Of a stretch of DNA of 64,000 nt, positions 1-64,000 are shown in pieces. Each line of letters begins with the position of its first letter. The stretch's first letter is position 1. The stretch is from Urbifossiella limnaea (GTDB lineage: Bacteria; Planctomycetota; Planctomycetia; Gemmatales; Gemmataceae), in assembly GCF_007747215.1 (NCBI RefSeq), contig NZ_CP036273.1, forward strand, positions 4,138,322 to 4,202,321, read 5' to 3'. Under the pieces are notes generated by a model that saw only the letters and a program-made list of their open reading frames with translations, had not been told where the DNA came from and did not search any database. Both the position numbers and the translations under genes were made by a program.

Positions 1-2
1 CG

Positions 3-53
3 ACCCGCCACCTGCGGGAGTTGGCCGCGCGAGCGGCCGGCGGCGGTGCCTGA
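3..53 (+). CDS. Possible 3' end of a plus-strand gene, truncated by the window edge
   Basis: Frame 3 of the plus strand is open from the window edge and ends in TGA at 51-53. It encodes a short Arg/Ala-rich tail (TRHLRELAARAAGGGA) with G/C-rich third codon positions like the neighbours. It would converge on the interrupted oxidoreductase gene, whose stop is at 56-58. Sixteen codons are too few to identify a family, so this is a guess from codon pattern only. Confidence 0.3.
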   Translation, partial: TRHLRELAARAAGGGA

Positions 54-692
54 GCCTACCCGATGTGGCGCGCCAGCCGCAGCGCCAGGCCGCCCAGCGC
101 CCGCACCGGGTTCGCCGCCGTGCTGACCGGCAGCACCGACATGTCGCAGACGTACACGCCGGTGGTGCCGTACACCTTCAGGTTCTCGTCCACGACGGAC
201 CGCGGGTTGAACGCCGCGTCGCGGTTCGCCTTCCACGGCATCCGCAGCGTGCCGCAGGCGTGGTGGACGGTGCCCCAGCCGAACGGCCGGAGTTCGTCGT
301 TGATCCCACCGTAGCGCTTCGTCAGCACCTCCACGTCGTTGAATTCGGCGAAGACGCGGTCCCGCGTGTCGTTCAGCATGTTCATGAACTCGGCGGCCGT
401 CTTGTGCCAGCCGGCGACGGCCGGGAACCGCGAGTCGAGCAGGTCGCCGAGGTCGGCGAACCGCTTGAAGCTGACGAACGGCGTGTACCCGTCGTTGGCG
501 TGCGAGTGGATACCGTTCTGGTCGTCCAGGCAGTTGGCGAAGCTGAACTTGATGTCCACCCGCGTCCGGCTCGGGTCGTGGTCGACGAGGCCCGCGGACG
601 GGTCGTTGTTCCGCAGGTGCCAGTACTCGTGGTTCACGTTCATCTCGACGTTGAACGGGTACTGCACGTGGCCGTTGCCGTCGAGCGTCCCC

Positions 693-702
693 CTGGAATA
701 GA
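693..702. repeat. Target-site duplication, left copy
   Basis: CTGGAATAGA directly precedes the left end of the insertion sequence and is repeated exactly at 1938-1947. Ten bases fits the 8-10 bp duplications of the ISAs1 family. Confidence 0.95.
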
Positions 703-720
703 CAGGACGATTGCAAAGTC
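703..720. repeat. Left terminal inverted repeat of the insertion sequence
   Basis: CAGGACGATTGCAAAGTC is the exact reverse complement of 1920-1937. The match stops after 18 bases. Confidence 0.95.
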
Positions 721-779
721 CAGAATTCCGGTTAACGTGTTGACGGGTTGCGAGTTACTCACCTCGGGATGGAGCCCCG

Positions 780-1912
780 ATGTCACCCACTTCCGACTCA
801 CTGGTCGCCGCGTTCCGCCAACTCACGGACCCTCGCCACCGCCGTGGTGTCCGCCACCCGTTCGCGGGGTTACTGTCCGTCGTCTTCCTGGGGCTGCTGA
901 GCCGGCACCCCGACTTCGCCTCCCTCGCCCGGTGGGCCAAGCGGCACTGGCCGGCCCTCCGGGAGGCGTTCGGGCTGACCCGCCCGTACGCCCCGCACGC
1001 GACGACCTACAGCCGCGCGGCCGCCGCCTTCTCGATCGACGAGTTCCGCGGCGCCCTGGCCGGGTGGCTCGCCCGGGTGATGGCCGACGCCCCGACCGCG
1101 GCCGCGGTGGACGGGAAGACGAGCAAGCAGGCCCACGACGCCGACGGCGACCCGATCCACGTCCTCAACGTGTTCGCCCACGACGCCCGGGTGTGCCTGG
1201 CCGACTGGCCGATCGGGGACGGGAAGGAGACCGAGCCCGAGGTCCTCAAGGCCCACCTGGACGAGTTGTTCGCCGCCTGGCCGTCGCTCCGGGTGCTGAC
1301 CGGGGACGCCCTGTTCTGCCAGCGCCCGCTGGCCCGGGCGATCGTCGAGGCCGGGCGGGACTACGTGCTGGCGGTCAAGGACAACCAGCCCGACCTGCAC
1401 GAGACGATCCGGGCCGCGTTCGCCGACGCCACCCCGGCGTCGGCGAGCGCGACGGCGCGGGGAAAAAACGCGGGGCGGTCGAGACCCGGCGGGTCTGGTG
1501 CGACGCGGCGACGGCGGACTACGCCCGCGAGGCGCTGAACGTCCCCGGCCTGCGGGCGGTCGTGCGGGTGGACCGGGAGACCCGAGGGGCCGACGGCGCC
1601 CGGACGTGCGAGACGCGGTACTTCGCCACCAGTCTCGACCCGGCCGTGGTGACCGCCGCCGCGTTGCTCCGGCTCGTTCGCGGGCACTGGTCGGTGGAGA
1701 ACAGCCTGCACTTCGAGAAGGACCGGTGGTGGGACGAGGACCGGCACGTGTGCCGCCGGCCGGGGTTGGCCGAGCGCTTCACGACCCTGCTGAGCGCGGC
1801 CGTGAGCGTGTTGCGGGTACTCAACCCCGGGGGTAAGGGCGAGCCGCTCAAGGCGCAAGCCGACGCCCTCAACTGGGACATCGAACGCGCCATCAACCTC
1901 ATGACCCGCTGA
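780..1912 (+). CDS. ISAs1-family DDE transposase (needs a -1 frameshift)
   Basis: The first frame starts at ATG 780, with GGAG upstream. It carries the family N-terminus (LTDPRHRRGVRHP) and two catalytic aspartates, in AAVDGK and LTGDAL. It alone would run to a stop at 1536-1538 in unrelated sequence. The conserved C-terminal part, with RRVW and the catalytic glutamate segment WSVENSLH, lies in the -1 frame and ends in TGA at 1910-1912. Shifting at 1463-1469 gives a 377-residue protein, the usual family length. Either the shift is programmed, or the gene is damaged or misassembled at the A6 tract. Unshifted product lacks the third catalytic residue. Confidence 0.85.
1463..1496 (+). other. Candidate -1 frameshift site: slippery heptamer plus hairpin
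   Basis: In the upstream reading frame 1463-1469 reads A_AAA_AAC, a canonical X_XXY_YYZ heptamer. Twelve bases downstream, AGACCC (1482-1487) and GGGTCT (1491-1496) form a 6-bp stem with a 3-base loop. A -1 slip here joins exactly the two transposase halves. The spacing is longer than the usual 5-9 bases, so hairpin stimulation is uncertain. Confidence 0.55.
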
Positions 1913-1919
1913 TACCTGC

Positions 1920-1937
1920 GACTTTGCAATCGTCCTG
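1920..1937. repeat. Right terminal inverted repeat of the insertion sequence
   Basis: GACTTTGCAATCGTCCTG is the perfect inverse of 703-720. Confidence 0.95.
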
Positions 1938-1947
1938 CTGGAATAGA
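1938..1947. repeat. Target-site duplication, right copy
   Basis: CTGGAATAGA is identical to 693-702 and marks the insertion point inside the oxidoreductase gene. Confidence 0.95.
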
Positions 1948-3190
1948 AGACGATCTTAGCGTGCTCGTCGGGGCTGATCGGGATGCGGGGGTTGCCCGCG
2001 GACGTGACGTACGCCTGCGACTCGGCCGACACCGGGTGATCCGTCAGGCCGAAGCCGACCAGTTGCCGGATGTCGGCGGGCAGTGTGTGAAACACGGACG
2101 ACCGGTTGATCAGCTTCGGGCTCTCCGTCGAGCCGGCCGCAATGATCACTCTCGGCGTGTAGAAGCTTCGCTGCTCGCCCGTCACGGTGTTCGTCGTCCG
2201 CACCTCGTACCAGTCGTGGGGCACGCTATTAACGGCTTCGACGAAGCTGTTCAGCTTCACGAACAGCCCGGCCCCGTTGAGGTTGAGGGTGGGGCGCGTC
2301 AGCCCGGTCTGGTTGATCAGGAGCTCGGCCGTGTTGAACACGCCCGTCGGCTCCACGAAGAACTGGGTCGCCGGCGTGCCGTCCGCGAGGAGGTACGGTT
2401 GGTGCAGCGCCCGCGGCGTCTCGTGAATCACGAAATCCTGACCGAGCGGGCTGTTCCGGAAGTGGACGGCCAACTGGCGGGCCTTGTCGCCCAGCGACCG
2501 CGACGCGTTCATCCGCTCGCCGGCGAGGTTCAGGAACCCGCCCTTCAGGTCCGTCCGGACCGCGTCGGGGAAGAAGTCCAGCTCCCAGTCCTGCGGCTCC
2601 GGGATGAGCCCGGACCAGAAGATGGAGCGGCCGCCGAAGACGAGCTGCGGCTTGCCGCCGATGAAGCGCTGCGGCGTCTCCGCCTGCTGGAAGTTGTCGA
2701 CGCCGAAGTGGGCCGCCACGTCGCTGTTGTCGAAGCGGCAGATGTTGTAGGCGTGTGTCGGGTAGACGAACGAGCCGGCATCCACGACGAGGATGCGCTT
2801 TCCCGCGTTGCGGTCGGCCAACTCGTCCGCCACAACCCCGCCGCCGATGCCGGAGCCGATGACGATGTAGTCGAAGTCCGGGTTCGTGCCGTCGTAATCG
2901 CGGATCAGACGGGTGTGGGCCTCGCTCTTCTCCGACACCAAGTTGGCGTAGTTGTTTTGAAATGGCATGCGTGATACGGTCGGAGTACGGGTTGTACCTG
3001 TCGATGGAGCGTACCCGGTTCCACGAGTAGTCGCAAGAAGGTGCCGGCGAATAGCTCGGAACTGCTCGCCGCCACCGCGGGCCGATTCCTCCGATTTCGC
3101 CCGGTGCGGATTTGACTTCCCGAGGCGAGAGCTTACGGTTCGTTTGTACACGTCTTCGCCCGCGCCCACATCCCCACTCCGGGAGCCGCC

Positions 3191-3427
3191 ATGCCCGCCG
3201 TCGCCGGCCGCGGGGCCGTTCGCGCCGAGCTCGAACGCCTCGCCGATGTCGTCACGTCCGCCGACGCACCGAACGACGACGCGACCCGCTCCGCGGTCAC
3301 GAACGCGTTCCTGGCCGCGGTCCGCGGCCTACGCCGGCTGCTGAAGTCGGACAACCATTCGCTGGTGTTCCGGTCCGCCGAAGTGCTCGCCCGGGTGTGG
3401 ATGACGCGCTACCGGGCGCGGATGCCA
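3191..3427 (+). pseudogene. Alanine-rich helical protein fragment with no stop codon of its own
   Basis: ATG at 3191 follows GGGAG. The next 79 or so codons have strong G/C third-position bias and read as a plausible amphipathic helical protein (for example LRRLLKSDNHSLVFRSAEVL). At about 3427 the frame runs into the antisense of the neighbouring barrel gene and stays open for another 3 kb, until the stop of a later gene at 6487. The natural 3' end therefore appears lost, perhaps by a deletion or rearrangement that joined it to the neighbour. I do not recognise the family. The endpoint given is simply where the opposing gene's stop codon begins. Confidence 0.45.
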
Positions 3428-4531
3428 TTAAAAGCGCAGCTCCATGCCGAGGCCGAGCGCGTTCACCCACAGGTCGGATGTTCCGCCGCAGCCGCAGAAG
3501 GCGTCGCCGAGCCGCGCCACGCGGTCGAGGTACTGGAACGAGTACGACGCGAACACGCTCCCCGAGCCGCCGAACCGCACCCCCACCTTCCAGCCGACCG
3601 TCGGCAGCACGGCTCCGGAGCTCCCGCCGCCGAGCCGCGGCCGCGGGCTGGCGAAGCCGAACGCGCCGCTGGCGCTCGTGTCGGTGGTCACGGTGCCGTA
3701 GGCGATCTTCGCCACGCCGTCGGTGTACCACGCGCCGTAGTCCAGCCCCACGGCCACCCCGACCTGCCCGCCGTGGAACGTCGTCTCGGCCTGGAGCCGG
3801 TTGATCTGGTAAGCCCGGCCGCTGTCGTCCGGCCGGTCGCCGAGGTAAAGCTCGTCCGTGAGGTAGGCGAAGCGGTAGCCGGCGAGCACGTCCACGCGGG
3901 CGGTCTCGGCGCGGAGCAGCGTGTACCGGTAGTTCACGTCGGCACCGACGAACGTGGTCGAGAGCGTGGCCGGGAACGTCGTGCCGAGCCCCGGCGGCAG
4001 GGCCACGAGGACCGGCGCGTCGCGGGTCCAGTCGGGCGAGTAGACGAGCGCCCCGGGGGCGTACCCCTGGAGGCGGCGGACACCCTCGGGCAGCAGGAAC
4101 AACGACGCGTCCACGCCACTCCGTTCACCGAGGCGGCGGCCCACGTCAAGGCTCAGCCCACCCTGGAAGCTGTCGGTCCCGCGGCCGTCGGTCGGAATGT
4201 TCAGGCCGGCGACGGTCCGGCCGAATACGTCCGGCGGCGTCAGCCTGAGAGTTCCCGGGAGACCGCGGGTGGACAGCCAGCCGAGTTGTGCCGCGGCCGA
4301 GACGCGCCACAGTTCGTCGAGCATCGGCTGCCGCCGCTCGAACTCGGGCCCGGGCTCGGGGAGGTACAGGTGGCCGTGGTCGTAGGGCGGGACGGGGCCG
4401 CCGGGGGCGAACGGGGCGGGCGGCGCCTCGGGGATCGGCACGGGGATGAGCGGCAGCTCGGCCGGCGGCTGTGCGAACGCGGGTCCGCCGCCGAGCAGTG
4501 CCGCCCACGCCGCCAGCCAGCGGGTCCGCAT
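3428..4531 (-). CDS. BBP7-type outer-membrane beta-barrel protein
   Basis: This 367-residue protein begins with a signal peptide (MRTRWLAAWAALLGGG...AFAQ). A Pro-rich linker follows at about residues 22-60. The rest is rich in alternating, aromatic and glycine-containing strands (for example VNYRYTLLRAETARVDVLAGYRFAYL), as in a transmembrane barrel. It ends in ELRF, with the terminal phenylalanine typical of outer-membrane barrels. This arrangement matches the planctomycete BBP7 family, whose molecular role is not known. It lies 12 bp downstream of a secreted hydrolase on the same strand, so the two are probably co-transcribed. Confidence 0.75.
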   Translation of the reverse strand: MRTRWLAAWAALLGGGPAFAQPPAELPLIPVPIPEAPPAPFAPGGPVPPYDHGHLYLPEPGPEFERRQPMLDELWRVSAAAQLGWLSTRGLPGTLRLTPPDVFGRTVAGLNIPTDGRGTDSFQGGLSLDVGRRLGERSGVDASLFLLPEGVRRLQGYAPGALVYSPDWTRDAPVLVALPPGLGTTFPATLSTTFVGADVNYRYTLLRAETARVDVLAGYRFAYLTDELYLGDRPDDSGRAYQINRLQAETTFHGGQVGVAVGLDYGAWYTDGVAKIAYGTVTTDTSASGAFGFASPRPRLGGGSSGAVLPTVGWKVGVRFGGSGSVFASYSFQYLDRVARLGDAFCGCGGTSDLWVNALGLGMELRF

Positions 4532-4543
4532 CCGGGCTCCTTG

Positions 4544-5377
4544 TCAGCGAACGCTGACGCCGACGAGCGGGAAGAGGTAGTGGTGCAGGAACGTCGTCGA
4601 GTACATCCCGTGGTGCCCGCCGGTGTGCCCGGTCCAGGCCACGTCGGCGGTCCAGAAGTGCTGCCGGAGCAGCGGCACGTCGTCGGCGCTGACGGTGCCG
4701 GCGCGGAAGCCGTTCCGCCCCGCGGCCGCGGCGCCGAACCGGTCGGTGGTGCCGACAACGCGGGTGACCAGGCCGAGGGCCACCCAGTCCTTCTTGCTGC
4801 AGAACACGTCGACGCCCTCGCGGCTGGCGCGGAGCGTCGGCCGGATGTCGTAGCCGACCGAGACGGACGGCGCGAACAGGACGACGCGATCCACGGAGTC
4901 GGCCGGCAGGTTGTCGCCGGCGGCCAGCGCGACGGCACAGCCGGCGCTGTGGGCGACGATGAGCACGCGACGCCCCGGCTCCCGGGCCTGTCGAATGCGG
5001 ATGAGGCCGGCGAGGCGCTTCCCCTGATCGCGGGCGTGGTCGGCGTCGATCTGGTCGGCGAGGAGCCGGCGGTGGCCGTGCGACCAGAGGAACGTCGCCA
5101 CCTCGACGGGTGTGCCGGCGAGGAGGTTCGCCTGGGAGACGGCGTTCGAGCAGCCGCGCAGGTCGCCGGCGCCGTCCACGACCCACAGCAGCGGCCGCGG
5201 GTCGGCGGTGTTCTGCGGCTCGGGGCACTGGGTGCGGTGGACCAGCGCGGGCTGAGCGGCCGCCATCCACACCGCGCCCGGGACGGGTGGCGGGGCGGGG
5301 CGATTCGGCCGGCCAGCGAGGTTCGCCGCGGTCAGGGCGGCGGCGACCAGCAGCGCGGTACGGAGAAGCCTTCGCAT
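4544..5377 (-). CDS. Secreted alpha/beta-hydrolase-like protein
   Basis: The 277-residue product starts with a signal peptide or anchor (MRRLLRTALLVAAALTAANLAG). A strand-nucleophile-helix element, VLIVAHSAGCAVAL, puts the likely catalytic serine at residue 144, followed by a hydrophobic strand (RVVLFAPSVS). A His-rich stretch near the C-terminus (GHTGGHHG) may supply the catalytic histidine. The G-x-S-x-G elbow is relaxed to A-H-S-A-G, which occurs in lipase/esterase relatives. The start at 5377 gives a clean signal peptide; in-frame ATGs at 5404 and 5461 would add an unlikely Arg-rich leader. Substrate unknown. It probably heads an operon with the barrel gene downstream. Confidence 0.65.
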   Translation of the reverse strand: MRRLLRTALLVAAALTAANLAGRPNRPAPPPVPGAVWMAAAQPALVHRTQCPEPQNTADPRPLLWVVDGAGDLRGCSNAVSQANLLAGTPVEVATFLWSHGHRRLLADQIDADHARDQGKRLAGLIRIRQAREPGRRVLIVAHSAGCAVALAAGDNLPADSVDRVVLFAPSVSVGYDIRPTLRASREGVDVFCSKKDWVALGLVTRVVGTTDRFGAAAAGRNGFRAGTVSADDVPLLRQHFWTADVAWTGHTGGHHGMYSTTFLHHYLFPLVGVSVR

Positions 5378-5499
5378 CGATGGAACCCGGCGGGGGCGCG
5401 ACATCCCGGTCCGAGTGACGCATGTACTATCGGCCGCGGTCGGCCGCAACCTGAGTTTCACGGCGGCCCGGTAAGCTGGGCAAGCCCTGCCGGCCGCAG

Positions 5500-5528
5500 T
5501 TGTTCCGAACCGAATCGACGGCTACACT
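5500..5528 (+). promoter_or_regulatory. Sigma-70-type promoter of the DUF1571 gene
   Basis: TTGTTC (5500-5505), a 17-bp spacer, then TACACT (5523-5528). Transcription would start near 5535, about 23 bases before the ATG, leaving room for the GGGAGG ribosome-binding site. It also lies in the divergent gap with the hydrolase gene. Confidence 0.6.
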
Positions 5529-5557
5529 GCCGCGAGGAATTCCCGGGAGGACGCCGC

Positions 5558-6487
5558 ATGGTGCGCCGAGTCGCCGTCGCGCTGCTGATCGCCGCGACCC
5601 TGTGCCTGGCTGGCCTTGGCGCGTACTCGAAATGGTTCGCGTCGCCCACCGTGGTGATCGTCGACGAACCGCAGTTCGTGAAGCCGGCGGAGCCGCCACC
5701 TACGGAAGCGGAGCAGTTCGCCAACCTGGCCCAGACCGACGTGGTGGCGACGCTCGCCGCGTGCCTCTCGAACTACGAGAAGGAGACGACCGGCTTCCGT
5801 GCGACGCTGGCGAAGCGGGAGCGTGTGGCCGGCAAGCTCCAGGAGCCGGAGTTGGTGCGGGTGGTGGCCGCCGGCGACGTGCCCGGCCCGGACAAAAAGA
5901 CCCACATCCGCGTGCGGATGATCTGGGACCAGGGCGGCAGCAAAGACTTGCTCGGCAACGTGGTCCGCGGTTGCCTCTACAGCGAGGATAAGTCGCCCGA
6001 GCAGATGGTCATCTTTCGGCCGACGGCCCTGCTCAAGGAATTCTCTGTGCCCAGCAAGAGCGGCCTGGCCCGCGACGCCTCCCGATACTGCGTCAAGGAC
6101 GCGGGCATGTACCGGAGCATGCTCCGCACTTACGTCGCGTGGAAGAAACGGCAGGACACGGGCGAGTTGGCGGTGACCTACCTCGGCAAGCAGATCGTAC
6201 TCCAGGCCGGGGGTCGCGAGTGTTACGCGATCAAGCGCACCTGCAAGACCGTGGAAGCCGACCCGTTCGCGCTCGACGAGCAACCGCCGACCGACGCGAG
6301 GATCATCGACCGCGACGGGTTCAGCGAAGTTACCCTGTTCATCGACGCCGAGCGGCGGCTGCAGGTCGGCACGGTCATCCGCCGCGCCGACGGCGAGTTG
6401 GTGGGCGAGTACTACTTCCGCGACGCGGAGTTGGTGAGTGCCGAGTTCCCGGCGGACACCTTCACCCCGGCGGCGCTGCGGAATTGA
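5558..6487 (+). CDS. DUF1571-family exported protein
   Basis: The 309-residue protein has a short N-terminal hydrophobic segment (VAVALLIAATLCLAGLGAYS) that acts as signal peptide or membrane anchor. The mature part contains a DUF1571-like region: an N-terminal helical piece (LSNYEKETTGFRATLAKRER), then strands with several Cys residues and a closing element (YYFRDAELVSAEFPADTFTP). DUF1571 proteins are common in planctomycetes and have no established function; the fold resembles lipoprotein-carrier-like periplasmic proteins. GGGAGG sits eight bases before the ATG. The last 26 bases overlap the 3' end of the convergent histidine kinase gene. Confidence 0.75.
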   Translation: MVRRVAVALLIAATLCLAGLGAYSKWFASPTVVIVDEPQFVKPAEPPPTEAEQFANLAQTDVVATLAACLSNYEKETTGFRATLAKRERVAGKLQEPELVRVVAAGDVPGPDKKTHIRVRMIWDQGGSKDLLGNVVRGCLYSEDKSPEQMVIFRPTALLKEFSVPSKSGLARDASRYCVKDAGMYRSMLRTYVAWKKRQDTGELAVTYLGKQIVLQAGGRECYAIKRTCKTVEADPFALDEQPPTDARIIDRDGFSEVTLFIDAERRLQVGTVIRRADGELVGEYYFRDAELVSAEFPADTFTPAALRN

Positions 6488-8411
6488 CCACCCGCTCGAC
6501 CGCCGCCGCGAGTTCCTCGGGGTGGAACGGCTTCTGCAGGAACTCCGTCCGCGGGTCGCGGGCGGTGGTGCGACGGTCGGAGTAGCCGCTGATGAGTACT
6601 GCCGGGGTGTCGGGCGCCTCGGCGCGGATCCGGGCCAGCAGTTCGTCGCCGGTCATGCCCGGCATCACCACGTCGGACACGACCACCCACACGGCCGCCC
6701 GGTTCGCACGAAACGCCTCCAACGCTGAGGTGCCGTCGCCGGCGAGTATCGGCGAGTACCCGGCGTCTTCCAGCGTGGACGCAGCCACCTCGCGGACGAA
6801 CATCTCGTCGTCCACCACGAGCGCGACGCGGGCCGCGACCGGCTTCGGGTCCGGCTGCCGCGGCCTCGTGGCGGGGGACGCGGGCGGCCAGTAGACCTCA
6901 AACGTGGTGCCGCGGCCGGCCGCACTCTCGACACGGATGCCACCGCGGTGCGTCTTGACGATGCCGAGCACGGCCGCGAGCCCGAGCCCACGGCCGGGGA
7001 ATTTCGTGGTGAAGAACGGGTCGAACAATCGGCCCATGGCCTCCGTGGGGATTCCAGGTCCGTCGTCCGTCACGCTCAGCAACACATACTCGCCAGGTGC
7101 CGGGGCCAGGCGGAAGTGCTCGGCCGACTCCGCGCCGGTGACTTCGGCCATCCCCGCCCGCACGACGACTCGTCCGCCGTCGCCGACCGCCTCGCCGGCG
7201 TTCATGACGAGATTCACGAGCACCCGACGGACCTGATCGTTGTCGGCCCGCACCGGCGGGAGCCCGGTCCCGAGGTCGAACTGAACGCGGGCGTGGCGCG
7301 TGGTCGAAACCTCCAGCAGTGCCTGTGCGTCGCGGACCAGGCGCGACAGGTCGGTGGTGCCGCCGGGGGCAGGGCCGCGGCCGGCGTAGGCGAGCATCTC
7401 GCGGCACAGCCCGGCGGCCCGCTGGGCGGCCTTCTCAATTTGCTCCAGGTACGGCGCCGCCGGGGAGCCCGGCGGGACGTGCCGCTGCGCCAGCCCGGCA
7501 CTGCCGAGCACGACGGTCAGGATGTTGTTGAAGTCGTGGGCGATGCCGCCCGCAAGCACGCCGAGGCTTTCCCACTTCTGAGCGTCGAGTAGTTGTTGGC
7601 CGAGCGCCTCCTGCTCGTTCTCGGCATGCACCCGCTCGGTGATCTCCGCGGTCACGGCGACGATCCGCAGCGGCTTGCCGGCCGGGTTCAACAGCGTGCG
7701 TCCGCGGGCCGAGAACCACCGGTCGCGCCCGTCCGCGCCGGGGGCCGAGCCGCGGAACTGGTAAACGAAGTCGCCGCCGGTCCGCGCCGACGCTTCCATT
7801 TGGGCAACGACCACCGGCCGGTCGTCGGGGTGGATCGGCTCCCAGGCCGCTTCCCCAGTCACGTATTCTTGACCCGCGGGGAGCCCGAAGTACTCGCCGA
7901 TGTCAGCCGTCGCATGCACCCGGCTCGTGGCGAAGTCCCAGTCCCACCCGAGCATCCCGGCGCCTCGGAGCACCTGCCGTAGCCGGGTCTCGCCCCACTG
8001 CAACGCCTGCTCAGCCGCCACTCGATCGGACACGTCGAGAACCAACGACAGCGACGAGGCCGGCTCGCCCGTGTCGTCGAACACGACCGAGTTGTACCAC
8101 TCGCACCACACGACGCGGCCGTCGCGGGCGATGTTCCGGTTCCGCATCACGGCCCGCGGGCGGCGGGCTGCGAGCATGTCGCGGACGAGTTCGTCCACGC
8201 GAGCAAGGTCGTCCGGGTGAGGTGGGGCGATCTCAAAGGTGTGCCGCCCGAACGCCTCGCCGGCCGTCCACCCGAACATTCGCTCGGCCTGCCCACCCCA
8301 CTGCCGCACGCGGCCCTCGCGGTCCCACGCGATGACCGCTAGTGGGGTGTTCTCCAAATGGGACGCGAGCTCACGGAGCGACGGTGCGGAGGGGCTGGCG
8401 TCCTGCGACAT
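6462..8411 (-). CDS. PAS-PAS hybrid histidine kinase with C-terminal receiver
   Basis: This 649-residue protein appears cytoplasmic. It has two PAS domains (about 15-135 and 145-265), a HisKA region with phospho-acceptor His292 in GGIAHDFNN, and an ATPase domain with N box (LVNLVMNAGEAV), G1 (DDGPGIP) and G2 (GLGLAAVLG). A receiver domain (about 530-645) has acceptor Asp580 in VVSDVVMPGMTG. No transmembrane segment is visible, so it probably senses an internal signal such as redox state or a small ligand. The start at 8411 (MSQDAS) is preferred over an ATG at 8612, which would add 67 atypical residues. No output regulator lies next to it, so the phosphorelay partner is unknown. Confidence 0.9.
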   Translation of the reverse strand: MSQDASPSAPSLRELASHLENTPLAVIAWDREGRVRQWGGQAERMFGWTAGEAFGRHTFEIAPPHPDDLARVDELVRDMLAARRPRAVMRNRNIARDGRVVWCEWYNSVVFDDTGEPASSLSLVLDVSDRVAAEQALQWGETRLRQVLRGAGMLGWDWDFATSRVHATADIGEYFGLPAGQEYVTGEAAWEPIHPDDRPVVVAQMEASARTGGDFVYQFRGSAPGADGRDRWFSARGRTLLNPAGKPLRIVAVTAEITERVHAENEQEALGQQLLDAQKWESLGVLAGGIAHDFNNILTVVLGSAGLAQRHVPPGSPAAPYLEQIEKAAQRAAGLCREMLAYAGRGPAPGGTTDLSRLVRDAQALLEVSTTRHARVQFDLGTGLPPVRADNDQVRRVLVNLVMNAGEAVGDGGRVVVRAGMAEVTGAESAEHFRLAPAPGEYVLLSVTDDGPGIPTEAMGRLFDPFFTTKFPGRGLGLAAVLGIVKTHRGGIRVESAAGRGTTFEVYWPPASPATRPRQPDPKPVAARVALVVDDEMFVREVAASTLEDAGYSPILAGDGTSALEAFRANRAAVWVVVSDVVMPGMTGDELLARIRAEAPDTPAVLISGYSDRRTTARDPRTEFLQKPFHPEELAAAVERVVNSAAPPG

Positions 8412-8512
8412 GCGGGCCTCCGAGGGGGTGACTACGGTGGCGACACGAGGCAGCGTGTACGAACGGGCGCGCCTACCTGAGTGATACAAACCGCCCGCCG
8501 GCCCGGCACCAG

Positions 8513-9922
8513 TCAGCCGTGTGTCGTGAGAACAGCGTGAGCTTCCGCGCAACGATCGAGTAGCGTCTGCTTCCGCTTCGGGTTCTCGTACCGCCCCGCG
8601 GCCTCCGCCCACTCGGCTGTCGAATCCAATAGTAGTCGAAGACTTCGGGCCGCGGTTGCATCAGTGCGTGTGGGGTCGAGGCGAATCGGCGATGTGTGCG
8701 CGAAACCCGGTCCGGTCGTCGGAGTGCACCGCGCCGCGACCCAGCCCACTCCACCAACCGCCGCGTCGAGTTCGGCGGCGACGCAGCGCCCGTCGGGCTG
8801 TGGTGTGACCGCACCAATCACCGTCCCGTCCGCGACCAACTCCAGCCGATCGAAAAGAGATAGCGACCGCGCCTCGGCGCGGGCACGGCCGCCTTCGACG
8901 GACAGTGACAGGATCGGCCCCGCGGTCACGAACGAGCGGCCACCGCGGACGGCTTCCACCCACCCAGTGTACCCGGGCGCGGCCGGCTTCGCGTAGGTGC
9001 GTTGCACCCCGAGTGGGGCGCGGTTGCTGTTCTTGCCACTCGCACCGACCAGCGGAACCGGCACGCCAGCCGACCAGAGCCGGTAGAGCCACGGCAACAC
9101 GGCCGAGCGCGAACTCCCTGTCACCTCGATGGCGTCGATCTTGCCGAGGATCGCCGCGACGAGTGCCTCGCCGCCTACGAGCCCCGAGTGCCGCTGGAAC
9201 GCCTCGACCCACACCGTCAGGCCGTTCTTACGGTGGCACTGATCGCACCAGTCGCAGACGCCCCAGTCGTCTGGGTCCTCGCCCCCGAACGTGAGCGGGA
9301 AGACTGGGCGGTGCGAGTGCAGTAGCCCGACGGTACCGAGCGCCGGGTGGTCGTTCAACGTGTTGACCACGACGAGCCGACCGTCGGATTCGAGCGCCGG
9401 AGCCTGGCCACTGAACGCGGCGAGGTTCGGCACGGTACGGTACGCCGTGCCGTCGATGCTGGGGTAGGGCTGAACCGCGGCCAGCAGGTTGACGACGTCC
9501 ACGTCCTCGGCCGCGGCTTCGAGCAGTGCCGCATGGGGCGGCAGGAATAGACAGCGGCCGTCGCCGCTCACCCAGCCGTCGACACGTCGGTCGTACCAGC
9601 GCTCGACAGCGAAGCGGAGCGCCATCTGCCCGGCACCCAAGCTCACTGCGGTGTCGAGAGCACGGTACTCCGGCCCCTTCGTCGCCTGAACGCGGAGTGG
9701 GACGCCGGCAGGCAGCGGGATTTCGCAGGCGCCGTCGATCGCGAACCAGGCCTCTCGACCGAGCCGCAGCCCGCCACCGACGTCCTCGTTGACGCCGTGG
9801 GGGAAGTCCGCAAAGCGGCCGAGCGGGGCATAGTTCGTGCCGTCCGGCGCAGACACCCGGAGGCGTACGGGCGTCGGCCGACCCGTGCCTGCGTCATTGA
9901 CGCGGATGTGAACGGTGAGCAT
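8513..9922 (-). CDS. CehA/McbA-like protein
   Basis: This 469-residue protein lacks a signal peptide. It has an N-terminal beta-rich part (about 1-115) and a central region resembling the PHP-like CehA/McbA family (VDGWVSGDGRCLFLPPHAALLEAAAEDVDVVNLLAAV, in pieces). A later segment, SFVTAGPILSLSVEG, is typical of the family C-terminus. Several canonical metal-binding histidines seem absent: where relatives have D-x-H or H-x-H motifs, this one shows SGDGR and LPPHAA. It may therefore be catalytically degenerate. It ends nine bases from the next gene upstream (sugar-phosphate isomerase-like), suggesting an operon. Substrate unknown. Confidence 0.55.
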   Translation of the reverse strand: MLTVHIRVNDAGTGRPTPVRLRVSAPDGTNYAPLGRFADFPHGVNEDVGGGLRLGREAWFAIDGACEIPLPAGVPLRVQATKGPEYRALDTAVSLGAGQMALRFAVERWYDRRVDGWVSGDGRCLFLPPHAALLEAAAEDVDVVNLLAAVQPYPSIDGTAYRTVPNLAAFSGQAPALESDGRLVVVNTLNDHPALGTVGLLHSHRPVFPLTFGGEDPDDWGVCDWCDQCHRKNGLTVWVEAFQRHSGLVGGEALVAAILGKIDAIEVTGSSRSAVLPWLYRLWSAGVPVPLVGASGKNSNRAPLGVQRTYAKPAAPGYTGWVEAVRGGRSFVTAGPILSLSVEGGRARAEARSLSLFDRLELVADGTVIGAVTPQPDGRCVAAELDAAVGGVGWVAARCTPTTGPGFAHTSPIRLDPTRTDATAARSLRLLLDSTAEWAEAAGRYENPKRKQTLLDRCAEAHAVLTTHG

Positions 9923-9931
9923 GGGGCGGCT

Positions 9932-10789
9932 TCAGCCTTCCTGCCCGTCACAGTCGCGGAGGATCGCGCGGAACGCTTCCACGGCCGGCGGGAACAGGTC
10001 TGGCCCGGTCACGCCGCCGGTCGGGCCGCCGCCGCGGAGGTGCGGCTCCATCACGGCGAAACCGTGGTAGCCGCGCGACACCGCGTCGCGAATGCTGTGG
10101 GCGATTTTGCCGTCGCCGTGGCCCGCGAGGACGCCCCACTTGTGGCCCGCGTCGTGACCACCGGCGTACCAGTCCTTGATGTGCAGGTGGGTAGTCCACG
10201 CCTTCGTCTGCTCCCAGCCGGCGACCGGGTCGTACCCACAGTAGGCGTAGTTGGCTGCGTCGTACGCAGCGCGCAGGACCGGGCTGTTCACCGTCGTCAG
10301 CACGTCGCGGACACGTTCAGGCGAGTCGCCGTAGATGCGGTGCTCGTTCTCGTGGAGAAGCACCACCTTCGACTTCGCCGCGAGCTCGGCCATCGCGGCC
10401 ATGCGGCGAATCACCTCGTCGCGGTGGGTTGGCCACGCGGAGGGGTCGAACGCGACGTCGTTCCCCGGCGGGTAAAAGCTGAACACACGAATGTTCGGGG
10501 TGCCGAACACACCGCACAGTTCGATCGCCCGCTTGAGTTTGTCGAGGTGCGGGGAGAAGTCGGCGTCCACGGGGTACTTACCGACGGGCGAGCCGATCGC
10601 GGACAGGCCGATCCCCTCGTCGTCGAGCAGCTTCTTGAACTCGCGGACCTGCTCGTCGGACAGCGCGAGCACGTTTGTGTGGAAGATCGAACGGAACTCG
10701 ATGAACCGCACCCGGCAGTCCTTGAGGACCGACACCTGCACTCGCGGGTCGGGCGAGATTTCGTCGGCGAACGCGCTCAGGAGGAACAT
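9932..10789 (-). CDS. Sugar phosphate isomerase/epimerase-like TIM-barrel protein
   Basis: A cytoplasmic 285-residue protein of AP-endonuclease-2/xylose-isomerase type. It begins with FLLSAFADEISPD, typical of this superfamily. Conserved metal-ligand segments follow: VVLLHENEHRIYG (Glu/His), AAYDAANYAYCGYDPV (Asp) and TTHLHIKDWYAGG (His/Asp), then a closing strand with FAVMEPHL (Glu). Such proteins isomerise or epimerise sugars or inositols using a divalent metal. Most planctomycete paralogues have no assigned substrate. It is nine bases upstream of the CehA-like gene on the same strand, so a shared carbohydrate-related role is plausible but only inferred. Confidence 0.8.
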   Translation of the reverse strand: MFLLSAFADEISPDPRVQVSVLKDCRVRFIEFRSIFHTNVLALSDEQVREFKKLLDDEGIGLSAIGSPVGKYPVDADFSPHLDKLKRAIELCGVFGTPNIRVFSFYPPGNDVAFDPSAWPTHRDEVIRRMAAMAELAAKSKVVLLHENEHRIYGDSPERVRDVLTTVNSPVLRAAYDAANYAYCGYDPVAGWEQTKAWTTHLHIKDWYAGGHDAGHKWGVLAGHGDGKIAHSIRDAVSRGYHGFAVMEPHLRGGGPTGGVTGPDLFPPAVEAFRAILRDCDGQEG

Positions 10790-10841
10790 GACCGGGCACC
10801 GTGGGGGATCGGTGCCGCTACTCTATGAACCCGTCCGAGGC

Positions 10842-11780
10842 TCACCACTCCTCCTCGAACGCCAGCTTCTCGTGCTGCGCGGCCAACACCACGGCCGCGA
10901 CGAGTGGGGCGAGAACGAACACCGCCCGGAGCAGGATCACGACCCAACGCGGCAGACGGGCGACGACGGGGATCAGGAATGGAATCAGGCCGAGCGGCGC
11001 GAGCGCTACCAGGCAGAAGGACGTGACAGGAACCTGACTCTCGACGAGGTACCGGCCGTTGAGCATGAGCCCCGGAAGCCCGACGACGCCGAGCGGCACC
11101 GCAGCGCTGGCGTCGGCACGGGTCGGGAACGAGGCGACGGCAACGCCCGCGGCGGCACAGCCGCACATGACTGCGAGGTCCATGAAGCGGGCGGTATGGT
11201 GATACAGCAGCACCGCCCCCGCTGCGAGGAACGCGGCCGCAAGGTACGCGGTCACTTCGCTGCTGGCTTTATCGCGGGCCGCGCGGTCGAGCACGAGCCA
11301 CAGCGCGAGCATGGCGGCCGCCAAGGCCGGTTTCAGCCAAGCGACTTCGGCCGCCCACGCCAGCGGCACCAGGCCAGGGGCGACGACCGCGACGACGCCG
11401 GCACGAACGACCCACACCAGAAGACTTGCAATCCAGCGGCGACGTTCATCAAGAAGTCGCGCGACGAGGAAGCCGATCCCACGCGACACCAGACCCGCCG
11501 CAAGAAGGACCACTCCTGCCCACGGAAGTGCGTGCCACGCGGGCGCGTCGGGCTCAGCGACCCAGGGAATTACGCGCCCCGTGTTGTCGCCGCTGACGGC
11601 CTCGAAGGTGAAATTCGCCCAGCCGAAGCCGACGACGACTGCGGCCGCCGACCCGAGTGCCGCTGCCCGCCGGCCGAAACACAGGAACACACACACCACC
11701 ATCGCCGCTCCTGCCGCGGCCGGCAAGACGGTGTGATGCAGGGCGTCCAGAACGTCCTTCGCCGGCGGCAGCGGGGGCAT
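10842..11780 (-). CDS. Polytopic membrane protein of unknown function
   Basis: The 312-residue protein contains roughly eight hydrophobic segments (for example AAGAAMVVCVFLCFG, GVVLLAAGLVSRGIGFLVA, LAAAFLAAGAVLLY and VILLRAVFVLAPLVAAVVLA) with short charged loops. It ends in an acidic tail (EKLAFEEEW). I recognise no catalytic motif. It lies 14 bases downstream of the YceI-like gene on the same strand, so they may be co-transcribed. Third-position G/C bias is normal for the region. Confidence 0.6.
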   Translation of the reverse strand: MPPLPPAKDVLDALHHTVLPAAAGAAMVVCVFLCFGRRAAALGSAAAVVVGFGWANFTFEAVSGDNTGRVIPWVAEPDAPAWHALPWAGVVLLAAGLVSRGIGFLVARLLDERRRWIASLLVWVVRAGVVAVVAPGLVPLAWAAEVAWLKPALAAAMLALWLVLDRAARDKASSEVTAYLAAAFLAAGAVLLYHHTARFMDLAVMCGCAAAGVAVASFPTRADASAAVPLGVVGLPGLMLNGRYLVESQVPVTSFCLVALAPLGLIPFLIPVVARLPRWVVILLRAVFVLAPLVAAVVLAAQHEKLAFEEEW

Positions 11781-11794
11781 GACGGACTCGCGGG

Positions 11795-12331
11795 TTACTT
11801 CTTCGCGGTCACGCTCACCTTGAGCGTCACCTCGTCGTCAATCTTCCCCTTGCCGTAGGTCATGCCCCAATCCGTCTTGTTGATGCGAAATTCGCTCTTG
11901 AGTGTCAGCGCGTCCGCACCCGCCGTCACCGTCGCCGGCATGGTCACGCCCTTCGTCTTCCCCAGCAGCGTCAGGTCGCCGGTAATTGCATAGCCGGCCG
12001 CGGTCTTCTCCACCTTCGTGCTCTTGAACGTGGCTTTCGGGTAGTCCTTCACCGAGAAGAAGTCCGGCGCCTTGAGGTGGGCCGTCAGCTTGGTGTCGTC
12101 GCTGTACAATGAATCGGTGTCGATCGTCACGTCGATCTTGAGTGACACCGGCTCGGTCCCCTCGACGGTGGCCTTACCGTCGAGATTGGAGAAGCCGCCG
12201 GTGTGCTTACCCCCAGGCTTGGTGCCGACGAACTCGACTTTCGTGTTGCTACCGGTCAACGGGAAGTCGGTGGCGGACGCCTGAGTGCCGAACAGCATGG
12301 CAAAGGCGCCGGCGAGCAGGACGCGGGACAT
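11795..12331 (-). CDS. YceI-family periplasmic protein
   Basis: The 178-residue protein has a signal peptide (MSRVLLAGAFAMLFGTQASA) and then the lipocalin-like YceI domain. Typical segments are NTKVEFVGTKPGGKHTGGF near the N-terminus, a DxDTDSLYSDDTKL-like strand, and DFFSVKDYPKATFKST. YceI proteins bind isoprenoid lipids such as polyprenyl quinones or carotenoid precursors in the periplasm. The length matches the family. It starts the two-gene transcript with the membrane protein at 10842-11780. Whether it has a partner is not shown by the sequence. Confidence 0.85.
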   Translation of the reverse strand: MSRVLLAGAFAMLFGTQASATDFPLTGSNTKVEFVGTKPGGKHTGGFSNLDGKATVEGTEPVSLKIDVTIDTDSLYSDDTKLTAHLKAPDFFSVKDYPKATFKSTKVEKTAAGYAITGDLTLLGKTKGVTMPATVTAGADALTLKSEFRINKTDWGMTYGKGKIDDEVTLKVSVTAKK

Positions 12332-12445
12332 CTACGGAACCCTCCGGGGACGTGAGACGACGGGGATACCATCGGCCGTCGCGGGTCTAACCCCGATGGC
12401 GGCGGAATCCTGTCGCAGTACGGAGGGGATTGTACGCGGAGAGGC

Positions 12446-13804
12446 TCAGCTGCGTCCCATGAGGTAGGAGCGAAGCTCGACGAAGACGGCGTTGCAGCGC
12501 AGCTTCCAAGCCGTGTCGGCCAACTGCGTCGGGTGGGCCGGGCGGAAAAGCACATCGACCGTCAGCCGGCTCGGTTGCGTGGGGTCGGCGTGTCGGAGGT
12601 GGAGTTCCACGTCGAGCGGCGAGCCAGCCTTGCGCATGCCGAACCACGACAGCGGCCCGCCCCCGGCCCCGGCCCGCCCGCCGAGTCGGACGCGGACCAG
12701 CCCGGGCAGGCTCTCCACGACTTCGCCGTCGGCGTCGTGAACGAACCCGCGCAGTTTCATGATGGCGATCCGCTCCGGTAGCCAGGCTTCGAGCTGGAAG
12801 GGAAGCACGGCGTTCTCGCGGGCCGTCGAGCGCGGCACCTCGAGCACTGCCGCGGCGACGCCACCCGGCAACGGCGTGCCCGGCCGCGAGCCGGAGGGAC
12901 GGCTGTCGGGCAGCCCCGGCCGACCGGGATTGGAGTCCACGCGTTCCTGCGCGCGGGCGAGTGCGGTGTCGAACCGATCGGCAAGTTCCCGACCGGACTG
13001 CGGGCGGTCGTCGGGGTCTTTGGCCAGGCACTGCATCACGAGCTGTTCGATCTCACGAGGCACCCAGCCCTTCAGGCCGATCTCGGCGAACGTCGGCGGC
13101 GGCTCGGTCGCGTGTGCCAGCAGGATGTCCATGCTGTTCGGTCCGCTGAACGGCAGCCGGCCGGTGAGGAGCTCGTACATCATCACGCCGACCGAGTACA
13201 GGTCTCCGCGGTGGTCCATTTCCTCGCCACGGACCTGCTCCGGCGCAATGTACCCCGGCGTGCCGACGGCGAAGTCGACGTTCGTGTCGGTCACCTTCCG
13301 GGCGTGATCGGCCTCGATGAGTTTGGCGAGGCCGAAGTCCATGACCTTGATCCGCTCGCGCGGCGTGTCGGGGTCCACGATCATCAGGTTGGCCGGCTTC
13401 AGGTCGCGGTGGATGATCCCTTCTTCGTGTGCCGCCTGGAGCACCTCGCAGAGCTCGCCGAGGATGCGGCCGACGCGCGGCGCGTTCATCCGCCCGTTCC
13501 GCGCCAGAAGTGTCTCCAGGTTCACGCCCTTAACGTACTCCATCACAATGCACGGCCCGTTGCCGTCTGTCAGGCTTGCGTCGTAGAGGGTGACGGCGCC
13601 CGGGTGGTGGAACCGGGCCATCAGAAGGGTTTCGCGCTGGAACCGGTCGCAGAACTTGGGGTCGGTGGCGATGTGGTCGTGCATCACCTTGATGACGACC
13701 TCGCGGCCGAGGTCGAGCTGGCGGGCCAGGTAAACGCGGCCCATGCCCCCCTCGCCGAGGAGCCGCTTGGCCTCGTACCGACCCAGGAAAATCCGGCCGA
13801 TCAT
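12446..13804 (-). CDS. Hanks-type Ser/Thr protein kinase with a C-terminal domain of unknown type
   Basis: The start at 13804 gives a 452-residue protein; an in-frame ATG at 13876 would add 24 residues. The kinase domain (about 8-275) has the Gly-rich loop LGEGGMGRVY, the catalytic lysine in VVIKVM, the HRDLKPANL catalytic loop and MDFG. A Pro/Arg-rich linker follows. Residues about 345-450 form a beta-rich domain with no family I recognise. No transmembrane helix is visible, unlike many bacterial kinases, so it is probably cytosolic. It is divergent from homoserine dehydrogenase across a 197-bp gap. Substrates unknown. Confidence 0.85.
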   Translation of the reverse strand: MIGRIFLGRYEAKRLLGEGGMGRVYLARQLDLGREVVIKVMHDHIATDPKFCDRFQRETLLMARFHHPGAVTLYDASLTDGNGPCIVMEYVKGVNLETLLARNGRMNAPRVGRILGELCEVLQAAHEEGIIHRDLKPANLMIVDPDTPRERIKVMDFGLAKLIEADHARKVTDTNVDFAVGTPGYIAPEQVRGEEMDHRGDLYSVGVMMYELLTGRLPFSGPNSMDILLAHATEPPPTFAEIGLKGWVPREIEQLVMQCLAKDPDDRPQSGRELADRFDTALARAQERVDSNPGRPGLPDSRPSGSRPGTPLPGGVAAAVLEVPRSTARENAVLPFQLEAWLPERIAIMKLRGFVHDADGEVVESLPGLVRVRLGGRAGAGGGPLSWFGMRKAGSPLDVELHLRHADPTQPSRLTVDVLFRPAHPTQLADTAWKLRCNAVFVELRSYLMGRS

Positions 13805-14001
13805 AATCGCGTCTCGCGCCGGCCCCGGCACCGGGGCGGGCACCCCAACCGTAGGTCGTGAATCACGCACGGCCAAATCGAATCGCCGGGTTGTGCCGGT
13901 CGGGCAGTCTGTTCGGGCCGGGCCTGAATACTGCGTCAGGCGCCCCCTCCTCTAGGCCGCGGCCGGCCGTAAGAACACCCCGCACCACAACGGAGAACGT
14001 G

Positions 14002-15318
14002 ATGGCGGAGCCGCTCGGCGTCGGGTTGGTCGGGTGCGGGACGGTCGGCACCGGCGTCGCCAGACTGCTACTCGAACAGCCGGACCGCCTGGCCCGCCGC
14101 GCCGGTCGGCCGTTGGATCTCTGTCGGGTCGCCGTCCGCCATCCCGAGAAGCCGCGTGAGGTCGCCCTGCCACCGGGCGTGGTCACAGCCGATCCTGCGG
14201 CCGTGATCGCCGATCCCAGGGTGGACGTGGTGGTCGAGTTGATCGGCGGGACGACCGTCGCCCGGCGCGTCGTGCTGGACGCGCTCGCGGCCGGCAAGCA
14301 CGTCGTGACTGCAAACAAGGCGCTGCTCGCGGAGGCCGGTGGCGAGGTGTTCGAGGCGGCGCGGGCCGCCGGGCGGACGGTGTGCTTCGAGGCCGCGGTC
14401 GCCGGCGGCGTGCCGATCATCCGGGCGCTCGGCGAGAGTTTGGCCGCCAACCAGGTCACGGCCATCCAGGGCATTCTGAATGGCACGTCGAACTTCATCC
14501 TGACGAGCATGGCCGAGCGCGGCATGTCCTACCCGGCGGCGCTCGCCGAGGCCCAGCGCCTCGGCTACGCCGAGGCCGACCCGACGCTCGACGTGGACGG
14601 CAGCGACGCCGCCCACAAACTGGCCGTTCTCGCGCAAATCGCCTTCGGCGTGTCCGCCCGGCCGGAACAGATCGAGCGCCGCGGGATCGACACGCTCGAC
14701 GCACAGGACATCCGCTTCGCCGGCGAACTCGGCTACACCATCAAGTTGCTCGCCGAGGCTTGGACCGGCGAGAGCACGACAGGCGGCCGCGAAGTCGCGC
14801 TGCACGTCGCCCCTGTGCTACTACGGCGGACCGATTTGCTCGCTCAGGTGAGAGGGGCGTTCAACGCCATCTCGGTCCACGGCGACGTGGTCGGCGAGAC
14901 GCTTTATCAGGGGCCGGGCGCCGGTATGATGCCGACCGCCAGCTCGGTCGTCGCCGACCTGATCGACCTGGCGGTCGGCCGCGCTCAGGCCACGTTCGCG
15001 GCGGCGCGACTGTGGTCACGCGAGGGGAAGGGGTTCGTGGTCGAGCCGGTCGAGCGGGTGCGGAGCCGGTTCTACCTACGGCTGACCGTCGCCGACCGGC
15101 CGGGTGTCCTGGCCGACATCACTCGCATCCTCGCCGACGAGGGGATCAGCATTTCGAGCGTCGTCCAGCACGAGGCGGGCGAAGGGGCCACGGAGCCGGT
15201 GCCGCTCGTCATCCTCACGCACACCGCCGAGACTGGGCGGTTCCGCGCCGCACTGCGAAAGATGGCAACCCTGTCGGCCGTGTCGGCGCCGCCCGTGTCA
15301 TACGCGATGGGTGACTGA
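14002..15318 (+). CDS. hom: Homoserine dehydrogenase
   Basis: This enzyme reduces aspartate semialdehyde to homoserine, the branch toward threonine and methionine. The 438-residue protein has an N-terminal Rossmann NAD(P)-binding motif (GLVGCGTVGTGVARLL) and the nucleotide-domain segment VTANKALLAE. The substrate domain carries GILNGTSNFIL and the catalytic region LGYAEADPTLDVDGSDAAHKL (conserved Asp/Lys). A C-terminal ACT domain (about 355-435, YLRLTVADRPGVLADI) implies feedback control by an amino acid, probably threonine. The start is the ATG at 14002, preceded by GGAG; an upstream in-frame ATG at 13858 gives an atypical leader. Length is standard for the ACT-containing form. Confidence 0.95.
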   Translation: MAEPLGVGLVGCGTVGTGVARLLLEQPDRLARRAGRPLDLCRVAVRHPEKPREVALPPGVVTADPAAVIADPRVDVVVELIGGTTVARRVVLDALAAGKHVVTANKALLAEAGGEVFEAARAAGRTVCFEAAVAGGVPIIRALGESLAANQVTAIQGILNGTSNFILTSMAERGMSYPAALAEAQRLGYAEADPTLDVDGSDAAHKLAVLAQIAFGVSARPEQIERRGIDTLDAQDIRFAGELGYTIKLLAEAWTGESTTGGREVALHVAPVLLRRTDLLAQVRGAFNAISVHGDVVGETLYQGPGAGMMPTASSVVADLIDLAVGRAQATFAAARLWSREGKGFVVEPVERVRSRFYLRLTVADRPGVLADITRILADEGISISSVVQHEAGEGATEPVPLVILTHTAETGRFRAALRKMATLSAVSAPPVSYAMGD

Positions 15319-15350
15319 TTACGCGGGTGGAAATGATTTTGCGCAGATTG

Positions 15351-15379
15351 TTGCACCCGACGGAACCGATAGGTATAGT
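15351..15379 (+). promoter_or_regulatory. Sigma-70-type promoter of the small secreted protein gene
   Basis: TTGCAC (15351-15356), a 17-bp spacer, and TATAGT (15374-15379). Transcription should start near 15386, giving a leader of about 70 bases. This is one of the best promoter matches in the window. Confidence 0.65.
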
Positions 15380-15457
15380 ACCCGGACTGGACGGATCCGC
15401 GCGCCTGCGTTGGGCCGCGCGGGGGCCGGCCTGAACCCGCCTGATGGAACCCATCCG

Positions 15458-15799
15458 ATGCTCCGCTACGCTCTCGCGGCCGCCCTCGGTCTGGCCGTCG
15501 TGCTCTCCGCCGGCAACTCGATCGACGCCCAGGACAAGGCGAAGGACAAGGCGAAGGCCACCACGGTCGAGGGGAAGCTGGTGTGCACCAAGTGCACCCT
15601 GAACGAGACCGACAAGTGCGCTCACGCGGTGAAGGTGAAGGCCGGCGAGAAGACGCTGACCTACTACATCGACAGCAAGGAGTTCCACGGCGCCGTCTGC
15701 CCGGCCGGGAACGAGCTGGCGGTTAAGGTCACCGGCACGGCCGGCAAGGACGGTGACAAGCTGACCATCACCAAGGCCAAGGTCGAGAAGGCGAAGTAA
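15458..15799 (+). CDS. DUF6370-like small exported protein
   Basis: The 113-residue protein has a signal peptide (MLRYALAAALGLAVVLSAG...IDAQ) and a short Lys/Asp linker. A compact domain follows with a CTKC pair and two further Cys residues (DKCAHAV and AVCPAGN). The pattern is that of DUF6370, a planctomycete family of small periplasmic proteins with paired cysteines; a metal-binding or disulfide role is possible but unproven. It has its own promoter and a strong terminator, so it is a single-gene unit converging on ppc. Confidence 0.75.
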   Translation: MLRYALAAALGLAVVLSAGNSIDAQDKAKDKAKATTVEGKLVCTKCTLNETDKCAHAVKVKAGEKTLTYYIDSKEFHGAVCPAGNELAVKVTGTAGKDGDKLTITKAKVEKAK

Positions 15800-15819
15800 C
15801 ACCCGCCCGACTCGCGACG

Positions 15820-15847
15820 AAGCCCGGGGACGGCTGTCCCCGGGCTT
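15820..15847. terminator. Bidirectional terminator hairpin
   Basis: A perfect 12-bp stem (AAGCCCGGGGAC, 15820-15831, with 15836-15847) and a 4-base loop, followed by TTC. It separates the DUF6370-like gene from the convergent ppc. Confidence 0.75.
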
Positions 15848-15854
15848 TTCGCGT

Positions 15855-18602
15855 TCACCCGGTGTTCTTCAACCCGCTAGCTACGCCGTTGATGCTTTCC
15901 AGCACCGCCGTCACCAACTCCTCCCGCGGCCCGTCCCCGGCCCGCAACCGCTTAAGCAGCACCAACTGGATGAAGCTCAGCGGGTCTACGTAAGGGTTGC
16001 GGCGTTCGATCGACGTCTTCAGAATCGGTGTCCGTTCCAGCAAGGTTGCTTGCTCCGTGATGCTGCACACGGCGTCCGCGGTGGCGCGGTACTCGGCCTC
16101 GATGCGGCCGTAGACCCGGGCCGCCAGAGCCGAATCGTCCACGAGGTCGGCGTAGAGTCGGGCGATCACCAGGTCGGCCTTCGCCAGGATCATCTGGGCG
16201 TTGTCGATGAGCGTCGTCCAGAACGGCCAGCGCCGGTACATCTCGCGGAGCATCGCAAGCCCGGCCGGGCGGGCGGCGAGGAACTCCCTCACGGCCGACC
16301 CGAGCCCGAACCACCCCGGCAGCGTGTGTCGACTCTGCATCCAGCTGAACACCCACGGGATCGCCCGCAGTTGCTCGATCGACCGCGTGGCACTACGGCG
16401 CGCGGGTCGCGAGCCGATTTTTAGCTCGGCGATCTCGCCGACGCACGTAGCCTGCTCGAAGTACGGCAGGAACTCGGGGTCGTCGTAAACGAACTCCCGA
16501 TAGTGCCGGCGGGCGGCGGTGGCGAGGCCGTCGAGCGCCTCCACCCACGCCGGCTCGGGGCGGGACGCGTCGTCGGGGAAGCTCGTGCGCAGCACCGCGT
16601 TTACGACCTGTTCGAGGTGTCGCTCCGCGATCGCCGAGTGCCCGTAGCGGTCGGCGATCATCTCGCCCTGCTCCGTCACCCGCAACCGACCATCGACCGT
16701 GCCCGGCGGCTGCGCGAGGATCGCGCGGTTGGCAGGGCCGCCGCCGCGGCCGACCGCCCCGCCACGGCCGTGGAAGAACTGAACCGCTATTCCCTCGGCA
16801 CGGCCGAGCTCGGTGAGATCCTCCTGCGCACGGTACAGCGCCCACGCCGACTGAAGGAAGCCGCTCTCCTTGTTGCTGTCCGAATACCCGATCATCACCT
16901 CCTGGAGCCGGCCTCGCAGGTCGAGCTGCCGCCGGTACACCGGAAGCGCGAACAGCTTCGCGAGTATCGCTTTCGCGGTCTGGAGCGGCTCAAGCGCCTC
17001 GAAGAGCGGCACGATGTCGATTCGGCTGACGCCATCGGCGGGTCGGTACAGCCCTGCCTCGCGGGCCAGTAGCAGCACTTCGAGGAGGTGCGCGGGGGTT
17101 GTGGTCGAACTGATGATGTAGGTGCCGAGCGCGTCCGGCGACTGCTGCTCCAGTACAGCGACCATCGTGCGGAAGGTCTGGATCACTTCGCACGCGTCGG
17201 CCGAGTACGCCAGCCGTGCCGGGATCAGCGGCCGGGTTCCGGCCAGTTCCGCGGCGAGGGCGTCGAACCTCTCGTCGGCCGACAGGTCGAGGTAGTTCGC
17301 ACACACGCCGGCGGCGCGGAACACCTCGGCGACGGCTTGCTCGTGCCGCCCGCTGTGCTGCCGCAGATCGAGCGTCAGCAGGTGGACGCCGAACACGTCC
17401 ACGAGGCGGACGAAGTCCTTGACCGCACCGTCGGCCGCGGCCGTGGCGCCGGAGCGGCGCAGGTCGGATTCGATGACACGTAGGTCGGCGAGGAGCCCGT
17501 CGCGGCCGAGGTACACGCCGGCGGGCGGAGCAAACTCGGCGGCCCAGTCGGGGGCGTGCGTGCGGACGTAGTCGAGCGTCCGCCGCAGCTTCTCCGCGAT
17601 GAGAAGGCACTTGGCCCGGTAGGGCTCGTGATCCCGAGTCTCGGCTGCCACCTTCAACAGTAGCCGGTCGGCAGCGACCGATTCCCGCAACTCGGGGCCG
17701 ACGGCGGCGAAGCGGTCCGAGTGGCTGAGCCGGCGGCCGAGTTCGTCGACGCGGGTGAGGTAGTGGCGGAGGATCGTCTCCTGCCCGAGGCGAACCGCGT
17801 CGGCGGTGACGGAGTGCGTCACGTTCGGGTGCCCGTCGCGGTCGCCACCGATCCACGACCCGAAGCGGAGGAACGCCGGCACCGGTCGATCGGCCCCGGG
17901 GTACACGCGGTTCAGCGCCGCCTCCACACGGCGGTAGACGCGCGGCACCACGTCCAGCAATCGCGTTTCGACGAGGCCGAGCACCTGCTTCACCTCGTCG
18001 AGCACGGTCGGGCGGGCGGCGCGGACGGTGTCGGTGAGCCAGTACGATTCCACCTCCTCGGCGACGGCGCGGAGCGTGTCCGCCTGCCCGGCTACCGACG
18101 GCGGGCCGAGTTCGAGTCGATCCAGATGGCCGGCGAGGGCGGCGAGCTTTTCCAGTACCGTTCGCCGTCGTGCCTCACTCGGGTGTGCCGTGAACACCGG
18201 CACGACGATGGCGCGAGCCAGGTGGTCGGCCAGCTCGCCGACGGCGGTGCCGCGGTCGCGGATGAGCCTGATCGCCGCCTCGGCGGACTCGGAACCGCCG
18301 CCGCCGCGGGTGCGTAACGCCCGCACCCGGGCCTGCTGTTCGGCGAGGTTGATGAGATCGAAGAAGACGCTGAACGCGCGGATGAGCCCCCGCAGCGCCG
18401 ACAGGTCGAGTTGTCCTAACCGGTCGCGGAGGCGGCGGGCTTCGTCGAGGGAGGGGTTCGCCCGCAGCTCCTTGGCAGCACCGCGGACCTCCTCTACGAG
18501 CTGGTAGGCGTCCTCGCCGGCAAGCCGACGGATGGCGTAGCCGAGGAGGTCGCCGAGGAGGCGGATGTCGGAGCCCAGGGCCTTCTGTGCCGCCGCCTGC
18601 AT
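15855..18602 (-). CDS. ppc: Phosphoenolpyruvate carboxylase
   Basis: It converts PEP and bicarbonate to oxaloacetate, replenishing the TCA cycle and feeding aspartate-family synthesis (homoserine dehydrogenase lies next to it). The 915-residue protein has the PEPC signatures: VFTAHPSEARRRTVL with the catalytic histidine (usually TAHPTE), GSWIGGDRDGHPNVT, FFHGRGGAVGRGGGP, and the C-terminal NTG. Length is typical. The start at 18602 (MQAAAQKALG) has GGGAGA six bases before the ATG. An upstream ATG at 19001 would add 133 residues overlapping the divergent ATPase gene. Allosteric control is likely by family, not visible here. Confidence 0.95.
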   Translation of the reverse strand: MQAAAQKALGSDIRLLGDLLGYAIRRLAGEDAYQLVEEVRGAAKELRANPSLDEARRLRDRLGQLDLSALRGLIRAFSVFFDLINLAEQQARVRALRTRGGGGSESAEAAIRLIRDRGTAVGELADHLARAIVVPVFTAHPSEARRRTVLEKLAALAGHLDRLELGPPSVAGQADTLRAVAEEVESYWLTDTVRAARPTVLDEVKQVLGLVETRLLDVVPRVYRRVEAALNRVYPGADRPVPAFLRFGSWIGGDRDGHPNVTHSVTADAVRLGQETILRHYLTRVDELGRRLSHSDRFAAVGPELRESVAADRLLLKVAAETRDHEPYRAKCLLIAEKLRRTLDYVRTHAPDWAAEFAPPAGVYLGRDGLLADLRVIESDLRRSGATAAADGAVKDFVRLVDVFGVHLLTLDLRQHSGRHEQAVAEVFRAAGVCANYLDLSADERFDALAAELAGTRPLIPARLAYSADACEVIQTFRTMVAVLEQQSPDALGTYIISSTTTPAHLLEVLLLAREAGLYRPADGVSRIDIVPLFEALEPLQTAKAILAKLFALPVYRRQLDLRGRLQEVMIGYSDSNKESGFLQSAWALYRAQEDLTELGRAEGIAVQFFHGRGGAVGRGGGPANRAILAQPPGTVDGRLRVTEQGEMIADRYGHSAIAERHLEQVVNAVLRTSFPDDASRPEPAWVEALDGLATAARRHYREFVYDDPEFLPYFEQATCVGEIAELKIGSRPARRSATRSIEQLRAIPWVFSWMQSRHTLPGWFGLGSAVREFLAARPAGLAMLREMYRRWPFWTTLIDNAQMILAKADLVIARLYADLVDDSALAARVYGRIEAEYRATADAVCSITEQATLLERTPILKTSIERRNPYVDPLSFIQLVLLKRLRAGDGPREELVTAVLESINGVASGLKNTG

Positions 18603-18762
18603 GTCGTCTCCCGCGCACACCGCGGCTGCTCGCCGGGAGAGGGGGCGGCGGCCGTGTGGGATAACATACGGGGTCATCGAGCCATCCCGCGGCCGAGATT
18701 CCCCCTGGCGGCCGGTCCGGTTAGAATTCCCCTTTCGACCTCGGCCACGGAATCCGTACCCG

Positions 18763-19785
18763 ATGCCCGCAAACCCCGCCCCTGACGACCTCTCGCTGGC
18801 CGACCTCCAGGCCGAGGCCGACGCCCTCCGCACCCGGATCAACCGGTTCCGCGAGTCGCTCGGTCGGTTCTTCGTGAACAAACAGGAGATCATCGACCTG
18901 ATGGTCGTCGCCGCCGTGGCCCAGGAACCGCTGCTGCTCGTAGGCCCGCCCGGCACCGCCAAGAGTGACCTGATCCTCAAGTTCAAGGACGCTCTCGGCA
19001 TCGAGGAGGCCGACTACTTCGAGTACATGCTGACGCGGTTCACCGAGCCGAGCGAGATCATCGGCGCCATCGACATCCAGGAGTTGCGCGCCGGCCGCTA
19101 CATCCGCAAGAAGGAGGGGAAGCTGCCGACCGCGCGGCTGGTCTTCCTCGACGAGATCTTCAAGAGCAACTCCGCGATCCTGAACATCCTGCTGACGATC
19201 ATCAACGAGAAGAAGTTCTACCAGGAGGGGAAGCCGGAGCCGGTGCCATTGCGGGTACTGTTCGCGGCCACGAACGAGGTACCCGAACAGGGCGAACTGG
19301 CGGCGCTGAAGGACCGGTTCGTACTGAAGGTGCAGAGCCGCTCGGTGCAGGACGACCACTTCACCGAGCTGATCGACGCCGGGCTGCGGGCGGAGGCGTA
19401 CCGCGGGCTGAACCAGAAGCCCTGGGCCGAGGGGCACTGCTCGCTCGACGACCTGCTGAAGGCGAACCGCTACCTGACGCTCCTGTTCGCCCGCCGCACC
19501 GGCGACGGCCGCGGCGAGGAGCAGACCGACCGGCAGCTGTTCTTCCCGGCCGACGTGTTCCGTGAGTTCCAGCGGCTGGTGAAGACGCTGGTCCGAGAGG
19601 ACAAGGTGTTCATCTCCGACCGCAAGTTGGTGAAGCTGTACAAACTGTTCCGCGTGCGGGCCTGGGTGTTCGGCGGCGGCACCGTGAGCCGCGACGACCT
19701 GCGGCTACTGACGTACCTGGGCGAGACCCACCAGGAGATTGATCACCTCCGCGAGAAGGTGCCGCAGCTGCTTGGCGACGTGTGA
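18763..19785 (+). CDS. RavA-like MoxR-type AAA+ ATPase
   Basis: The 340-residue protein has an N-terminal helix, then an AAA+ core with Walker A GPPGTAKS (about 61-68), Walker B LVFLDEIF (about 127-134) and sensor 1 AATNEVPEQ. A C-terminal lid contains the SDRKLVKLYKLFRVRAW region. This matches the RavA branch of MoxR ATPases, which act as chaperones with a VWA-domain partner (ViaA). No VWA gene is adjacent. The protein at 44959-46668 is a plausible partner by type. ATG 18763 is chosen because the ORF upstream overlaps the divergent ppc start; no strong ribosome site is seen. Confidence 0.85.
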   Translation: MPANPAPDDLSLADLQAEADALRTRINRFRESLGRFFVNKQEIIDLMVVAAVAQEPLLLVGPPGTAKSDLILKFKDALGIEEADYFEYMLTRFTEPSEIIGAIDIQELRAGRYIRKKEGKLPTARLVFLDEIFKSNSAILNILLTIINEKKFYQEGKPEPVPLRVLFAATNEVPEQGELAALKDRFVLKVQSRSVQDDHFTELIDAGLRAEAYRGLNQKPWAEGHCSLDDLLKANRYLTLLFARRTGDGRGEEQTDRQLFFPADVFREFQRLVKTLVREDKVFISDRKLVKLYKLFRVRAWVFGGGTVSRDDLRLLTYLGETHQEIDHLREKVPQLLGDV

Positions 19786-19835
19786 GGACGACGGCGAGAA
19801 GCCCACCACCTGTACGGTTCGAGACCGCGTCTCGC

Positions 19836-20282
19836 TTACTTCGAGGTGTGGTCGTGGGTGATCTTCCACCCCTCCGGCAGCTTGCGGAACAGCAGCGTGA
19901 ACCAGCCACCAACGGCGTCTTTGCCCACGGTCACCTCCCACTTGCCTCGGACCAGCACCGCCCCACTGCCGACCGCCTCGCTGTCCAGGTCGGAGAACGA
20001 CAGCTTTCCCATCTCCTTCCCCTCGCCCTGATACGCCACCCGGTAGCGCTCGTGCAGCGCCTTCCAGCCGCGGACCGACTTCGCCCCCGAGATGTACGTC
20101 ATCCGCTCGTCGTTCCAGTAGCCGGCCATGAACCCGGCCAGGTCGCCCTTGTTCCAGGCTTCGACCTGAGCGGTGAGCACCTTCCGCACCGCGGCCTCGT
20201 CAGCCGCGGCGGGCGGGCTCGGCGGGTCGGCGACGGCGGGGGCGACACACATCAGTAGGGCGGCGACGGCAGCGCGGGTCAC
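19836..20282 (-). CDS. SnoaL/DUF4440-like exported protein
   Basis: GTG at 20282 has GGAGG seven bases before it, which decides the start. The 148-residue product has a signal peptide (TRAAVAALLMCVAPAVA) and then a cone-shaped SnoaL-like fold. It has the family features VLTAQVEAWNKGDLAGFMAGYW near the N-terminus and a closing LFRKLPEGWKITHDHTS strand. DUF4440 members are small and ligand-binding, with no common reaction. The gene converges on the RavA-like ATPase across 50 bp and is divergent from the phosphopantetheinyl transferase. Confidence 0.8.
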   Translation of the reverse strand: MTRAAVAALLMCVAPAVADPPSPPAAADEAAVRKVLTAQVEAWNKGDLAGFMAGYWNDERMTYISGAKSVRGWKALHERYRVAYQGEGKEMGKLSFSDLDSEAVGSGAVLVRGKWEVTVGKDAVGGWFTLLFRKLPEGWKITHDHTSK

Positions 20283-20352
20283 GGGTTGGCCTCCAGAGGT
20301 GTGACGCGGTGAGTATACTGCCGCGGTCAGCTGAATAAGTCCCACAACCCAG

Positions 20353-21078
20353 GTGTCCGACGGCATGCGCGCCCGCGTCCGCCCCTGCCCCGCCGATCCT
20401 GTAACCGAAGCGCCCGGTGTCGGCGAGTGCCACGTTTGGGTGATCGACCTGAACTGCCCCCCGGTCGCCGCGGACCTTCTCGCAAGCCTGCTGACGGAAG
20501 ACGAGCGGGCCCGCGCCGAGCGGTACCGCGTGAAGGAGGTGCGCGACCAGTTCACACTCGCGCGCGGGGCGCTGCGCCGGCTCCTCGGCGGTTACCTCGA
20601 TTTGGCCCCACAACGAGTGCCGATTGTCGTCGCGGCCGGCGGCAAGCCGGAACTCGCCAGTGGGGGGTTGCACTTCAACCTGACACACACGCCCGGCCTG
20701 GCGCTCGTGGCGGTCGCCGGCGTGCGCGTCGGCGTAGACGCGGAAAAGCGCCGCACAATTCCCGATGCCGACGGGCTGGTGAAACGATTCTTCTCCCCGG
20801 CTGAGCGCGCCGTCTACCACGATCTGAGTGCCGCAGTGCGGCCGGACGCCTTCTACCGCGGGTGGGTGTGCAAGGAGGCGGTCATCAAGGCTGCGGGGGC
20901 GACGATGCACGTCCTCGACGCCTTCGACGTGGAACTCGACCCCGCCCGTCCCGCGGCGGTGCTGGCCGCGCGACACCCACAGTTGGCTGGCTCTGCATGG
21001 GCCGTGGCCGACTGGTGCCCCGCACCTGGATACTCGGCGGCGGTTGCGGTGGAAGACGACAGCGTGGAATTGGTGTGA
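20353..21078 (+). CDS. 4'-phosphopantetheinyl transferase superfamily protein
   Basis: The protein transfers phosphopantetheine from CoA to a carrier-protein serine. It has the superfamily motifs: LHFNLTHTPG, GVDAEK (Mg2+-binding Asp/Glu) and WVCKEAVIKAAG (W/F-x-x-KE-A). The length (241 residues) fits the Sfp/Gsp group, which serves polyketide or nonribosomal synthases and some fatty-acid pathways. No acyl-carrier protein or synthase is nearby, so the partner is elsewhere. GTG at 20353 gives the longest frame; ATG at 20365 is an equally good start, removing four residues. Confidence 0.85.
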   Translation: MSDGMRARVRPCPADPVTEAPGVGECHVWVIDLNCPPVAADLLASLLTEDERARAERYRVKEVRDQFTLARGALRRLLGGYLDLAPQRVPIVVAAGGKPELASGGLHFNLTHTPGLALVAVAGVRVGVDAEKRRTIPDADGLVKRFFSPAERAVYHDLSAAVRPDAFYRGWVCKEAVIKAAGATMHVLDAFDVELDPARPAAVLAARHPQLAGSAWAVADWCPAPGYSAAVAVEDDSVELV

Positions 21079-21087
21079 CGAAACGAA

Positions 21088-21117
21088 AACGCCCACCCGT
21101 CGTAACGGGTGGGCGTT
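21088..21117. terminator. Bidirectional terminator hairpin
   Basis: A perfect 13-bp stem (21088-21100 with 21105-21117) and a 4-base loop, with an A-rich 5' flank (GACGAAACGAAA). It lies between the phosphopantetheinyl transferase gene and a convergent gene. Confidence 0.8.
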
Positions 21118-21127
21118 CGCGTCGACC

Positions 21128-22771
21128 TCAGTCCTTCGGCACCATCGGCATCGGGTCCGTCCCGACGGCCCCGAAGTACCTCGACACGGCCCGCGAGATC
21201 TGCGACTCGGGGACGTTCGGGTTCACCCGGTAACCTGTGCGGCCGAAGAAGTCGCGGAAGTTGACGATCTGGATCGCCTTCCCCACGGCCTCCTGCCGGG
21301 CCGCGCCGAGCTTACTGATCAGCTGAGCCTTCGCCGCCTGGTGCGGGTCGTTCGCCGACACCGGAATTTGGTACCCCTCGACGACGTACCTCGTCCGGTC
21401 GGTGAGCCGCCCTTTCCACGCACCCGTTCGCAGGTCGAACACGGCGTCCACCGCCACGCCCATCCGCCGCAGGTCGCGCTCGACGGCCTCAACGTCGTCG
21501 GTGCCGTCGCCGTTGATGTCGAAGACGCCGATGAGGGCGATGTGGTCGCCGACTCCGCGCCGCCAGACCGAGTTGTACAGCAAGTCGCCGGCCAGCACGG
21601 CCTCGCTGATGGCGTCGTGCTCGCCGGTAATCCGCGCCCGCGAGAGCGACGGCCCGAGCACCTCGATCACCTCGATCGTCCCCTTGGGGACGAACTCCGT
21701 CCGCGTCCGCATGATGCCGCGCTCGTCGGGCATGCGGAACGTCCGCAGTTGCGACGCCTTCCCCTTCTCCTGGAAGTCGATCGGCAGCACGCTGAACGTC
21801 AGCCCTGGGGTGACGAGCGAGCCGGAGCCCAGGTCGATCTCGACGAGGTTGTTCGGCAGGCGGCGGGTAATCTTCCCCTGCGGCTCGTCGTACTGCAGCG
21901 GGTCCGGCGGCTTGATCTTGTCGAGCAGAATCCGGTTCACGCCCTTCAGCGCGTCGAAGTCGCCCGCCACCCGCCGCTTCTCGTCCGTCACCTTCTCCAG
22001 GGCCGCCGTCTGCTCGTCGAACTTGGCCCGCAGGTCGCCCACGTCCTTCATGTACAGGGCGGTCTTGCTGTTGAGCGTCTTCTCCAGCTCGTCCATCTTC
22101 GCCTTGAACTCCTTGGGGAGTTGCTCGGCCCGGTCGGCGAAGAGCTTGTTGGCGGCGGTGTACGCCTTCGAGGCGGCGTCGAGCTTGGTGAGGGCGTCGG
22201 CGTAGGCGGCGGTCGTGTCCGCCGACTGGTTCAGAGCCAGGTCGCGCTGGACCCGGGCACGGGCAGCCAGGCCAAGGAGTGTCTTGTCCAGGCTCGGCGC
22301 CCGCAACTGGCTGTCGAACTCGCCGGCCCAGGCGTCGAACTCACCCGGGGCGATGGCCGGGTCGAGCGCCTTGGCGTCGGGGTTCATGGCAAACGCCTTG
22401 ATGGCCGCGTTGAACCGGTCGGCCTGGGCTTTGGTCAGCTCGGGCGCCTTCTTCTTGACCGCGTCAGCGACCTTCTTGATCTCCTGCTGGACCTTGTCAC
22501 CCTCCTTCACGTCGCCCTGCAGGACGGTCAGGTCGTCGGCCTCGGGCACACCGACCGCGACGCGGAGGGCGCGGGCGATCAATTCCTTCTCCTTGGCCTC
22601 GGCGCGGAGGTTTTTCACCTCGTCCTTGGCCTTGGCCACCTCGGCGTCCTTCGCCTCCTGGTCGGAGAAGAGGACGTACACGAACACCCCGAGCCCGATC
22701 GTGGTGAGCACGAAGAAGACCAGCGACACCACCACCGGCAGGCTCGTCTCTTTCGGCGCGGACTTGGCCAT
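21128..22771 (-). CDS. Single-pass coiled-coil protein of unknown function
   Basis: The 547-residue protein starts with a basic cytoplasmic tail and one transmembrane helix (about 15-37, LVFFVLTTIGLGVFVYVLF). A long Lys/Glu/Ala-rich helical region (about 40-270) is probably coiled coil. The C-terminal half is beta-containing with SH3-like character (VEIDLGSGSLVTPGLTFSVL) and ends with a domain that has VFDINGDGTDD, a possible Ca-binding-like loop. A perfect TATAAT on the minus strand (22814-22819) lies 43 bases upstream. I do not recognise the family; it looks like a planctomycete-specific envelope or structural protein. Confidence 0.6.
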   Translation of the reverse strand: MAKSAPKETSLPVVVSLVFFVLTTIGLGVFVYVLFSDQEAKDAEVAKAKDEVKNLRAEAKEKELIARALRVAVGVPEADDLTVLQGDVKEGDKVQQEIKKVADAVKKKAPELTKAQADRFNAAIKAFAMNPDAKALDPAIAPGEFDAWAGEFDSQLRAPSLDKTLLGLAARARVQRDLALNQSADTTAAYADALTKLDAASKAYTAANKLFADRAEQLPKEFKAKMDELEKTLNSKTALYMKDVGDLRAKFDEQTAALEKVTDEKRRVAGDFDALKGVNRILLDKIKPPDPLQYDEPQGKITRRLPNNLVEIDLGSGSLVTPGLTFSVLPIDFQEKGKASQLRTFRMPDERGIMRTRTEFVPKGTIEVIEVLGPSLSRARITGEHDAISEAVLAGDLLYNSVWRRGVGDHIALIGVFDINGDGTDDVEAVERDLRRMGVAVDAVFDLRTGAWKGRLTDRTRYVVEGYQIPVSANDPHQAAKAQLISKLGAARQEAVGKAIQIVNFRDFFGRTGYRVNPNVPESQISRAVSRYFGAVGTDPMPMVPKD

Positions 22772-22946
22772 CGGTACCTCGGCGACGGGAGTCGAGACGT
22801 GTGCGGCCCCAGGGATTATACGCCGACGCCCCTTCAAATGAGGATAACTGCGCCGGCCGGGCGGTCAACGCGAAAGACGAACGTGGGGCCGACTACGGCG
22901 GCGGCGGTGACGGCGCTACCGGTTACAACGCCCGCCGACCGCCGGC

Positions 22947-22976
22947 TTGACACACCTGACGTGGCATCTGTACACT
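22947..22976 (+). promoter_or_regulatory. Promoter of polA
   Basis: Consensus TTGACA (22947-22952), 18-bp spacer, TACACT (22971-22976). The leader to the polA ATG would be about 114 bases. The 325-bp gap it sits in (22772-23096) also holds a TATAAT box for the opposite gene; nothing else was seen there. Confidence 0.6.
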
Positions 22977-23096
22977 ATCCGCGTCATCATTCTGCCGTCC
23001 GCCCGCCCCGCCGCCGAGCGCCGGGGTTCCGGGTGTCGCCCGCCACAACCCGCACGCCCACCCCACCCTGCCCCGGGCGCGGAAGGATCGGTCCCC

Positions 23097-25985
23097 ATGT
23101 CGGACACCCCGCCGGCGGGCAGCCTGTACCTGCTGGACGCCCACGGCCTCATCTACCAGATGTTCCACGGGATCGGCCCGATGTCCGCCCCGGACGGCCG
23201 GCCGACGAATGCCGTTTTCGGCGTCACGCGGGCGCTGATGTCGCTTTACGACCGCGGGGCCGACTACCTTATCGCCACCTGGGACCGCGGCGGCAAAACC
23301 TTCCGCGAGGAACTGGCCCCGGAGTACAAGGCCCACCGCGACCCACCGCCGGCCGACCTGACCGTCCAGGAGCCGATGGTGGATCAGGTGCTCGACGCGA
23401 TGCGCATCCCGTTCCTGTCGGCCGACGGGTTTGAGGCCGACGACGTGATGGCGACGCTGGCGTCGGAAGGTGCGGCGCGCGGGCTGTCGGTCTACATCTG
23501 CTCCTCGGACAAGGACCTGCGGCAGTGTCTCGGTTCGCAGGTGAAGATCCTCAACCTCCGCAAGGCGGAGGAGATGGATGCCGCCGGCCTGATGGCGACC
23601 TGGGGCGTGCGGCCGGAGCAGGTCATCGACTTTCAGGCACTCGTCGGCGACGCCGTCGACAACGTCCCCGGCGTGCCCGGCGTCGGCCCCAAGACCGCGG
23701 CCAAGTGGCTGCAGCAGTATCCGACGCTGGCCGATGTGGTGGCGCACGCCGACGAACTCCCCGGTGGCCCGAAGGCGCGCGCGGCTCTGAAGGAGGCCGT
23801 GGCCAACGGCAACCTGGAGCGGTCGAAGAAGCTCGTGACACTTGACACGCGGGTGCCGCTGCCGATGGAGTGGGACACCTGGCGGCGCCGCGACTGGGAC
23901 GGGCAGAAGTTGCTGGAATTGTTTCACGAGTTCGGCTTCCGCGGCTTCGCCGAACGTGTCCGCAAGACGATGACCGCCGGCGGCGCCGCCCGCAACGCGG
24001 CTATCCTCGAAGACGCTGGCCTCGCTTCACAACCGACCGCTGTGAAGGCAGCCGCACACGCCGGTCGTCCGAAGGTGGCGAAGCCCACCGGCCCGTCACT
24101 GTTCGATGCCATCGACAACGACGGCCCCGTCGTGCCGCCCCCGCCGCCGGCCGACAATTGGACAGGCGAGTACACCCTGATTGACACACCCGTCAAATTC
24201 GCCGGCTTCCTCACGGACCTGTCGAAGCAGCCGCGGTTCGTCTTCGACCTGGAGACGACCAGCTTCGAACCGCGCCGTGCGGACATCGTCGGTTACGCAA
24301 TCTCGTGGGAGGAAGGGAAGGCGTACTACGTTCCCGTTCGCGGCCCCGCCGAGGATCAGGTGCTCGACCCGGACAGCGTGCTGGCAGCGCTGAAGCCGCT
24401 GTTCGAGAACCCGGCGGTGAAGAAGGTCAACCAGAACATCAAGTACGACCTGCTCGTGCTGCGGCAGGCCGGCGTACGGCTCGCGGGCGTCGCCGGCGAC
24501 CCGATGGTCGCCCACTACCTGCTCCACGCCGGCGAGCGGAGCCACGGTTTGGACGACCTGACGCGGAACTACTTCGGCCACGAAAACATCCCGATCAGCG
24601 ACCTGATCGGCAAGGGGAAGAAGCAGATCGGCATGGCCCAGGTCCGCACCGCGAAGGTGGCCGCTTACGCCGGCGAGGACGCCGACGCCGCATTGCGCCT
24701 GGCCAACCGCCTCGAACCCGAGATCGATCAGGGCGGGTTGCGCACCCTCTACGAGACGCTGGAACTACCTCTGATCGACGTGCTGGCCGAACTCGAGTTC
24801 AACGGCGTGCGGCTGGACGTGCCGTTCCTGGCGAAGCTGTCGAAGGAGATGGAGGGGCAACTGGCGACGACCGAGACGGACATCTACGCACTGGCCGGGA
24901 AGCCGTTCAACATCGGCTCGCCGAAGCAACTGCGGGAGATCCTCTTCGACGAGATGAAGCTGCCCGTGCAGAAGCGGACCGACACCACGGGCGAGCCGAG
25001 CACGGATCAGGAGTCACTCGAACGACTCGCGGCCCTCGGGCACGCGCTGCCGACCAAGATCATCGAGCACCGCCAGATCGCAAAGCTGAAGGGCACGTAC
25101 GTGGACGCCCTGCCGGCGCTCGTGAACCCGAGCACCGGCCGCGTCCACACCTCATTCAACCAGACGGTCGCGGCCACGGGCCGGCTCAGCTCGTCGGACC
25201 CGAACCTGCAAAACGTTCCCTCCCGGACGGAGCAGGGCCGACAGATTCGGCAGGCGTTCCTGCCACCGGACGGGTGGCTGATCCTGACCGCCGACTACTC
25301 GCAGGTCGAGCTCCGGCTGCTGGCAAACTTCACAAGCGACGATGCACTCCAGCAGGCATTCGCCGCGGACAAGGACGTTCACGCCATCGTCGCGGCCCAG
25401 ATTTTCAACGTGCCCGAAGCCGAGGTGACGAAGGCGCAGCGCGGCGTGGCGAAGACCGTGAATTTCGGCGTCCTCTACGGAATGAGCGGTACCGGCCTTG
25501 CGGCCCGCCTCGGGATCAGCCGTGCCGAGGCGGACCAGTTCATCGACTCGTACTTCGACCGCTACCCGAAGGTGCTTCAGTACCAGACGGACCTGTTGAA
25601 TAAGGCCCGGCAGACGGGCTACGTCGGCACGCTGCTGGGCCGGCGTCGGCGCTTCGACCCGAGCGCGATCCGCCCGCGGTCGAGCTACCAGCAGCGCTCG
25701 ACGGCCGAGCGCGAGGCGATCAACATGGAGATCCAGGGGAGCGCCGCCGACCTCATGAAGTTAGCGCTCCTCGGCGTCCACCGCCGGCTGTCCGAGAGCC
25801 GGTTGCGCGCACACCTGTTGCTGACAGTCCACGACGAATTGGTTCTTGAGGTTCACCCGGACGACCTAAGACCGGTGGTCGATTTGGTGCGCACGGAGAT
25901 GTCCGGGGCGATGAGCCTGAACGTACCACTGAAGGTAGACGTCGCGGCCGGACCGAACTGGCTAGACGTTTCGAGTGTCAAGTAA
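23097..25985 (+). CDS. polA: DNA polymerase I
   Basis: The 962-residue enzyme has all three domains. The 5'-3' nuclease domain (about 1-300) has a Mg-binding EADDVMATL segment and VGDAVDNVPGVPGVGPKTA. The 3'-5' proofreading domain (from about 365) keeps its acidic residues: FDLETT, NQNIKYDLL and YAGEDADAAL. The polymerase domain has motif A (DYSQVELRLLA), motif B (KTVNFGVLYGMSGTG) and motif C (VHDELVLEV). It fills Okazaki gaps and repairs DNA. The start at 23097 follows GGAAGGA; in-frame ATG 22947 falls inside the promoter. coaE follows after 45 bases and rho after that. Confidence 0.97.
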   Translation: MSDTPPAGSLYLLDAHGLIYQMFHGIGPMSAPDGRPTNAVFGVTRALMSLYDRGADYLIATWDRGGKTFREELAPEYKAHRDPPPADLTVQEPMVDQVLDAMRIPFLSADGFEADDVMATLASEGAARGLSVYICSSDKDLRQCLGSQVKILNLRKAEEMDAAGLMATWGVRPEQVIDFQALVGDAVDNVPGVPGVGPKTAAKWLQQYPTLADVVAHADELPGGPKARAALKEAVANGNLERSKKLVTLDTRVPLPMEWDTWRRRDWDGQKLLELFHEFGFRGFAERVRKTMTAGGAARNAAILEDAGLASQPTAVKAAAHAGRPKVAKPTGPSLFDAIDNDGPVVPPPPPADNWTGEYTLIDTPVKFAGFLTDLSKQPRFVFDLETTSFEPRRADIVGYAISWEEGKAYYVPVRGPAEDQVLDPDSVLAALKPLFENPAVKKVNQNIKYDLLVLRQAGVRLAGVAGDPMVAHYLLHAGERSHGLDDLTRNYFGHENIPISDLIGKGKKQIGMAQVRTAKVAAYAGEDADAALRLANRLEPEIDQGGLRTLYETLELPLIDVLAELEFNGVRLDVPFLAKLSKEMEGQLATTETDIYALAGKPFNIGSPKQLREILFDEMKLPVQKRTDTTGEPSTDQESLERLAALGHALPTKIIEHRQIAKLKGTYVDALPALVNPSTGRVHTSFNQTVAATGRLSSSDPNLQNVPSRTEQGRQIRQAFLPPDGWLILTADYSQVELRLLANFTSDDALQQAFAADKDVHAIVAAQIFNVPEAEVTKAQRGVAKTVNFGVLYGMSGTGLAARLGISRAEADQFIDSYFDRYPKVLQYQTDLLNKARQTGYVGTLLGRRRRFDPSAIRPRSSYQQRSTAEREAINMEIQGSAADLMKLALLGVHRRLSESRLRAHLLLTVHDELVLEVHPDDLRPVVDLVRTEMSGAMSLNVPLKVDVAAGPNWLDVSSVK

Positions 25986-26030
25986 GTCAGCGTCTACGCA
26001 CGGACGGCGGGTTTGACTTCAGGAGCCGGA

Positions 26031-26663
26031 ATGTCTCGGTGGCGGCACGGACCGAAGCCGGTAATCGGGCTCGTCGGCGGTATCGGCGCTGGCAAGAGTA
26101 CTGCCGCGCGCTTGCTCACCGCCCGGGGTGGCATTATGGTGGACGCCGACGCCCTTGGGCACGACGCCCTCGAACAACCAGATATTCGACAGTCTATTAT
26201 ACGTCTTTTCGGCGATCATTCGAGCATCATTCGCCCTGACGGCCGGATCGACCGCCGCGCAGTAGGCCGGATCGTTTTCCAAAAAAATGACGCACGCCGT
26301 GCCCTGGAAGCGGTTGTGCTTCCGTATATCCGGGTGCGGGCCGAGGCGGCGCTCGCCGCAGCACAGGCCGACCCCGCCGCCCGGTTCGTCGTTCTGGACG
26401 CCGCTGTGATGCTAGAAGCCGGCTGGGACGGGGTTTGCGACAAGGTCGTCTACGTGGACGCCCCTCGCGAGCAGCGGCTGGCCCGGGTCGCAGCCCGAAG
26501 CGGCTGGAGCGAAGAAGAACTGGCAGCACGCGAAGCCGCGCAGTGGCCGGCCGAGCGTAAAATGGCCGCGGCACACGCCGTGGTTGTCAACGACGCCGGG
26601 CCTGAGGAGCTCGGCCGCAGGTTGGATGAGTTGCTTCGTCACTGGGGGATACCGGCCGGCTAA
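26031..26663 (+). CDS. coaE: Dephospho-CoA kinase
   Basis: It phosphorylates the 3'-hydroxyl of dephospho-CoA, the last step of CoA synthesis. The 210-residue protein has the family P-loop GLVGGIGAGKST near the N-terminus, VDADALGHDAL (with the conserved Asp), and the LARVAARSGWSEEELAAREA lid region. ATG 26031 is chosen because AGGAG lies seven bases upstream; a TTG at 26013 is less likely. It follows polA by 45 bases and precedes rho by about 155, so the three are probably linked. Length is normal. Confidence 0.93.
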   Translation: MSRWRHGPKPVIGLVGGIGAGKSTAARLLTARGGIMVDADALGHDALEQPDIRQSIIRLFGDHSSIIRPDGRIDRRAVGRIVFQKNDARRALEAVVLPYIRVRAEAALAAAQADPAARFVVLDAAVMLEAGWDGVCDKVVYVDAPREQRLARVAARSGWSEEELAAREAAQWPAERKMAAAHAVVVNDAGPEELGRRLDELLRHWGIPAG

Positions 26664-26819
26664 TCGCGATCACTGCGTTTCGCGACTCGTCGGCCCCCCA
26701 ATTGTTTGGTCGTGCGGTTCGTCCTACCACGGTCACCGGCGTTCACGGGCAGGCACCCGCCGCCCCGCCGGACCCGCCGCACGACCCTCAACGATCGCCC
26801 GCCGGTCGGAGGTTCCTTC

Positions 26820-28301
26820 ATGTCGGACATTCTGGAAGTCACACCCAAGCCCACACTCCGCCGAACCATGCCCACCAACACACCCCACTCCGCCGGCCCC
26901 GAGCCGGACGACGAATTCGGTGCCGGGATCGTGGAGCGGTCGCCGGCCCCGGCCCGACCGCCTGTCGACACCCGCGAGCACGGATTCGACGCCGAAACGA
27001 ACTCGCGGTATGAGGAGATCAAGCGCGGCAACACGTTCATCACCCAACTCCAGCACATGACCGTGGCCCAACTCCAGGCCGCGGCGCGGGAGGACGGCAT
27101 CGCGAAGGAGGACATGGTCGGCCTGAAGAAGCAAGACCTGATCTTCCTGATCATCAAGGCGCGGGTGAAGCAGAACGGTCTGATGATCGGCGAAGGGACG
27201 CTGGAGGTGCTGCCGGACGCCTTCGGGTTCCTCCGCAGCCCGGACTACAACTACCTCCCCTGCCCCGACGACATCTACATCTCGCCGAGCCAGATCCGCC
27301 GGTTCGGCCTCCGCACCGGCAGCGTCGTTGCCGGTCAGGTCCGCCCGCCGAAGGAGAACGAGCGCTACTTCGCCCTGCTGCGGGTCGAGGCGATCAACTA
27401 CCAGGACCCCGACCTGCTGACGCACAAGACCGTCTTCGACGACTTGACGCCGCTCCACCCGGACCAGCGGCTCCGGCTCGAAACGACGCCGGACGAGTTG
27501 GACATGCGGGTGATCGACCTGGTGGCCCCGATCGGCAAGGGGCAGCGCGGCGTCATCGTGGCCCCGCCGCGGACCGGCAAGACGGTGCTTCTCCAGAAGA
27601 TGGCAAACGCCATCATCAAAAACCACCCGGACAGCTACGTCATCGTCCTCCTCATCGACGAGCGGCCCGAGGAGGTGACGGACATGAGCCGCACCGTCAT
27701 CGGGGAGCGGGTCGAGGTGGTGAGCAGCACGTTCGACGAGCCGCCGGAGCGGCACATCCAGGTCAGCGAGATGGTGATCGAGAAGGCGAAGCGGCTGGTG
27801 GAGTACGGCACCGACGTGGTCATCCTGCTGGACAGCATCACCCGGCTGGCGCGGGCGTACAACACGGCATCGCCGGGCTCCGGGAAGTTGCTCTCGGGCG
27901 GTCTCGACGCGACCGCCCTGCACAAGCCGAAGCGGTTCTTCGGCGCAGCCCGGAACATTGAAGAGGGCGGCAGCCTCACCATCCTGGCCACGGCCCTTGT
28001 CGACACCGGCTCGAAGATGGACGAGGTGATCTTCGAGGAGTTCAAGGGCACGGGCAACATGGAGGTTCACCTCGACCGGCGGATGGTCGACCGCCGCGTC
28101 TACCCGGCCGTGGACATCAACCGCAGCGGCACCCGCAAAGAGGAACTGCTGCGGACGGAGGACGAGTTGCGGCTCGTCGACATGATGCACAAGGTCCTGG
28201 CGGACATGAACCCGGTGGAGGCGATGGACTTGCTGCTGAAGCAACTCGGGAAGCACAAGACGAACGCCGACTTCCTGGCGAGCATGACCCAGGGTGGCTA
28301 A
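26820..28301 (+). CDS. rho: Transcription termination factor Rho
   Basis: This hexameric RNA helicase ends unterminated or uncoupled transcripts. The 493-residue protein has an extended, charged N-terminus (about 1-75). An N-terminal RNA-binding/cold-shock domain follows ([36 protein letters not shown]). The ATPase domain has P-loop [11 protein letters not shown], Walker [17 protein letters not shown], the Q-loop [13 protein letters not shown], and the [11 protein letters not shown] segment. ATG 26820 is selected because GGAGG lies seven bases upstream; an earlier ATG at 26706 is not supported. The N-terminal extension is longer than in Proteobacteria. Confidence 0.96.
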
Positions 28302-28347
28302 CCCGCCCAGTGAGGCGAGAGGTCCATGTCGTGTAGTACCGATGCGA

Positions 28348-28377
28348 AAAGCCCACCCGCTGCAACGGGTGGGCTTT
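28348..28377. terminator. Terminator hairpin downstream of rho
   Basis: A perfect 12-bp stem (28348-28359 with 28366-28377) with a 6-base loop and a flanking GCGAAAA. It probably also serves the convergent small-lipoprotein genes. Confidence 0.75.
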
Positions 28378-28403
28378 GTTCATGATCGGACTCGGTCGTG
28401 AGG

Positions 28404-28535
28404 CTAGCGCCGGTCGGTCGCCTTGGGGCGGTCGTGGTCGAGGTTCTTGTTCCGCTCACCGCCGCGGCCGCAGCCGGCCGACATGCCCGTCAGTACTGCC
28501 AATGCCGCCAGCCAAACCTGGGTGCGTCGCATCAT
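28404..28535 (-). CDS. Tiny lipoprotein, 42-43 residues
   Basis: A signal peptide with a lipobox-like TGMSAGC directs Cys lipidation. The mature part is only about 22 residues, charged and ending KATDRR. GAGGGAG precedes two adjacent ATGs (28535 and 28532); either could be the start. It lies 83 bases downstream of another tiny lipoprotein on the same strand. Its function is unknown; such short planctomycete lipoproteins are often missed by gene finders. Confidence 0.6.
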   Translation of the reverse strand: MMRRTQVWLAALAVLTGMSAGCGRGGERNKNLDHDRPKATDRR

Positions 28536-28618
28536 CTCCCTCTCGGACGGAAGCCACAAACGACACGGGGCCGGTCGCCGAAGCGACCGGCCCCGAGGGA
28601 GCGGTGCTCCGAACCGAC

Positions 28619-28717
28619 TTACTTGGCGCTGGTCTTGGTGGTCGGGCTGGCGCCGCCGCAGCCCACGACGCCGACGACGGTGACGGCGAGGACCAGAGCC
28701 ATGACGATCTTCTTCAT
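28619..28717 (-). CDS. Tiny lipoprotein, 32 residues
   Basis: A lipoprotein signal (MKKIVMALVLAVTVVGVVGC) is followed by a mature peptide of only about 13 residues (GGASPTTKTSAK). The start is the ATG at 28717, since the frame upstream reads as unlikely sequence. GGAGT precedes it. It is upstream of a second tiny lipoprotein gene on the same strand, so the two may share a transcript. No function can be assigned. Confidence 0.6.
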   Translation of the reverse strand: MKKIVMALVLAVTVVGVVGCGGASPTTKTSAK

Positions 28718-29132
28718 CGGAAACTCCACAGGAACGGGGTGCGGTGGAAACACGAGGAGGCAACTCTCCCGGCCGGGCAGTCCGACCGCGGTCCTCTCGT
28801 CTGTCGGGCGGGCACCGAGCGAACCGACGCCGCCCACGCCTCACATGACCCAACCGCACCGGACTTATTCCCGGAAAAATCCCCCGGCAGTCGCATTTTT
28901 GCCGGTGGGGCCAGAGTACAGGTTCGAAGCGACCGGCATCAGCGCGCCCAAGATTCGACCCGACAGATGGTTACGATCCGTTGCACCGAGAAGCCGGCTC
29001 AACTGTCGCCTTTTCGATTCCGCGGAATGTTCGCCCTCCGCCACCGTGTCGGCTGAAGAGGAAACCCGTGCGGGCGAACATTCTCGGGAATAAAGTGCCC
29101 GGGTTCGGGTTCCCACAATGTAGGGTGGTGTG
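28718..29132. other. 415-bp intergenic region with inverted repeat, upstream of an ECF sigma gene
   Basis: No convincing gene is present. A 12-bp inverted repeat (GAATGTTCGCCC at 29025-29036 and its inverse at 29072-29083) is separated by 35 bases. GGGAATAA lies at about 29086-29093 facing the sigma gene and again on the minus strand at about 28865-28872 facing the small lipoproteins. It could be an ECF-type -35 element, but no matching -10 was found. Confidence 0.4.
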
Positions 29133-29648
29133 ATGGGCTCAGCTGTCGGCCTGCACCAGCTGATCGACGAGCACTATCAGGGGCTGTACCGCTACGCGTA
29201 CCGCCTCGCCGGCGCAGCGGCCGACGCCGAAGACCTGACCCAGGAGGCCTTCCGCAAGGCGATCGACCGGCTGCCCCAGCTCCGCGACCCGGACCGTGCC
29301 AAGGCTTGGCTCTACCGCATCTTGCGGAACGCCTACCTGCACCGCGTCCGCGACGCCAAGCGGCACCGGACAGTTCCCCTTGACGCCGTGGGGGATTTCG
29401 CGGAGCGTGCGCCGGCGGAGCCACCGGACATCGAGCCGGCCCGGCTACAGGAGGCACTCGACGACCTGGACGAGGCGTTCCGTACGCCCCTGATTCTGTT
29501 CCATTTCGAGGAGTTCAGCTACGCCGACATCGCCGAGCAGATGGGTATTCCCATCGGCACCGTGATGTCCCGAATCGCCCGCGGGCGGGCTTACCTTCGC
29601 ACACGGCTGGCGCCAACCGCCGCGAACGGCACCCACCCGCCGACCTGA
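29133..29648 (+). CDS. ECF-type RNA polymerase sigma factor
   Basis: The 171-residue protein has sigma region 2 (LIDEHYQGLYRYAYRLAG... AEDLTQEAFRKAI, in pieces) with the RNA polymerase-binding pattern, and region 4 with a helix-turn-helix (YADIAEQMGIPIGTVMSRIARGRAYL). There is no region 1.1 or 3. The start is ATG 29133; a GTG at 29130 directly precedes it. It lies 39 bases upstream of a zinc-finger anti-sigma factor, the standard arrangement for ECF control. The inverted repeat in the preceding gap may take part in autoregulation. Confidence 0.9.
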   Translation: MGSAVGLHQLIDEHYQGLYRYAYRLAGAAADAEDLTQEAFRKAIDRLPQLRDPDRAKAWLYRILRNAYLHRVRDAKRHRTVPLDAVGDFAERAPAEPPDIEPARLQEALDDLDEAFRTPLILFHFEEFSYADIAEQMGIPIGTVMSRIARGRAYLRTRLAPTAANGTHPPT

Positions 29649-29687
29649 GCGTACACTCTCTCCGCGACGGCGCGAAACGTTGGATTT

Positions 29688-30407
29688 ATGGACTGCCGCG
29701 ACGCTCACTACTTTCTGCGACTCCGCCGCCCCGGGTCCGACGACCTGGACCCGGACGCGATGGCTTCCCTCGACCGCCACTTGGCCTGTTGCCCGGCCTG
29801 TGCCGCGGCCGGTCGGGCGCTCGCCGGCTTCGACGCGGCAGTCGGCCGCGCCATGCGGGCCGTGCCGGTCCCCGACGGGTTGCGCGACCAGTTGTTCACT
29901 GAAGCTTCCGTCCGTCGCGGAGCCGCGCTGCGGCGTAGGACCTTCCGGTTGCTCGCCGCCGCCGCGTCGGTGTTGGTGACGTGCGGATTGGCGCTCGGCG
30001 TCTACTCCGCGGCGCGACCCCAGGCAGACGTTGCGGGGATGCTCGCCCAGGGCGACGAACTGGCGATGCCGCAGGGGGCTGAAAAGCAGATCTCGGCATT
30101 CCTGAAGTCTCAGCGGCTGCCGGAACCTCCCCCACTCGACCCGAGCCTGTTCATCCACGCCGGTACCGAGTCGGTGCAGGGTCGAGACGTACCGGTGCTC
30201 GTCTTCCGGGAGCGGAACGGCCCCGGGGTGGCGAAGGTGTACGCCTTCCGCGCCACGTCGTTCAAGTTGGACGCCCTCCGCGAGGAACAGGCGTCGCACT
30301 GCTCGACGAAATTGTACGCCCACCCAGCGGCCGGTGTCACCTACGTGGTCGTCTACACCGGCATGGACCTGACGCCGTTCCTCCGCGGCGGCGGCGGGAC
30401 TGCCTGA
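29688..30407 (+). CDS. Zinc-finger anti-sigma factor, membrane-anchored
   Basis: The 239-residue protein has a ZAS-type cytoplasmic N-terminus: His31, Cys35 and Cys38 form H-x3-C-x2-C, with Cys3 as a possible fourth zinc ligand. A transmembrane helix follows (about 87-107, FRLLAAAASVLVTCGLALGVY), then an extracytoplasmic region of about 130 residues. It would bind and hold the neighbouring ECF sigma factor until a signal releases it. The outer domain is unlike a known sensor, but has a C-terminal beta-rich stretch with one free Cys (ASHCSTKLYAH). It is downstream of the sigma gene on the same strand. Confidence 0.85.
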   Translation: MDCRDAHYFLRLRRPGSDDLDPDAMASLDRHLACCPACAAAGRALAGFDAAVGRAMRAVPVPDGLRDQLFTEASVRRGAALRRRTFRLLAAAASVLVTCGLALGVYSAARPQADVAGMLAQGDELAMPQGAEKQISAFLKSQRLPEPPPLDPSLFIHAGTESVQGRDVPVLVFRERNGPGVAKVYAFRATSFKLDALREEQASHCSTKLYAHPAAGVTYVVVYTGMDLTPFLRGGGGTA

Positions 30408-30434
30408 CCCCCGACTCACATCAAAGATGCATCT

Positions 30435-30673
30435 ATGACCATCGACCTGACCTACTGCGCGGCGTGAGGTTACGAGCCGAAGGCCGTCAGTTTGGCGGCC
30501 AAGGTGCTCACCGCGTACAAGCAGAAGCTTCTGAGCCTGCGGCTGATCCCGTCTCACGCGGCGGCTGCTTCGAGGTGGTCGTGAACGGCGAACTCGTCTA
30601 CTCGAAGCTGGCGACCGGCACCTTCCCCGCCGAGGACGAAGTGGTGAATGCCGTCGGCGAGCGGCTCAAGTAA
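30435..30673 (+). pseudogene. SelW/Rdx-family thioredoxin-like gene with in-frame UGA and a frameshift
   Basis: ATG 30435 begins MTIDLTYCAA, then TGA (30465-30467), then GYEPKAVSLAAKVLTAY. If TGA encodes selenocysteine this is the C-x-x-U redox site of the Rdx (SelW-like) family. The C-terminal half, GGCFEVVVNGELVYSKLATGTFPAEDE, is also typical but lies in the -1 frame. One missing base near 30555-30566 is needed to join the halves. So there are two lesions, or one Sec codon and one lesion. A small hairpin lies 15 bases after the UGA. The stop TAA at 30671-30673 abuts the convergent regulator stop codon. Rdx proteins are probable thiol or selenol redox partners. Confidence 0.6.
30482..30500 (+). 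promoter_or_regulatory. Possible bacterial SECIS-like hairpin
   Basis: GGCCG (30482-30486) pairs with CGGCC (30496-30500) around a 9-base loop, TCAGTTTGG. The loop begins 19 bases after the UGA, within the distance seen for bacterial SECIS elements. Such a short GC stem can arise by chance in this genome. Confidence 0.25.
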
Positions 30674-31291
30674 CTACGCCCCGGGGTCGCCGGTTGCGGA
30701 GATGACCCACACCAAATCCGCGACCGAGCGGGCATCCATCTTCTTCATCAGCCGCGCCCGGCGGTCTTCGACAGCCCGCACACTCAGGCCCAGCTCGGCG
30801 GCGATGTCCTTGTTCGTCGCCCCGCGGGCGATCCGCTCCAGCACCTCGCGCTCCTTCGGCGTCAGCGCCGCGAGCCGGGCCGCGGCAGCGTCCTGCCGCT
30901 CCGCCGCGACCCGCGCCGCCGCGTCGCGGGCCAGCGCCGTACGCAGGTGCGCCATCAACTCGTCGAGCCGGAACGGCTTCTCCAACAGCGTCAGCGCCCC
31001 GAGCGTCATCGCCTCCACGGCGATCCGCACGTCGGCGTGACCGCTCACCATGACCACCGGCAGCCGGACGCCGTCGTCGGCCAGCTTTCGCTGCAGTTCC
31101 AGGCCCGTCATCCCCGGCATCTTGACGTCGAGCACGAGGCAGCCGGGCGCGGCCGGGTCGTACGCCGCGAGGAACTCGGCCGCCGACGCGAACGCCCGCA
31201 CCGGGTGTCCGAGCAGCGCGCCGGCGCTGGCCAGCGCCCGGCTGACGCCGGCGTCGTCGTCCACCACGAAGATCGTCGGCTCGACACCCAC
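30674..31291 (-). CDS. FixJ-type response regulator
   Basis: The 205-residue protein has a receiver domain (1-120) with acidic pocket DDD (residues 11-13), phospho-acceptor Asp55 in LVLDVKMPG, and Lys in LEKPF. A LuxR-type helix-turn-helix follows (about 145-190, LTPKEREVLERIARGATNKDIAAELGLS). The start is GTG 31291, preceded by AGAGGA. The kinase gene upstream on the same strand ends at 31297, five bases away, so they are a pair. FixJ-like regulators act as transcription activators after phosphorylation. Targets unknown. Confidence 0.9.
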   Translation of the reverse strand: MGVEPTIFVVDDDAGVSRALASAGALLGHPVRAFASAAEFLAAYDPAAPGCLVLDVKMPGMTGLELQRKLADDGVRLPVVMVSGHADVRIAVEAMTLGALTLLEKPFRLDELMAHLRTALARDAAARVAAERQDAAAARLAALTPKEREVLERIARGATNKDIAAELGLSVRAVEDRRARLMKKMDARSVADLVWVISATGDPGA

Positions 31292-31296
31292 GTCGG

Positions 31297-32355
31297 TCAG
31301 TTCCTCTGGTCGGCCGGTAAGTGGAACGAGAACACCGCCCCGCCCGCCGGGTCGTTCGCGGCCCACAGCTTTCCGCCGTGCCCTTCCACGACCGCCCGGC
31401 TGATCGACAGCCCGACGCCCATGCCGCCCGGCTTCGTCGTGTAGAACCGCTCGAACACCCGGTCCGGGTCGTCGTCCCCGAGGCCGGGACCGTTGTCGCG
31501 GACGGTCACGATCACCACGTCGGCCGCGGCCCCGGTCTCGACGCGAACGTCTCGCGGGCCGGCTTGCTCGGTGACCGCCTGGACGGCGTTCATCAGCAGG
31601 TTGAAGACGACCTGCTCCAACTGAACGCGGTCGCCCCACACGGGCGGGAGAGGTTCTTTCAGTTGTACGGAGACGGCGGCCCCGGCACGACGGGCTTCCC
31701 ACTCGACGACGCGGACGGCGCCGACGACGACCTCGTTCACGTCGAGTGCGGCCGGGGCCGGGTGACCGCGCGCGGTCATCCGCCGGAGTGAGTTTACGAT
31801 CTCGCCGGCCCGATGCGATTGCGCCGCGATCTCCTCGAGGCACGCCGCAAGGGCCGGCCCGTGGGCTGTCTCCGCCGCGAGGCGGACGGCCACTTCCGCC
31901 TGGAGCCCGATCGCGGCGAGCGGCTGGTTCACCTCGTGAGCCAGCCCGGTCGCCAATTGCCCGGCGGAGTGTAGTCGATCGAGGTGGGCCAGCGCCGCCA
32001 GGTGCTCGCGCGTCTCCTCCTCGGCCCGGCGGCGGGCGTCCTCCGCGCGACGGCGCAGCACGCCCAGGAACAGCGTCATGCCGATCGAGAACAGGGCCAG
32101 TGCGCGGTTGACGAGCACCTTCCAGTACTCGGTTGTTCCGCGCTCGGGGTGGAGGTGCAGTTTCGCCACCGTGAGAACACCGCACAGAGCGGCGATTGCC
32201 GGCGCGAACCACGGGACCGGGACGCGGAGGGCCAGTAACACGGCGAACGTGTACGGCACTGCGGCCGCCACGCCGAGCGGCAGGTTCAGGTCGGTAATGA
32301 ACACGGCCAAGACCAGGCCGAGGGCGAGCGCGGCCACCCGGGGAGCGGCGGGCAT
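31297..32355 (-). CDS. Membrane-anchored histidine kinase (FixL-like partner)
   Basis: The 352-residue protein has an N-terminal membrane region (about 1-105) with roughly four hydrophobic helices. A DHp region follows with acceptor His140 in GLAHEVNQPLAAIG, as in the FixL/NtrB group, and an ATPase domain with N box (VVFNLLMNAVQAV), DNGPGLG, and GVGLSISRAVVEGHGG. No PAS domain is present, so it senses through the membrane segment. It starts directly at the stop codon of the upstream repeat protein (32356), so the four genes look like one operon. Confidence 0.88.
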   Translation of the reverse strand: MPAAPRVAALALGLVLAVFITDLNLPLGVAAAVPYTFAVLLALRVPVPWFAPAIAALCGVLTVAKLHLHPERGTTEYWKVLVNRALALFSIGMTLFLGVLRRRAEDARRRAEEETREHLAALAHLDRLHSAGQLATGLAHEVNQPLAAIGLQAEVAVRLAAETAHGPALAACLEEIAAQSHRAGEIVNSLRRMTARGHPAPAALDVNEVVVGAVRVVEWEARRAGAAVSVQLKEPLPPVWGDRVQLEQVVFNLLMNAVQAVTEQAGPRDVRVETGAAADVVIVTVRDNGPGLGDDDPDRVFERFYTTKPGGMGVGLSISRAVVEGHGGKLWAANDPAGGAVFSFHLPADQRN

Positions 32356-32820
32356 TCAACCGCGCCCGCCGAACGGGGACTGCTCGCCGGGGCACACGAA
32401 GGTGATCCGCACAGCCGGCCGCGTCGCCGTCGCCGGCCGGGCCGACATCCGGGTCGGCTTCGGCGGCGGGTCCACGTCCAGCGACAACAAGTCGGCCCCG
32501 GTCGGGGCCGGAGGCTGCGACTCAACGACCGGCGTCGGCGGGGCCGGCGTCGTTCGCACGAGCGGCGCGCCGTCGAGGGCGTCGAGGTCGAACACCGCCG
32601 CCGGGCCGTCGTCGAGTTCCAGTGGCGGCACCTTCGCGGCCGGTTGCTCCACCGATTCCGCCGGCAGCACCTCGGCGTCCAGGACTTCCGCGTCGAGCAC
32701 CTCGGCGTCCAGGACTTCCGCGTCGAGCACCTCGGCGTCCAGGACTTCCGCGTCGAGCACCTCGGCGTCGATGGGCGCCATTCCGGACAGGAACGGGTCG
32801 CGGCGGGGCGGCGGGGGCAT
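32356..32820 (-). CDS. Low-complexity protein with DAEVL tandem repeats
   Basis: The 154-residue protein has no signal peptide. Residues 18-52 are seven copies of D-A-E-V-L, giving a strongly acidic, probably helical segment. The rest is Pro/Ala-rich (APPTPVVESQPPAPTG) and ends in a short strand-like element, AVRITFVCPGEQSPFGG. It starts two bases after the stop of the NHL-repeat gene and ends next to the kinase start, so it is translated as part of the operon. I do not recognise the family; a role linked to the kinase is possible. Confidence 0.6.
   Translation of the reverse strand: MPPPPRRDPFLSGMAPIDAEVLDAEVLDAEVLDAEVLDAEVLDAEVLDAEVLPAESVEQPAAKVPPLELDDGPAAVFDLDALDGAPLVRTTPAPPTPVVESQPPAPTGADLLSLDVDPPPKPTRMSARPATATRPAVRITFVCPGEQSPFGGRG
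32671..32769. repeat. Three perfect 30-bp tandem repeats plus a partial copy
   Basis: Units lie at 32671-32700, 32701-32730 and 32731-32760, followed by a 9-base partial copy. Each unit encodes two DAEVL pentapeptides in frame. Copy number is likely to vary between strains. Confidence 0.95.
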
Positions 32821-32822
32821 GG

Positions 32823-33887
32823 TCAGCTCACCTTGCGGAGGAACGTCACCCGGCCGGTGGACACCCACTCGACCACGAAGATGTTGCCGTCCTTGTCGAA
32901 TGCCGCGTCGTGCGGGTGGACGAACTTGCCGGGCAGCCAGTCCCGCGGCTGCTGGCGAATCTTGAACCCGTCCAGCACCCGCTTCCGCCACTCCTCGTCG
33001 TCGCCGAGGTGGACGATCGGCGTAAGCCCCGGCCCGAAGAGGCTCACACGGGCGTGCAGGTCCGGCACCAGCAGCACGTTGCCGCGGGTGTCGGCGTTCG
33101 CCGGGAACAGTACCGACTTGCCGGATTCGGTGGCGTCGACGACGTCGCCGCCGAGGGTGAAGGTTTGAAGGCGGGCATTGGCGCGGTCGCAGACGACGAT
33201 GCGCGGGTTGGCGGCGTCGCGGGTGTCGAGCCAGTTGCCGTGCGGGGTGCGGCACTTCCCCTTGTCGGTGCCGGTGCCGCTGAACACCTTCACGAGCCGC
33301 CCCTCGCGGTCGTAGTTGAGCAGGTGGTTCGAGCCGTACCCGTCGCCGACGGTGAACCCGCCGTCCGGCAGGAAGCTGATGTTGGTCGGGTTGTACGGCG
33401 GCGTGATCATGCCGTTCGGCTCCTTGCCGCCGGGCCGTGGGGCGTACTCGGGGCAATCGGGCCGGCCCTTCTGCCACACGACGCGGCCGCGCAGGTCGGT
33501 CTTCACCAGCTTCATCGTCGGCGTCCAGGTGTTCGCCAGGTAGCAGAACTCCTCGGAGCCCTCGCGGCGGATTTCGATGCCGTGGCCGCCGCCGTGCCAC
33601 TCCTTGCCGAACGACCGCACGAACCGGCCGCGCGGGTCGAACACCAGTACGGTGTCCATCCCCTTCCCGACGCCCTGGTGCGTGATGTAGACGTTCCCCT
33701 CGGCGTCGAGTGCGACGTTGTGTGTGGTCTGCCAGACGTAGTCGGGCGGAAGCGTGCCCCAGTTGTGGTGGCACTCGTAGCGGTGCTCGCCGCTGCCGAC
33801 CACGGGCGTGGCGGTTTGCCCGCGAGCGGTAGTGCCGAGGAGCAGCGGTCCGGCGGAAGCGGCCTTCAGGAACGTGCGGCGGTTCAT
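32823..33887 (-). CDS. Exported NHL-repeat protein with twin-arginine signal
   Basis: The 354-residue protein starts with MNRRTFLKAASAG, a twin-arginine signal. Repeated NHL-like beta-propeller blades follow: TTHNVALDAEGNVYITHQG, then PTNISFLPDGGFTVGDGYGSN, and FVHPHDAAFDKDGNIFVVEW. Such propellers bind ligands or hydrolyse sugar or lactone bonds; specific catalytic residues were not identified. The start at 33887 gives the signal peptide directly, and an ATG further up adds a nonsensical leader. It heads a four-gene operon with a repeat protein, a histidine kinase and a FixJ-like regulator. Confidence 0.8.
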   Translation of the reverse strand: MNRRTFLKAASAGPLLLGTTARGQTATPVVGSGEHRYECHHNWGTLPPDYVWQTTHNVALDAEGNVYITHQGVGKGMDTVLVFDPRGRFVRSFGKEWHGGGHGIEIRREGSEEFCYLANTWTPTMKLVKTDLRGRVVWQKGRPDCPEYAPRPGGKEPNGMITPPYNPTNISFLPDGGFTVGDGYGSNHLLNYDREGRLVKVFSGTGTDKGKCRTPHGNWLDTRDAANPRIVVCDRANARLQTFTLGGDVVDATESGKSVLFPANADTRGNVLLVPDLHARVSLFGPGLTPIVHLGDDEEWRKRVLDGFKIRQQPRDWLPGKFVHPHDAAFDKDGNIFVVEWVSTGRVTFLRKVS

Positions 33888-33921
33888 GGCGGAGAGGGGT
33901 TGTGGGTGAGTGTTGAGATTG

Positions 33922-33950
33922 AATGTAACCGCCGGCGTGGAAAGGTGCAA
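33922..33950 (-). promoter_or_regulatory. Promoter of the NHL-repeat/two-component operon
   Basis: On the minus strand TTGCAC (33950-33945), 17-bp spacer, TACATT (33927-33922). Transcription would begin near 33915, with a leader of about 28 bases. Confidence 0.6.
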
Positions 33951-33994
33951 CGGGCGGCCGGCCCGCACAATCGGCCGGTTTGTGAGGCCGCGAG

Positions 33995-34023
33995 TTGACT
34001 CCACGATAACCATAGGTTACATT
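33995..34023 (+). promoter_or_regulatory. Promoter of the sulfatase gene
   Basis: TTGACT (33995-34000), 17-bp spacer, TACATT (34018-34023). It faces away from the NHL operon promoter, only 45 bases away. Confidence 0.6.
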
Positions 34024-34110
34024 TGTTCACCTGTCAACCGCTCCGTTCGACGCCCAGGGCCGGGCACCTACCGTCTACACTCACCCCATGTCTCTCCGGA
34101 GGTTCATCCG

Positions 34111-35475
34111 ATGTTCCGCCATGTACTCGCCGTCGCGCTGGTCACAGGCCTGAGCTCACCGACGGCCGCGGCTGACGCACCGAAGCACGTCGTACTTCTT
34201 GTGGCCGACGACCTCGGGTTGCAACTCGGCTGCTACGGCGACGCCACCGCCCGCACCCCGAACCTCGACCGCCTCGCCGCCCAGGGGACCCGCTTCACCC
34301 ACGGCTTCGCCAGCGTCGCGTCGTGCAGTGCCAGCCGAGCCACACTCCTGACCGGGATGCCGACTCACCAGTGCGGCCAGTTCGGGCACGCACACGCCGA
34401 GCACAACGTTCACAGCTTCCGGACGGTCCGCAGCCTGCCGCAGCTCCTCAACGCCGCCGGCTACCGAACGGGCGTCGTCGGCAAGTTGCACGTTCTGCCG
34501 CAGGCGGTGTACCCGTTCCACGTCGAGGCACCCGCCCGAAACGTCGTGCAGATTGCTACTCAGGTGCGGCAGTTCCTCGCCGGTCGGGAGGGGAAGCCGT
34601 TCTTCCTGCACGTCGGGTTCGCGGAACCCCACCGCACGGCAAAGGGGTTCGGCAACCAGGAGAAGCAACCGGCCGGCGTCCCGGCAGTGACGTTCGATCC
34701 CAAAACTGTGGCGATCCCGTCGTTCCTGCCGGACAACGCCGACGCCCGCGGCGAGTGGGCCGAGTACCTTCAGGCGGTCGCTCGGCTCGACCACGGCGTC
34801 GGGCTCGTGCTCCGCGAGCTGGAACTGGCCGGCGTGCTGAACGACACGCTCGTCATCTTCCTGAGCGACAACGGCCCGCCGTTCCAGGGCGCGAAGACGA
34901 CGCTGTACGACCCCGGCGTCCACCTGCCGCTGGTCGTTCGCAGGCCGGGCACGAAGCACGTCGCCACCACCGCCGCGATGGCGAGCTGGACCGACATCGC
35001 GCCGACGATCCTGGACTGGGCCGGCGTTCCCGCTCCGAAGGGGCTTCCGGGCCGCTCGATCGCCCCCGGGCTGACGCATGCAAACCCGGAGGGCTGGAAC
35101 CACGTGTACGGCTCGCACCAGTTCCACGAGATCACGATGTACTACCCGACGCGGATGGTCCGCACCCGGACGCACAAGTACCTCCTCAACCTGGCGCACG
35201 GGCTGGAAGTGCCGCACGCCAGCGACTTGTGGGCGTCGCCGACGTGGCAGGGCGTGCTGAGCCGCGGCGACCGAATGTTCGGCCGGCGGACCGTGGCGGC
35301 GTACCTGAACCGGCCGCGCGAGGAACTGTACGACCTCACGGCCGACCAGGACGAGCTGCGGAACCTGGCTGCTGACCCGGCCGCGGCGGGTGTGCTGGGG
35401 CAGCTCCGTGCGAGTTGCCGGGCGTGGCAGGAAGCGACGAGCGACCCCTGGGTCGTGAAGTACCGTCACGAGTGA
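34111..35475 (+). CDS. Secreted sulfatase (formylglycine type)
   Basis: It hydrolyses sulfate esters, probably on a polysaccharide. The 454-residue protein starts with a signal peptide (MFRHVLAVALVTGLSSPTAAA). The metal site begins with VVLLVADDLG. Cys72 in CSASRATLLTG would be converted to formylglycine. GKLHVLP supplies the active-site Lys/His, FLSDNGPP the Asp/Asn metal ligands, and the KTTLYDPGVHLPLVV and TDIAPTILDWAGV segments are standard. The C-terminus has RTRTHKYLLN. ATG 34111 follows GGAGG. No anaerobic sulfatase-maturase gene is nearby. Substrate not predictable. Confidence 0.92.
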   Translation: MFRHVLAVALVTGLSSPTAAADAPKHVVLLVADDLGLQLGCYGDATARTPNLDRLAAQGTRFTHGFASVASCSASRATLLTGMPTHQCGQFGHAHAEHNVHSFRTVRSLPQLLNAAGYRTGVVGKLHVLPQAVYPFHVEAPARNVVQIATQVRQFLAGREGKPFFLHVGFAEPHRTAKGFGNQEKQPAGVPAVTFDPKTVAIPSFLPDNADARGEWAEYLQAVARLDHGVGLVLRELELAGVLNDTLVIFLSDNGPPFQGAKTTLYDPGVHLPLVVRRPGTKHVATTAAMASWTDIAPTILDWAGVPAPKGLPGRSIAPGLTHANPEGWNHVYGSHQFHEITMYYPTRMVRTRTHKYLLNLAHGLEVPHASDLWASPTWQGVLSRGDRMFGRRTVAAYLNRPREELYDLTADQDELRNLAADPAAAGVLGQLRASCRAWQEATSDPWVVKYRHE

Positions 35476-35492
35476 GCCTGAAGAAACGAAAA

Positions 35493-35520
35493 AAGCCCAC
35501 TCGCCGCGGCGGGTGGGCTT
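35493..35520. terminator. Bidirectional terminator hairpin
   Basis: A 13-bp stem with one T-G wobble (35493-35505 with 35508-35520); GAAACGAAAAAA precedes it. It lies between the sulfatase gene and a convergent gene. Confidence 0.75.
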
Positions 35521-35535
35521 CGCTGTCGTCGTGCC

Positions 35536-35865
35536 TTAGTTGGTCTTCTTCCCGCCGCGCTTGAACTGAATCTCGGTCACGGCGCCGTTGGCGGTGGTGA
35601 TCTCGAACTTGGCCTTCCCGGCGGCCTTCTCGTTGCCCAGGATCTTCGCGGCGCTCTCGGCGTCGCCTTCCTTCTTGTTGCCGTCCTTGTCCGTGGTCAA
35701 GTACTTGGTCTTCTCGGTCAGCTTGTACGTCGCCTCCTTGCCGTCCTTGTCCTTCACGGTGACCTCCTTCTTGGAGGCGTCGTACTTCACCAGCGTAACC
35801 GGGTCGGCGCACACCACGCCCACCGCGAACAGGGCCAGGCCGACGGCCATCAGCATCTTCCGCAT
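35536..35865 (-). CDS. Small exported Lys-rich protein
   Basis: The 109-residue protein has a signal peptide (MRKMLMAVGLALFAVGVVCA). The mature domain is rich in charged residues and looks beta-stranded (TLVKYDASKKEVTVKDKDG, then AKFEITTANGAVTEIQFKRG). ATG 35865 follows AGGAG seven bases upstream; longer in-frame starts give unlikely sequence. It resembles small planctomycete periplasmic proteins with no assigned role. It converges on the sulfatase gene over a shared terminator. Confidence 0.7.
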   Translation of the reverse strand: MRKMLMAVGLALFAVGVVCADPVTLVKYDASKKEVTVKDKDGKEATYKLTEKTKYLTTDKDGNKKEGDAESAAKILGNEKAAGKAKFEITTANGAVTEIQFKRGGKKTN

Positions 35866-36004
35866 CGAACGACTCCTGGAGAGGGGAAACGTACTTCTCC
35901 GCCCTGGGCCGGCCCGGGGCTTGACCACGAGCGGACGCACCGACATGGTATCATTCACAAACCCCGTGTCGCCGGGTCGGTTCCGCGGGCGAGGAGTTTT
36001 CATC

Positions 36005-38704
36005 GTGCTCACATCGTTCCGCCCCGCAGCCGTCGCCCTGGCGTTCGGCCTTGCGCTCGTCGTTACCGCGTCGCCCGCCCAGCCCCCGGAAGTCGAGGAC
36101 ATCAAGCCGAAGTTGAAGAAGATCGTCGTGGACGACCCCGACCCGCTACCGCCGAAGGGGCCAACCACCGGACCGACCGGCGACCCGTCGGTGAAGCTCG
36201 ACGAACTCGCGGCCGCGGCGAAAGCCGCGACCAACCCGGCGATCAAGGCCGCGTTCGAGAAGTACCTCGTGCCGTTCGACCGACTCACCGGCGCAACCGG
36301 GGCGGTTCGCGTGAAGCCGATCCCGGTCCACAGGTCCGGCGGACTTCCGGCCGAGTTCGGCGTTCAGGAACTATCGCCGACGGGTGTGCCCGGCCCGAGC
36401 AAGAACGTTGCCAAGTCTGAGGTAAGGCGGTTCGAGCACTTCGAGGAGATGATGCTGATCGAAGCCGACGTGTGGCTGAAGAGGAGCGGCGCGCCCGACG
36501 GCGGGCCGCCGCCCGAGTTCCTGGCCGGGGCCGAGAAGTTGCTCGCCGCCGGGCTACGGTATCACGACTACGCCAAGGCCAACAACCTCCGCACCGGCAA
36601 GCAGTGGGACGAGGTCCGCCGGCCGTTGTACGAGAAGCTCAAGGAGGCCCGCATCCGCGACCTGCGGCAGGCGACCACAGCCGGTGAGTGGGCGCGGGTC
36701 CGCGAGGCCGCCGGGCGGATCATCGCCGCATACCCGAACGACCCAGTCATGGCGAAGGAGGCCGCCGAGGCCCGCGTCGCCGAGGCGGAACGACTGCTGA
36801 GGACGAAGCAGTTCGGCGACCAAGTGTTGGCCCGCGAACTTCTCGACGACTTCGAGTTGAAGTTCCCCGGGGCCGGCGGCGACCCGGTGAAGCGCGCCCG
36901 CAAAGAGCTCTCGGACGAGGCCCAACGGTTCTTCACGCTTGCCCGCGCTGACAAGGCCAACGGCAATCCCGTGCGCGCCCGCGACTACGCCCGTCAGGCC
37001 GAGGCGCTCGACCCGAACCTACCCGGCCTCCGCGAGCTCGCCCGCGACCTGGGCACCGGCTCGACCACGCTGACCGTCGGGGCGCGTGTCTTCCCCGAGC
37101 GACTCAGCCCCGTCACCGCCCGGTTCGACAGCGAGCGGCAGGCCGTGGAACTGCTGTTCGAGTCACTCCTGGACGAAATCCCCGACCCGGCCGGGGGGGC
37201 GCGCTACCGGCCATCTGTTGCACTCGGGATGCCGGCTGTCGTGCCCGGCGGCCGCGAGCTCGGCGTGCGTTCGTTCCCGCCGCGCGGCGACCAGGAACCC
37301 GGGTTCGACTCGAGCGACGTAGCCGAGACGATCAAGCTCTACCGCACCCGGCCCGAACTGTGGGCCGGGTACTCGCTGCCGTGGATCAGCGACCTGCCGA
37401 TCCCGACCGGCCCGGCCGGCGTCCGCATCGCCTTCCAGCACGGCCACCCCGACCCGCGGGCGCTGCTGACGTTCAAGCTGCTTCCGGCGACGTGGCTGTC
37501 CCGCAATGCCCGCCGCGTGGACGACGCCGACTTTTCCGCCCGCCCGACCGGCACCGGGCCGTTCCGCTTCGGCACCTCGTCCGTGGACCCGAAGACCGGC
37601 GGCAAGACGCTGACGCTGGTGGACAACCCGAACTTTGGCCGCACCCGCGACCGGGCCGGGCTGCCGCACCTTCGTGAGGTTCGCTTCGTCGAACTGAGCA
37701 AGATCGCCGACCCGTTCGCCGAGTTCCGCGGCGGTCGGCTCAACATCATCCCGGACCTAACTCCTACAGAGTTGAGCAAGGCTCTGGCGCAGAACGCGGC
37801 CGAACTCGGCGGGCACGGGCAGGTGTTCACCGCGGGGACGAACCGCCGCGTGTTCGTGCTGGCACTCAACATCCGCCGGCCGCCGTTCCAGAGCCGCGAC
37901 CTCCGCCGCGGGCTCGGGCTGGCGATCGACCGCGACGAGATTCTGCAGCAGGTGTACGGCACGGTCCCGGCCCAGTACCGCCGGACAACGGGGCCGATGA
38001 CCGGCCCGTTCCCGCCGGGCTCGTGGGCCGGGGCGAAGGGGACCGGCGGTCTGCCGACGCCCTTGATGGACCGGACGCAGGCCATCGTCCACTTCGCCCG
38101 GTACATGACGACGCCGTCGGCCCCGCGGTCGCTGAAGCTGTCCTACCCGACCGGCGACCCGGTGGCACAGACCGCGTGCGAGAAGATCAAGGCACAGATC
38201 GAGAGTCTGTTCAAGGACGTGGCCGTGGGCAGCCGGCTGACACTGGAGCTGGACCCGCGCGAGCCGCGCGACTTCCTGCGCCACGTCGAGTCGGAGCAGC
38301 GCTACGACCTGGCGTACCTGCCGTTCGACTACCCCGACGACTGGCACCCGTTCGGTCTGGCGGCGTTCCTGGACCCGGACGCCGCCGGCCGCGACGGGCG
38401 GAACGTGACGGGATTCCTGTCGGCGGGCACGAACCCGGACGAGAAGGACCGCGAACTGGGCGGCGAGTTGGCGGCGTTCCGCGAGCACCGCGACTTCGCC
38501 GGCGACCTGATGCCGCGGGCGCAGCGGGTTCACACGCAGTTCATCGAGCGGATGCCGTTCGTGCCGCTGTGGCAGCTCGACCGGCACACGCTCGTGTCGG
38601 GCAAGCTAAAGGTGGTGATCGACGACGGCGCCGACCCGGTGACGGCGGACCGGCTCAACCCGGCGGTGCTGTTCCAGAACGCGGCGCGGTGGAAAATGGA
38701 ATAG
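36005..38704 (+). CDS. Family-5 extracellular solute-binding protein with a long N-terminal extension
   Basis: GTG 36005 follows GAGGAG; an in-frame ATG at 35945 is less likely. The 899-residue protein has a signal peptide (AAVALAFGLALVVTASPAQP). A largely helical, TPR-like extension (about 60-345) follows, then a family-5 (oligopeptide/dipeptide-type) binding domain from about 355 on. Family features are FDSERQAVELLFESLLD, FRFGTSS, RRVFVLALNIRRPPFQSRDLRRGLGLAIDRDEIL and a final PLWQLDRHTLVS. Family-5 proteins usually carry peptides to an ABC permease, but no permease or ATPase gene is present. The length is well above the usual 500-550. Confidence 0.8.
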   Translation: MLTSFRPAAVALAFGLALVVTASPAQPPEVEDIKPKLKKIVVDDPDPLPPKGPTTGPTGDPSVKLDELAAAAKAATNPAIKAAFEKYLVPFDRLTGATGAVRVKPIPVHRSGGLPAEFGVQELSPTGVPGPSKNVAKSEVRRFEHFEEMMLIEADVWLKRSGAPDGGPPPEFLAGAEKLLAAGLRYHDYAKANNLRTGKQWDEVRRPLYEKLKEARIRDLRQATTAGEWARVREAAGRIIAAYPNDPVMAKEAAEARVAEAERLLRTKQFGDQVLARELLDDFELKFPGAGGDPVKRARKELSDEAQRFFTLARADKANGNPVRARDYARQAEALDPNLPGLRELARDLGTGSTTLTVGARVFPERLSPVTARFDSERQAVELLFESLLDEIPDPAGGARYRPSVALGMPAVVPGGRELGVRSFPPRGDQEPGFDSSDVAETIKLYRTRPELWAGYSLPWISDLPIPTGPAGVRIAFQHGHPDPRALLTFKLLPATWLSRNARRVDDADFSARPTGTGPFRFGTSSVDPKTGGKTLTLVDNPNFGRTRDRAGLPHLREVRFVELSKIADPFAEFRGGRLNIIPDLTPTELSKALAQNAAELGGHGQVFTAGTNRRVFVLALNIRRPPFQSRDLRRGLGLAIDRDEILQQVYGTVPAQYRRTTGPMTGPFPPGSWAGAKGTGGLPTPLMDRTQAIVHFARYMTTPSAPRSLKLSYPTGDPVAQTACEKIKAQIESLFKDVAVGSRLTLELDPREPRDFLRHVESEQRYDLAYLPFDYPDDWHPFGLAAFLDPDAAGRDGRNVTGFLSAGTNPDEKDRELGGELAAFREHRDFAGDLMPRAQRVHTQFIERMPFVPLWQLDRHTLVSGKLKVVIDDGADPVTADRLNPAVLFQNAARWKME

Positions 38705-38710
38705 TCTTGC

Positions 38711-38750
38711 CGCTTGCGGCTGAGCGTTGCCCAACGCCAAGCCGCAAGCG
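38711..38750. repeat. Palindromic repeat/terminator-like hairpin, family A
   Basis: CGCTTGCGGCT (38711-38721) with its exact inverse (38740-38750) and an inner CGTTG/CAACG stem. It lies in the convergent gap before alaS. A related arm recurs at 49367-49408. Confidence 0.75.
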
Positions 38751-38760
38751 TTTCCGTGGC

Positions 38761-41451
38761 TCACTTGAGCAACTGCCCGGCGAGTTCCCGCGCCTTGGCG
38801 AGCGCCTCCGAGAGCTTCGTCGCGTCCTTACCGCCGGCTTGAGCCAGGTCGGGCTTGCCGCCGCCGCTGCCGCCGGCGACCGCCGCCACCTGCTTCACCA
38901 CGTCGCCCGCCTTCACGCCCTTCTTGACCAGCTCCGGCGTCATCGCCGCGAGGAACGGCACCTTGCCGCCCTCCTCCGTCCAGCCGAACACGACGAACGA
39001 CGACCCGACCTTCTGCCGCACGCGGTCCACCTGCGCGCGGGCCGCATCCGTGGTTGTGCCCTCCGGCAACTGCCCGATCACGACCGTGGCACCGCCGAGC
39101 GTCGGGGCCGCCTCCAGCAGCTTGTCGATGACTCCGCCGAGGTCCGCGGCAGCGCCCTTCTTCAGCTGCTCCTGGAGCTTCTTCAGCTGCTCCTGGAGCG
39201 CGTCGATGCGGCCGGGCAGTTCGTCCGGCTTGCAGTGGAAGCGGCCCGTGAGTTCGTCCAACACCGCGCCGCGGGCCTGGGCGTCGGCGTAGGCGGCGCG
39301 GCCGGTCACGGCGGTGACGCGGCGGACGCCCTTCGCCACGCCCTCCTGCGACACCAGCTTGAACAGCCCGATCGTGCCCGTCCGCGGGACGTGCGTGCCG
39401 CCGCAGAACTCGACCGACATGTCGGCCGTGAGGTGCGCCGGGTTGTCGGTGCCGACCATCACCACGCGCACCGGGTCGGGGTACTTCTCGCCAAAGACGG
39501 CCCGCACGCCCGGCAGCTGCTTCGCCTCCTCGAGCGGCATCACCGCCGCCTGCACGACCTGGTCGCGAATGACGCCGCGGTTTACGCGGTCCTCAACCTC
39601 GCGCAGCTGGTCGGCGGTCAGCGGCCTGTCGTGGGTGAAGTCGAAGCGCGTCTTGTTCTCGTCGACGAGGCTGCCGCGCTGGTCCACGTCGCCGCCGAGT
39701 ACCTGCCGGAGCGCCAGGTTCATCAGGTGCGTGGCGGTGTGGTTCCGCATCACGTCGACGCGGTGGCCAACGGACTGGTTCAACAGCACCCGGTCGCCGA
39801 CGGTCAGCGTGCCATGGTCGAGCGTGCCGACGTGCAGCACCGTCTCGCCGAGCCGCTGCGTGTCCTCGACCTCGAACGACGCCCCGGCCGCGGTGGTGAT
39901 GATACCCTGGTCGCCGACCTGTCCGCCCTGCTCGCCGTAGAAGTTGGTGCGGTCGAGCAGCAGGGCGACGGAGTCGCCGGCGGCCAGCGCGCCGGTGCGG
40001 ACGACTGCGTTGTCCTTCACCCAGCCGAGGACGGTCGCCTCGACCTGGACGTAGCTGTACTTCGCGGCGTCGTCGGTCGGCGGCAGCTCGCCCTGGATCG
40101 CGGCGACGACGGCGTTCTTCCGCCCGGGGCCGCCCTGCATGTCGATGAGCTTCTGGAAGCCGTCCGCGTCGACGGTCAGCCCCTCCTCCTGGGCCATCTG
40201 CTGCGTGATGTCGATGAGCACGCCGTAGGTGTCGTGCAGCTTGAAGGCCTCGGCCCCGCTCACCTGCGTGCGCCCCTCGGCCCGCATTTTCGCGGCCACG
40301 TCGTCGAACAGCTTGATGCCGCGTTTCAGGGTGCGAAGGAACCCTTCCTCCTCGGCGTAGATCGCACTGCGGACCTTCGCCGGGTTCGCCTTCAGCTCGG
40401 GGAACGCACTGCCCATCAGCTCGACCACCGTCGGCACGAGTGCGTGCAGGAACGGCTCCTTCGTGCCGAGCACCTGCGCCCCGTAGCGCTCGGCGCGGCG
40501 GAGGATGCGCTTTAGCACGTAGTTCCGGCCGTCGTTGCCGATCGCGGCGCCGTCGGTGAGCGCGAACGTCAGCGTTCGGATGTGGTCGGCGATGACGCGG
40601 TACGCCGTGTCTTTCAGGTCGTCGAGCACGCCGCCATAGGGGGCCGCGCCGGTCACCTTCTGGATCGCGGCGAAGATCGGCTGGAACACGTCCGTGTCGT
40701 AGTTGCTGTTCACGCCCTGGATCACCTTGGTGATCCGCTCGAAGCCCATGCCGGTATCGACGTGCATCGCCGGCAGCGGGGTGAGGGTCTGGTCCTCGTT
40801 GCGGTTGAACTGGATGAACACGAGGTTCCAGATCTCGACGACCTTGTCCGAGCCGGCGTTCACGAGCGGACCGCCGCTGCGGTCGGGCGTGGCGTCGTAA
40901 TGCACCTCGGTACACGGGCCGCACGGGCCGGTCGCGCCCATCTCCCAGAAGTTGTCCTTCTTGTTGCCGAGGTGGACGCGATCGGGCGGCACGCCGACGG
41001 CCTTCCAGAAGCCCGCCGCCTCGTCGTCGCGCGGGATGCCGTTGGCGGGGTCGCCCTCGAACACGGTGACGTGGAGCCGCGTCGGGTCGAGCATCCACAC
41101 CTCGACGAGCAGCTCCCACGCCCAGGCGATGGCCTCGCGCTTGAAGTAGTCGCCGAAGCTCCAGTTCCCGAGCATCTCGAAGAAGGTGTGGTGGTACGTG
41201 TCCTTCCCCACGTCGTCGAGGTCGTTGTGTTTGCCGCCGGCGCGGATGCACTTCTGGGTGTTGGCGACGCGGGTGCTTGCCGGCTTCTCGGTGCCGAGGA
41301 AGTACGGCTTGAACTGGTTCATGCCGGCGTTGGCGAACAGCAGCGTGGGGTCGGCGAGCGGCACCACCGGGCTGGACGGCACGTTCGTGTGCCCGTGCTT
41401 CTTGCAGAAGAAGTCGACGAACTGCTTACGGATGTCGGACGACGAGAGCAT
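38761..41451 (-). CDS. alaS: Alanyl-tRNA synthetase
   Basis: This class-II enzyme charges tRNA-Ala; the editing domain clears misacylated Ser and Gly. The 896-residue protein has the aminoacylation domain (NAGMNQFKPYFLG, GKHNDLDDVGKDTYHHTFFEMLGNWSFG in pieces), the editing-domain zinc site (HTATHLMNLAL and CGGTHVPRTG), and a C-terminal helical/C-Ala region with LGGATVVIGQLPEGT. All expected motifs are present and the length is standard. The start at 41451 follows a GAGGGG element. Confidence 0.97.
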   Translation of the reverse strand: MLSSSDIRKQFVDFFCKKHGHTNVPSSPVVPLADPTLLFANAGMNQFKPYFLGTEKPASTRVANTQKCIRAGGKHNDLDDVGKDTYHHTFFEMLGNWSFGDYFKREAIAWAWELLVEVWMLDPTRLHVTVFEGDPANGIPRDDEAAGFWKAVGVPPDRVHLGNKKDNFWEMGATGPCGPCTEVHYDATPDRSGGPLVNAGSDKVVEIWNLVFIQFNRNEDQTLTPLPAMHVDTGMGFERITKVIQGVNSNYDTDVFQPIFAAIQKVTGAAPYGGVLDDLKDTAYRVIADHIRTLTFALTDGAAIGNDGRNYVLKRILRRAERYGAQVLGTKEPFLHALVPTVVELMGSAFPELKANPAKVRSAIYAEEEGFLRTLKRGIKLFDDVAAKMRAEGRTQVSGAEAFKLHDTYGVLIDITQQMAQEEGLTVDADGFQKLIDMQGGPGRKNAVVAAIQGELPPTDDAAKYSYVQVEATVLGWVKDNAVVRTGALAAGDSVALLLDRTNFYGEQGGQVGDQGIITTAAGASFEVEDTQRLGETVLHVGTLDHGTLTVGDRVLLNQSVGHRVDVMRNHTATHLMNLALRQVLGGDVDQRGSLVDENKTRFDFTHDRPLTADQLREVEDRVNRGVIRDQVVQAAVMPLEEAKQLPGVRAVFGEKYPDPVRVVMVGTDNPAHLTADMSVEFCGGTHVPRTGTIGLFKLVSQEGVAKGVRRVTAVTGRAAYADAQARGAVLDELTGRFHCKPDELPGRIDALQEQLKKLQEQLKKGAAADLGGVIDKLLEAAPTLGGATVVIGQLPEGTTTDAARAQVDRVRQKVGSSFVVFGWTEEGGKVPFLAAMTPELVKKGVKAGDVVKQVAAVAGGSGGGKPDLAQAGGKDATKLSEALAKARELAGQLLK

Positions 41452-41569
41452 CGGCCCCTCGGGGTGGGTGCGGGACGCGATTCAGGACACGGATTCGGGG
41501 CAAAAGTTCAAGGGGTTCGGGCGTGGCGGCGGGCAGTCGCGTGAACCTGCAATTTCGTGGAAACGGTGT

Positions 41570-41598
41570 TTGACCGGCGGCCAGATGGACCGTATCGT
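41570..41598 (+). promoter_or_regulatory. Promoter of the dispanin-like gene
   Basis: TTGACC (41570-41575), 17-bp spacer, TATCGT (41593-41598). It precedes the ATG at 41651 by about 50 bases. Confidence 0.5.
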
Positions 41599-41650
41599 TC
41601 AACCCCAAGTAACCGTTCGTACCACTGTAACCCCGAGCCCTGGTGCCGCA

Positions 41651-42007
41651 ATGGCCCGCAGCCGCGACGACGACTACGAGGACGACGACTACGACGACCG
41701 CCCCCCGGCCCGGCGGCGCCGGGACGACGACGACTACGACGACGCCCCCCGCGGCACCCCGCCGCCGAACTACATGGTGCAGTCGATCCTCGTCACCCTG
41801 TGCTGCTGCCTCATCGGCGGCATCATCGCCATCGTCAACGCCAGCCAGGTGAACTCGAAGTGGGCGGCCGGCGACTACGCCGGGGCGAAGAAGGCGTCGG
41901 AGCAGGCCAAGATGTGGTGCATGATCTCGGTCGGCGTCGGCCTCGTCGTGAACCTCATCTCCGTCGCGGTGCAGGTGATGGCGATGCAGGCCGGCGGCGG
42001 GCGATGA
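41651..42007 (+). CDS. CD225/dispanin-family membrane protein
   Basis: The 118-residue protein has a very acidic, Asp/Tyr/Arg-rich N-terminus (about 1-40). A CD225-type module follows: PPNYMVQSILVTLCCCLIGGIIAIVNASQVNSKWAAGDYAGAKKASEQAKMW in pieces, with two hydrophobic helices. The Cys run and the VNASQVNS/AGAKKASEQAK pattern are diagnostic. The family includes mammalian IFITMs and unstudied bacterial members. It overlaps the downstream DUF2752 gene by ATGA (42004-42007), so both are translated together. Confidence 0.85.
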   Translation: MARSRDDDYEDDDYDDRPPARRRRDDDDYDDAPRGTPPPNYMVQSILVTLCCCLIGGIIAIVNASQVNSKWAAGDYAGAKKASEQAKMWCMISVGVGLVVNLISVAVQVMAMQAGGGR

Positions 42008-42421
42008 CCGCGCCCCCGCCCGACCGGCGCACGCGCACCGCGGTCCGCGGCGCGCTGGTCGGGATCGCCGTTCTGGCCCTCGGCGGGGTGGTGTCCCTGA
42101 TCGCCACTACCCCGCCGACGCCCGACAGCTTCTACCCGAAGTGTACGCTGTACCAGGCCACGGGCCTTCACTGCCCCGGTTGCGGCGCGGGCCGGGCGGC
42201 GCACGCCGCTCTGAACGGCCGCGTGGCCCAGGCGTTCGCGTACAACCCCGTCGCGGTCTTACTCCTCCCCGTCGTCGTCGTCGTGGCGTTGGTTCAGACC
42301 GTGCAGTGGGCGCGCGGTCGGCCGACGCGGACGCGCATCATCGTGAGCGGCCGCTGGATCATGGCGCTGGCGGTGGCGCTGATCGTGTTCATGCTGCTGC
42401 GGAACCTCCCGTGGTACCCGT

Positions 42422-42450
<29 letters not shown>
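42004..42450 (+). CDS. DUF2752 membrane protein
   Basis: The 148-residue protein has an N-terminal helix (about 14-37). The DUF2752 core CPGCGAGRAAHAALNG is followed by hydrophobic helices (PVAVLLLPVVVVVALVQTVQW; WIMALAVALIVFMLLRNL). The start overlaps the stop of the dispanin-like gene. The paired cysteines in CPGC may bind metal or form a disulfide. No role is known for the family, though such genes often adjoin TM2/CD225-type genes. It overlaps the 3' end of larC by 29 bases on the opposite strand. Confidence 0.85.
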
Positions 42451-43609
<1,159 letters not shown>

Positions 43610-43724
43610 GAGCTCCTGATGAACGCCGGGCGACCGGGGTATCGTATCAGCGGGCTACCCGTCCGAATGCTCGCGCGTAAGATACCGCCGACCCCGCACC
43701 TCCTCTCTCGGAGACGTTGCCTCG

Positions 43725-44807
43725 ATGTCCATCCCCCTCTCGGTGACGCGCCTGCTCGGCCTCGGCCTCACCCCCGGGAAGCTCCGCGGCCTCCAGCGGA
43801 TCAGCAACCCGAATGGCACGCTGACCATGGTCGCCACCGACCAGAACAGCTCGATGATCTCGATGATGAAGAAGGCCACCGGCCAGGAGCCGACCTACGC
43901 CGAGATCGCCGACGCCAAGGTCATGCTCTCCCGGGCGCTCGCCCCGCACTGCTCGGGTCTGCTCGTGGACGGCTACTACGGCTACTGGAGCACCGTGGCC
44001 GCGGACGCCGTGCCGGCCGGCACCGGCATCCTCATCCGCGTCGAGAAGTCGGGGGCGGACAAGAACAAGGCCGGCGCCCCGATGGGCGAGGTCGAGCCGG
44101 GCTGGGGCGTCGCCAAGATCAAGCGGTGCGGGGCCGACGCGGTGAAGCTCCTGGCGCAGTTTGAGCCGAACGAGCCGGACAGCGCCGAACACAACTTCGA
44201 GTTCACCCGCCAGATGTACGAACAGTGCATCGAGCACGACATCCTGTTCCTGCTGGAACCGATCCACTTCGCTTACAACGGCGAGAAAGACGACAGCCCG
44301 AGCAAGATCGCCCGCAAGGCGACGACGGTCATCGAGTCGGCCAAGTTCCTGAGCCGGTACTGCGACGTCTACAAGTCCGAGTTCCCCGGCACGTTCGGCC
44401 ACGAATCGGACGCGCAGCTGGTGGACAACCTGAAGCGGCTGAACGACGCCTGTGTGAAGCCCTGGGTGCTGCTGAGCGCCGGCGTGGACTACGACAAGTA
44501 CAAGAAGCAGGTGGACATGGCCATGAAGGCCGGGGCCAGCGGCATCCTCGGCGGGCGGGCGTTCTGGAAGGAGTTCTTCACGTACACGAGCCCGGCCGAG
44601 CGGCAGAAGTTCGCCGAGACCGAGTGCGTCCGCCGGGTGACCGAGACGGACGCGATCGTGGAGACCGGCACCCCGTGGTTCGCCAAGTACGGGCTGAGCA
44701 CGGCCGACCTGCACGGCATCCGGGCGGCCGAGGGCTGGCACGCCCGCTACGGCGGCGGCAAGGCCGGCGGCCCGGCGAAGGCCGTGGACCCGAACGCGGT
44801 GTACTGA
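43725..44807 (+). CDS. Tagatose 1,6-diphosphate aldolase (LacD-type, class I)
   Basis: The 360-residue protein has the LacD-like TIM-barrel features TMVATDQNSSM, AKVMLSRALAPHCSGLLVDG, RCGADAVKLL and CDVYKSEFPG. By comparison with the family, the latter contains the Schiff-base lysine. The closing segment GASGILGGRAFWKE is also typical. The enzyme cleaves tagatose 1,6-bisphosphate to dihydroxyacetone phosphate and glyceraldehyde 3-phosphate. No other tagatose-pathway genes are present, and planctomycete paralogues may act on another sugar phosphate. It is followed by the large palindrome at 44821. Confidence 0.85.
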   Translation: MSIPLSVTRLLGLGLTPGKLRGLQRISNPNGTLTMVATDQNSSMISMMKKATGQEPTYAEIADAKVMLSRALAPHCSGLLVDGYYGYWSTVAADAVPAGTGILIRVEKSGADKNKAGAPMGEVEPGWGVAKIKRCGADAVKLLAQFEPNEPDSAEHNFEFTRQMYEQCIEHDILFLLEPIHFAYNGEKDDSPSKIARKATTVIESAKFLSRYCDVYKSEFPGTFGHESDAQLVDNLKRLNDACVKPWVLLSAGVDYDKYKKQVDMAMKAGASGILGGRAFWKEFFTYTSPAERQKFAETECVRRVTETDAIVETGTPWFAKYGLSTADLHGIRAAEGWHARYGGGKAGGPAKAVDPNAVY

Positions 44808-44820
44808 GAACGAGGGACAC

Positions 44821-44900
44821 GGCGAGCGGCCCGCGTGAGCGGGCTGTTCCTGAGCGCAGAGATGCGTTCAGGAACAGCCCGCTCACGCGGGCCGCTCGCC
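44821..44900. repeat. Large palindrome with 37-bp arms, family B
   Basis: Arms 44821-44857 and 44864-44900 are inverse copies with one G-T position, around a 6-base AGAGAT loop. It lies between the aldolase gene and the VWA gene. It is not an insertion sequence, since no gene or direct repeat is visible. Confidence 0.9.
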
Positions 44901-44958
44901 TTTCTGCTCCGCGACTCGCCTACAATGGTGCGACTCGCCCGCCGCACCAGGAGCCGCG

Positions 44959-46668
44959 ATGGAGACGCAGCCGACGCAGACCCCCGGCGGGATCGTCCAC
45001 ACCTACCAGAAGTACGACCCGGTCCACTTCCCCAGTCCGACCGCCCCGCCGCCGGACCTCGTATCGCCGGCGTTCGAACACCTCCTCGAATTCGGCGACT
45101 CCGACGAGTTCACCGAGGAGCAACTCGCCAACGCCATCCGCCTCGACCCGTCGCAGCTCGCGGGGCTCGGGCCGAGCCTGAACGCGCTCAAGGAAATGCT
45201 CCTGGAGCGGAAGCGGAAGATTCTGGCGACCTACGAGACGCAGCACGCCCAGAAGCTCGCCGCGGGGGCGTTCCGCGACGCGGCCCAGGGGCTGAAGCCG
45301 CCGTCGAAGCTCGCCGAAAAGTTCCACAAGGCCGTCCGCAACGAACAGCTCTACGAGCTCGAGCAGCTGTTCTTCCGCGTCGGCAACGACCGCGACCCGT
45401 TCGCCATGGGCATCGTGCTGGCGTCGGCGCGGCTCGGCGAGAAGTACCAGGTGGACGAGCTCGCGGGGAAGTACGAGTTCACCGGCCGCACGAAGATGGA
45501 CGTGCCGAAGGCGCTCGAGGTGAAGGAGGAGTTGGAGACGATCGACAAGCTGCTGAAGCAGCTCGAAGACGCGAAGAAGACGGCCCAGCTCGCCATCATC
45601 GACATGGACGAGTTGGAGAACTTCGCCGACCCCGGGCAGATGGACCAGCTCCGCGCCCTGCAGCAGCAGCTCGAAGACTACATCAAGGAGCAGGCCGAGC
45701 GGCAGGGGCTCGAGGGCGACGGCAACGGCAAGTACCGCCTCACCCCGAAGGCGATGAGGCTGTTCCAGAGCAAGGTGCTGACGCGCATCTTCAGCCAGAT
45801 GCAGGCGAGCCGCACCGGCCGGCACCCCGACGCGGTTAGCGGCGAGGGGGCGGTCGAGAGCCCGAAGACGAAGCCGTACGAGTTCGGCGACTCGGTCGCG
45901 CAGATGGACATCCCCGCCAGCATGGTGAACGCCCTTCTCCGCGACGGACCGGGGACGCCGGTGCGGATGCGGCCAGACGACATCGTGATCCACCGCACGA
46001 AGGTGAACCCGAAGGCCGCGACGTGCGTGCTGCTCGACATGAGCGGGTCGATGCGCTACGACGGCCAGTACGTGAACGTGAAGCGGATGGGCCTCGCCCT
46101 CGACGGCCTTATCCGCAGCGAGTACCCCGGCGACTTCCTGCAGTTCGTCGAGATGTACTCGTTCGCCAAGCCGCGGCACGTGTCGGAGGTGGCGCACCTG
46201 ATGCCGAAGCCGGTGACCATCTTCAACCCGGTGGTCCGGCTCAAGGCCGACATGAGCAACCCAGACGTGAGCGAGATGCGGATCCCGCACCACTTCACGA
46301 ACATCCAGCACTCTCTGCAGACGGCCCGCCGCTTCCTCGCCGCACAGGACACTCCGAACCGGCAGGTCGTGCTCATCACCGACGGCCTACCGACGGCGCA
46401 CTTCGAGGGGAGCACGCTGTTCCTACTGTACCCCCCGGACCCGCGGACAGAAGAAGCTACGATGCGTGAGGCGCTGCTGTGCCAGCGCGAAGGGATCACG
46501 ATCAACATCTTTCTGCTGCAGGTGTGGAACCAGAGCCGCGAGGACTTGCAGTTCGCCTACCGGCTCGCCGAGACGACGAAGGGCCGCGTGATCTTCACCG
46601 CGGGGAAGGATTTGGACCGCTACGTTATCTGGGACTACATCCAGCGGCGCAAGCAGATCGTGTCTTGA
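44959..46668 (+). CDS. ViaA-like VWA-domain protein
   Basis: The 569-residue protein has helical N-terminal halves (about 35-250) with a possible coiled coil (about 185-250, EELETIDKLLKQLEDAKK). A C-terminal von Willebrand A domain (about 350-560) has MIDAS residues Asp360, Ser362 and Ser364 in LLDMSGSMRYDG, and LITDGLPTAHFEG. This matches proteins that partner MoxR/RavA ATPases. A RavA-like ATPase is encoded at 18763-19785, 26 kb away on the same strand, rather than next to it. ATG 44959 follows AGGAG. A TACAAT box at 44921-44926 could be its -10. Confidence 0.8.
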   Translation: METQPTQTPGGIVHTYQKYDPVHFPSPTAPPPDLVSPAFEHLLEFGDSDEFTEEQLANAIRLDPSQLAGLGPSLNALKEMLLERKRKILATYETQHAQKLAAGAFRDAAQGLKPPSKLAEKFHKAVRNEQLYELEQLFFRVGNDRDPFAMGIVLASARLGEKYQVDELAGKYEFTGRTKMDVPKALEVKEELETIDKLLKQLEDAKKTAQLAIIDMDELENFADPGQMDQLRALQQQLEDYIKEQAERQGLEGDGNGKYRLTPKAMRLFQSKVLTRIFSQMQASRTGRHPDAVSGEGAVESPKTKPYEFGDSVAQMDIPASMVNALLRDGPGTPVRMRPDDIVIHRTKVNPKAATCVLLDMSGSMRYDGQYVNVKRMGLALDGLIRSEYPGDFLQFVEMYSFAKPRHVSEVAHLMPKPVTIFNPVVRLKADMSNPDVSEMRIPHHFTNIQHSLQTARRFLAAQDTPNRQVVLITDGLPTAHFEGSTLFLLYPPDPRTEEATMREALLCQREGITINIFLLQVWNQSREDLQFAYRLAETTKGRVIFTAGKDLDRYVIWDYIQRRKQIVS

Positions 46669-46675
46669 AACGAAA

Positions 46676-46702
46676 CCGGCCGGAGGGATTCCCCCCGGCC
46701 GG
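46676..46702. terminator. Bidirectional terminator hairpin
   Basis: CCGGCCGG arms (46676-46683 and 46695-46702) plus inner GGGA/TTCCC pairs; TTGAAACGAAA precedes. It lies between the VWA gene and a convergent small membrane-protein gene. Confidence 0.7.
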
Positions 46703-46721
46703 ATTTACGTGACTGGCCGGC

Positions 46722-46946
46722 TCAGGCGGTCGCGCGTCGGTCGGCGAGCACGAGTGCAACCCCGGCGACGGCCGCGACGACGCCGACGATCGGGTTCAGA
46801 ATGATGGTGTGTGGCTTCTGCACGTCGATCTGAAGCGGGCCGGCGTCGACGACACGCTCGGTGGTGAAGAAGGTGAAGCCGCCCACCGCGAGGGCGACGA
46901 CACCCATGACGATCAGCAGGATGCCGATTATTGACAAGGCGCGCAT
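46722..46946 (-). CDS. Small two-helix membrane protein
   Basis: The 74-residue protein has two hydrophobic helices (IIGILLIVMGVVALAVGGFTFF; IVGVVAAVAGVALVLA) around a short polar loop (TERVVDAGPLQIDVQKPHTIILNP). The loop resembles DUF3185-like small membrane proteins. The start at 46946 has GGAG six bases before ATG; the longer frame upstream is unlikely. Function unknown. It converges on the VWA gene. Confidence 0.65.
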   Translation of the reverse strand: MRALSIIGILLIVMGVVALAVGGFTFFTTERVVDAGPLQIDVQKPHTIILNPIVGVVAAVAGVALVLADRRATA

Positions 46947-47042
46947 GGGGAACTCCAGGCCGGGTAGGTTTGTCCCGGGGCAGCAACTCCGCCCCTGCAC
47001 CTATCTCTGCAAACCAGGTGCCACTTCGCGGCGCCTGCGCCT

Positions 47043-48422
47043 CTACCCGCCGAATCGCTCGGCTGTCGAGTCCGCTGCGTCCCGTAGCCCTTCTGCCTCC
47101 GCCCGAAGTTGTTCCTGCTCCTCGAACGTGTCGCCGTCCATCACCGTGTTGTCGATGTACACCGCCTTCCCCGCCCCGTTGTACCCCGGCCCGAGCACAT
47201 CGAGCACTGTCGGCCGGGTCTGCGGCGTGTGCGGCGGGCGGAAGTAGCCCTCCACCACGACCGCCTCGTCGCGGTACTCCGGGTACCCCATCAGCAGGTC
47301 GTGCAGCTTCCGGAGTCGGTAGTGCGGGATGGTCGCGTACAGGTGGTGTGGCAGGTGGTAATCCTGGCCCATCGGGAAGACGGCAAAGCGGATCGCCGGG
47401 GCGACCAGGAACGTCCGCGTGTTCGTCAGCCAGCCGCGGCCGCCGTTGCCGTGCTGCACGATCTGGCGGAGGATCATGAAGAACGCGAACGACGTGAAGA
47501 GAGGCACCAGCCACAGCAGCGCGTAGTAGCCGACGTAGGGCGAGCCGGTCACCTTCTGGGCGAACGTCAGCCCGGCGAACACAGCGGTGATGAACCCCAC
47601 CCGCAGGATCGACGTGTAGCGGGCGTGAATGACCGGGTGGAGCCGGCTCTGGTGGTACTTGTCGTTCGGCAGCTTCAGGAACACCACGCTCACCACGGCC
47701 CACATCGCGGAGGGCACGGCGAGCAGCAGCCACGGCTCGTCCGCCAGGAAGAACAGGCCGGCGAGCGTTCCCACCAGAGCCAGCAGGTACACCACGCCGA
47801 CGCGGACGGCCCCCTTGCTCGGCTTCTTTCCCTTGAACAGGTACGGGTTCGAGTCGGCGCCGGTGGCGTTGTAGCGTGCCCGTACCCGCATGAAGCGGAT
47901 CAGCCGGAACGGCCACAATTGCCGGAGCAGGGCGCGGATGGCCTCTGGCCGCTCCACCGGGAAGTCGAGCCAGTGGCCGCTGGTCTTCAGCTGCGACACG
48001 TCCGGGTCGCGCTCGGGGTCGTTGACGAACTGGTGGTGCGCGAGGTGCTGCAACCGGTAGTGGTAGATGCTGCTGAACAGCGGGAACATCGTCAGCAGGT
48101 CGGTCGCCAGGTCGTTCAGATAGCGGCCGCGGAACAGGATGTGGTGCGAGCCCTCGTGCGCCAGCCCGGTCAATTGGTGCTGCCCGGCGCCGACCAGCAC
48201 GATCGCCAGCAGCGCGACGGGGACGTTGAGCAGCCAGTGGAGCCCGAGCGCCTCGCGGCTCTCGAAGAACCACACGGCGCCACCGAGCACCACCGCGAGG
48301 TAGAAGTAACTGCGCGCGAGGTAGAACCAGTTGGTCAGGTTGTCGGTCCGCCGCAAGTCCTGGAGCGCGGCCTTGAGGGCCGTGTCGTTCAGGGACTTCG
48401 GCGGCGCGTCGGCGAGGCTCAT
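47043..48422 (-). CDS. Membrane fatty acid desaturase family protein
   Basis: The 459-residue protein has about six hydrophobic helices and the histidine boxes of membrane di-iron desaturases: HEGSHH, HLAHHQF and HLPHHLY. Such enzymes introduce double bonds or hydroxyls in acyl chains, using O2 and electrons from ferredoxin or similar. The substrate is not predictable; carotenoid hydroxylase relatives have similar boxes. The start ATG overlaps the stop of the upstream SDR gene (48419-48422), indicating tight coupling. Confidence 0.85.
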   Translation of the reverse strand: MSLADAPPKSLNDTALKAALQDLRRTDNLTNWFYLARSYFYLAVVLGGAVWFFESREALGLHWLLNVPVALLAIVLVGAGQHQLTGLAHEGSHHILFRGRYLNDLATDLLTMFPLFSSIYHYRLQHLAHHQFVNDPERDPDVSQLKTSGHWLDFPVERPEAIRALLRQLWPFRLIRFMRVRARYNATGADSNPYLFKGKKPSKGAVRVGVVYLLALVGTLAGLFFLADEPWLLLAVPSAMWAVVSVVFLKLPNDKYHQSRLHPVIHARYTSILRVGFITAVFAGLTFAQKVTGSPYVGYYALLWLVPLFTSFAFFMILRQIVQHGNGGRGWLTNTRTFLVAPAIRFAVFPMGQDYHLPHHLYATIPHYRLRKLHDLLMGYPEYRDEAVVVEGYFRPPHTPQTRPTVLDVLGPGYNGAGKAVYIDNTVMDGDTFEEQEQLRAEAEGLRDAADSTAERFGG

Positions 48423-49225
48423 GAGGGGGTCCCGGCGGCGTACAGCTTCTTGACCTTGCGGGCGATCAACCAGTTCGTCAGGCGTGGAAAGTAGCGGTTG
48501 AACCGCAGCAATCGCCGCGCCTCGGAGCCGAGCACCGTCTCCGTCTTGTTCGCGCGGATCGCAGCGACGATGCCCGCGGCCACTTCCTCCGGCTTCAACC
48601 CGTCGGTGAAGCGCAGGTCGGCCTTCCCGTCCACACGAATCCAGTTCTTGTCGAAGCCGCTGTCCGTCATCCCGGGCACCACGGTCAGCGTGTCCACCCC
48701 GAACCGGGCGAACTCGCCGCGCCAGGCCTCGGACATGCCGACTAGTGCGAACTTACTCGCCGAATACTCCGGCCACGCCGGCATCCCCTTCCGCCCGCAC
48801 ATCGACGTGACGTTCACCACGCACGGCTGCACGCCGTTCTCCAGGTGCGGCAGCGCCACCCGCGTGAGTTCGACGGGGCCGAAGAAGTTCGTTTCCATCA
48901 CGCGGCGGGCGATGTCCTCCGTCGAGGTGGCGAAGTGACCCCAGCTGCCGATGCCGGCGTTGTTCACCAGGATGTCGAGCCCGCCGAACGCGGTCACGGC
49001 GGTTTCTACGAGCCGGCGGCGGTCGTCTGCGTTCGTGATGTCGGTGGGGACGACGACGTACTCGGCCGCGGGTAGTTCCCGAACAAGCGCGTCGAGGGTG
49101 TCGCGACTCCGGGAGGCCAGTGCGACACGGCAGCCGGCCACAGCCAACGCTGCGGCGGTGGCGCGGCCGATGCCACCGGACGCCCCCGTCAGGATCACCC
49201 GCTTGCCGGTCAAATCGCGCGTCAT
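48419..49225 (-). CDS. Short-chain dehydrogenase/reductase
   Basis: The 268-residue protein has the classical SDR features: GASGGIGRATA for cofactor binding, NNAGIGSWGHF, VNVTSMCG for the catalytic Ser, and YSASKFALVGM with the catalytic Tyr and Lys. It most likely uses NADP(H); substrate unknown. The start at 49225 (MTRDLTG) gives a standard length; an upstream start adds a nonsensical leader. Its stop overlaps the start of the desaturase gene, so a lipid or isoprenoid-modifying pathway is a reasonable inference. Confidence 0.88.
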   Translation of the reverse strand: MTRDLTGKRVILTGASGGIGRATAAALAVAGCRVALASRSRDTLDALVRELPAAEYVVVPTDITNADDRRRLVETAVTAFGGLDILVNNAGIGSWGHFATSTEDIARRVMETNFFGPVELTRVALPHLENGVQPCVVNVTSMCGRKGMPAWPEYSASKFALVGMSEAWRGEFARFGVDTLTVVPGMTDSGFDKNWIRVDGKADLRFTDGLKPEEVAAGIVAAIRANKTETVLGSEARRLLRFNRYFPRLTNWLIARKVKKLYAAGTPS

Positions 49226-49366
49226 GGTGCGGCCCCGCCTCGGTCCTCCCAGTTTACCGGGTGCGACGGTCTGAGGGGCGCAGTCTAGGGGGCGGGGAAA
49301 GGGACCAGCGTATGAGTCGGGCGGTACGGTTTGCGTCACCGGAAAAATCGGAACACTTCTGATGAT

Positions 49367-49408
49367 CCGCTTGCGGCATCGCGCACGCCAGCGTAAAGCC
49401 GCAAGCGG
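49367..49408. repeat. Palindromic repeat, family A
   Basis: CCGCTTGCGGC (49367-49377) and its inverse (49398-49408), a 20-base spacer. It shares its arm with 38711-38750. It lies in the 270-bp divergent gap between the SDR gene and the O-antigen ligase-like gene, where I saw nothing else definite. Confidence 0.7.
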
Positions 49409-49495
49409 CAGCGGAAACAAAGTGCCCTTCCCCCGACCGATCGAATCCGCTTACCATCCCCGACCCTGCGCCCCACCCCTGCCGGACGCGCCCCG

Positions 49496-50764
49496 ATGCG
49501 GTGGCTCCTGATCGGCTACATGTTCCTGTTCATCGACCGGCCGTTCGAGGTCTGGCCGTGGCTCGGCGACCTGCACGTCGAGCGGGTGTACATGCTGTTT
49601 ACCCTCGCCGTCTGGGCCGCGTACCCCGGCAAGCGCTGGCTCCCGAACGCGCAGCATGCGGCCTACGCCCTGTTCGCCAGCGGCGTCGTCACCGCCTGGG
49701 CGCTCAGCCCGTGGGCCGACAAGGGGCTACCCACCGTCGAGGACTGGTTCAAGATCGTCGTCTTCTACGTCCTGCTGGTCACCACCGTCCACGACGAGAA
49801 GGGTCTGAAGCACATTGCCGTCGGCTTCCTGATGGTGATGGGGCTGTACCTGTTGCACTCCTTCCGCGAGTACCTCGGCGGCCGGCACACGTACCGCATG
49901 GGTATCGCCCGCATGGTCGGCGTGGACACCACGCTCGGCGACCCGAACAGCTTCGGCGCCAGCATCATCTACGCGTTGCCGATCGTGGCGGCGGCGTGGC
50001 AGTCGAACCTCGGCGGCCGGCTCGGCAAATTCACGATCGCGGGTTATGTCGGCCTGTCGAGCATGTGCATCCTGCTCACCGGCTCGCGCGGCTCGCTGCT
50101 GGGGCTGTGCGTGTGGTTCGCCGTCATTGTGTGGGGCACCCGCTACCGGGCGCGGGCGGCGCTCGCGCTCGTCGTCGCGGCCCCGCTGGCGTTCGTGGCG
50201 CTGCCGGACTCGTTGCAGAACCGCTTCGAGACGATCATCAACCCGGAGGTCGGCCCGGCCAACGCCCGCGAGTCCGGCCAGGGGCGCATCGAAGGGTTCT
50301 TCACCGGTCTGAATCTGTGGGCGAACAGCCCCCTCAGCGGCGTCGGCCCTGGCGTGTGGCGGGCGGCGACGGGGAGCAAGATCGAATCACACAACCTGTA
50401 CGGCCAACTCGTCGGCGAGACCGGCACCGCGGGGCTGATCGGCTTCGTGGCTGTCGTTGTATGTTTCTGGTTGAACCTGCGGGCGGTGAAGCGGATGAAG
50501 GCTTCGCTGCCGCCGGAGCAGCACAACGACCTGATCTTCACGCTGCCGCGGGCGGTGGGAGTAGCGCTATTCCTGCTTCTGCTCATGGGGGCGGTGGGAC
50601 ACAACCTGTTCCGCTTCACCTGGCTGTGGTTCGGCGGCTTCCTCATCATCGCCCGCCACTGTGCCGCACGTCGCGTCGCGGCATATCTGGCTGAAGGCGT
50701 GTCGGAGGCAGAAGCCGAGCCGGTGGCCGAGGGGTGGGTGGTTCACCCGGCACACGCGAGTTGA
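49496..50764 (+). CDS. O-antigen ligase (Wzy/WaaL)-like membrane protein
   Basis: The 422-residue protein has about ten transmembrane helices and the Wzy_C-type region. A large periplasmic loop (around NARESGQGRIEGFFTGLNLWANSPLSGVGPGVWRAATGSKIESHNLY, in pieces) contains the conserved Arg and His. SHNLYGQLVGETGTAGLIGFV is strongly diagnostic. Such proteins join or polymerise surface polysaccharides or glycosylate proteins. No glycan-synthesis cluster is nearby. It has a 90-bp gap before the DUF4129 gene, with which it might still be co-transcribed. Confidence 0.8.
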   Translation: MRWLLIGYMFLFIDRPFEVWPWLGDLHVERVYMLFTLAVWAAYPGKRWLPNAQHAAYALFASGVVTAWALSPWADKGLPTVEDWFKIVVFYVLLVTTVHDEKGLKHIAVGFLMVMGLYLLHSFREYLGGRHTYRMGIARMVGVDTTLGDPNSFGASIIYALPIVAAAWQSNLGGRLGKFTIAGYVGLSSMCILLTGSRGSLLGLCVWFAVIVWGTRYRARAALALVVAAPLAFVALPDSLQNRFETIINPEVGPANARESGQGRIEGFFTGLNLWANSPLSGVGPGVWRAATGSKIESHNLYGQLVGETGTAGLIGFVAVVVCFWLNLRAVKRMKASLPPEQHNDLIFTLPRAVGVALFLLLLMGAVGHNLFRFTWLWFGGFLIIARHCAARRVAAYLAEGVSEAEAEPVAEGWVVHPAHAS

Positions 50765-50854
50765 CCCGCGAGCGGGGCTTCGTCACGAGCGCTTGCCTCT
50801 GCCACTTGGTTCGGCAACAATACGGTTGTTTGTTGTTCCGCGCAGGGGCCCGCC

Positions 50855-52351
50855 GTGACCAACCGCCGCAGGGTGTTCGGCTGCTCCGCTGCCTTTTTCG
50901 TCGCCGTCATGCTCGTCTCGTCTGCCCAGGCCCAGCCTCAACCCTTTCCGGGTCAGCGTGACCCCCGCGACCCGTCCACCGACGAGGTGAAGCGGCGACT
51001 TGAAGCGTTCCTCAACCGCGACCGCGCGGGCGGCGCCGGGGTCCAACCGTTCCCGAACGCCGTCACGCCGGAGCAAATGCAGCGGATCGCGGAACTTGCC
51101 AAGCAACTTGGCTTGAACCCCGGCGGCAACGGGAAGCTGACTCCGGATCAGATGAAGCAACTCGGCGAGAGGCTGAAGAACGACCCGCGGTTCAACGAGA
51201 TGAAGCAGAACGGCGGGGCGCCGCCGTTCGGGTTCAATCCCGAGAAGGGCACACGCCCGCCCACCCGCATCGAGGGGAAGGGTGACCCGTTCGAGTTCGA
51301 CAAGGGCGATGGGACGGGGAAAGCAGTCCCCGACAGGGGCGACCCACGGCCGGTACCCCCGCCCAAGCTGGTACCGCCCACGCTGGACAAGAACGGCGAA
51401 CGCCTCGTGCCGCCACCCCAAGTGTTTCCGCCCGAGCCGCGCCCCGGTCTGAAAGACCCGGGCGTCGAGATACCGCCGTGGGACCAGCCGGCGAGTCCCC
51501 AGGACAAGGCCCGGCAGGCCGCCGCGGCAATGTGGGAGAAGGGCATCGGGCCGCTCGACGAAACGCCCGCCGTCAAGAAGGCGCTGTTCGACATCGTCGA
51601 CGGAACCGGTGACCTGAAGGACCCCGACGGCAACGGCCTGTGGGACTCCCTCTCGAAGGACCTCGGCGACGGGAAGGGATTCGGCGACCTGTTCAACGGC
51701 CTCGACGGCGGCGGCGACTGGGACCTGGGCGGCGGCGCCGACTGGTCGTTCCCGAAGATGAACTGGAACTTCAACTGGGGGAGCAGCCGCCCGCCGGACA
51801 TCGGTTCCGCCGGCCCCGCGCGGGAGAGTTGGTTCTCGCGCTGGCGGAAGAGTTCGTCGTCCTCGTCGTCGAGTTCATCGCCCGGGTCGTCGTGGTTCAG
51901 CGGGTGGAAGGCGCCACGCTGGAACATCGGCATCCCGGCGTTGAACGGGACGTGGTGGCCGGTCCTTTTCCTGATACTGGCGCTCGTGGGCGGCGTCTTC
52001 TTGTGGCGGTTGATCGCGAAGTACCGGCGGCCGGACGTGAACGAAATCGACCCGTACGCCCTCGGCCCGTGGCCGGTGGACCCACACCACCTCCGCAGCC
52101 GGGCCGACGTGGTGGTGGCGTTCGAGCACCTGAGCGTGCTCCTGTGCGGCGAGGTAGCCAAGACCTGGACGCACACCACAATCGCCGGTGCACTGTCGGA
52201 GATGGCCATGGCCGAGCCGGCGCGGGCGATGATGCTGGCGCGGCTCTACGAGCTCGCCCGCTACACACCGATCGACGAGCCGCTGACGACCGCGGAGTTG
52301 GCCGAGGCCCGTAGGCTGGTGTGTCGCCTGGCGGGGTTCACGGACGACTGA
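50855..52351 (+). CDS. DUF4129-domain transmembrane protein
   Basis: GTG 50855 follows AGGGG. The 498-residue protein has a signal peptide and a long Pro/Gly/Asp-rich extracytoplasmic region, including a Ser run of about 10 residues. One transmembrane helix (PVLFLILALVGGVFLWRLI) and a cytoplasmic DUF4129 domain follow (ADVVVAFEHLSVLLCGEV... MLARLYELARYTPIDEPLTTAELAEARRLV in pieces). DUF4129 is typical of MoxR/transglutaminase clusters, though here it is not fused to a transglutaminase. It starts the six-gene operon. Confidence 0.8.
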   Translation: MTNRRRVFGCSAAFFVAVMLVSSAQAQPQPFPGQRDPRDPSTDEVKRRLEAFLNRDRAGGAGVQPFPNAVTPEQMQRIAELAKQLGLNPGGNGKLTPDQMKQLGERLKNDPRFNEMKQNGGAPPFGFNPEKGTRPPTRIEGKGDPFEFDKGDGTGKAVPDRGDPRPVPPPKLVPPTLDKNGERLVPPPQVFPPEPRPGLKDPGVEIPPWDQPASPQDKARQAAAAMWEKGIGPLDETPAVKKALFDIVDGTGDLKDPDGNGLWDSLSKDLGDGKGFGDLFNGLDGGGDWDLGGGADWSFPKMNWNFNWGSSRPPDIGSAGPARESWFSRWRKSSSSSSSSSSPGSSWFSGWKAPRWNIGIPALNGTWWPVLFLILALVGGVFLWRLIAKYRRPDVNEIDPYALGPWPVDPHHLRSRADVVVAFEHLSVLLCGEVAKTWTHTTIAGALSEMAMAEPARAMMLARLYELARYTPIDEPLTTAELAEARRLVCRLAGFTDD

Positions 52352-52453
52352 CGACACTGCTATGGTCCTTCGTCCAGCGGACTCAACGCATCCACGGAAC
52401 CCCTCCCCCTCTCCCGTGGACACAATGTCCTCGCACCGAGTGACGACCGCCGC

Positions 52454-54037
52454 ATGACGACGCCCCGCCTCTTGCTAACGCTCGCCGTTGCGCTCGCCCC
52501 AGCGACTGCGTGGGGGCAGCCACTCCCCCCAGGCTTTGGCGCGCCGCACCCCGCGCGGACCATCAGCCGCTTGGGTACTCACGTGTTCCGCTGGCTGGTC
52601 GACCGCGGCGGGTTGAAGCCGATGACAGACAGCGAGTTGGTTTTAGTAACCAGGCAGCAGCAGTATTCCGACACCGTCGTGATCGTATTCGGGTCGTGGA
52701 ACTCCAACGCCGGTTGGCAGCCGCAGCCGGGAGGCCAGCCGATCTCGACGTGGGTCTCGAACGCGAGCCAGTTCGGCGGCGCGGTTTTGGTGGCGAACGA
52801 CACGTTCCAAAGTGTTTCATTCGGCGGTCGGCAACCTGTACAGTTCAGCGGCCAGCGCGTCATCACCCCCCAACCCGGTGTCGGCGAGTGGCTCGTGTTG
52901 AACCGCAACGAGATTGAGCAGTTCGCGGTGCCAGCCGTGCGGCCACCCGGCGCGGCCGGCCCGGAGTGGGAGCTCCTAGGCGGCGACCGGCCGCTCCCAC
53001 GCGTCGTAACCGAACTCCCTGGTACGTTGTCGAACCTCAAAGGTAGCGGCCTCACGCCGCTCGCCGGGTTCCCGTGGAACGCCCAGTTCCGCAACACCCG
53101 CGCGCTCGTGTCCGGTACGTCCGACGCGTTCATCGCCGGCGCCAGTCGACACCCCCAGACCGGTCGGCCGTGTCGACTCATCGCAGTCGCCGACCACGCC
53201 GTGTACCTCAACGGCCAGCTGTTGGCCGCGGAGGGCGGCGTCGCCACCGACAACCTGGAATTCGCCGATCGGACGGTGAAGTTCCTGACCGGTGGGAACG
53301 GGGACGAGAAGCGGACGAAGTGCCTACTGGTCGTCGACGGGGTAGTCGTCCGCGACTACGGCGAGTTGAACCAACTCCTCCGCCCGCCGCCCCCCCCGCT
53401 ACCCAAGCCCGACTGGGAGAAGCTGCAGCCAAAGCTCGTGGACCTGGGCAACCAACTCATCGACAAGTTCCAGGAGAACGACTTCCTCAACCGCGCGGTC
53501 GTCGGCAAGAACCCGGACGAGCCGCGCAGCCAGCTCCGCACGCTACTGGGGCTCTTGCTGACCGCGGCGTGTCTCTGGGCAGCGATGTCGCTGGTGCGTA
53601 GAGTGTTGGGGGCGCGAGAGCCGACCGACCTGAACGCCGCCCCGCCGGGCGGCCGCCCGCCGCCGCCGCCCGGCGGGGCCGCGGGCGTGTTCGGCCGCCG
53701 TAGCAAGGAGCTGGCAACCCGCGACAACCTGCTGGAGCCGGCCCGCGCCGCGTGCCGCGACTTCTTCGACACCGTCGGCCGCCCGCCCGAGCCGGGGCCG
53801 CGCCTGCCGAAGGTCGTCATTACCGACGTGGTGAGGAAGCCGGAGACGCTGCGGCAGGCGCTCCGCGACCTGTGGGCCGTGGCCTTCGGCCGGCCGGCAC
53901 CGGTGACGGCCGTGCGGTGGGCGGCGCTGGAGCCGCTGCTGGCGCGGGCCCTGGCGGCCCACCGCGAGAAGAAGTGGCGGTTCGTTGAGGCCGAGGCGTG
54001 GCCGGACGTTTCGACGCGATCGAGGGGCGAGGCATGA
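52454..54037 (+). CDS. DUF4350-like transmembrane protein
   Basis: The 527-residue protein has a signal peptide (LLLTLAVALAPATAWG), an extracytoplasmic N-terminal part (about 25-355) with a DUF4350-like region (SDTVVIVFGSWNSN; GGAVLVANDT), a transmembrane helix (about 365-383, LGLLLTAACLWAAMSLV), a Pro-rich linker, and a cytoplasmic helical tail. DUF4350 proteins often accompany MoxR/DUF58 genes. Its TGA overlaps the MoxR ATG (54034-54037), so translation is coupled. The N-terminal part may bind a ligand; no active site was found. Confidence 0.7.
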   Translation: MTTPRLLLTLAVALAPATAWGQPLPPGFGAPHPARTISRLGTHVFRWLVDRGGLKPMTDSELVLVTRQQQYSDTVVIVFGSWNSNAGWQPQPGGQPISTWVSNASQFGGAVLVANDTFQSVSFGGRQPVQFSGQRVITPQPGVGEWLVLNRNEIEQFAVPAVRPPGAAGPEWELLGGDRPLPRVVTELPGTLSNLKGSGLTPLAGFPWNAQFRNTRALVSGTSDAFIAGASRHPQTGRPCRLIAVADHAVYLNGQLLAAEGGVATDNLEFADRTVKFLTGGNGDEKRTKCLLVVDGVVVRDYGELNQLLRPPPPPLPKPDWEKLQPKLVDLGNQLIDKFQENDFLNRAVVGKNPDEPRSQLRTLLGLLLTAACLWAAMSLVRRVLGAREPTDLNAAPPGGRPPPPPGGAAGVFGRRSKELATRDNLLEPARAACRDFFDTVGRPPEPGPRLPKVVITDVVRKPETLRQALRDLWAVAFGRPAPVTAVRWAALEPLLARALAAHREKKWRFVEAEAWPDVSTRSRGEA

Positions 54038-55032
54038 GCGCGGTCCCGTCCGTGAACACCGAGGCGCACTCGGCGTCGCTTCCGGCCCGCGAGCTTGCCC
54101 AGCAGGCGAGCGAGATATCCCGCAAGGTCACCGCCGAGGTCGCCCGCGTCGTGGTCGGCGCGGAGGACGTGACGCGGCAACTCCTCATCGCCCTCATGGC
54201 CGGCGGCCACGTCCTCCTCGAAGGCGTACCCGGCGTCGCCAAAACGACGCTCTCCAAAGTCTTCGCCCGGCTCCTCGGCTGCCAGTTCAACCGCGTCCAA
54301 TTCACGCCCGACTTGCTCCCGTCGGACGTGACCGGCACAAGCATTTACGACCGTAACAAGAACGACTTCGTGCTGCGCCACGGGCCGATCTTCACCCAGG
54401 TGCTACTGGCCGACGAGATCAACCGCGCCCCGGCCAAGACGCAGGCGGCGCTGCTTGAGGCGATGCAGGAGTATCAGGTGACGGTGGACGGGCAGACGAT
54501 CCCACTACCGCGGCCGTTCCTGGTGATGGCGACACAGAACCCCGTAGAGCAGGAGGGCGTGTACCGCCTCCCCGAGGCCCAGCTCGACCGCTTCCTGCTT
54601 CGCGTGGAGATGGGCTACCCCGGCTTCCACCACGAGGTGAACCTACTGAAGCTCCACAGCAAGCCGAGCGTGGACGTGCAGCAGCTGTTCGACCCCGACC
54701 TGATCCTGAGTTTGCAGTCGAAGCTCCCGCACGTGTACGGCAACGAGACGCTGTACCCGTACATCGTGCAGCTGGCCGAGGAAAGCCGCAAGCACCCGGA
54801 CGTGTCGCTCGGCGCCAGCCCGCGGGCGGCGCTTAACCTCCTCCGCTGCGCCCGCGCGCGGGCCGTGTTGGAGGGCCGCCACTATTTCACCCACGAGGAC
54901 GTGCAGGCCGTTGCCTACGGCGTGCTCGGCCACCGCCTCATCCTCCGCCCCGAAGCCGAGATCGAGGGGACCGCCGTCGCCGACGTCGTCCGAGACATCA
55001 TGGCCGCCGTGCCCGTTCTCGAGAAGGAGTAG
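54034..55032 (+). CDS. MoxR-family AAA+ ATPase
   Basis: The 332-residue protein has Walker [11 protein letters not shown] (about 63-72), Walker [11 protein letters not shown] (about 116-125), sensor 1 [11 protein letters not shown] and the C-terminal lid with [17 protein letters not shown]. All are standard for the MoxR subfamily, which matures or assembles complexes together with VWA/DUF58 partners. ATG 54034 is chosen because of the ATGA overlap with the upstream gene; an in-frame GTG at 53998 is possible. The DUF58 gene follows after six bases. Confidence 0.93.
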
Positions 55033-55038
55033 CCGCGG

Positions 55039-57042
55039 ATGCTGACCGCCCGCGGCTACTGGTTCCTCGTCCTGGTCGCCTTCCTGCTGGCGCTGGGCGT
55101 CGTCGTTCTCCCAGATTACACCGTCGTCCCGGCCATCCTCGGCCTGACACTGTTCGCGTGGTTCGCGTGGGAGTGGGTGATGTTCCGCACCCGCGTCCTG
55201 GCGTGCGTCCCCCGGATGCGGGCCGAGCGGCGGCTCGTACAGGGCGGCCGCGAGGTGCCGATGGTGTGGGCCGGGCTGCCGTTCGAGGTCCGCCTCTGCG
55301 TCGCGCACGACGGCTTCGCCCGCCTCCCGTTCGTGTTCCTCGAAGACCGCCTGCCGCAGGCCGCCGACCTGGACGCCGGGTCGAACAGCGGGGCCTACCT
55401 CATCTCCGCCGAAGAGCCCGCGAACCTCACTTTCACGCTGAAGGCGCCCGGCCCTGGTGTGCTGCGGTTCGAGGGCGTGCGCGTCCGCGTCGCCGACGTC
55501 CACGGCTTCTTCCACGTCCGCCGCTTCCTCCGCGACGAGGTCGAGACGCTGATCCTGCCGCCGTTCACCGACGAGGAGGGCCGCCAGCGTGCCGACAAGC
55601 GGATGAACACGCTCCCGCCGCCGGGCGGCCACCGGTTGCGTCGGCCCGGTTCCGGCAGCGAGCTCCTCGACCTGCGCGACTACATCCCCGGCGACCCGCC
55701 GAAGATGATCGCCTGGAAGGCAAGCGCCCGCCGCGACCGGCTCATCACGAAGGAGTACGAGAGCGACGTGCCCGTGCGCGCCGTGCTGTTCCTGGACACG
55801 TCCGAGGGCGTGCGGCTCGGCCCGCCCGGCACGACGCCGCTGGCCCGCATGGCGGCACTGGCGTCCGGCGTGGCCCAGGCCGCGGCCGCCAACCGCGACC
55901 TGGTCGGCCTCACCACGTTCGACGAGGAGGCGGCCCTCGCATTGAAGCCAGCCCGGACCCGGATCCACATGCTCGACATGATGCGCCGCCTCGCCGAGGC
56001 AGCGGCGCTGCAGCCGACGCCGCGCGGCGCCCCGCCCGAGCAGCTGACCCGCCGCGCGTACCCGCTGGCCGAGGAGCTGTACCCCGAGCTGACCGACCGA
56101 AAGCTCAACACCGTACCCCTCAGCCGTCTGTGGCTGCCGATGCTGGAACGGTGGTGGGGCTGGATCGTGCTGCTCCTCATCCTGTCGCCGGTACTGACCG
56201 CTTCGTCCATCGCGTACTTCGGGCCGAACAAGATCGCGTCGTGGTGGATCGACACCACCGCCAAGATGGGCCTGAGCCTCATCCGGAACTCCTTCGTCCG
56301 GCGGACCGACGGCATTTTCGGCCTGTTTCTCCGGTTCGGCTGCCTGCTGGTGACGTTCCTGCTCCCGTCCTTGATCGGCGGCCTCATCTGGCTCATCTAC
56401 GGCGTCCGCGGCTGGTTCGGCGCCAAGAAGGTAGAACTGGTGCAGCGGAAGCGGCTGTGCGCCGTAATGGCCCAACTCGACGGCACCGGCGTGGACGCGG
56501 TCGAGCGGCTCGTTCACGACGACGCCGCCTACGCCGTCCGGGTCGGGAAGTTCCTCGCCGACCGGCAGATCCGCGTGCCGGTGCCGCTGTACGACGACCT
56601 CGGCCGCTTCCGCTTCCGCTCGCCAGGAAAGGTGCAGGTCCTGGCTGCCGAGCTGGTAAGGGCCGTGAGCCGGGCGCGCGACAACGAGTTGTACGTCATC
56701 CTCGCCGACCTGGCCGAGTTGGGGCCGGACCTGGGGCCGCTGGAGAAGGCGGCGCGCGTCGCCCGCGCCCGGAAGCACCACGTCATGGTCATCCTGCCGT
56801 GGCCGGCCGACCTGCCGGGGCCGGACGATAAGCCCACGCCGAAGCTCCCCGGCCGGAACCCGACGATGAAGGCCGCGACCGTCCTCGACGCGATGGCGAA
56901 GCACTATCACGAGCAATTCCGCCGCGTCCGCCGGGCGCTCGGGCGGAGTGGCGCCACCGTCATCCGCGTGAACGAGACCGACCCCGTCCGGGTCGTACTC
57001 GACCGGCTCGACCGCCTCCGGGGGCTCCGCACCCGCCGATGA
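55039..57042 (+). CDS. DUF58-domain protein with a membrane insertion in the VWA fold
   Basis: The 667-residue protein starts with two hydrophobic helices (about 8-47). The DUF58 signature (LRDYIPGDPPKMIAWKASAR) is near residues 211-231. The VWA-like domain begins at about 246 (VLFLDTSEG, with D-x-S) and continues to about 325. Residues 365-460 contain two more membrane segments, and the C-terminal half (about 530-650, with NELYVILADLAEL and KHHVMVILPW) looks like the remaining VWA strands. The fold is thus probably split by a membrane insert, unlike the usual 400-residue DUF58. It lies after the MoxR gene and overlaps the next by ATGA. Confidence 0.8.
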   Translation: MLTARGYWFLVLVAFLLALGVVVLPDYTVVPAILGLTLFAWFAWEWVMFRTRVLACVPRMRAERRLVQGGREVPMVWAGLPFEVRLCVAHDGFARLPFVFLEDRLPQAADLDAGSNSGAYLISAEEPANLTFTLKAPGPGVLRFEGVRVRVADVHGFFHVRRFLRDEVETLILPPFTDEEGRQRADKRMNTLPPPGGHRLRRPGSGSELLDLRDYIPGDPPKMIAWKASARRDRLITKEYESDVPVRAVLFLDTSEGVRLGPPGTTPLARMAALASGVAQAAAANRDLVGLTTFDEEAALALKPARTRIHMLDMMRRLAEAAALQPTPRGAPPEQLTRRAYPLAEELYPELTDRKLNTVPLSRLWLPMLERWWGWIVLLLILSPVLTASSIAYFGPNKIASWWIDTTAKMGLSLIRNSFVRRTDGIFGLFLRFGCLLVTFLLPSLIGGLIWLIYGVRGWFGAKKVELVQRKRLCAVMAQLDGTGVDAVERLVHDDAAYAVRVGKFLADRQIRVPVPLYDDLGRFRFRSPGKVQVLAAELVRAVSRARDNELYVILADLAELGPDLGPLEKAARVARARKHHVMVILPWPADLPGPDDKPTPKLPGRNPTMKAATVLDAMAKHYHEQFRRVRRALGRSGATVIRVNETDPVRVVLDRLDRLRGLRTRR

Positions 57043-57914
57043 GTACCGCCGTCGCCACCGACGACAAGCCGCCCGGCCGGTTCGACGCCCTGGTCGAGCG
57101 GTTCGCCGACGGGCGCGTCCGCACGCTGCTGTTCGCCGGGCTCGGCGGGCTGGCCATGCTGTTCGTCGTGCTGTTCGAGCGCGGCGCCGACATCGGCGGA
57201 CTCATGATCGGCGTCATCGGCGCCGCCGGGCTCGCCTTCGGCTGGCGCGGCTCTCCGGCGTTCGTGCTGCTGATCCTGCTTTACTTCCTGGCCTTCCCCT
57301 ACGGGCTGCCCCCGCCGGAGGAAGACCCGTTCGAGCTGCAAGAGGGCACCTTCCGCGTCGCCGACCTGATGCTCGCCGCGGCGCTCGTCGTGTACCTGTC
57401 GGCACACTACCGGCTGCTCGGCCTCACCTCCCTGGCCATGCCGCCCGAGCCCGCCGGCTTCGGCCGCAAGCTCGCGCAGCGGAGGCGGCCCGCCGACCTG
57501 ATCCGCAAGGGCGAGCTGCCACGGCTGTTCTACCTGACCGCGGCCGTGGTCGTGGTGGGGCAGATCGTGTGGGCCGTCGTCATCAACCTGGAAGTGGACA
57601 TCCTTGCCGACTTCCCGCTGCGGACCGCCGAGGGGCCGGTGTGGCGCCGCGACGGCGGCGACATGAGCCCCTGGCGGACGCGGCTGACCGTGGTCGTCGG
57701 CCTGATCTTTTTCGGCACGCTGCTCGCCCGGCTGGTGTTCGGCTACTGGCGGCTGCGGACGATGACCCCGGCCGAGGGGGCGATGCTCCTCACCGACGCC
57801 GGCTGGAACGAGACCAAGCGCGAGCGGGTGCGGGTGGAGTCGTGGCGGATGTGGGGCGTGAAGCGCGTCGCCGACCGGGTGCGGGCCGGGTTCGGCAAGA
57901 GGGGGAAGCGATGA
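57039..57914 (+). CDS. Polytopic membrane protein in the MoxR/DUF58 operon
   Basis: The 291-residue protein has about six hydrophobic helices, including LLFAGLGGLAMLFVVLF and GLIFFGTLLARLVFGYW, with charged cytoplasmic loops (for example KLAQRRRPADLIRKGELPRLF). There is no catalytic motif. Its ATG overlaps the stop of the DUF58 gene and its TGA overlaps the next ATG, so it is translated with both. Role unknown; by position it may be a membrane partner of the complex. Confidence 0.65.
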   Translation: MSTAVATDDKPPGRFDALVERFADGRVRTLLFAGLGGLAMLFVVLFERGADIGGLMIGVIGAAGLAFGWRGSPAFVLLILLYFLAFPYGLPPPEEDPFELQEGTFRVADLMLAAALVVYLSAHYRLLGLTSLAMPPEPAGFGRKLAQRRRPADLIRKGELPRLFYLTAAVVVVGQIVWAVVINLEVDILADFPLRTAEGPVWRRDGGDMSPWRTRLTVVVGLIFFGTLLARLVFGYWRLRTMTPAEGAMLLTDAGWNETKRERVRVESWRMWGVKRVADRVRAGFGKRGKR

Positions 57915-58249
57915 CGTACTGGCTGCGCGAGATCGGCGGGTGGCTGCTGGTGCTGCTCGGGCTGTACTTCTTCGCCCAGGCCTTCGACTTCCTGCTGCGC
58001 AAGCGGGTGTTCGAGGCCGGGCCGACGGTCGTGATCGGCTTCGTCATCTTCCGCGGCGGCATCCACATCCTGAAGGTGGCGGTGGCGGCGCAGGCCGCCC
58101 GCAAGCTGCCGCTGGCCGTCGCCGAAGCCCGTCGCCGGCCGCGTACGCCGACCAAGCAAGTCGGCCCGACGGCGAACAAGGCGGTCGTGCCCGGCCCGCA
58201 GAACCCCGCCCGCCGCCGCGACCCGCTCGGCACCGGCGGCCGCGCCTGA
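57911..58249 (+). CDS. Small membrane protein, last gene of the MoxR/DUF58 operon
   Basis: The 112-residue protein has two hydrophobic stretches (GGWLLVLLGLYFFAQAFDFLL; TVVIGFVIFRGGIHILKVAVAA) and a basic, Pro-rich tail (about 75-112). Its ATG overlaps the previous stop by ATGA. The upstream part of the ORF is not real, as it is antisense to the preceding gene. The function is unknown. Confidence 0.65.
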   Translation: MTYWLREIGGWLLVLLGLYFFAQAFDFLLRKRVFEAGPTVVIGFVIFRGGIHILKVAVAAQAARKLPLAVAEARRRPRTPTKQVGPTANKAVVPGPQNPARRRDPLGTGGRA

Positions 58250-58326
58250 CCCCGACATTCAGCCCGTATTCATTGTTTCCGGCCGAGGGGGGTCGATCTC
58301 CGGAAACATGTCAACGACTCATAAAA

Positions 58327-58358
58327 AAGCCTGTTCGATCTAGCCACGGCGCAGGCTT
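58327..58358. terminator. Terminator-like hairpin after the six-gene operon
   Basis: AAGCCTG (58327-58333) and CAGGCTT (58352-58358) form a 7-bp stem with an 18-base loop after an A-run. A second pair, GTTTCCGG/CCGGAAAC (58275-58282 and 58300-58307), lies just upstream. Both are in the 160-bp gap before the HAD gene. Confidence 0.45.
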
Positions 58359-58410
58359 CCGCTCCAGGTACTGACCGGCCAACGGGTTCGCTCCCGGGGA
58401 CACGCACGCG

Positions 58411-59151
58411 ATGATCCACCCCGGCGCGCGGGCGGTGTTCTTCGACGCCGTCGGCACCCTGTTGTTTCCGGCAATACCGCCGGCCGACACGTACGCGTCC
58501 GCCGCCCGCCGCCAGGGTGTGACCGTTGACCCCGCCGTCATTTCGACGCGGTTCGTCGCCGCCTTCCGGGCCGAGGAAGCCGCCGACCGCGCCGCCGGCT
58601 GGGTGACGGACGAGACGCGTGAACGCGAGCGCTGGCGGCGAATCGTCGCCGCGTCCCTCCCCGAGTTGCCGGACGCGGCTCGCGGCTTCGCCGAGTTGTT
58701 CGAGCACTTCGCCCGCCCCGAGGCCTGGGAAGTTCACCCCGACGCCGCGGCCGTGTTCGCCGAACTCACCCGGCGTGTCATCGTCGCCGGGATCGGATCG
58801 AACCTCGACGACCGGCTGACGCGGGTGGTCGCGGGTCACCCCGAACTCGGGCCAGTCGCAGGGCGTGTGATCGTGAGCGCGGCCGTCGGCCACCGCAAGC
58901 CGTCGGGGCGGTTCTTCGCCGAGGTGGTACGGGCCGCCGGGTGCGAGCCCGGTGAGATCGTGTTCGTCGGCGACGACGTGGAGAACGACTACGCCGGCGC
59001 CGAAGCGGCTGGTCTCGTGCCGGTGCTGCTAACTTCCCGCGATCAGGAGCCTATCATGCGGCGAGTCGGGCGGCTCCGCGAATTGACCGGCGAGCCGGGG
59101 GCGTCGGCCCCTGAGTTCTCGGGGCGAGGGGAACGAGAATCCGGGGGCTGA
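58411..59151 (+). CDS. HAD-superfamily hydrolase with an altered motif I
   Basis: The 246-residue protein has a HAD core and cap. Motif I is VFFDAVGTL: the nucleophile Asp is present, but the usual second Asp (D-x-D) is Val. This variation is known in some HAD subfamilies. Motif II is near IGSNLDD; motif III lies in GHRKPSGRFF; motif IV in IVFVGDDVENDYAGAEAAG. The last 22 codons lie inside a palindromic repeat (59087-59169) and read GEPGASAPEFSGRG..., so they look acquired. Substrate unknown. The fold predicts a small phosphorylated metabolite. Confidence 0.8.
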   Translation: MIHPGARAVFFDAVGTLLFPAIPPADTYASAARRQGVTVDPAVISTRFVAAFRAEEAADRAAGWVTDETRERERWRRIVAASLPELPDAARGFAELFEHFARPEAWEVHPDAAAVFAELTRRVIVAGIGSNLDDRLTRVVAGHPELGPVAGRVIVSAAVGHRKPSGRFFAEVVRAAGCEPGEIVFVGDDVENDYAGAEAAGLVPVLLTSRDQEPIMRRVGRLRELTGEPGASAPEFSGRGERESGG

Positions 59152-59169
59152 CGCCCCCGGGCTCGCCGG
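59087..59169. repeat. Imperfect palindrome covering the 3' end of the HAD gene, family C
   Basis: Arms 59087-59111 and 59143-59169 match in inverse except for one bulge and one mismatch; the inner TTCTCG/CGAGAA also pairs. The stop codon of the HAD gene (59149-59151) lies in the right arm. Its GC-rich CGAGCC...GGGGCGTC arm may occur elsewhere in the genome. Confidence 0.7.
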
Positions 59170-59173
59170 GCAT

Positions 59174-60439
59174 TCACGTCAACTCAGCGTGCAAGTCTTC
59201 CATCGCGGCCTGGGCGGCGCGGAAGCCGCTGGTCATCGCCCCGTCGATCGAGCCGTTGTCGCGGTGGTCGCCACACACGTACAGCCCCGGCCGGAGCCGC
59301 ACCGGCCGCTGCCACGGGTCGAGCTTCCCCGCCGTCTGGTCCGGCAGCGCGTGCGCGATGCGGTCCACCCGCAGCAGCCGCCAGCCGTCGACCGCCGACC
59401 CGTACCACGCCCGAAGCTGCTCCCGCGCCCGCCGGTCGAGCGCCGCATCGTCGTCCGCGGGAACGCCGACCACCGCGGCGGCCATCAGCGCCTCGCCCAG
59501 CGGCGCGTACCCCGGGGCCGCGTTCGACATCACCACCACGCTGTTCACCGGCCCCCGCCCTTCCCCGTCGAGCATCAGAATCGGCTCGGACACCGGCGGC
59601 CGGTCGGCGGCGTACCACAGCGTCGTGCTGCCGTTCGAGCCGGGGTCGGGCACCTCGTCACCGAGCAGCCGGGCCGCGGCCGGACCCTCCGTGGCAACCA
59701 CGACGGCCCGGCCCCGCAGCGTCTCGCCGTCGGCCAGTGTCACCTCGCGGTGGCCGAGTTGCCGCACCGCAGCCCCGAGCCGTACCAACCCGACCGGTAG
59801 CCCGGCCGCGAGTTGGTCGGGGATGGCCTGCATCCCCGCGGCCGGCACCGCGCCCGGGCCTTCGGCGAAGGTGCGGAACACGAAGCGGAAGAAGCGGCTG
59901 GACGTGGTCAGTCCCGCGTCCAGCGCGACGCCGCCGAAGAACGGGCGGAACAGTCGGTCGATCATCTTCGGGCTGAACCCGGCCGTGTCGCGGAGGAGGT
60001 CGAGCGTGAGCCGCTCGTCCTTCGTGGTCTGGGCGTCGAGCCGGCCGCGGCTGAGGTTCCAGTACAGCTTGACGAGCCGGAGCTTGTCGGCGGCCGAGCC
60101 GACGGGGTTGAACAGCGACAGCGCCGCGGATGGTTCGGTCCGCGGGTCGGCGACGCGGCGGAAGCGGCCGCCCACCCACACGAGGGCGCCGCGCGTGAAC
60201 GGCTTGAGGTCGAGGGCGGCGAGGTCGAGCACCCGCCGCCCCTCGGGGTAGGCGGTGAGGTAGAGCTGGAACCCGCGGTCGAGGCGGAAGCCGTCCGCGG
60301 TGTCGGTGCGGACGCGGCCCCCGACTCCGTCGGACGCTTCGAGGATGCGGAACGAAACGCCGCACTCGGCGAGCCGCTTCCCGCAGCACAGCCCGGCTAG
60401 CCCGGCGCCGACGATCAACACGTCCGGTTCCTCGATCAA
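59174..60439 (-). CDS. FAD-dependent oxidoreductase (amine oxidase/protoporphyrinogen oxidase-like)
   Basis: The 421-residue protein has an N-terminal Rossmann motif (VLIVGAGLAGLCCGKRLAE), the ED-like FRILEASDGVGGRVRTD, and a C-terminal FAD-binding motif (YVCGDHRDNGSIDGAMTSGFRAAQAAM). It most resembles the NAD(P)/FAD amine-oxidase superfamily: phytoene desaturase, protoporphyrinogen oxidase and relatives. The substrate cannot be fixed from sequence. The start at 60439 gives the Rossmann motif at residues 7-25. It converges on the HAD gene, whose repeat lies between them. Confidence 0.82.
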   Translation of the reverse strand: MIEEPDVLIVGAGLAGLCCGKRLAECGVSFRILEASDGVGGRVRTDTADGFRLDRGFQLYLTAYPEGRRVLDLAALDLKPFTRGALVWVGGRFRRVADPRTEPSAALSLFNPVGSAADKLRLVKLYWNLSRGRLDAQTTKDERLTLDLLRDTAGFSPKMIDRLFRPFFGGVALDAGLTTSSRFFRFVFRTFAEGPGAVPAAGMQAIPDQLAAGLPVGLVRLGAAVRQLGHREVTLADGETLRGRAVVVATEGPAAARLLGDEVPDPGSNGSTTLWYAADRPPVSEPILMLDGEGRGPVNSVVVMSNAAPGYAPLGEALMAAAVVGVPADDDAALDRRAREQLRAWYGSAVDGWRLLRVDRIAHALPDQTAGKLDPWQRPVRLRPGLYVCGDHRDNGSIDGAMTSGFRAAQAAMEDLHAELT

Positions 60440-60499
60440 CTGACACCCTCCGGGGTGACGACACGGGCCGCACGCTGCAATTCCTGGGCCTTCGTCGCC

Positions 60500-61114
60500 C
60501 TACTTCGACCGGAGGCGCGCCGCCAATTTCGGGAGCAATTGCTGGATGAGGCCGTCGGCCTCGGGTCCGATGTCGGCGAACAACGGGTCGCCGGTCGCGC
60601 CGAGTTCGGCGTACAGGGTCATCTGGCCGATCTCCCGGGCGAGGCGCTGGCACTCCAGCTTCATGGCCCGGGGTACGCTCGGGGCGGCGAGTGCCTCGCG
60701 GGCCTCGGCCACCTGCTGCGTGAGGTACGCGGGGTTGTCGCGTGCGATTCCGGGGTCGGCGAGAAGAGCCGCCCGCGACGCCGCGACGCCGTCCGGTTGC
60801 GTGGCGCCGCCGAGCCGCACGAGGAGGGCGTGGGTGAACGTGGCCGGGCACCACAGGCTGTAGTTCACGCGGTCTCTCGGGAGTGGCGGCGGCTCGGGCA
60901 CCGCCGCCGCGACCGCCGCCGCGACCGCCGCCGCCTCGCGGGGCCGCTCCAGCGCCCAGAGGAACGCGACAAGCTCGGCCATCTCGAACAGTACCGCCGA
61001 CTTCGTCACCGACCAGCGCTTGACGAGCCCCGCCTTGAACTTCGCCAGGTAGGGGTTCGTTTCGCCGTCCGGGTGGGCCTCCGGGGGCGGCACGGGGGGA
61101 GGTTGTTTCGCCAT
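60500..61114 (-). CDS. Hypothetical protein, 204 residues
   Basis: ATG 61114 follows GAGG. The protein has a Pro-rich N-terminus, a helical middle (KSAVLFEMAELVAFLWALERPREAAAVAAAVAAAVPEPPP), a poorly conserved CPATFTHALLVRLGG stretch and a helical C-terminus. There is no signal peptide or membrane helix. The Ala/Val repeat AAAVAAAVAAAV may be encoded by a short repeat. It lies 47 bases downstream of leuA on the same strand, so could be co-transcribed. I do not recognise the family. Confidence 0.6.
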   Translation of the reverse strand: MAKQPPPVPPPEAHPDGETNPYLAKFKAGLVKRWSVTKSAVLFEMAELVAFLWALERPREAAAVAAAVAAAVPEPPPLPRDRVNYSLWCPATFTHALLVRLGGATQPDGVAASRAALLADPGIARDNPAYLTQQVAEAREALAAPSVPRAMKLECQRLAREIGQMTLYAELGATGDPLFADIGPEADGLIQQLLPKLAARLRSK

Positions 61115-61161
61115 TCGGTATGCCTCGTCGATAAGGATGAACACGATCCGTCGGCGGTGCC

Positions 61162-62748
61162 TCACGTCGCCGCCGGCACGACCTCCGGCGGCACGGCGTC
61201 GGTCGGCTTCAGCCGGTCGCGGACCTGGCGGCTGGCGACGCGGTTGATCACCTCCAGGTACGCCAGGGCGCTCGCCTCCACCACGTCCACGCTCACCGCC
61301 CGGGCCTTCGACCGCCGGCCGCGGTGCTCGATCTCCACCTGCGCCTCGCCGAGCGCGTCCATGTCCTGCGTCACCGATCGAACGCGGTAGTCCACCACCT
61401 TCACCGGCAGGCCCGTCACCCGGTCGATCGCCTTGAACAGCGCGTCGATCGGGCCGTTGCCGACGGAGGCGTCGCGGTGGACGGTGCCGTCGGCGTGGCG
61501 GAGCGACACCGCCGCCGACGTCTGCGAGCCGGTGCCGGCGGTGCTGGTGAAGCCGATCAGCGTCCACGTGTTGCCGGCGTCGAACTGGAGCTGGTTCTCC
61601 GCCAGCGCCTCGATGTCGGCGTCGTACACCTCCTTCTTCTTGTCGGCCAGCTTCTTGAACTCGTCGAACAGCCGGTTCAGCTGCTCGTCGGTCAGGTGGT
61701 AGCCGAGGTCGGTGACGCGCTGCTTCAGGGCGTGGCGGCCGCTGTGCTTGCCGAGTACCAGTTCGGTGCGGGCGATGCCCACGTCCTCGGGCCGCATGAT
61801 CTCGTAGGTGCTCCGCTCCTTCAGCATCCCGTCCTGGTGGATGCCGGCCTCGTGGGCGAAGGCGTTCTGCCCCACGATGGCCTTGTTCCGCTGCACCGCC
61901 ATGCCGGTGACGTGGCTCAGCTTGCGGCTCAGCGGGTACAGGAGCCGCGTGTTCACGCCCGTCGTCAGGCCGTAGAAGTCCTGCCGCGTCTTCAGCGCCA
62001 TCACCACCTCCTCGAGCGCCGTGTTCCCGGCCCGCTCGCCGATGCCGTTGATGGTGCACTCCACCTGCCGGGCGCCCTCCATCAGCGCGGACAGGCTGTT
62101 GGCCACGGCCAGCCCCAGGTCGTCGTGGCAGTGGACGCTTAGCACGACGTTGTCCACGCCGCGGACGGTCTGCTTGAGATGGCGGATGACGGAGGCGTAG
62201 TGCTGCGGGGTGGCGTAGCCGACGGTGTCCGGGATGTTGAGCGTGGTGGCGCCGGCCTCGATGGCCTTCTCCACGACCTCGGTGAGGAAGTCGAGCTCGG
62301 TGCGGGCGGCGTCCTCGGGCGAGAACTCGATGTCGGCGCACAGGTCGCGGGCGCGCTTCACGCCATCGACGGCGCGGGCGACGATCTGCTCGCGCGTCAT
62401 CTTCAGCTTGAACTCGCGGTGGATGGCGCTGGTGGCGAGGAAGACGTGGATGCGGCCGCGGGCGGCGTCCTTGACGGCCTCGCCGGCGCGGTCGATGTCG
62501 GCCGGGTTACACCGGGCCAGGCCGCAGATGACCGGCCCCTGCACCTTCTGGGCGATGGCGCGGACGCTCTCGAAGTCGCCGGGCGAGGCGATGGGGAAGC
62601 CGGCCTCGATCACGTCCACGCCCAAGTCCGCGAGGGCGAGGGCCAGTTCCATCTTCTCGCCGGGGTTCATGCTGCAGCCCGGGCTCTGCTCGCCGTCGCG
62701 CAGCGTGGTGTCGAAGATGACGACGCGGTTGGGGTCGGTCGGCGGCAT
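61162..62748 (-). CDS. leuA: 2-isopropylmalate synthase
   Basis: It condenses acetyl-CoA with 2-ketoisovalerate, the first step of leucine biosynthesis. The 528-residue protein has an HMGL-like TIM barrel with DTTLRDGEQSPG, HCHDDLGLAVANS and GIGERAGNTALEE, giving metal ligands His and Asp. A C-terminal LeuA regulatory domain (about 405-515) senses leucine. The length fits the bacterial form. The upstream 170 bases carry a Leu-rich leader ORF and hairpin (62788-62922), implying attenuation in addition to feedback inhibition. No leuB, leuC or leuD is adjacent. Confidence 0.95.
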   Translation of the reverse strand: MPPTDPNRVVIFDTTLRDGEQSPGCSMNPGEKMELALALADLGVDVIEAGFPIASPGDFESVRAIAQKVQGPVICGLARCNPADIDRAGEAVKDAARGRIHVFLATSAIHREFKLKMTREQIVARAVDGVKRARDLCADIEFSPEDAARTELDFLTEVVEKAIEAGATTLNIPDTVGYATPQHYASVIRHLKQTVRGVDNVVLSVHCHDDLGLAVANSLSALMEGARQVECTINGIGERAGNTALEEVVMALKTRQDFYGLTTGVNTRLLYPLSRKLSHVTGMAVQRNKAIVGQNAFAHEAGIHQDGMLKERSTYEIMRPEDVGIARTELVLGKHSGRHALKQRVTDLGYHLTDEQLNRLFDEFKKLADKKKEVYDADIEALAENQLQFDAGNTWTLIGFTSTAGTGSQTSAAVSLRHADGTVHRDASVGNGPIDALFKAIDRVTGLPVKVVDYRVRSVTQDMDALGEAQVEIEHRGRRSKARAVSVDVVEASALAYLEVINRVASRQVRDRLKPTDAVPPEVVPAAT

Positions 62749-62787
62749 CGGCTGTCCTCACGGAGATCGTGGTGGTGTAAACGCGAA

Positions 62788-62815
62788 CGGCCCCGGAACC
62801 AGAGGTCCGGGGCCG
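62788..62815 (-). terminator. Attenuator terminator hairpin in the leuA leader
   Basis: On the minus strand CGGCCCCGGACC (62815-62804) pairs with GGTTCCGGGGCCG (62800-62788), a 12-bp stem with one bulged base and a 3-base loop. The following U-run is weak (TTCGCGTTT). An alternative CCGGGGC in the leader ORF (62870-62864) can pair with its 5' arm. Confidence 0.65.
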
Positions 62816-62838
62816 CGAAGGTCGGTCGGGTCGGGCGG

Positions 62839-62922
62839 TCAGCCGACGCGACGGGACGAGCGAGCCCCGGCCTGCGTAAGCAGGCACAGGAGGTCGTCGG
62901 CAAGTCGCGTGGTGCGGGCCAT
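62839..62922 (-). CDS. Leucine leader peptide, 27 residues
   Basis: ATG at 62922 lies about 20 bases after the predicted transcription start. The ORF encodes MARTTRLADDLLCLLTQAG and ends in RRVG. Five of codons 7-15 are Leu (CTT, CTC, CTG, CTG, CTT). It is too small for a functional enzyme and lies just before a terminator hairpin and leuA. The peptide is probably a translated sensor of charged Leu-tRNA: stalling at Leu codons would expose the region that pairs with the terminator's 5' arm. Confidence 0.7.
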   Translation of the reverse strand: MARTTRLADDLLCLLTQAGARSSRRVG

Positions 62923-62948
62923 CGGCGTCCGAGTGTGTTTCCACCGGC

Positions 62949-62977
62949 AGTGTACACGGCCGCCCCGGGCGGGGCAA
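62949..62977 (-). promoter_or_regulatory. Promoter of the leuA leader
   Basis: On the minus strand TTGCCC (62977-62972), 17-bp spacer, TACACT (62954-62949). It lies just downstream of the preceding gene's stop at 62984-62986, so leuA can be transcribed independently. Confidence 0.6.
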
Positions 62978-62983
62978 CGGGAT

Positions 62984-64000
62984 TCAGCGGACGCGGCGGT
63001 ACGTCGGGTACGCGCCGGCGTTCGGGTTCGCCGCGCGGTTGAGGAACACGTCGAACCACGCGACCCCGGCGGCGACGGCCGGGGCGAAGCCGGCTTTCCC
63101 GACGGGTTGCGCCAGCTCGACGCGCAGCCGGTCGCCGTCGCGGCGGGCGGTCACGGCCAGCGGCGGCAGCGCGTCGAGCGCCGCCCACACGCCGTCGATC
63201 GCCTTCTCCTCCGCCTTCGACTGCGCCTCGGGCGGCGGGAATTCGTTGCCGTCCGGGCTGAACCGGGGGCCGACGGGTCGCGGCGGCGTCGGCACGCGAA
63301 CGACCGGCCCCGCGGCCGGCGCCCCGGCCACGAGTAGCGCCCGCGCGGCGCCGCCGAGCCGGAGGAACCCGGCGAGCGCGGCGGGATTGTCCGCGGGGAG
63401 TGCGACCGGCGGCGGGCCGGCGGTCACCGCCGCGGCGACGGCCGCGCGGTCGAGCCCGACGGCGACCGCGGCGTCCTTGCGGGCGTAGTGGACGGCCGAG
63501 TTCCACGGCAGGCCCGCCCCCGGCAGTGACAGCACCTTGACACCGTCGACCGACTCCGACGCCGGCTGCACGGCCTCGGCGCCGGTCACGTCGGCGTGCA
63601 GCTTCGGCAGGAACTCCTCCCACGCTGCGGCGACCTCGGCGGTCTCGGCGTGAAGCACCACCGTGGGCAGCGCGGGCACCCCCTTCGCCAGTTGCTGCTG
63701 CTTCGGTGCGAACACGGTGACGGCTCGCGTCCGGCCGACGAGCCCGTCCGTGACCGGCGTCTTGGTGCGGGCTTCGATCTCCTTCACCGCCTCGGCGGGC
63801 GTGCGGCCGAGGGTGCCGGTCGCCTTCGCGGCGGCGTCGAGGAAGCCGAGCACGGCGGCGGCGCGGCCCTTCTCGGGGAACGACACGGTGGCGGCGAACG
63901 CTCCCGCGCCGCCGGCGTGGCCGAGGAATTCGGCCTTCGCCCCGGGGCCGGAGAGAACGGTCAGCAGCGGGCTCGTCGTGCCGGGGGCGAACGCCGCGGT
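62984..64000 (-). CDS. Uncharacterised protein, partial at the window end
   Basis: The frame is open from the window edge (64000) to a TGA at 62984-62986; the true start lies outside. The visible 338 residues are Ala/Val-rich and probably fold as a mixed alpha/beta domain repeated in tandem (for example PAEAVKEIEARTKTPVTDGLVG; PPPVALPADNPAALAGFLRLGG). A Pro-rich linker (VRVPTPPRPVGPRFSPDGNEFP) precedes a final element, VAWFDVFLNRAANPNAG. No membrane helix is in this part. I do not recognise the family. Confidence 0.6.
   Translation of the reverse strand, partial: TAAFAPGTTSPLLTVLSGPGAKAEFLGHAGGAGAFAATVSFPEKGRAAAVLGFLDAAAKATGTLGRTPAEAVKEIEARTKTPVTDGLVGRTRAVTVFAPKQQQLAKGVPALPTVVLHAETAEVAAAWEEFLPKLHADVTGAEAVQPASESVDGVKVLSLPGAGLPWNSAVHYARKDAAVAVGLDRAAVAAAVTAGPPPVALPADNPAALAGFLRLGGAARALLVAGAPAAGPVVRVPTPPRPVGPRFSPDGNEFPPPEAQSKAEEKAIDGVWAALDALPPLAVTARRDGDRLRVELAQPVGKAGFAPAVAAGVAWFDVFLNRAANPNAGAYPTYRRVR

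What the first reader, a model, noticed from the sequence alone, without database searches (positions are those of the whole stretch)
30435..30673. SelW-like gene with an in-frame UGA at the CxxU redox position and a -1 frameshift
The residues around the UGA (YCAA, then GYEPKA) match Rdx family selenoproteins with the CxxC/U motif. A hairpin lies 15 bases after the UGA. The C-terminal half continues in the -1 frame, so the gene is also broken once. Either it is a true selenoprotein with a sequencing error or recent loss, or a pseudogene with a nonsense change from Cys and a deletion.
Basis: partly seen in the sequence, partly recalled or inferred. Interest (0 to 1): 0.7.

Follow-up and report, generated by a model that had tools for sequence, protein, structure and literature searches.

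The report
Selenoprotein W gene, frame-broken here
This is a small redox protein gene that uses the rare amino acid selenocysteine, of a kind common in planctomycete bacteria; the copy in this genome carries two extra bases that break its reading frame, which is either a recent mutation or an assembly error, so the finding is largely ordinary.

Summary
Window 30435-30673 encodes a SelW-like (Pfam Rdx, PF10262) protein with an in-frame UGA at the second position of CxxU, and its C-terminal half lies in the -1 (equally +2) frame. The UGA is a selenocysteine codon, not a nonsense change. The genome has selA, selB, selD and tRNA-Sec and at least two other intact UGA genes, a Prx-like UxxC and an AhpD-like CxxU. 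Of 149 related genomes, 87 have the gene, nearly all with UGA at the same codon. A hairpin 14 bases after the UGA is conserved, and its loop forces a rare serine codon (AGT in 66 of 68 relatives there, 16 of 293 serine codons elsewhere in the same genes). The frame break is private to this genome: a net insertion of two bases near 30552-30560, not a deletion. There is no slippery heptamer and no sign of decay in the second half. It is therefore a very recent loss or an assembly error; no tool here can tell which. The gene follows an ECF sigma factor and an anti-sigma factor, an order shared across Gemmataceae.

The parts
30435..30557 (+). selW-like gene, N-terminal half in frame (MTIDLTYCAA-Sec-GYEPKAVSLAAKVLTAYKQKLLSLRLIPSH)
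   Evidence: Rdx PF10262 match; 78% identity over the joined protein to nearest relative L020
30465..30467 (+). UGA read as selenocysteine, second position of the CxxU motif
   Evidence: TGA at this codon in nearly all relatives; Sec machinery in genome
30482..30500 (+). bacterial SECIS hairpin, 8 bp stem with 3-base GTT loop, 14 bases after the UGA
   Evidence: Conserved pairing, 85% of cells in register against 20-46% when slid; invariant loop G; codon bias AGT 66/68; fold
30552..30560 (+). site of the frame break: net +2 bases relative to the nearest relatives (tandem TCTC or CGCG)
   Evidence: Codon alignment with L020, L022, L038; tandem dinucleotides
30560..30673 (+). selW-like gene, C-terminal half in the -1/+2 frame (GGCFEVVVNGELVYSKLATGTFPAEDEVVNAVGERLK, stop TAA)
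   Evidence: Rdx PF10262 match; coding HMM segment 30569-30668
30582..30584 (+). TGA at codon 50 that ends the original frame after the break; as sequenced the product is 49 aa
29130..29648 (+). ECF sigma factor, start of the conserved gene order sigma - anti-sigma - selW
   Evidence: Sigma70_r2 and r4_2; order conserved in relatives
29688..30407 (+). anti-sigma-like protein with HxxxCxxC motif (DUF3379 match)

Best explanation
A genuine SelW-like (Rdx family) selenoprotein gene in a Gemmataceae planctomycete. SelB carrying Sec-tRNA binds the hairpin just after the UGA and inserts Sec as the second redox residue of CxxU in a small thioredoxin-fold oxidoreductase. In this record a private two-base insertion at about 30552-30560 throws the ribosome out of frame, so the product would stop at codon 50 without the second half of the fold. 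The break is a very recent loss-of-function mutation or an error in the assembly. Shown: Sec machinery, conserved UGA, conserved SECIS, private insertion. Inferred: Sec insertion in the cell, loss of function, and the redox role.
For: selB (370 bits summed), selA (543 bits) and selD (384 bits), all over their cut-offs, and tRNA-Sec with anticodon TCA in the same genome. Two other intact UGA genes in the genome. 87 of 149 relatives have the gene, almost all with one TGA at the same codon. SECIS pairing and loop conserved across 69 sequences, with both-sided changes at pair 20/32; AGT at codon 19 in 66/68 against 16/293 elsewhere. The two extra bases occur in no relative. dN of the second half between window and L022 (0.21) is no larger than between L020 and L022 (0.23). 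No slippery heptamer.
Against: No reads or second assembly of this species were available, so error and mutation cannot be separated. No expression or selenium-labelling data. An 80-residue gene gives little power to detect decay.
Confidence: 0.93

Rival explanations
1. The frame break is a real, recent mutation: the strain has just lost SelW while keeping other selenoproteins.
For: A two-base tandem duplication outside a homopolymer is not the usual long-read error (general knowledge). The coding HMM and Pfam checks show only one other candidate break in the 64 kb, a transposase. Other Gemmataceae genomes lack a detectable copy, so loss occurs.
Against: Second half shows no relaxed constraint. 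No independent sequence of this species.
Confidence: 0.5
2. The frame break is a sequencing or assembly error in a gene that is intact in the cell.
For: Both halves are under normal constraint and together match the family over its full length. The site lies in a GC-rich repeat (CGCGGCGG).
Against: The lesion is two bases, not one, and not in a homopolymer. The surrounding genes are mostly unbroken.
Confidence: 0.43
3. Programmed frameshifting joins the two halves, a double recoding of one short gene (Sec at UGA plus -1 shift).
For: The -1 frame has no stop over the whole gene before its TAA, and both halves are constrained.
Against: No X XXY YYZ heptamer; no relative has the arrangement.
Confidence: 0.03
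4. Old pseudogene with a Cys-to-stop nonsense change and a deletion.
For: Reads as two stops and a shift under the standard code.
Against: TGA shared with nearly all relatives, SECIS conserved, machinery present, and the indel is an insertion private to this genome.
Confidence: 0.01

Closest known systems
Selenoprotein W (SELENOW)-like bacterial family, PF10262, CxxU (listed in PMC13188914 and PMC9312934)
   Same: Pfam Rdx domain, CxxU motif, SECIS immediately after the UGA, about 80 residues
   Different: This copy carries a private two-base insertion and cannot be translated through as sequenced
SelW-like genes of Gemmataceae and other Planctomycetota (e.g. L020, L021, L022, L038)
   Same: UGA position, SECIS, and in many Gemmataceae the upstream ECF sigma and anti-sigma genes
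   Different: Those are intact in one frame
Planctomycete selenoproteins reported in PMC4807772
   Same: Planctomycetes with full Sec insertion gene sets, including Gemmata obscuriglobus
   Different: The main text does not mention SelW

Membership tests
SelW-like / Rdx family (PF10262) | Significant match to the Rdx profile | tested here: met
   72 bits joined, cut-off 22.6; each half alone also over the cut-off
SelW-like / Rdx family (PF10262) | CxxC or CxxU redox motif near the N-terminus | tested here: met
   C8-A-A-U11
SelW-like / Rdx family (PF10262) | One continuous reading frame apart from the Sec codon | tested here: not met
   Net +2 bases at about 30552-30560 in this copy only; relatives intact. 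It is a broken descendant of the family as sequenced, not a different family
Bacterial selenoprotein gene | In-frame UGA conserved across orthologues | tested here: met
   Nearly all of 87 genomes
Bacterial selenoprotein gene | SECIS hairpin just downstream of the UGA with a conserved loop G | tested here: met
   G in 69/69
Bacterial selenoprotein gene | selA, selB, selC, selD in the genome | tested here: met
Bacterial selenoprotein gene | Selenium in the protein | not testable with these tools
   needs 75Se labelling or mass spectrometry
Programmed -1 frameshift gene | Slippery heptamer before the shift | tested here: not met
   none found

The most novel reading that the evidence does not exclude
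One short gene that is recoded twice, with Sec at the UGA and a ribosomal frameshift without a classical slippery site to reach the second half.
Probability: 0.03. Interest if true: 0.7.

Novelty: new member of a known kind. Interest (0 to 1): 0.25.

Why it matters
Automatic annotation would miss or split this gene. The survey shows the Sec form of SelW as the usual one in Gemmataceae. If the insertion is real, it is a snapshot of the loss of one selenoprotein in a genome that still uses selenocysteine elsewhere. The conserved order ECF sigma - zinc-type anti-sigma - SelW suggests, as an inference only, a thiol-stress-regulated operon.

Tried and rejected
The nonsense-from-Cys pseudogene: rejected by TGA in relatives and by the SECIS. 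Deletion as the lesion: rejected, since the nearest relatives align with a net +2 in the window; a one-base deletion would first need an extra codon that those relatives do not have. Programmed frameshift: no slippery heptamer. An Rfam scan of the window at gathering thresholds gave nothing, so the SECIS was tested by comparison instead. A phylum-wide pattern for double-UGA SelW was mistyped (TATRYTGA) and its zero count says nothing; the corrected pattern was run on the family. An AhpC-TSA match with TGA at G000:C1:2603561-2603836 was looked at (L116) but not resolved into a convincing selenoprotein.

Full report
Observation. The window lies in a 7.8 Mb single-contig genome (G000) whose relatives are Gemmataceae planctomycetes. 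At 30435 an ATG opens MTIDLTYCAA-UGA-GYEPKAVSLAAKVLTAYKQKLLSLRLIPSH. The continuation GGCFEVVVNGELVYSKLATGTFPAEDEVVNAVGERLK lies in the -1 frame and ends with TAA at 30671-30673. Pfam Rdx (PF10262) recognises each half alone, with contiguous profile positions. A coding HMM trained on the window, without any knowledge of the family, also changes frame between 30549 and 30569.

The UGA is a selenocysteine codon. The genome has selB (370 bits summed), selA (543 bits), selD (384 bits) and a tRNA-Sec with anticodon TCA. It holds at least two other intact UGA genes with the UGA at redox motifs: a Prx-like protein with WUPYC (L106) and an AhpD-like protein with CFYU (L117). In 149 related genomes 87 have a SelW match, and the matched copies nearly all carry a TGA at the same codon. 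The exceptions among the matches listed are G010 and a second, distant copy in G066.

SECIS. A hairpin GGCCGTCA-GTT-TGGCGGCC starts 14 bases after the UGA. Across 69 distinct sequences the pairs in register are 85% standard, against 20-46% when the 3' side is slid. The upper five pairs are kept in 67-69 of 69, pair 20/32 shows changes on both sides (CG, TA, GC), and the loop G is invariant. The codon test is the strongest: serine at codon 19 is AGT in 66 of 68 relatives, while AGT is 16 of 293 serine codons elsewhere in the same genes. The protein alone does not require this.

The frame break. Against the closest relative (L020, 78% protein identity) and L022 and L038, the window has two extra bases between CCG and GGCGGC. 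Of 68 relatives, 56 keep exactly 29 residues from YEP to the GG(C)F motif; the other 12 are in-frame variants 1-3 residues shorter. The site offers two tandem dinucleotides, TCTC and CGCG, so a simple slippage duplication is plausible. As sequenced, translation through the UGA would end at codon 50. The second half shows no excess of amino-acid changes, which fits a very recent mutation or an error. No slippery heptamer exists and no relative shares the arrangement, so programmed frameshifting is unlikely. Whether it is mutation or error is left open: about 0.50 to 0.43 in my judgement.

Surroundings. Upstream lie an ECF sigma factor (29130-29648) and an anti-sigma-like protein with HxxxCxxC (29688-30407). 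This order is conserved in at least nine other Gemmataceae loci, with roughly 80-135 bases between anti-sigma and selW. By analogy with redox-sensing zinc anti-sigma factors (RsrA, from general knowledge), SelW may belong to a thiol-stress operon. This is an inference.

Known context. SelW-like CxxU (PF10262) is a listed bacterial selenoprotein family (PMC13188914, PMC9312934), among the most abundant in marine metagenomes (PMC2398784), and noted for few Cys homologues in Sec-using bacteria (PMC1794560). Full Sec gene sets in Gemmata obscuriglobus are reported in PMC4807772. The case is a new, broken member of a known kind.

Noticed in passing
L098, L099, L100/L047 (three Gemmataceae genomes, two genera); L090 (gammaproteobacterium), codons 8 and 11: SelW-like genes with UGA at both redox positions (UxxU). 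Reviews list this family only as CxxU with one Sec (PMC13188914, PMC9312934). Two species of genus g18 share it despite synonymous differences; 3 of 95 family genomes match the exact pattern.
   Followed up: partly
L101 / L074 (G010): SelW relative with GGT (Gly) at the Sec codon while the rest of the protein is intact: a CxxG form, possibly a loss of Sec.
   Followed up: no
window 29130-30673; L020, L021, L024, L032, L033, L038, L045, L046, L049: Conserved gene order ECF sigma - HxxxCxxC anti-sigma - SelW across Gemmataceae, suggesting a redox-regulated operon.
   Followed up: partly
window 801-1906: DDE_Tnp_1 transposase split over two frames near 1434; either a frame-broken or a frameshifted insertion element.
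   Followed up: no
L106 1243-1989 and L117 (G000:C1:3999225-3999461): Two other probable selenoproteins of the same genome: Prx-like UxxC (WUPYC) and AhpD-like CxxU (CFYU).
   Followed up: partly
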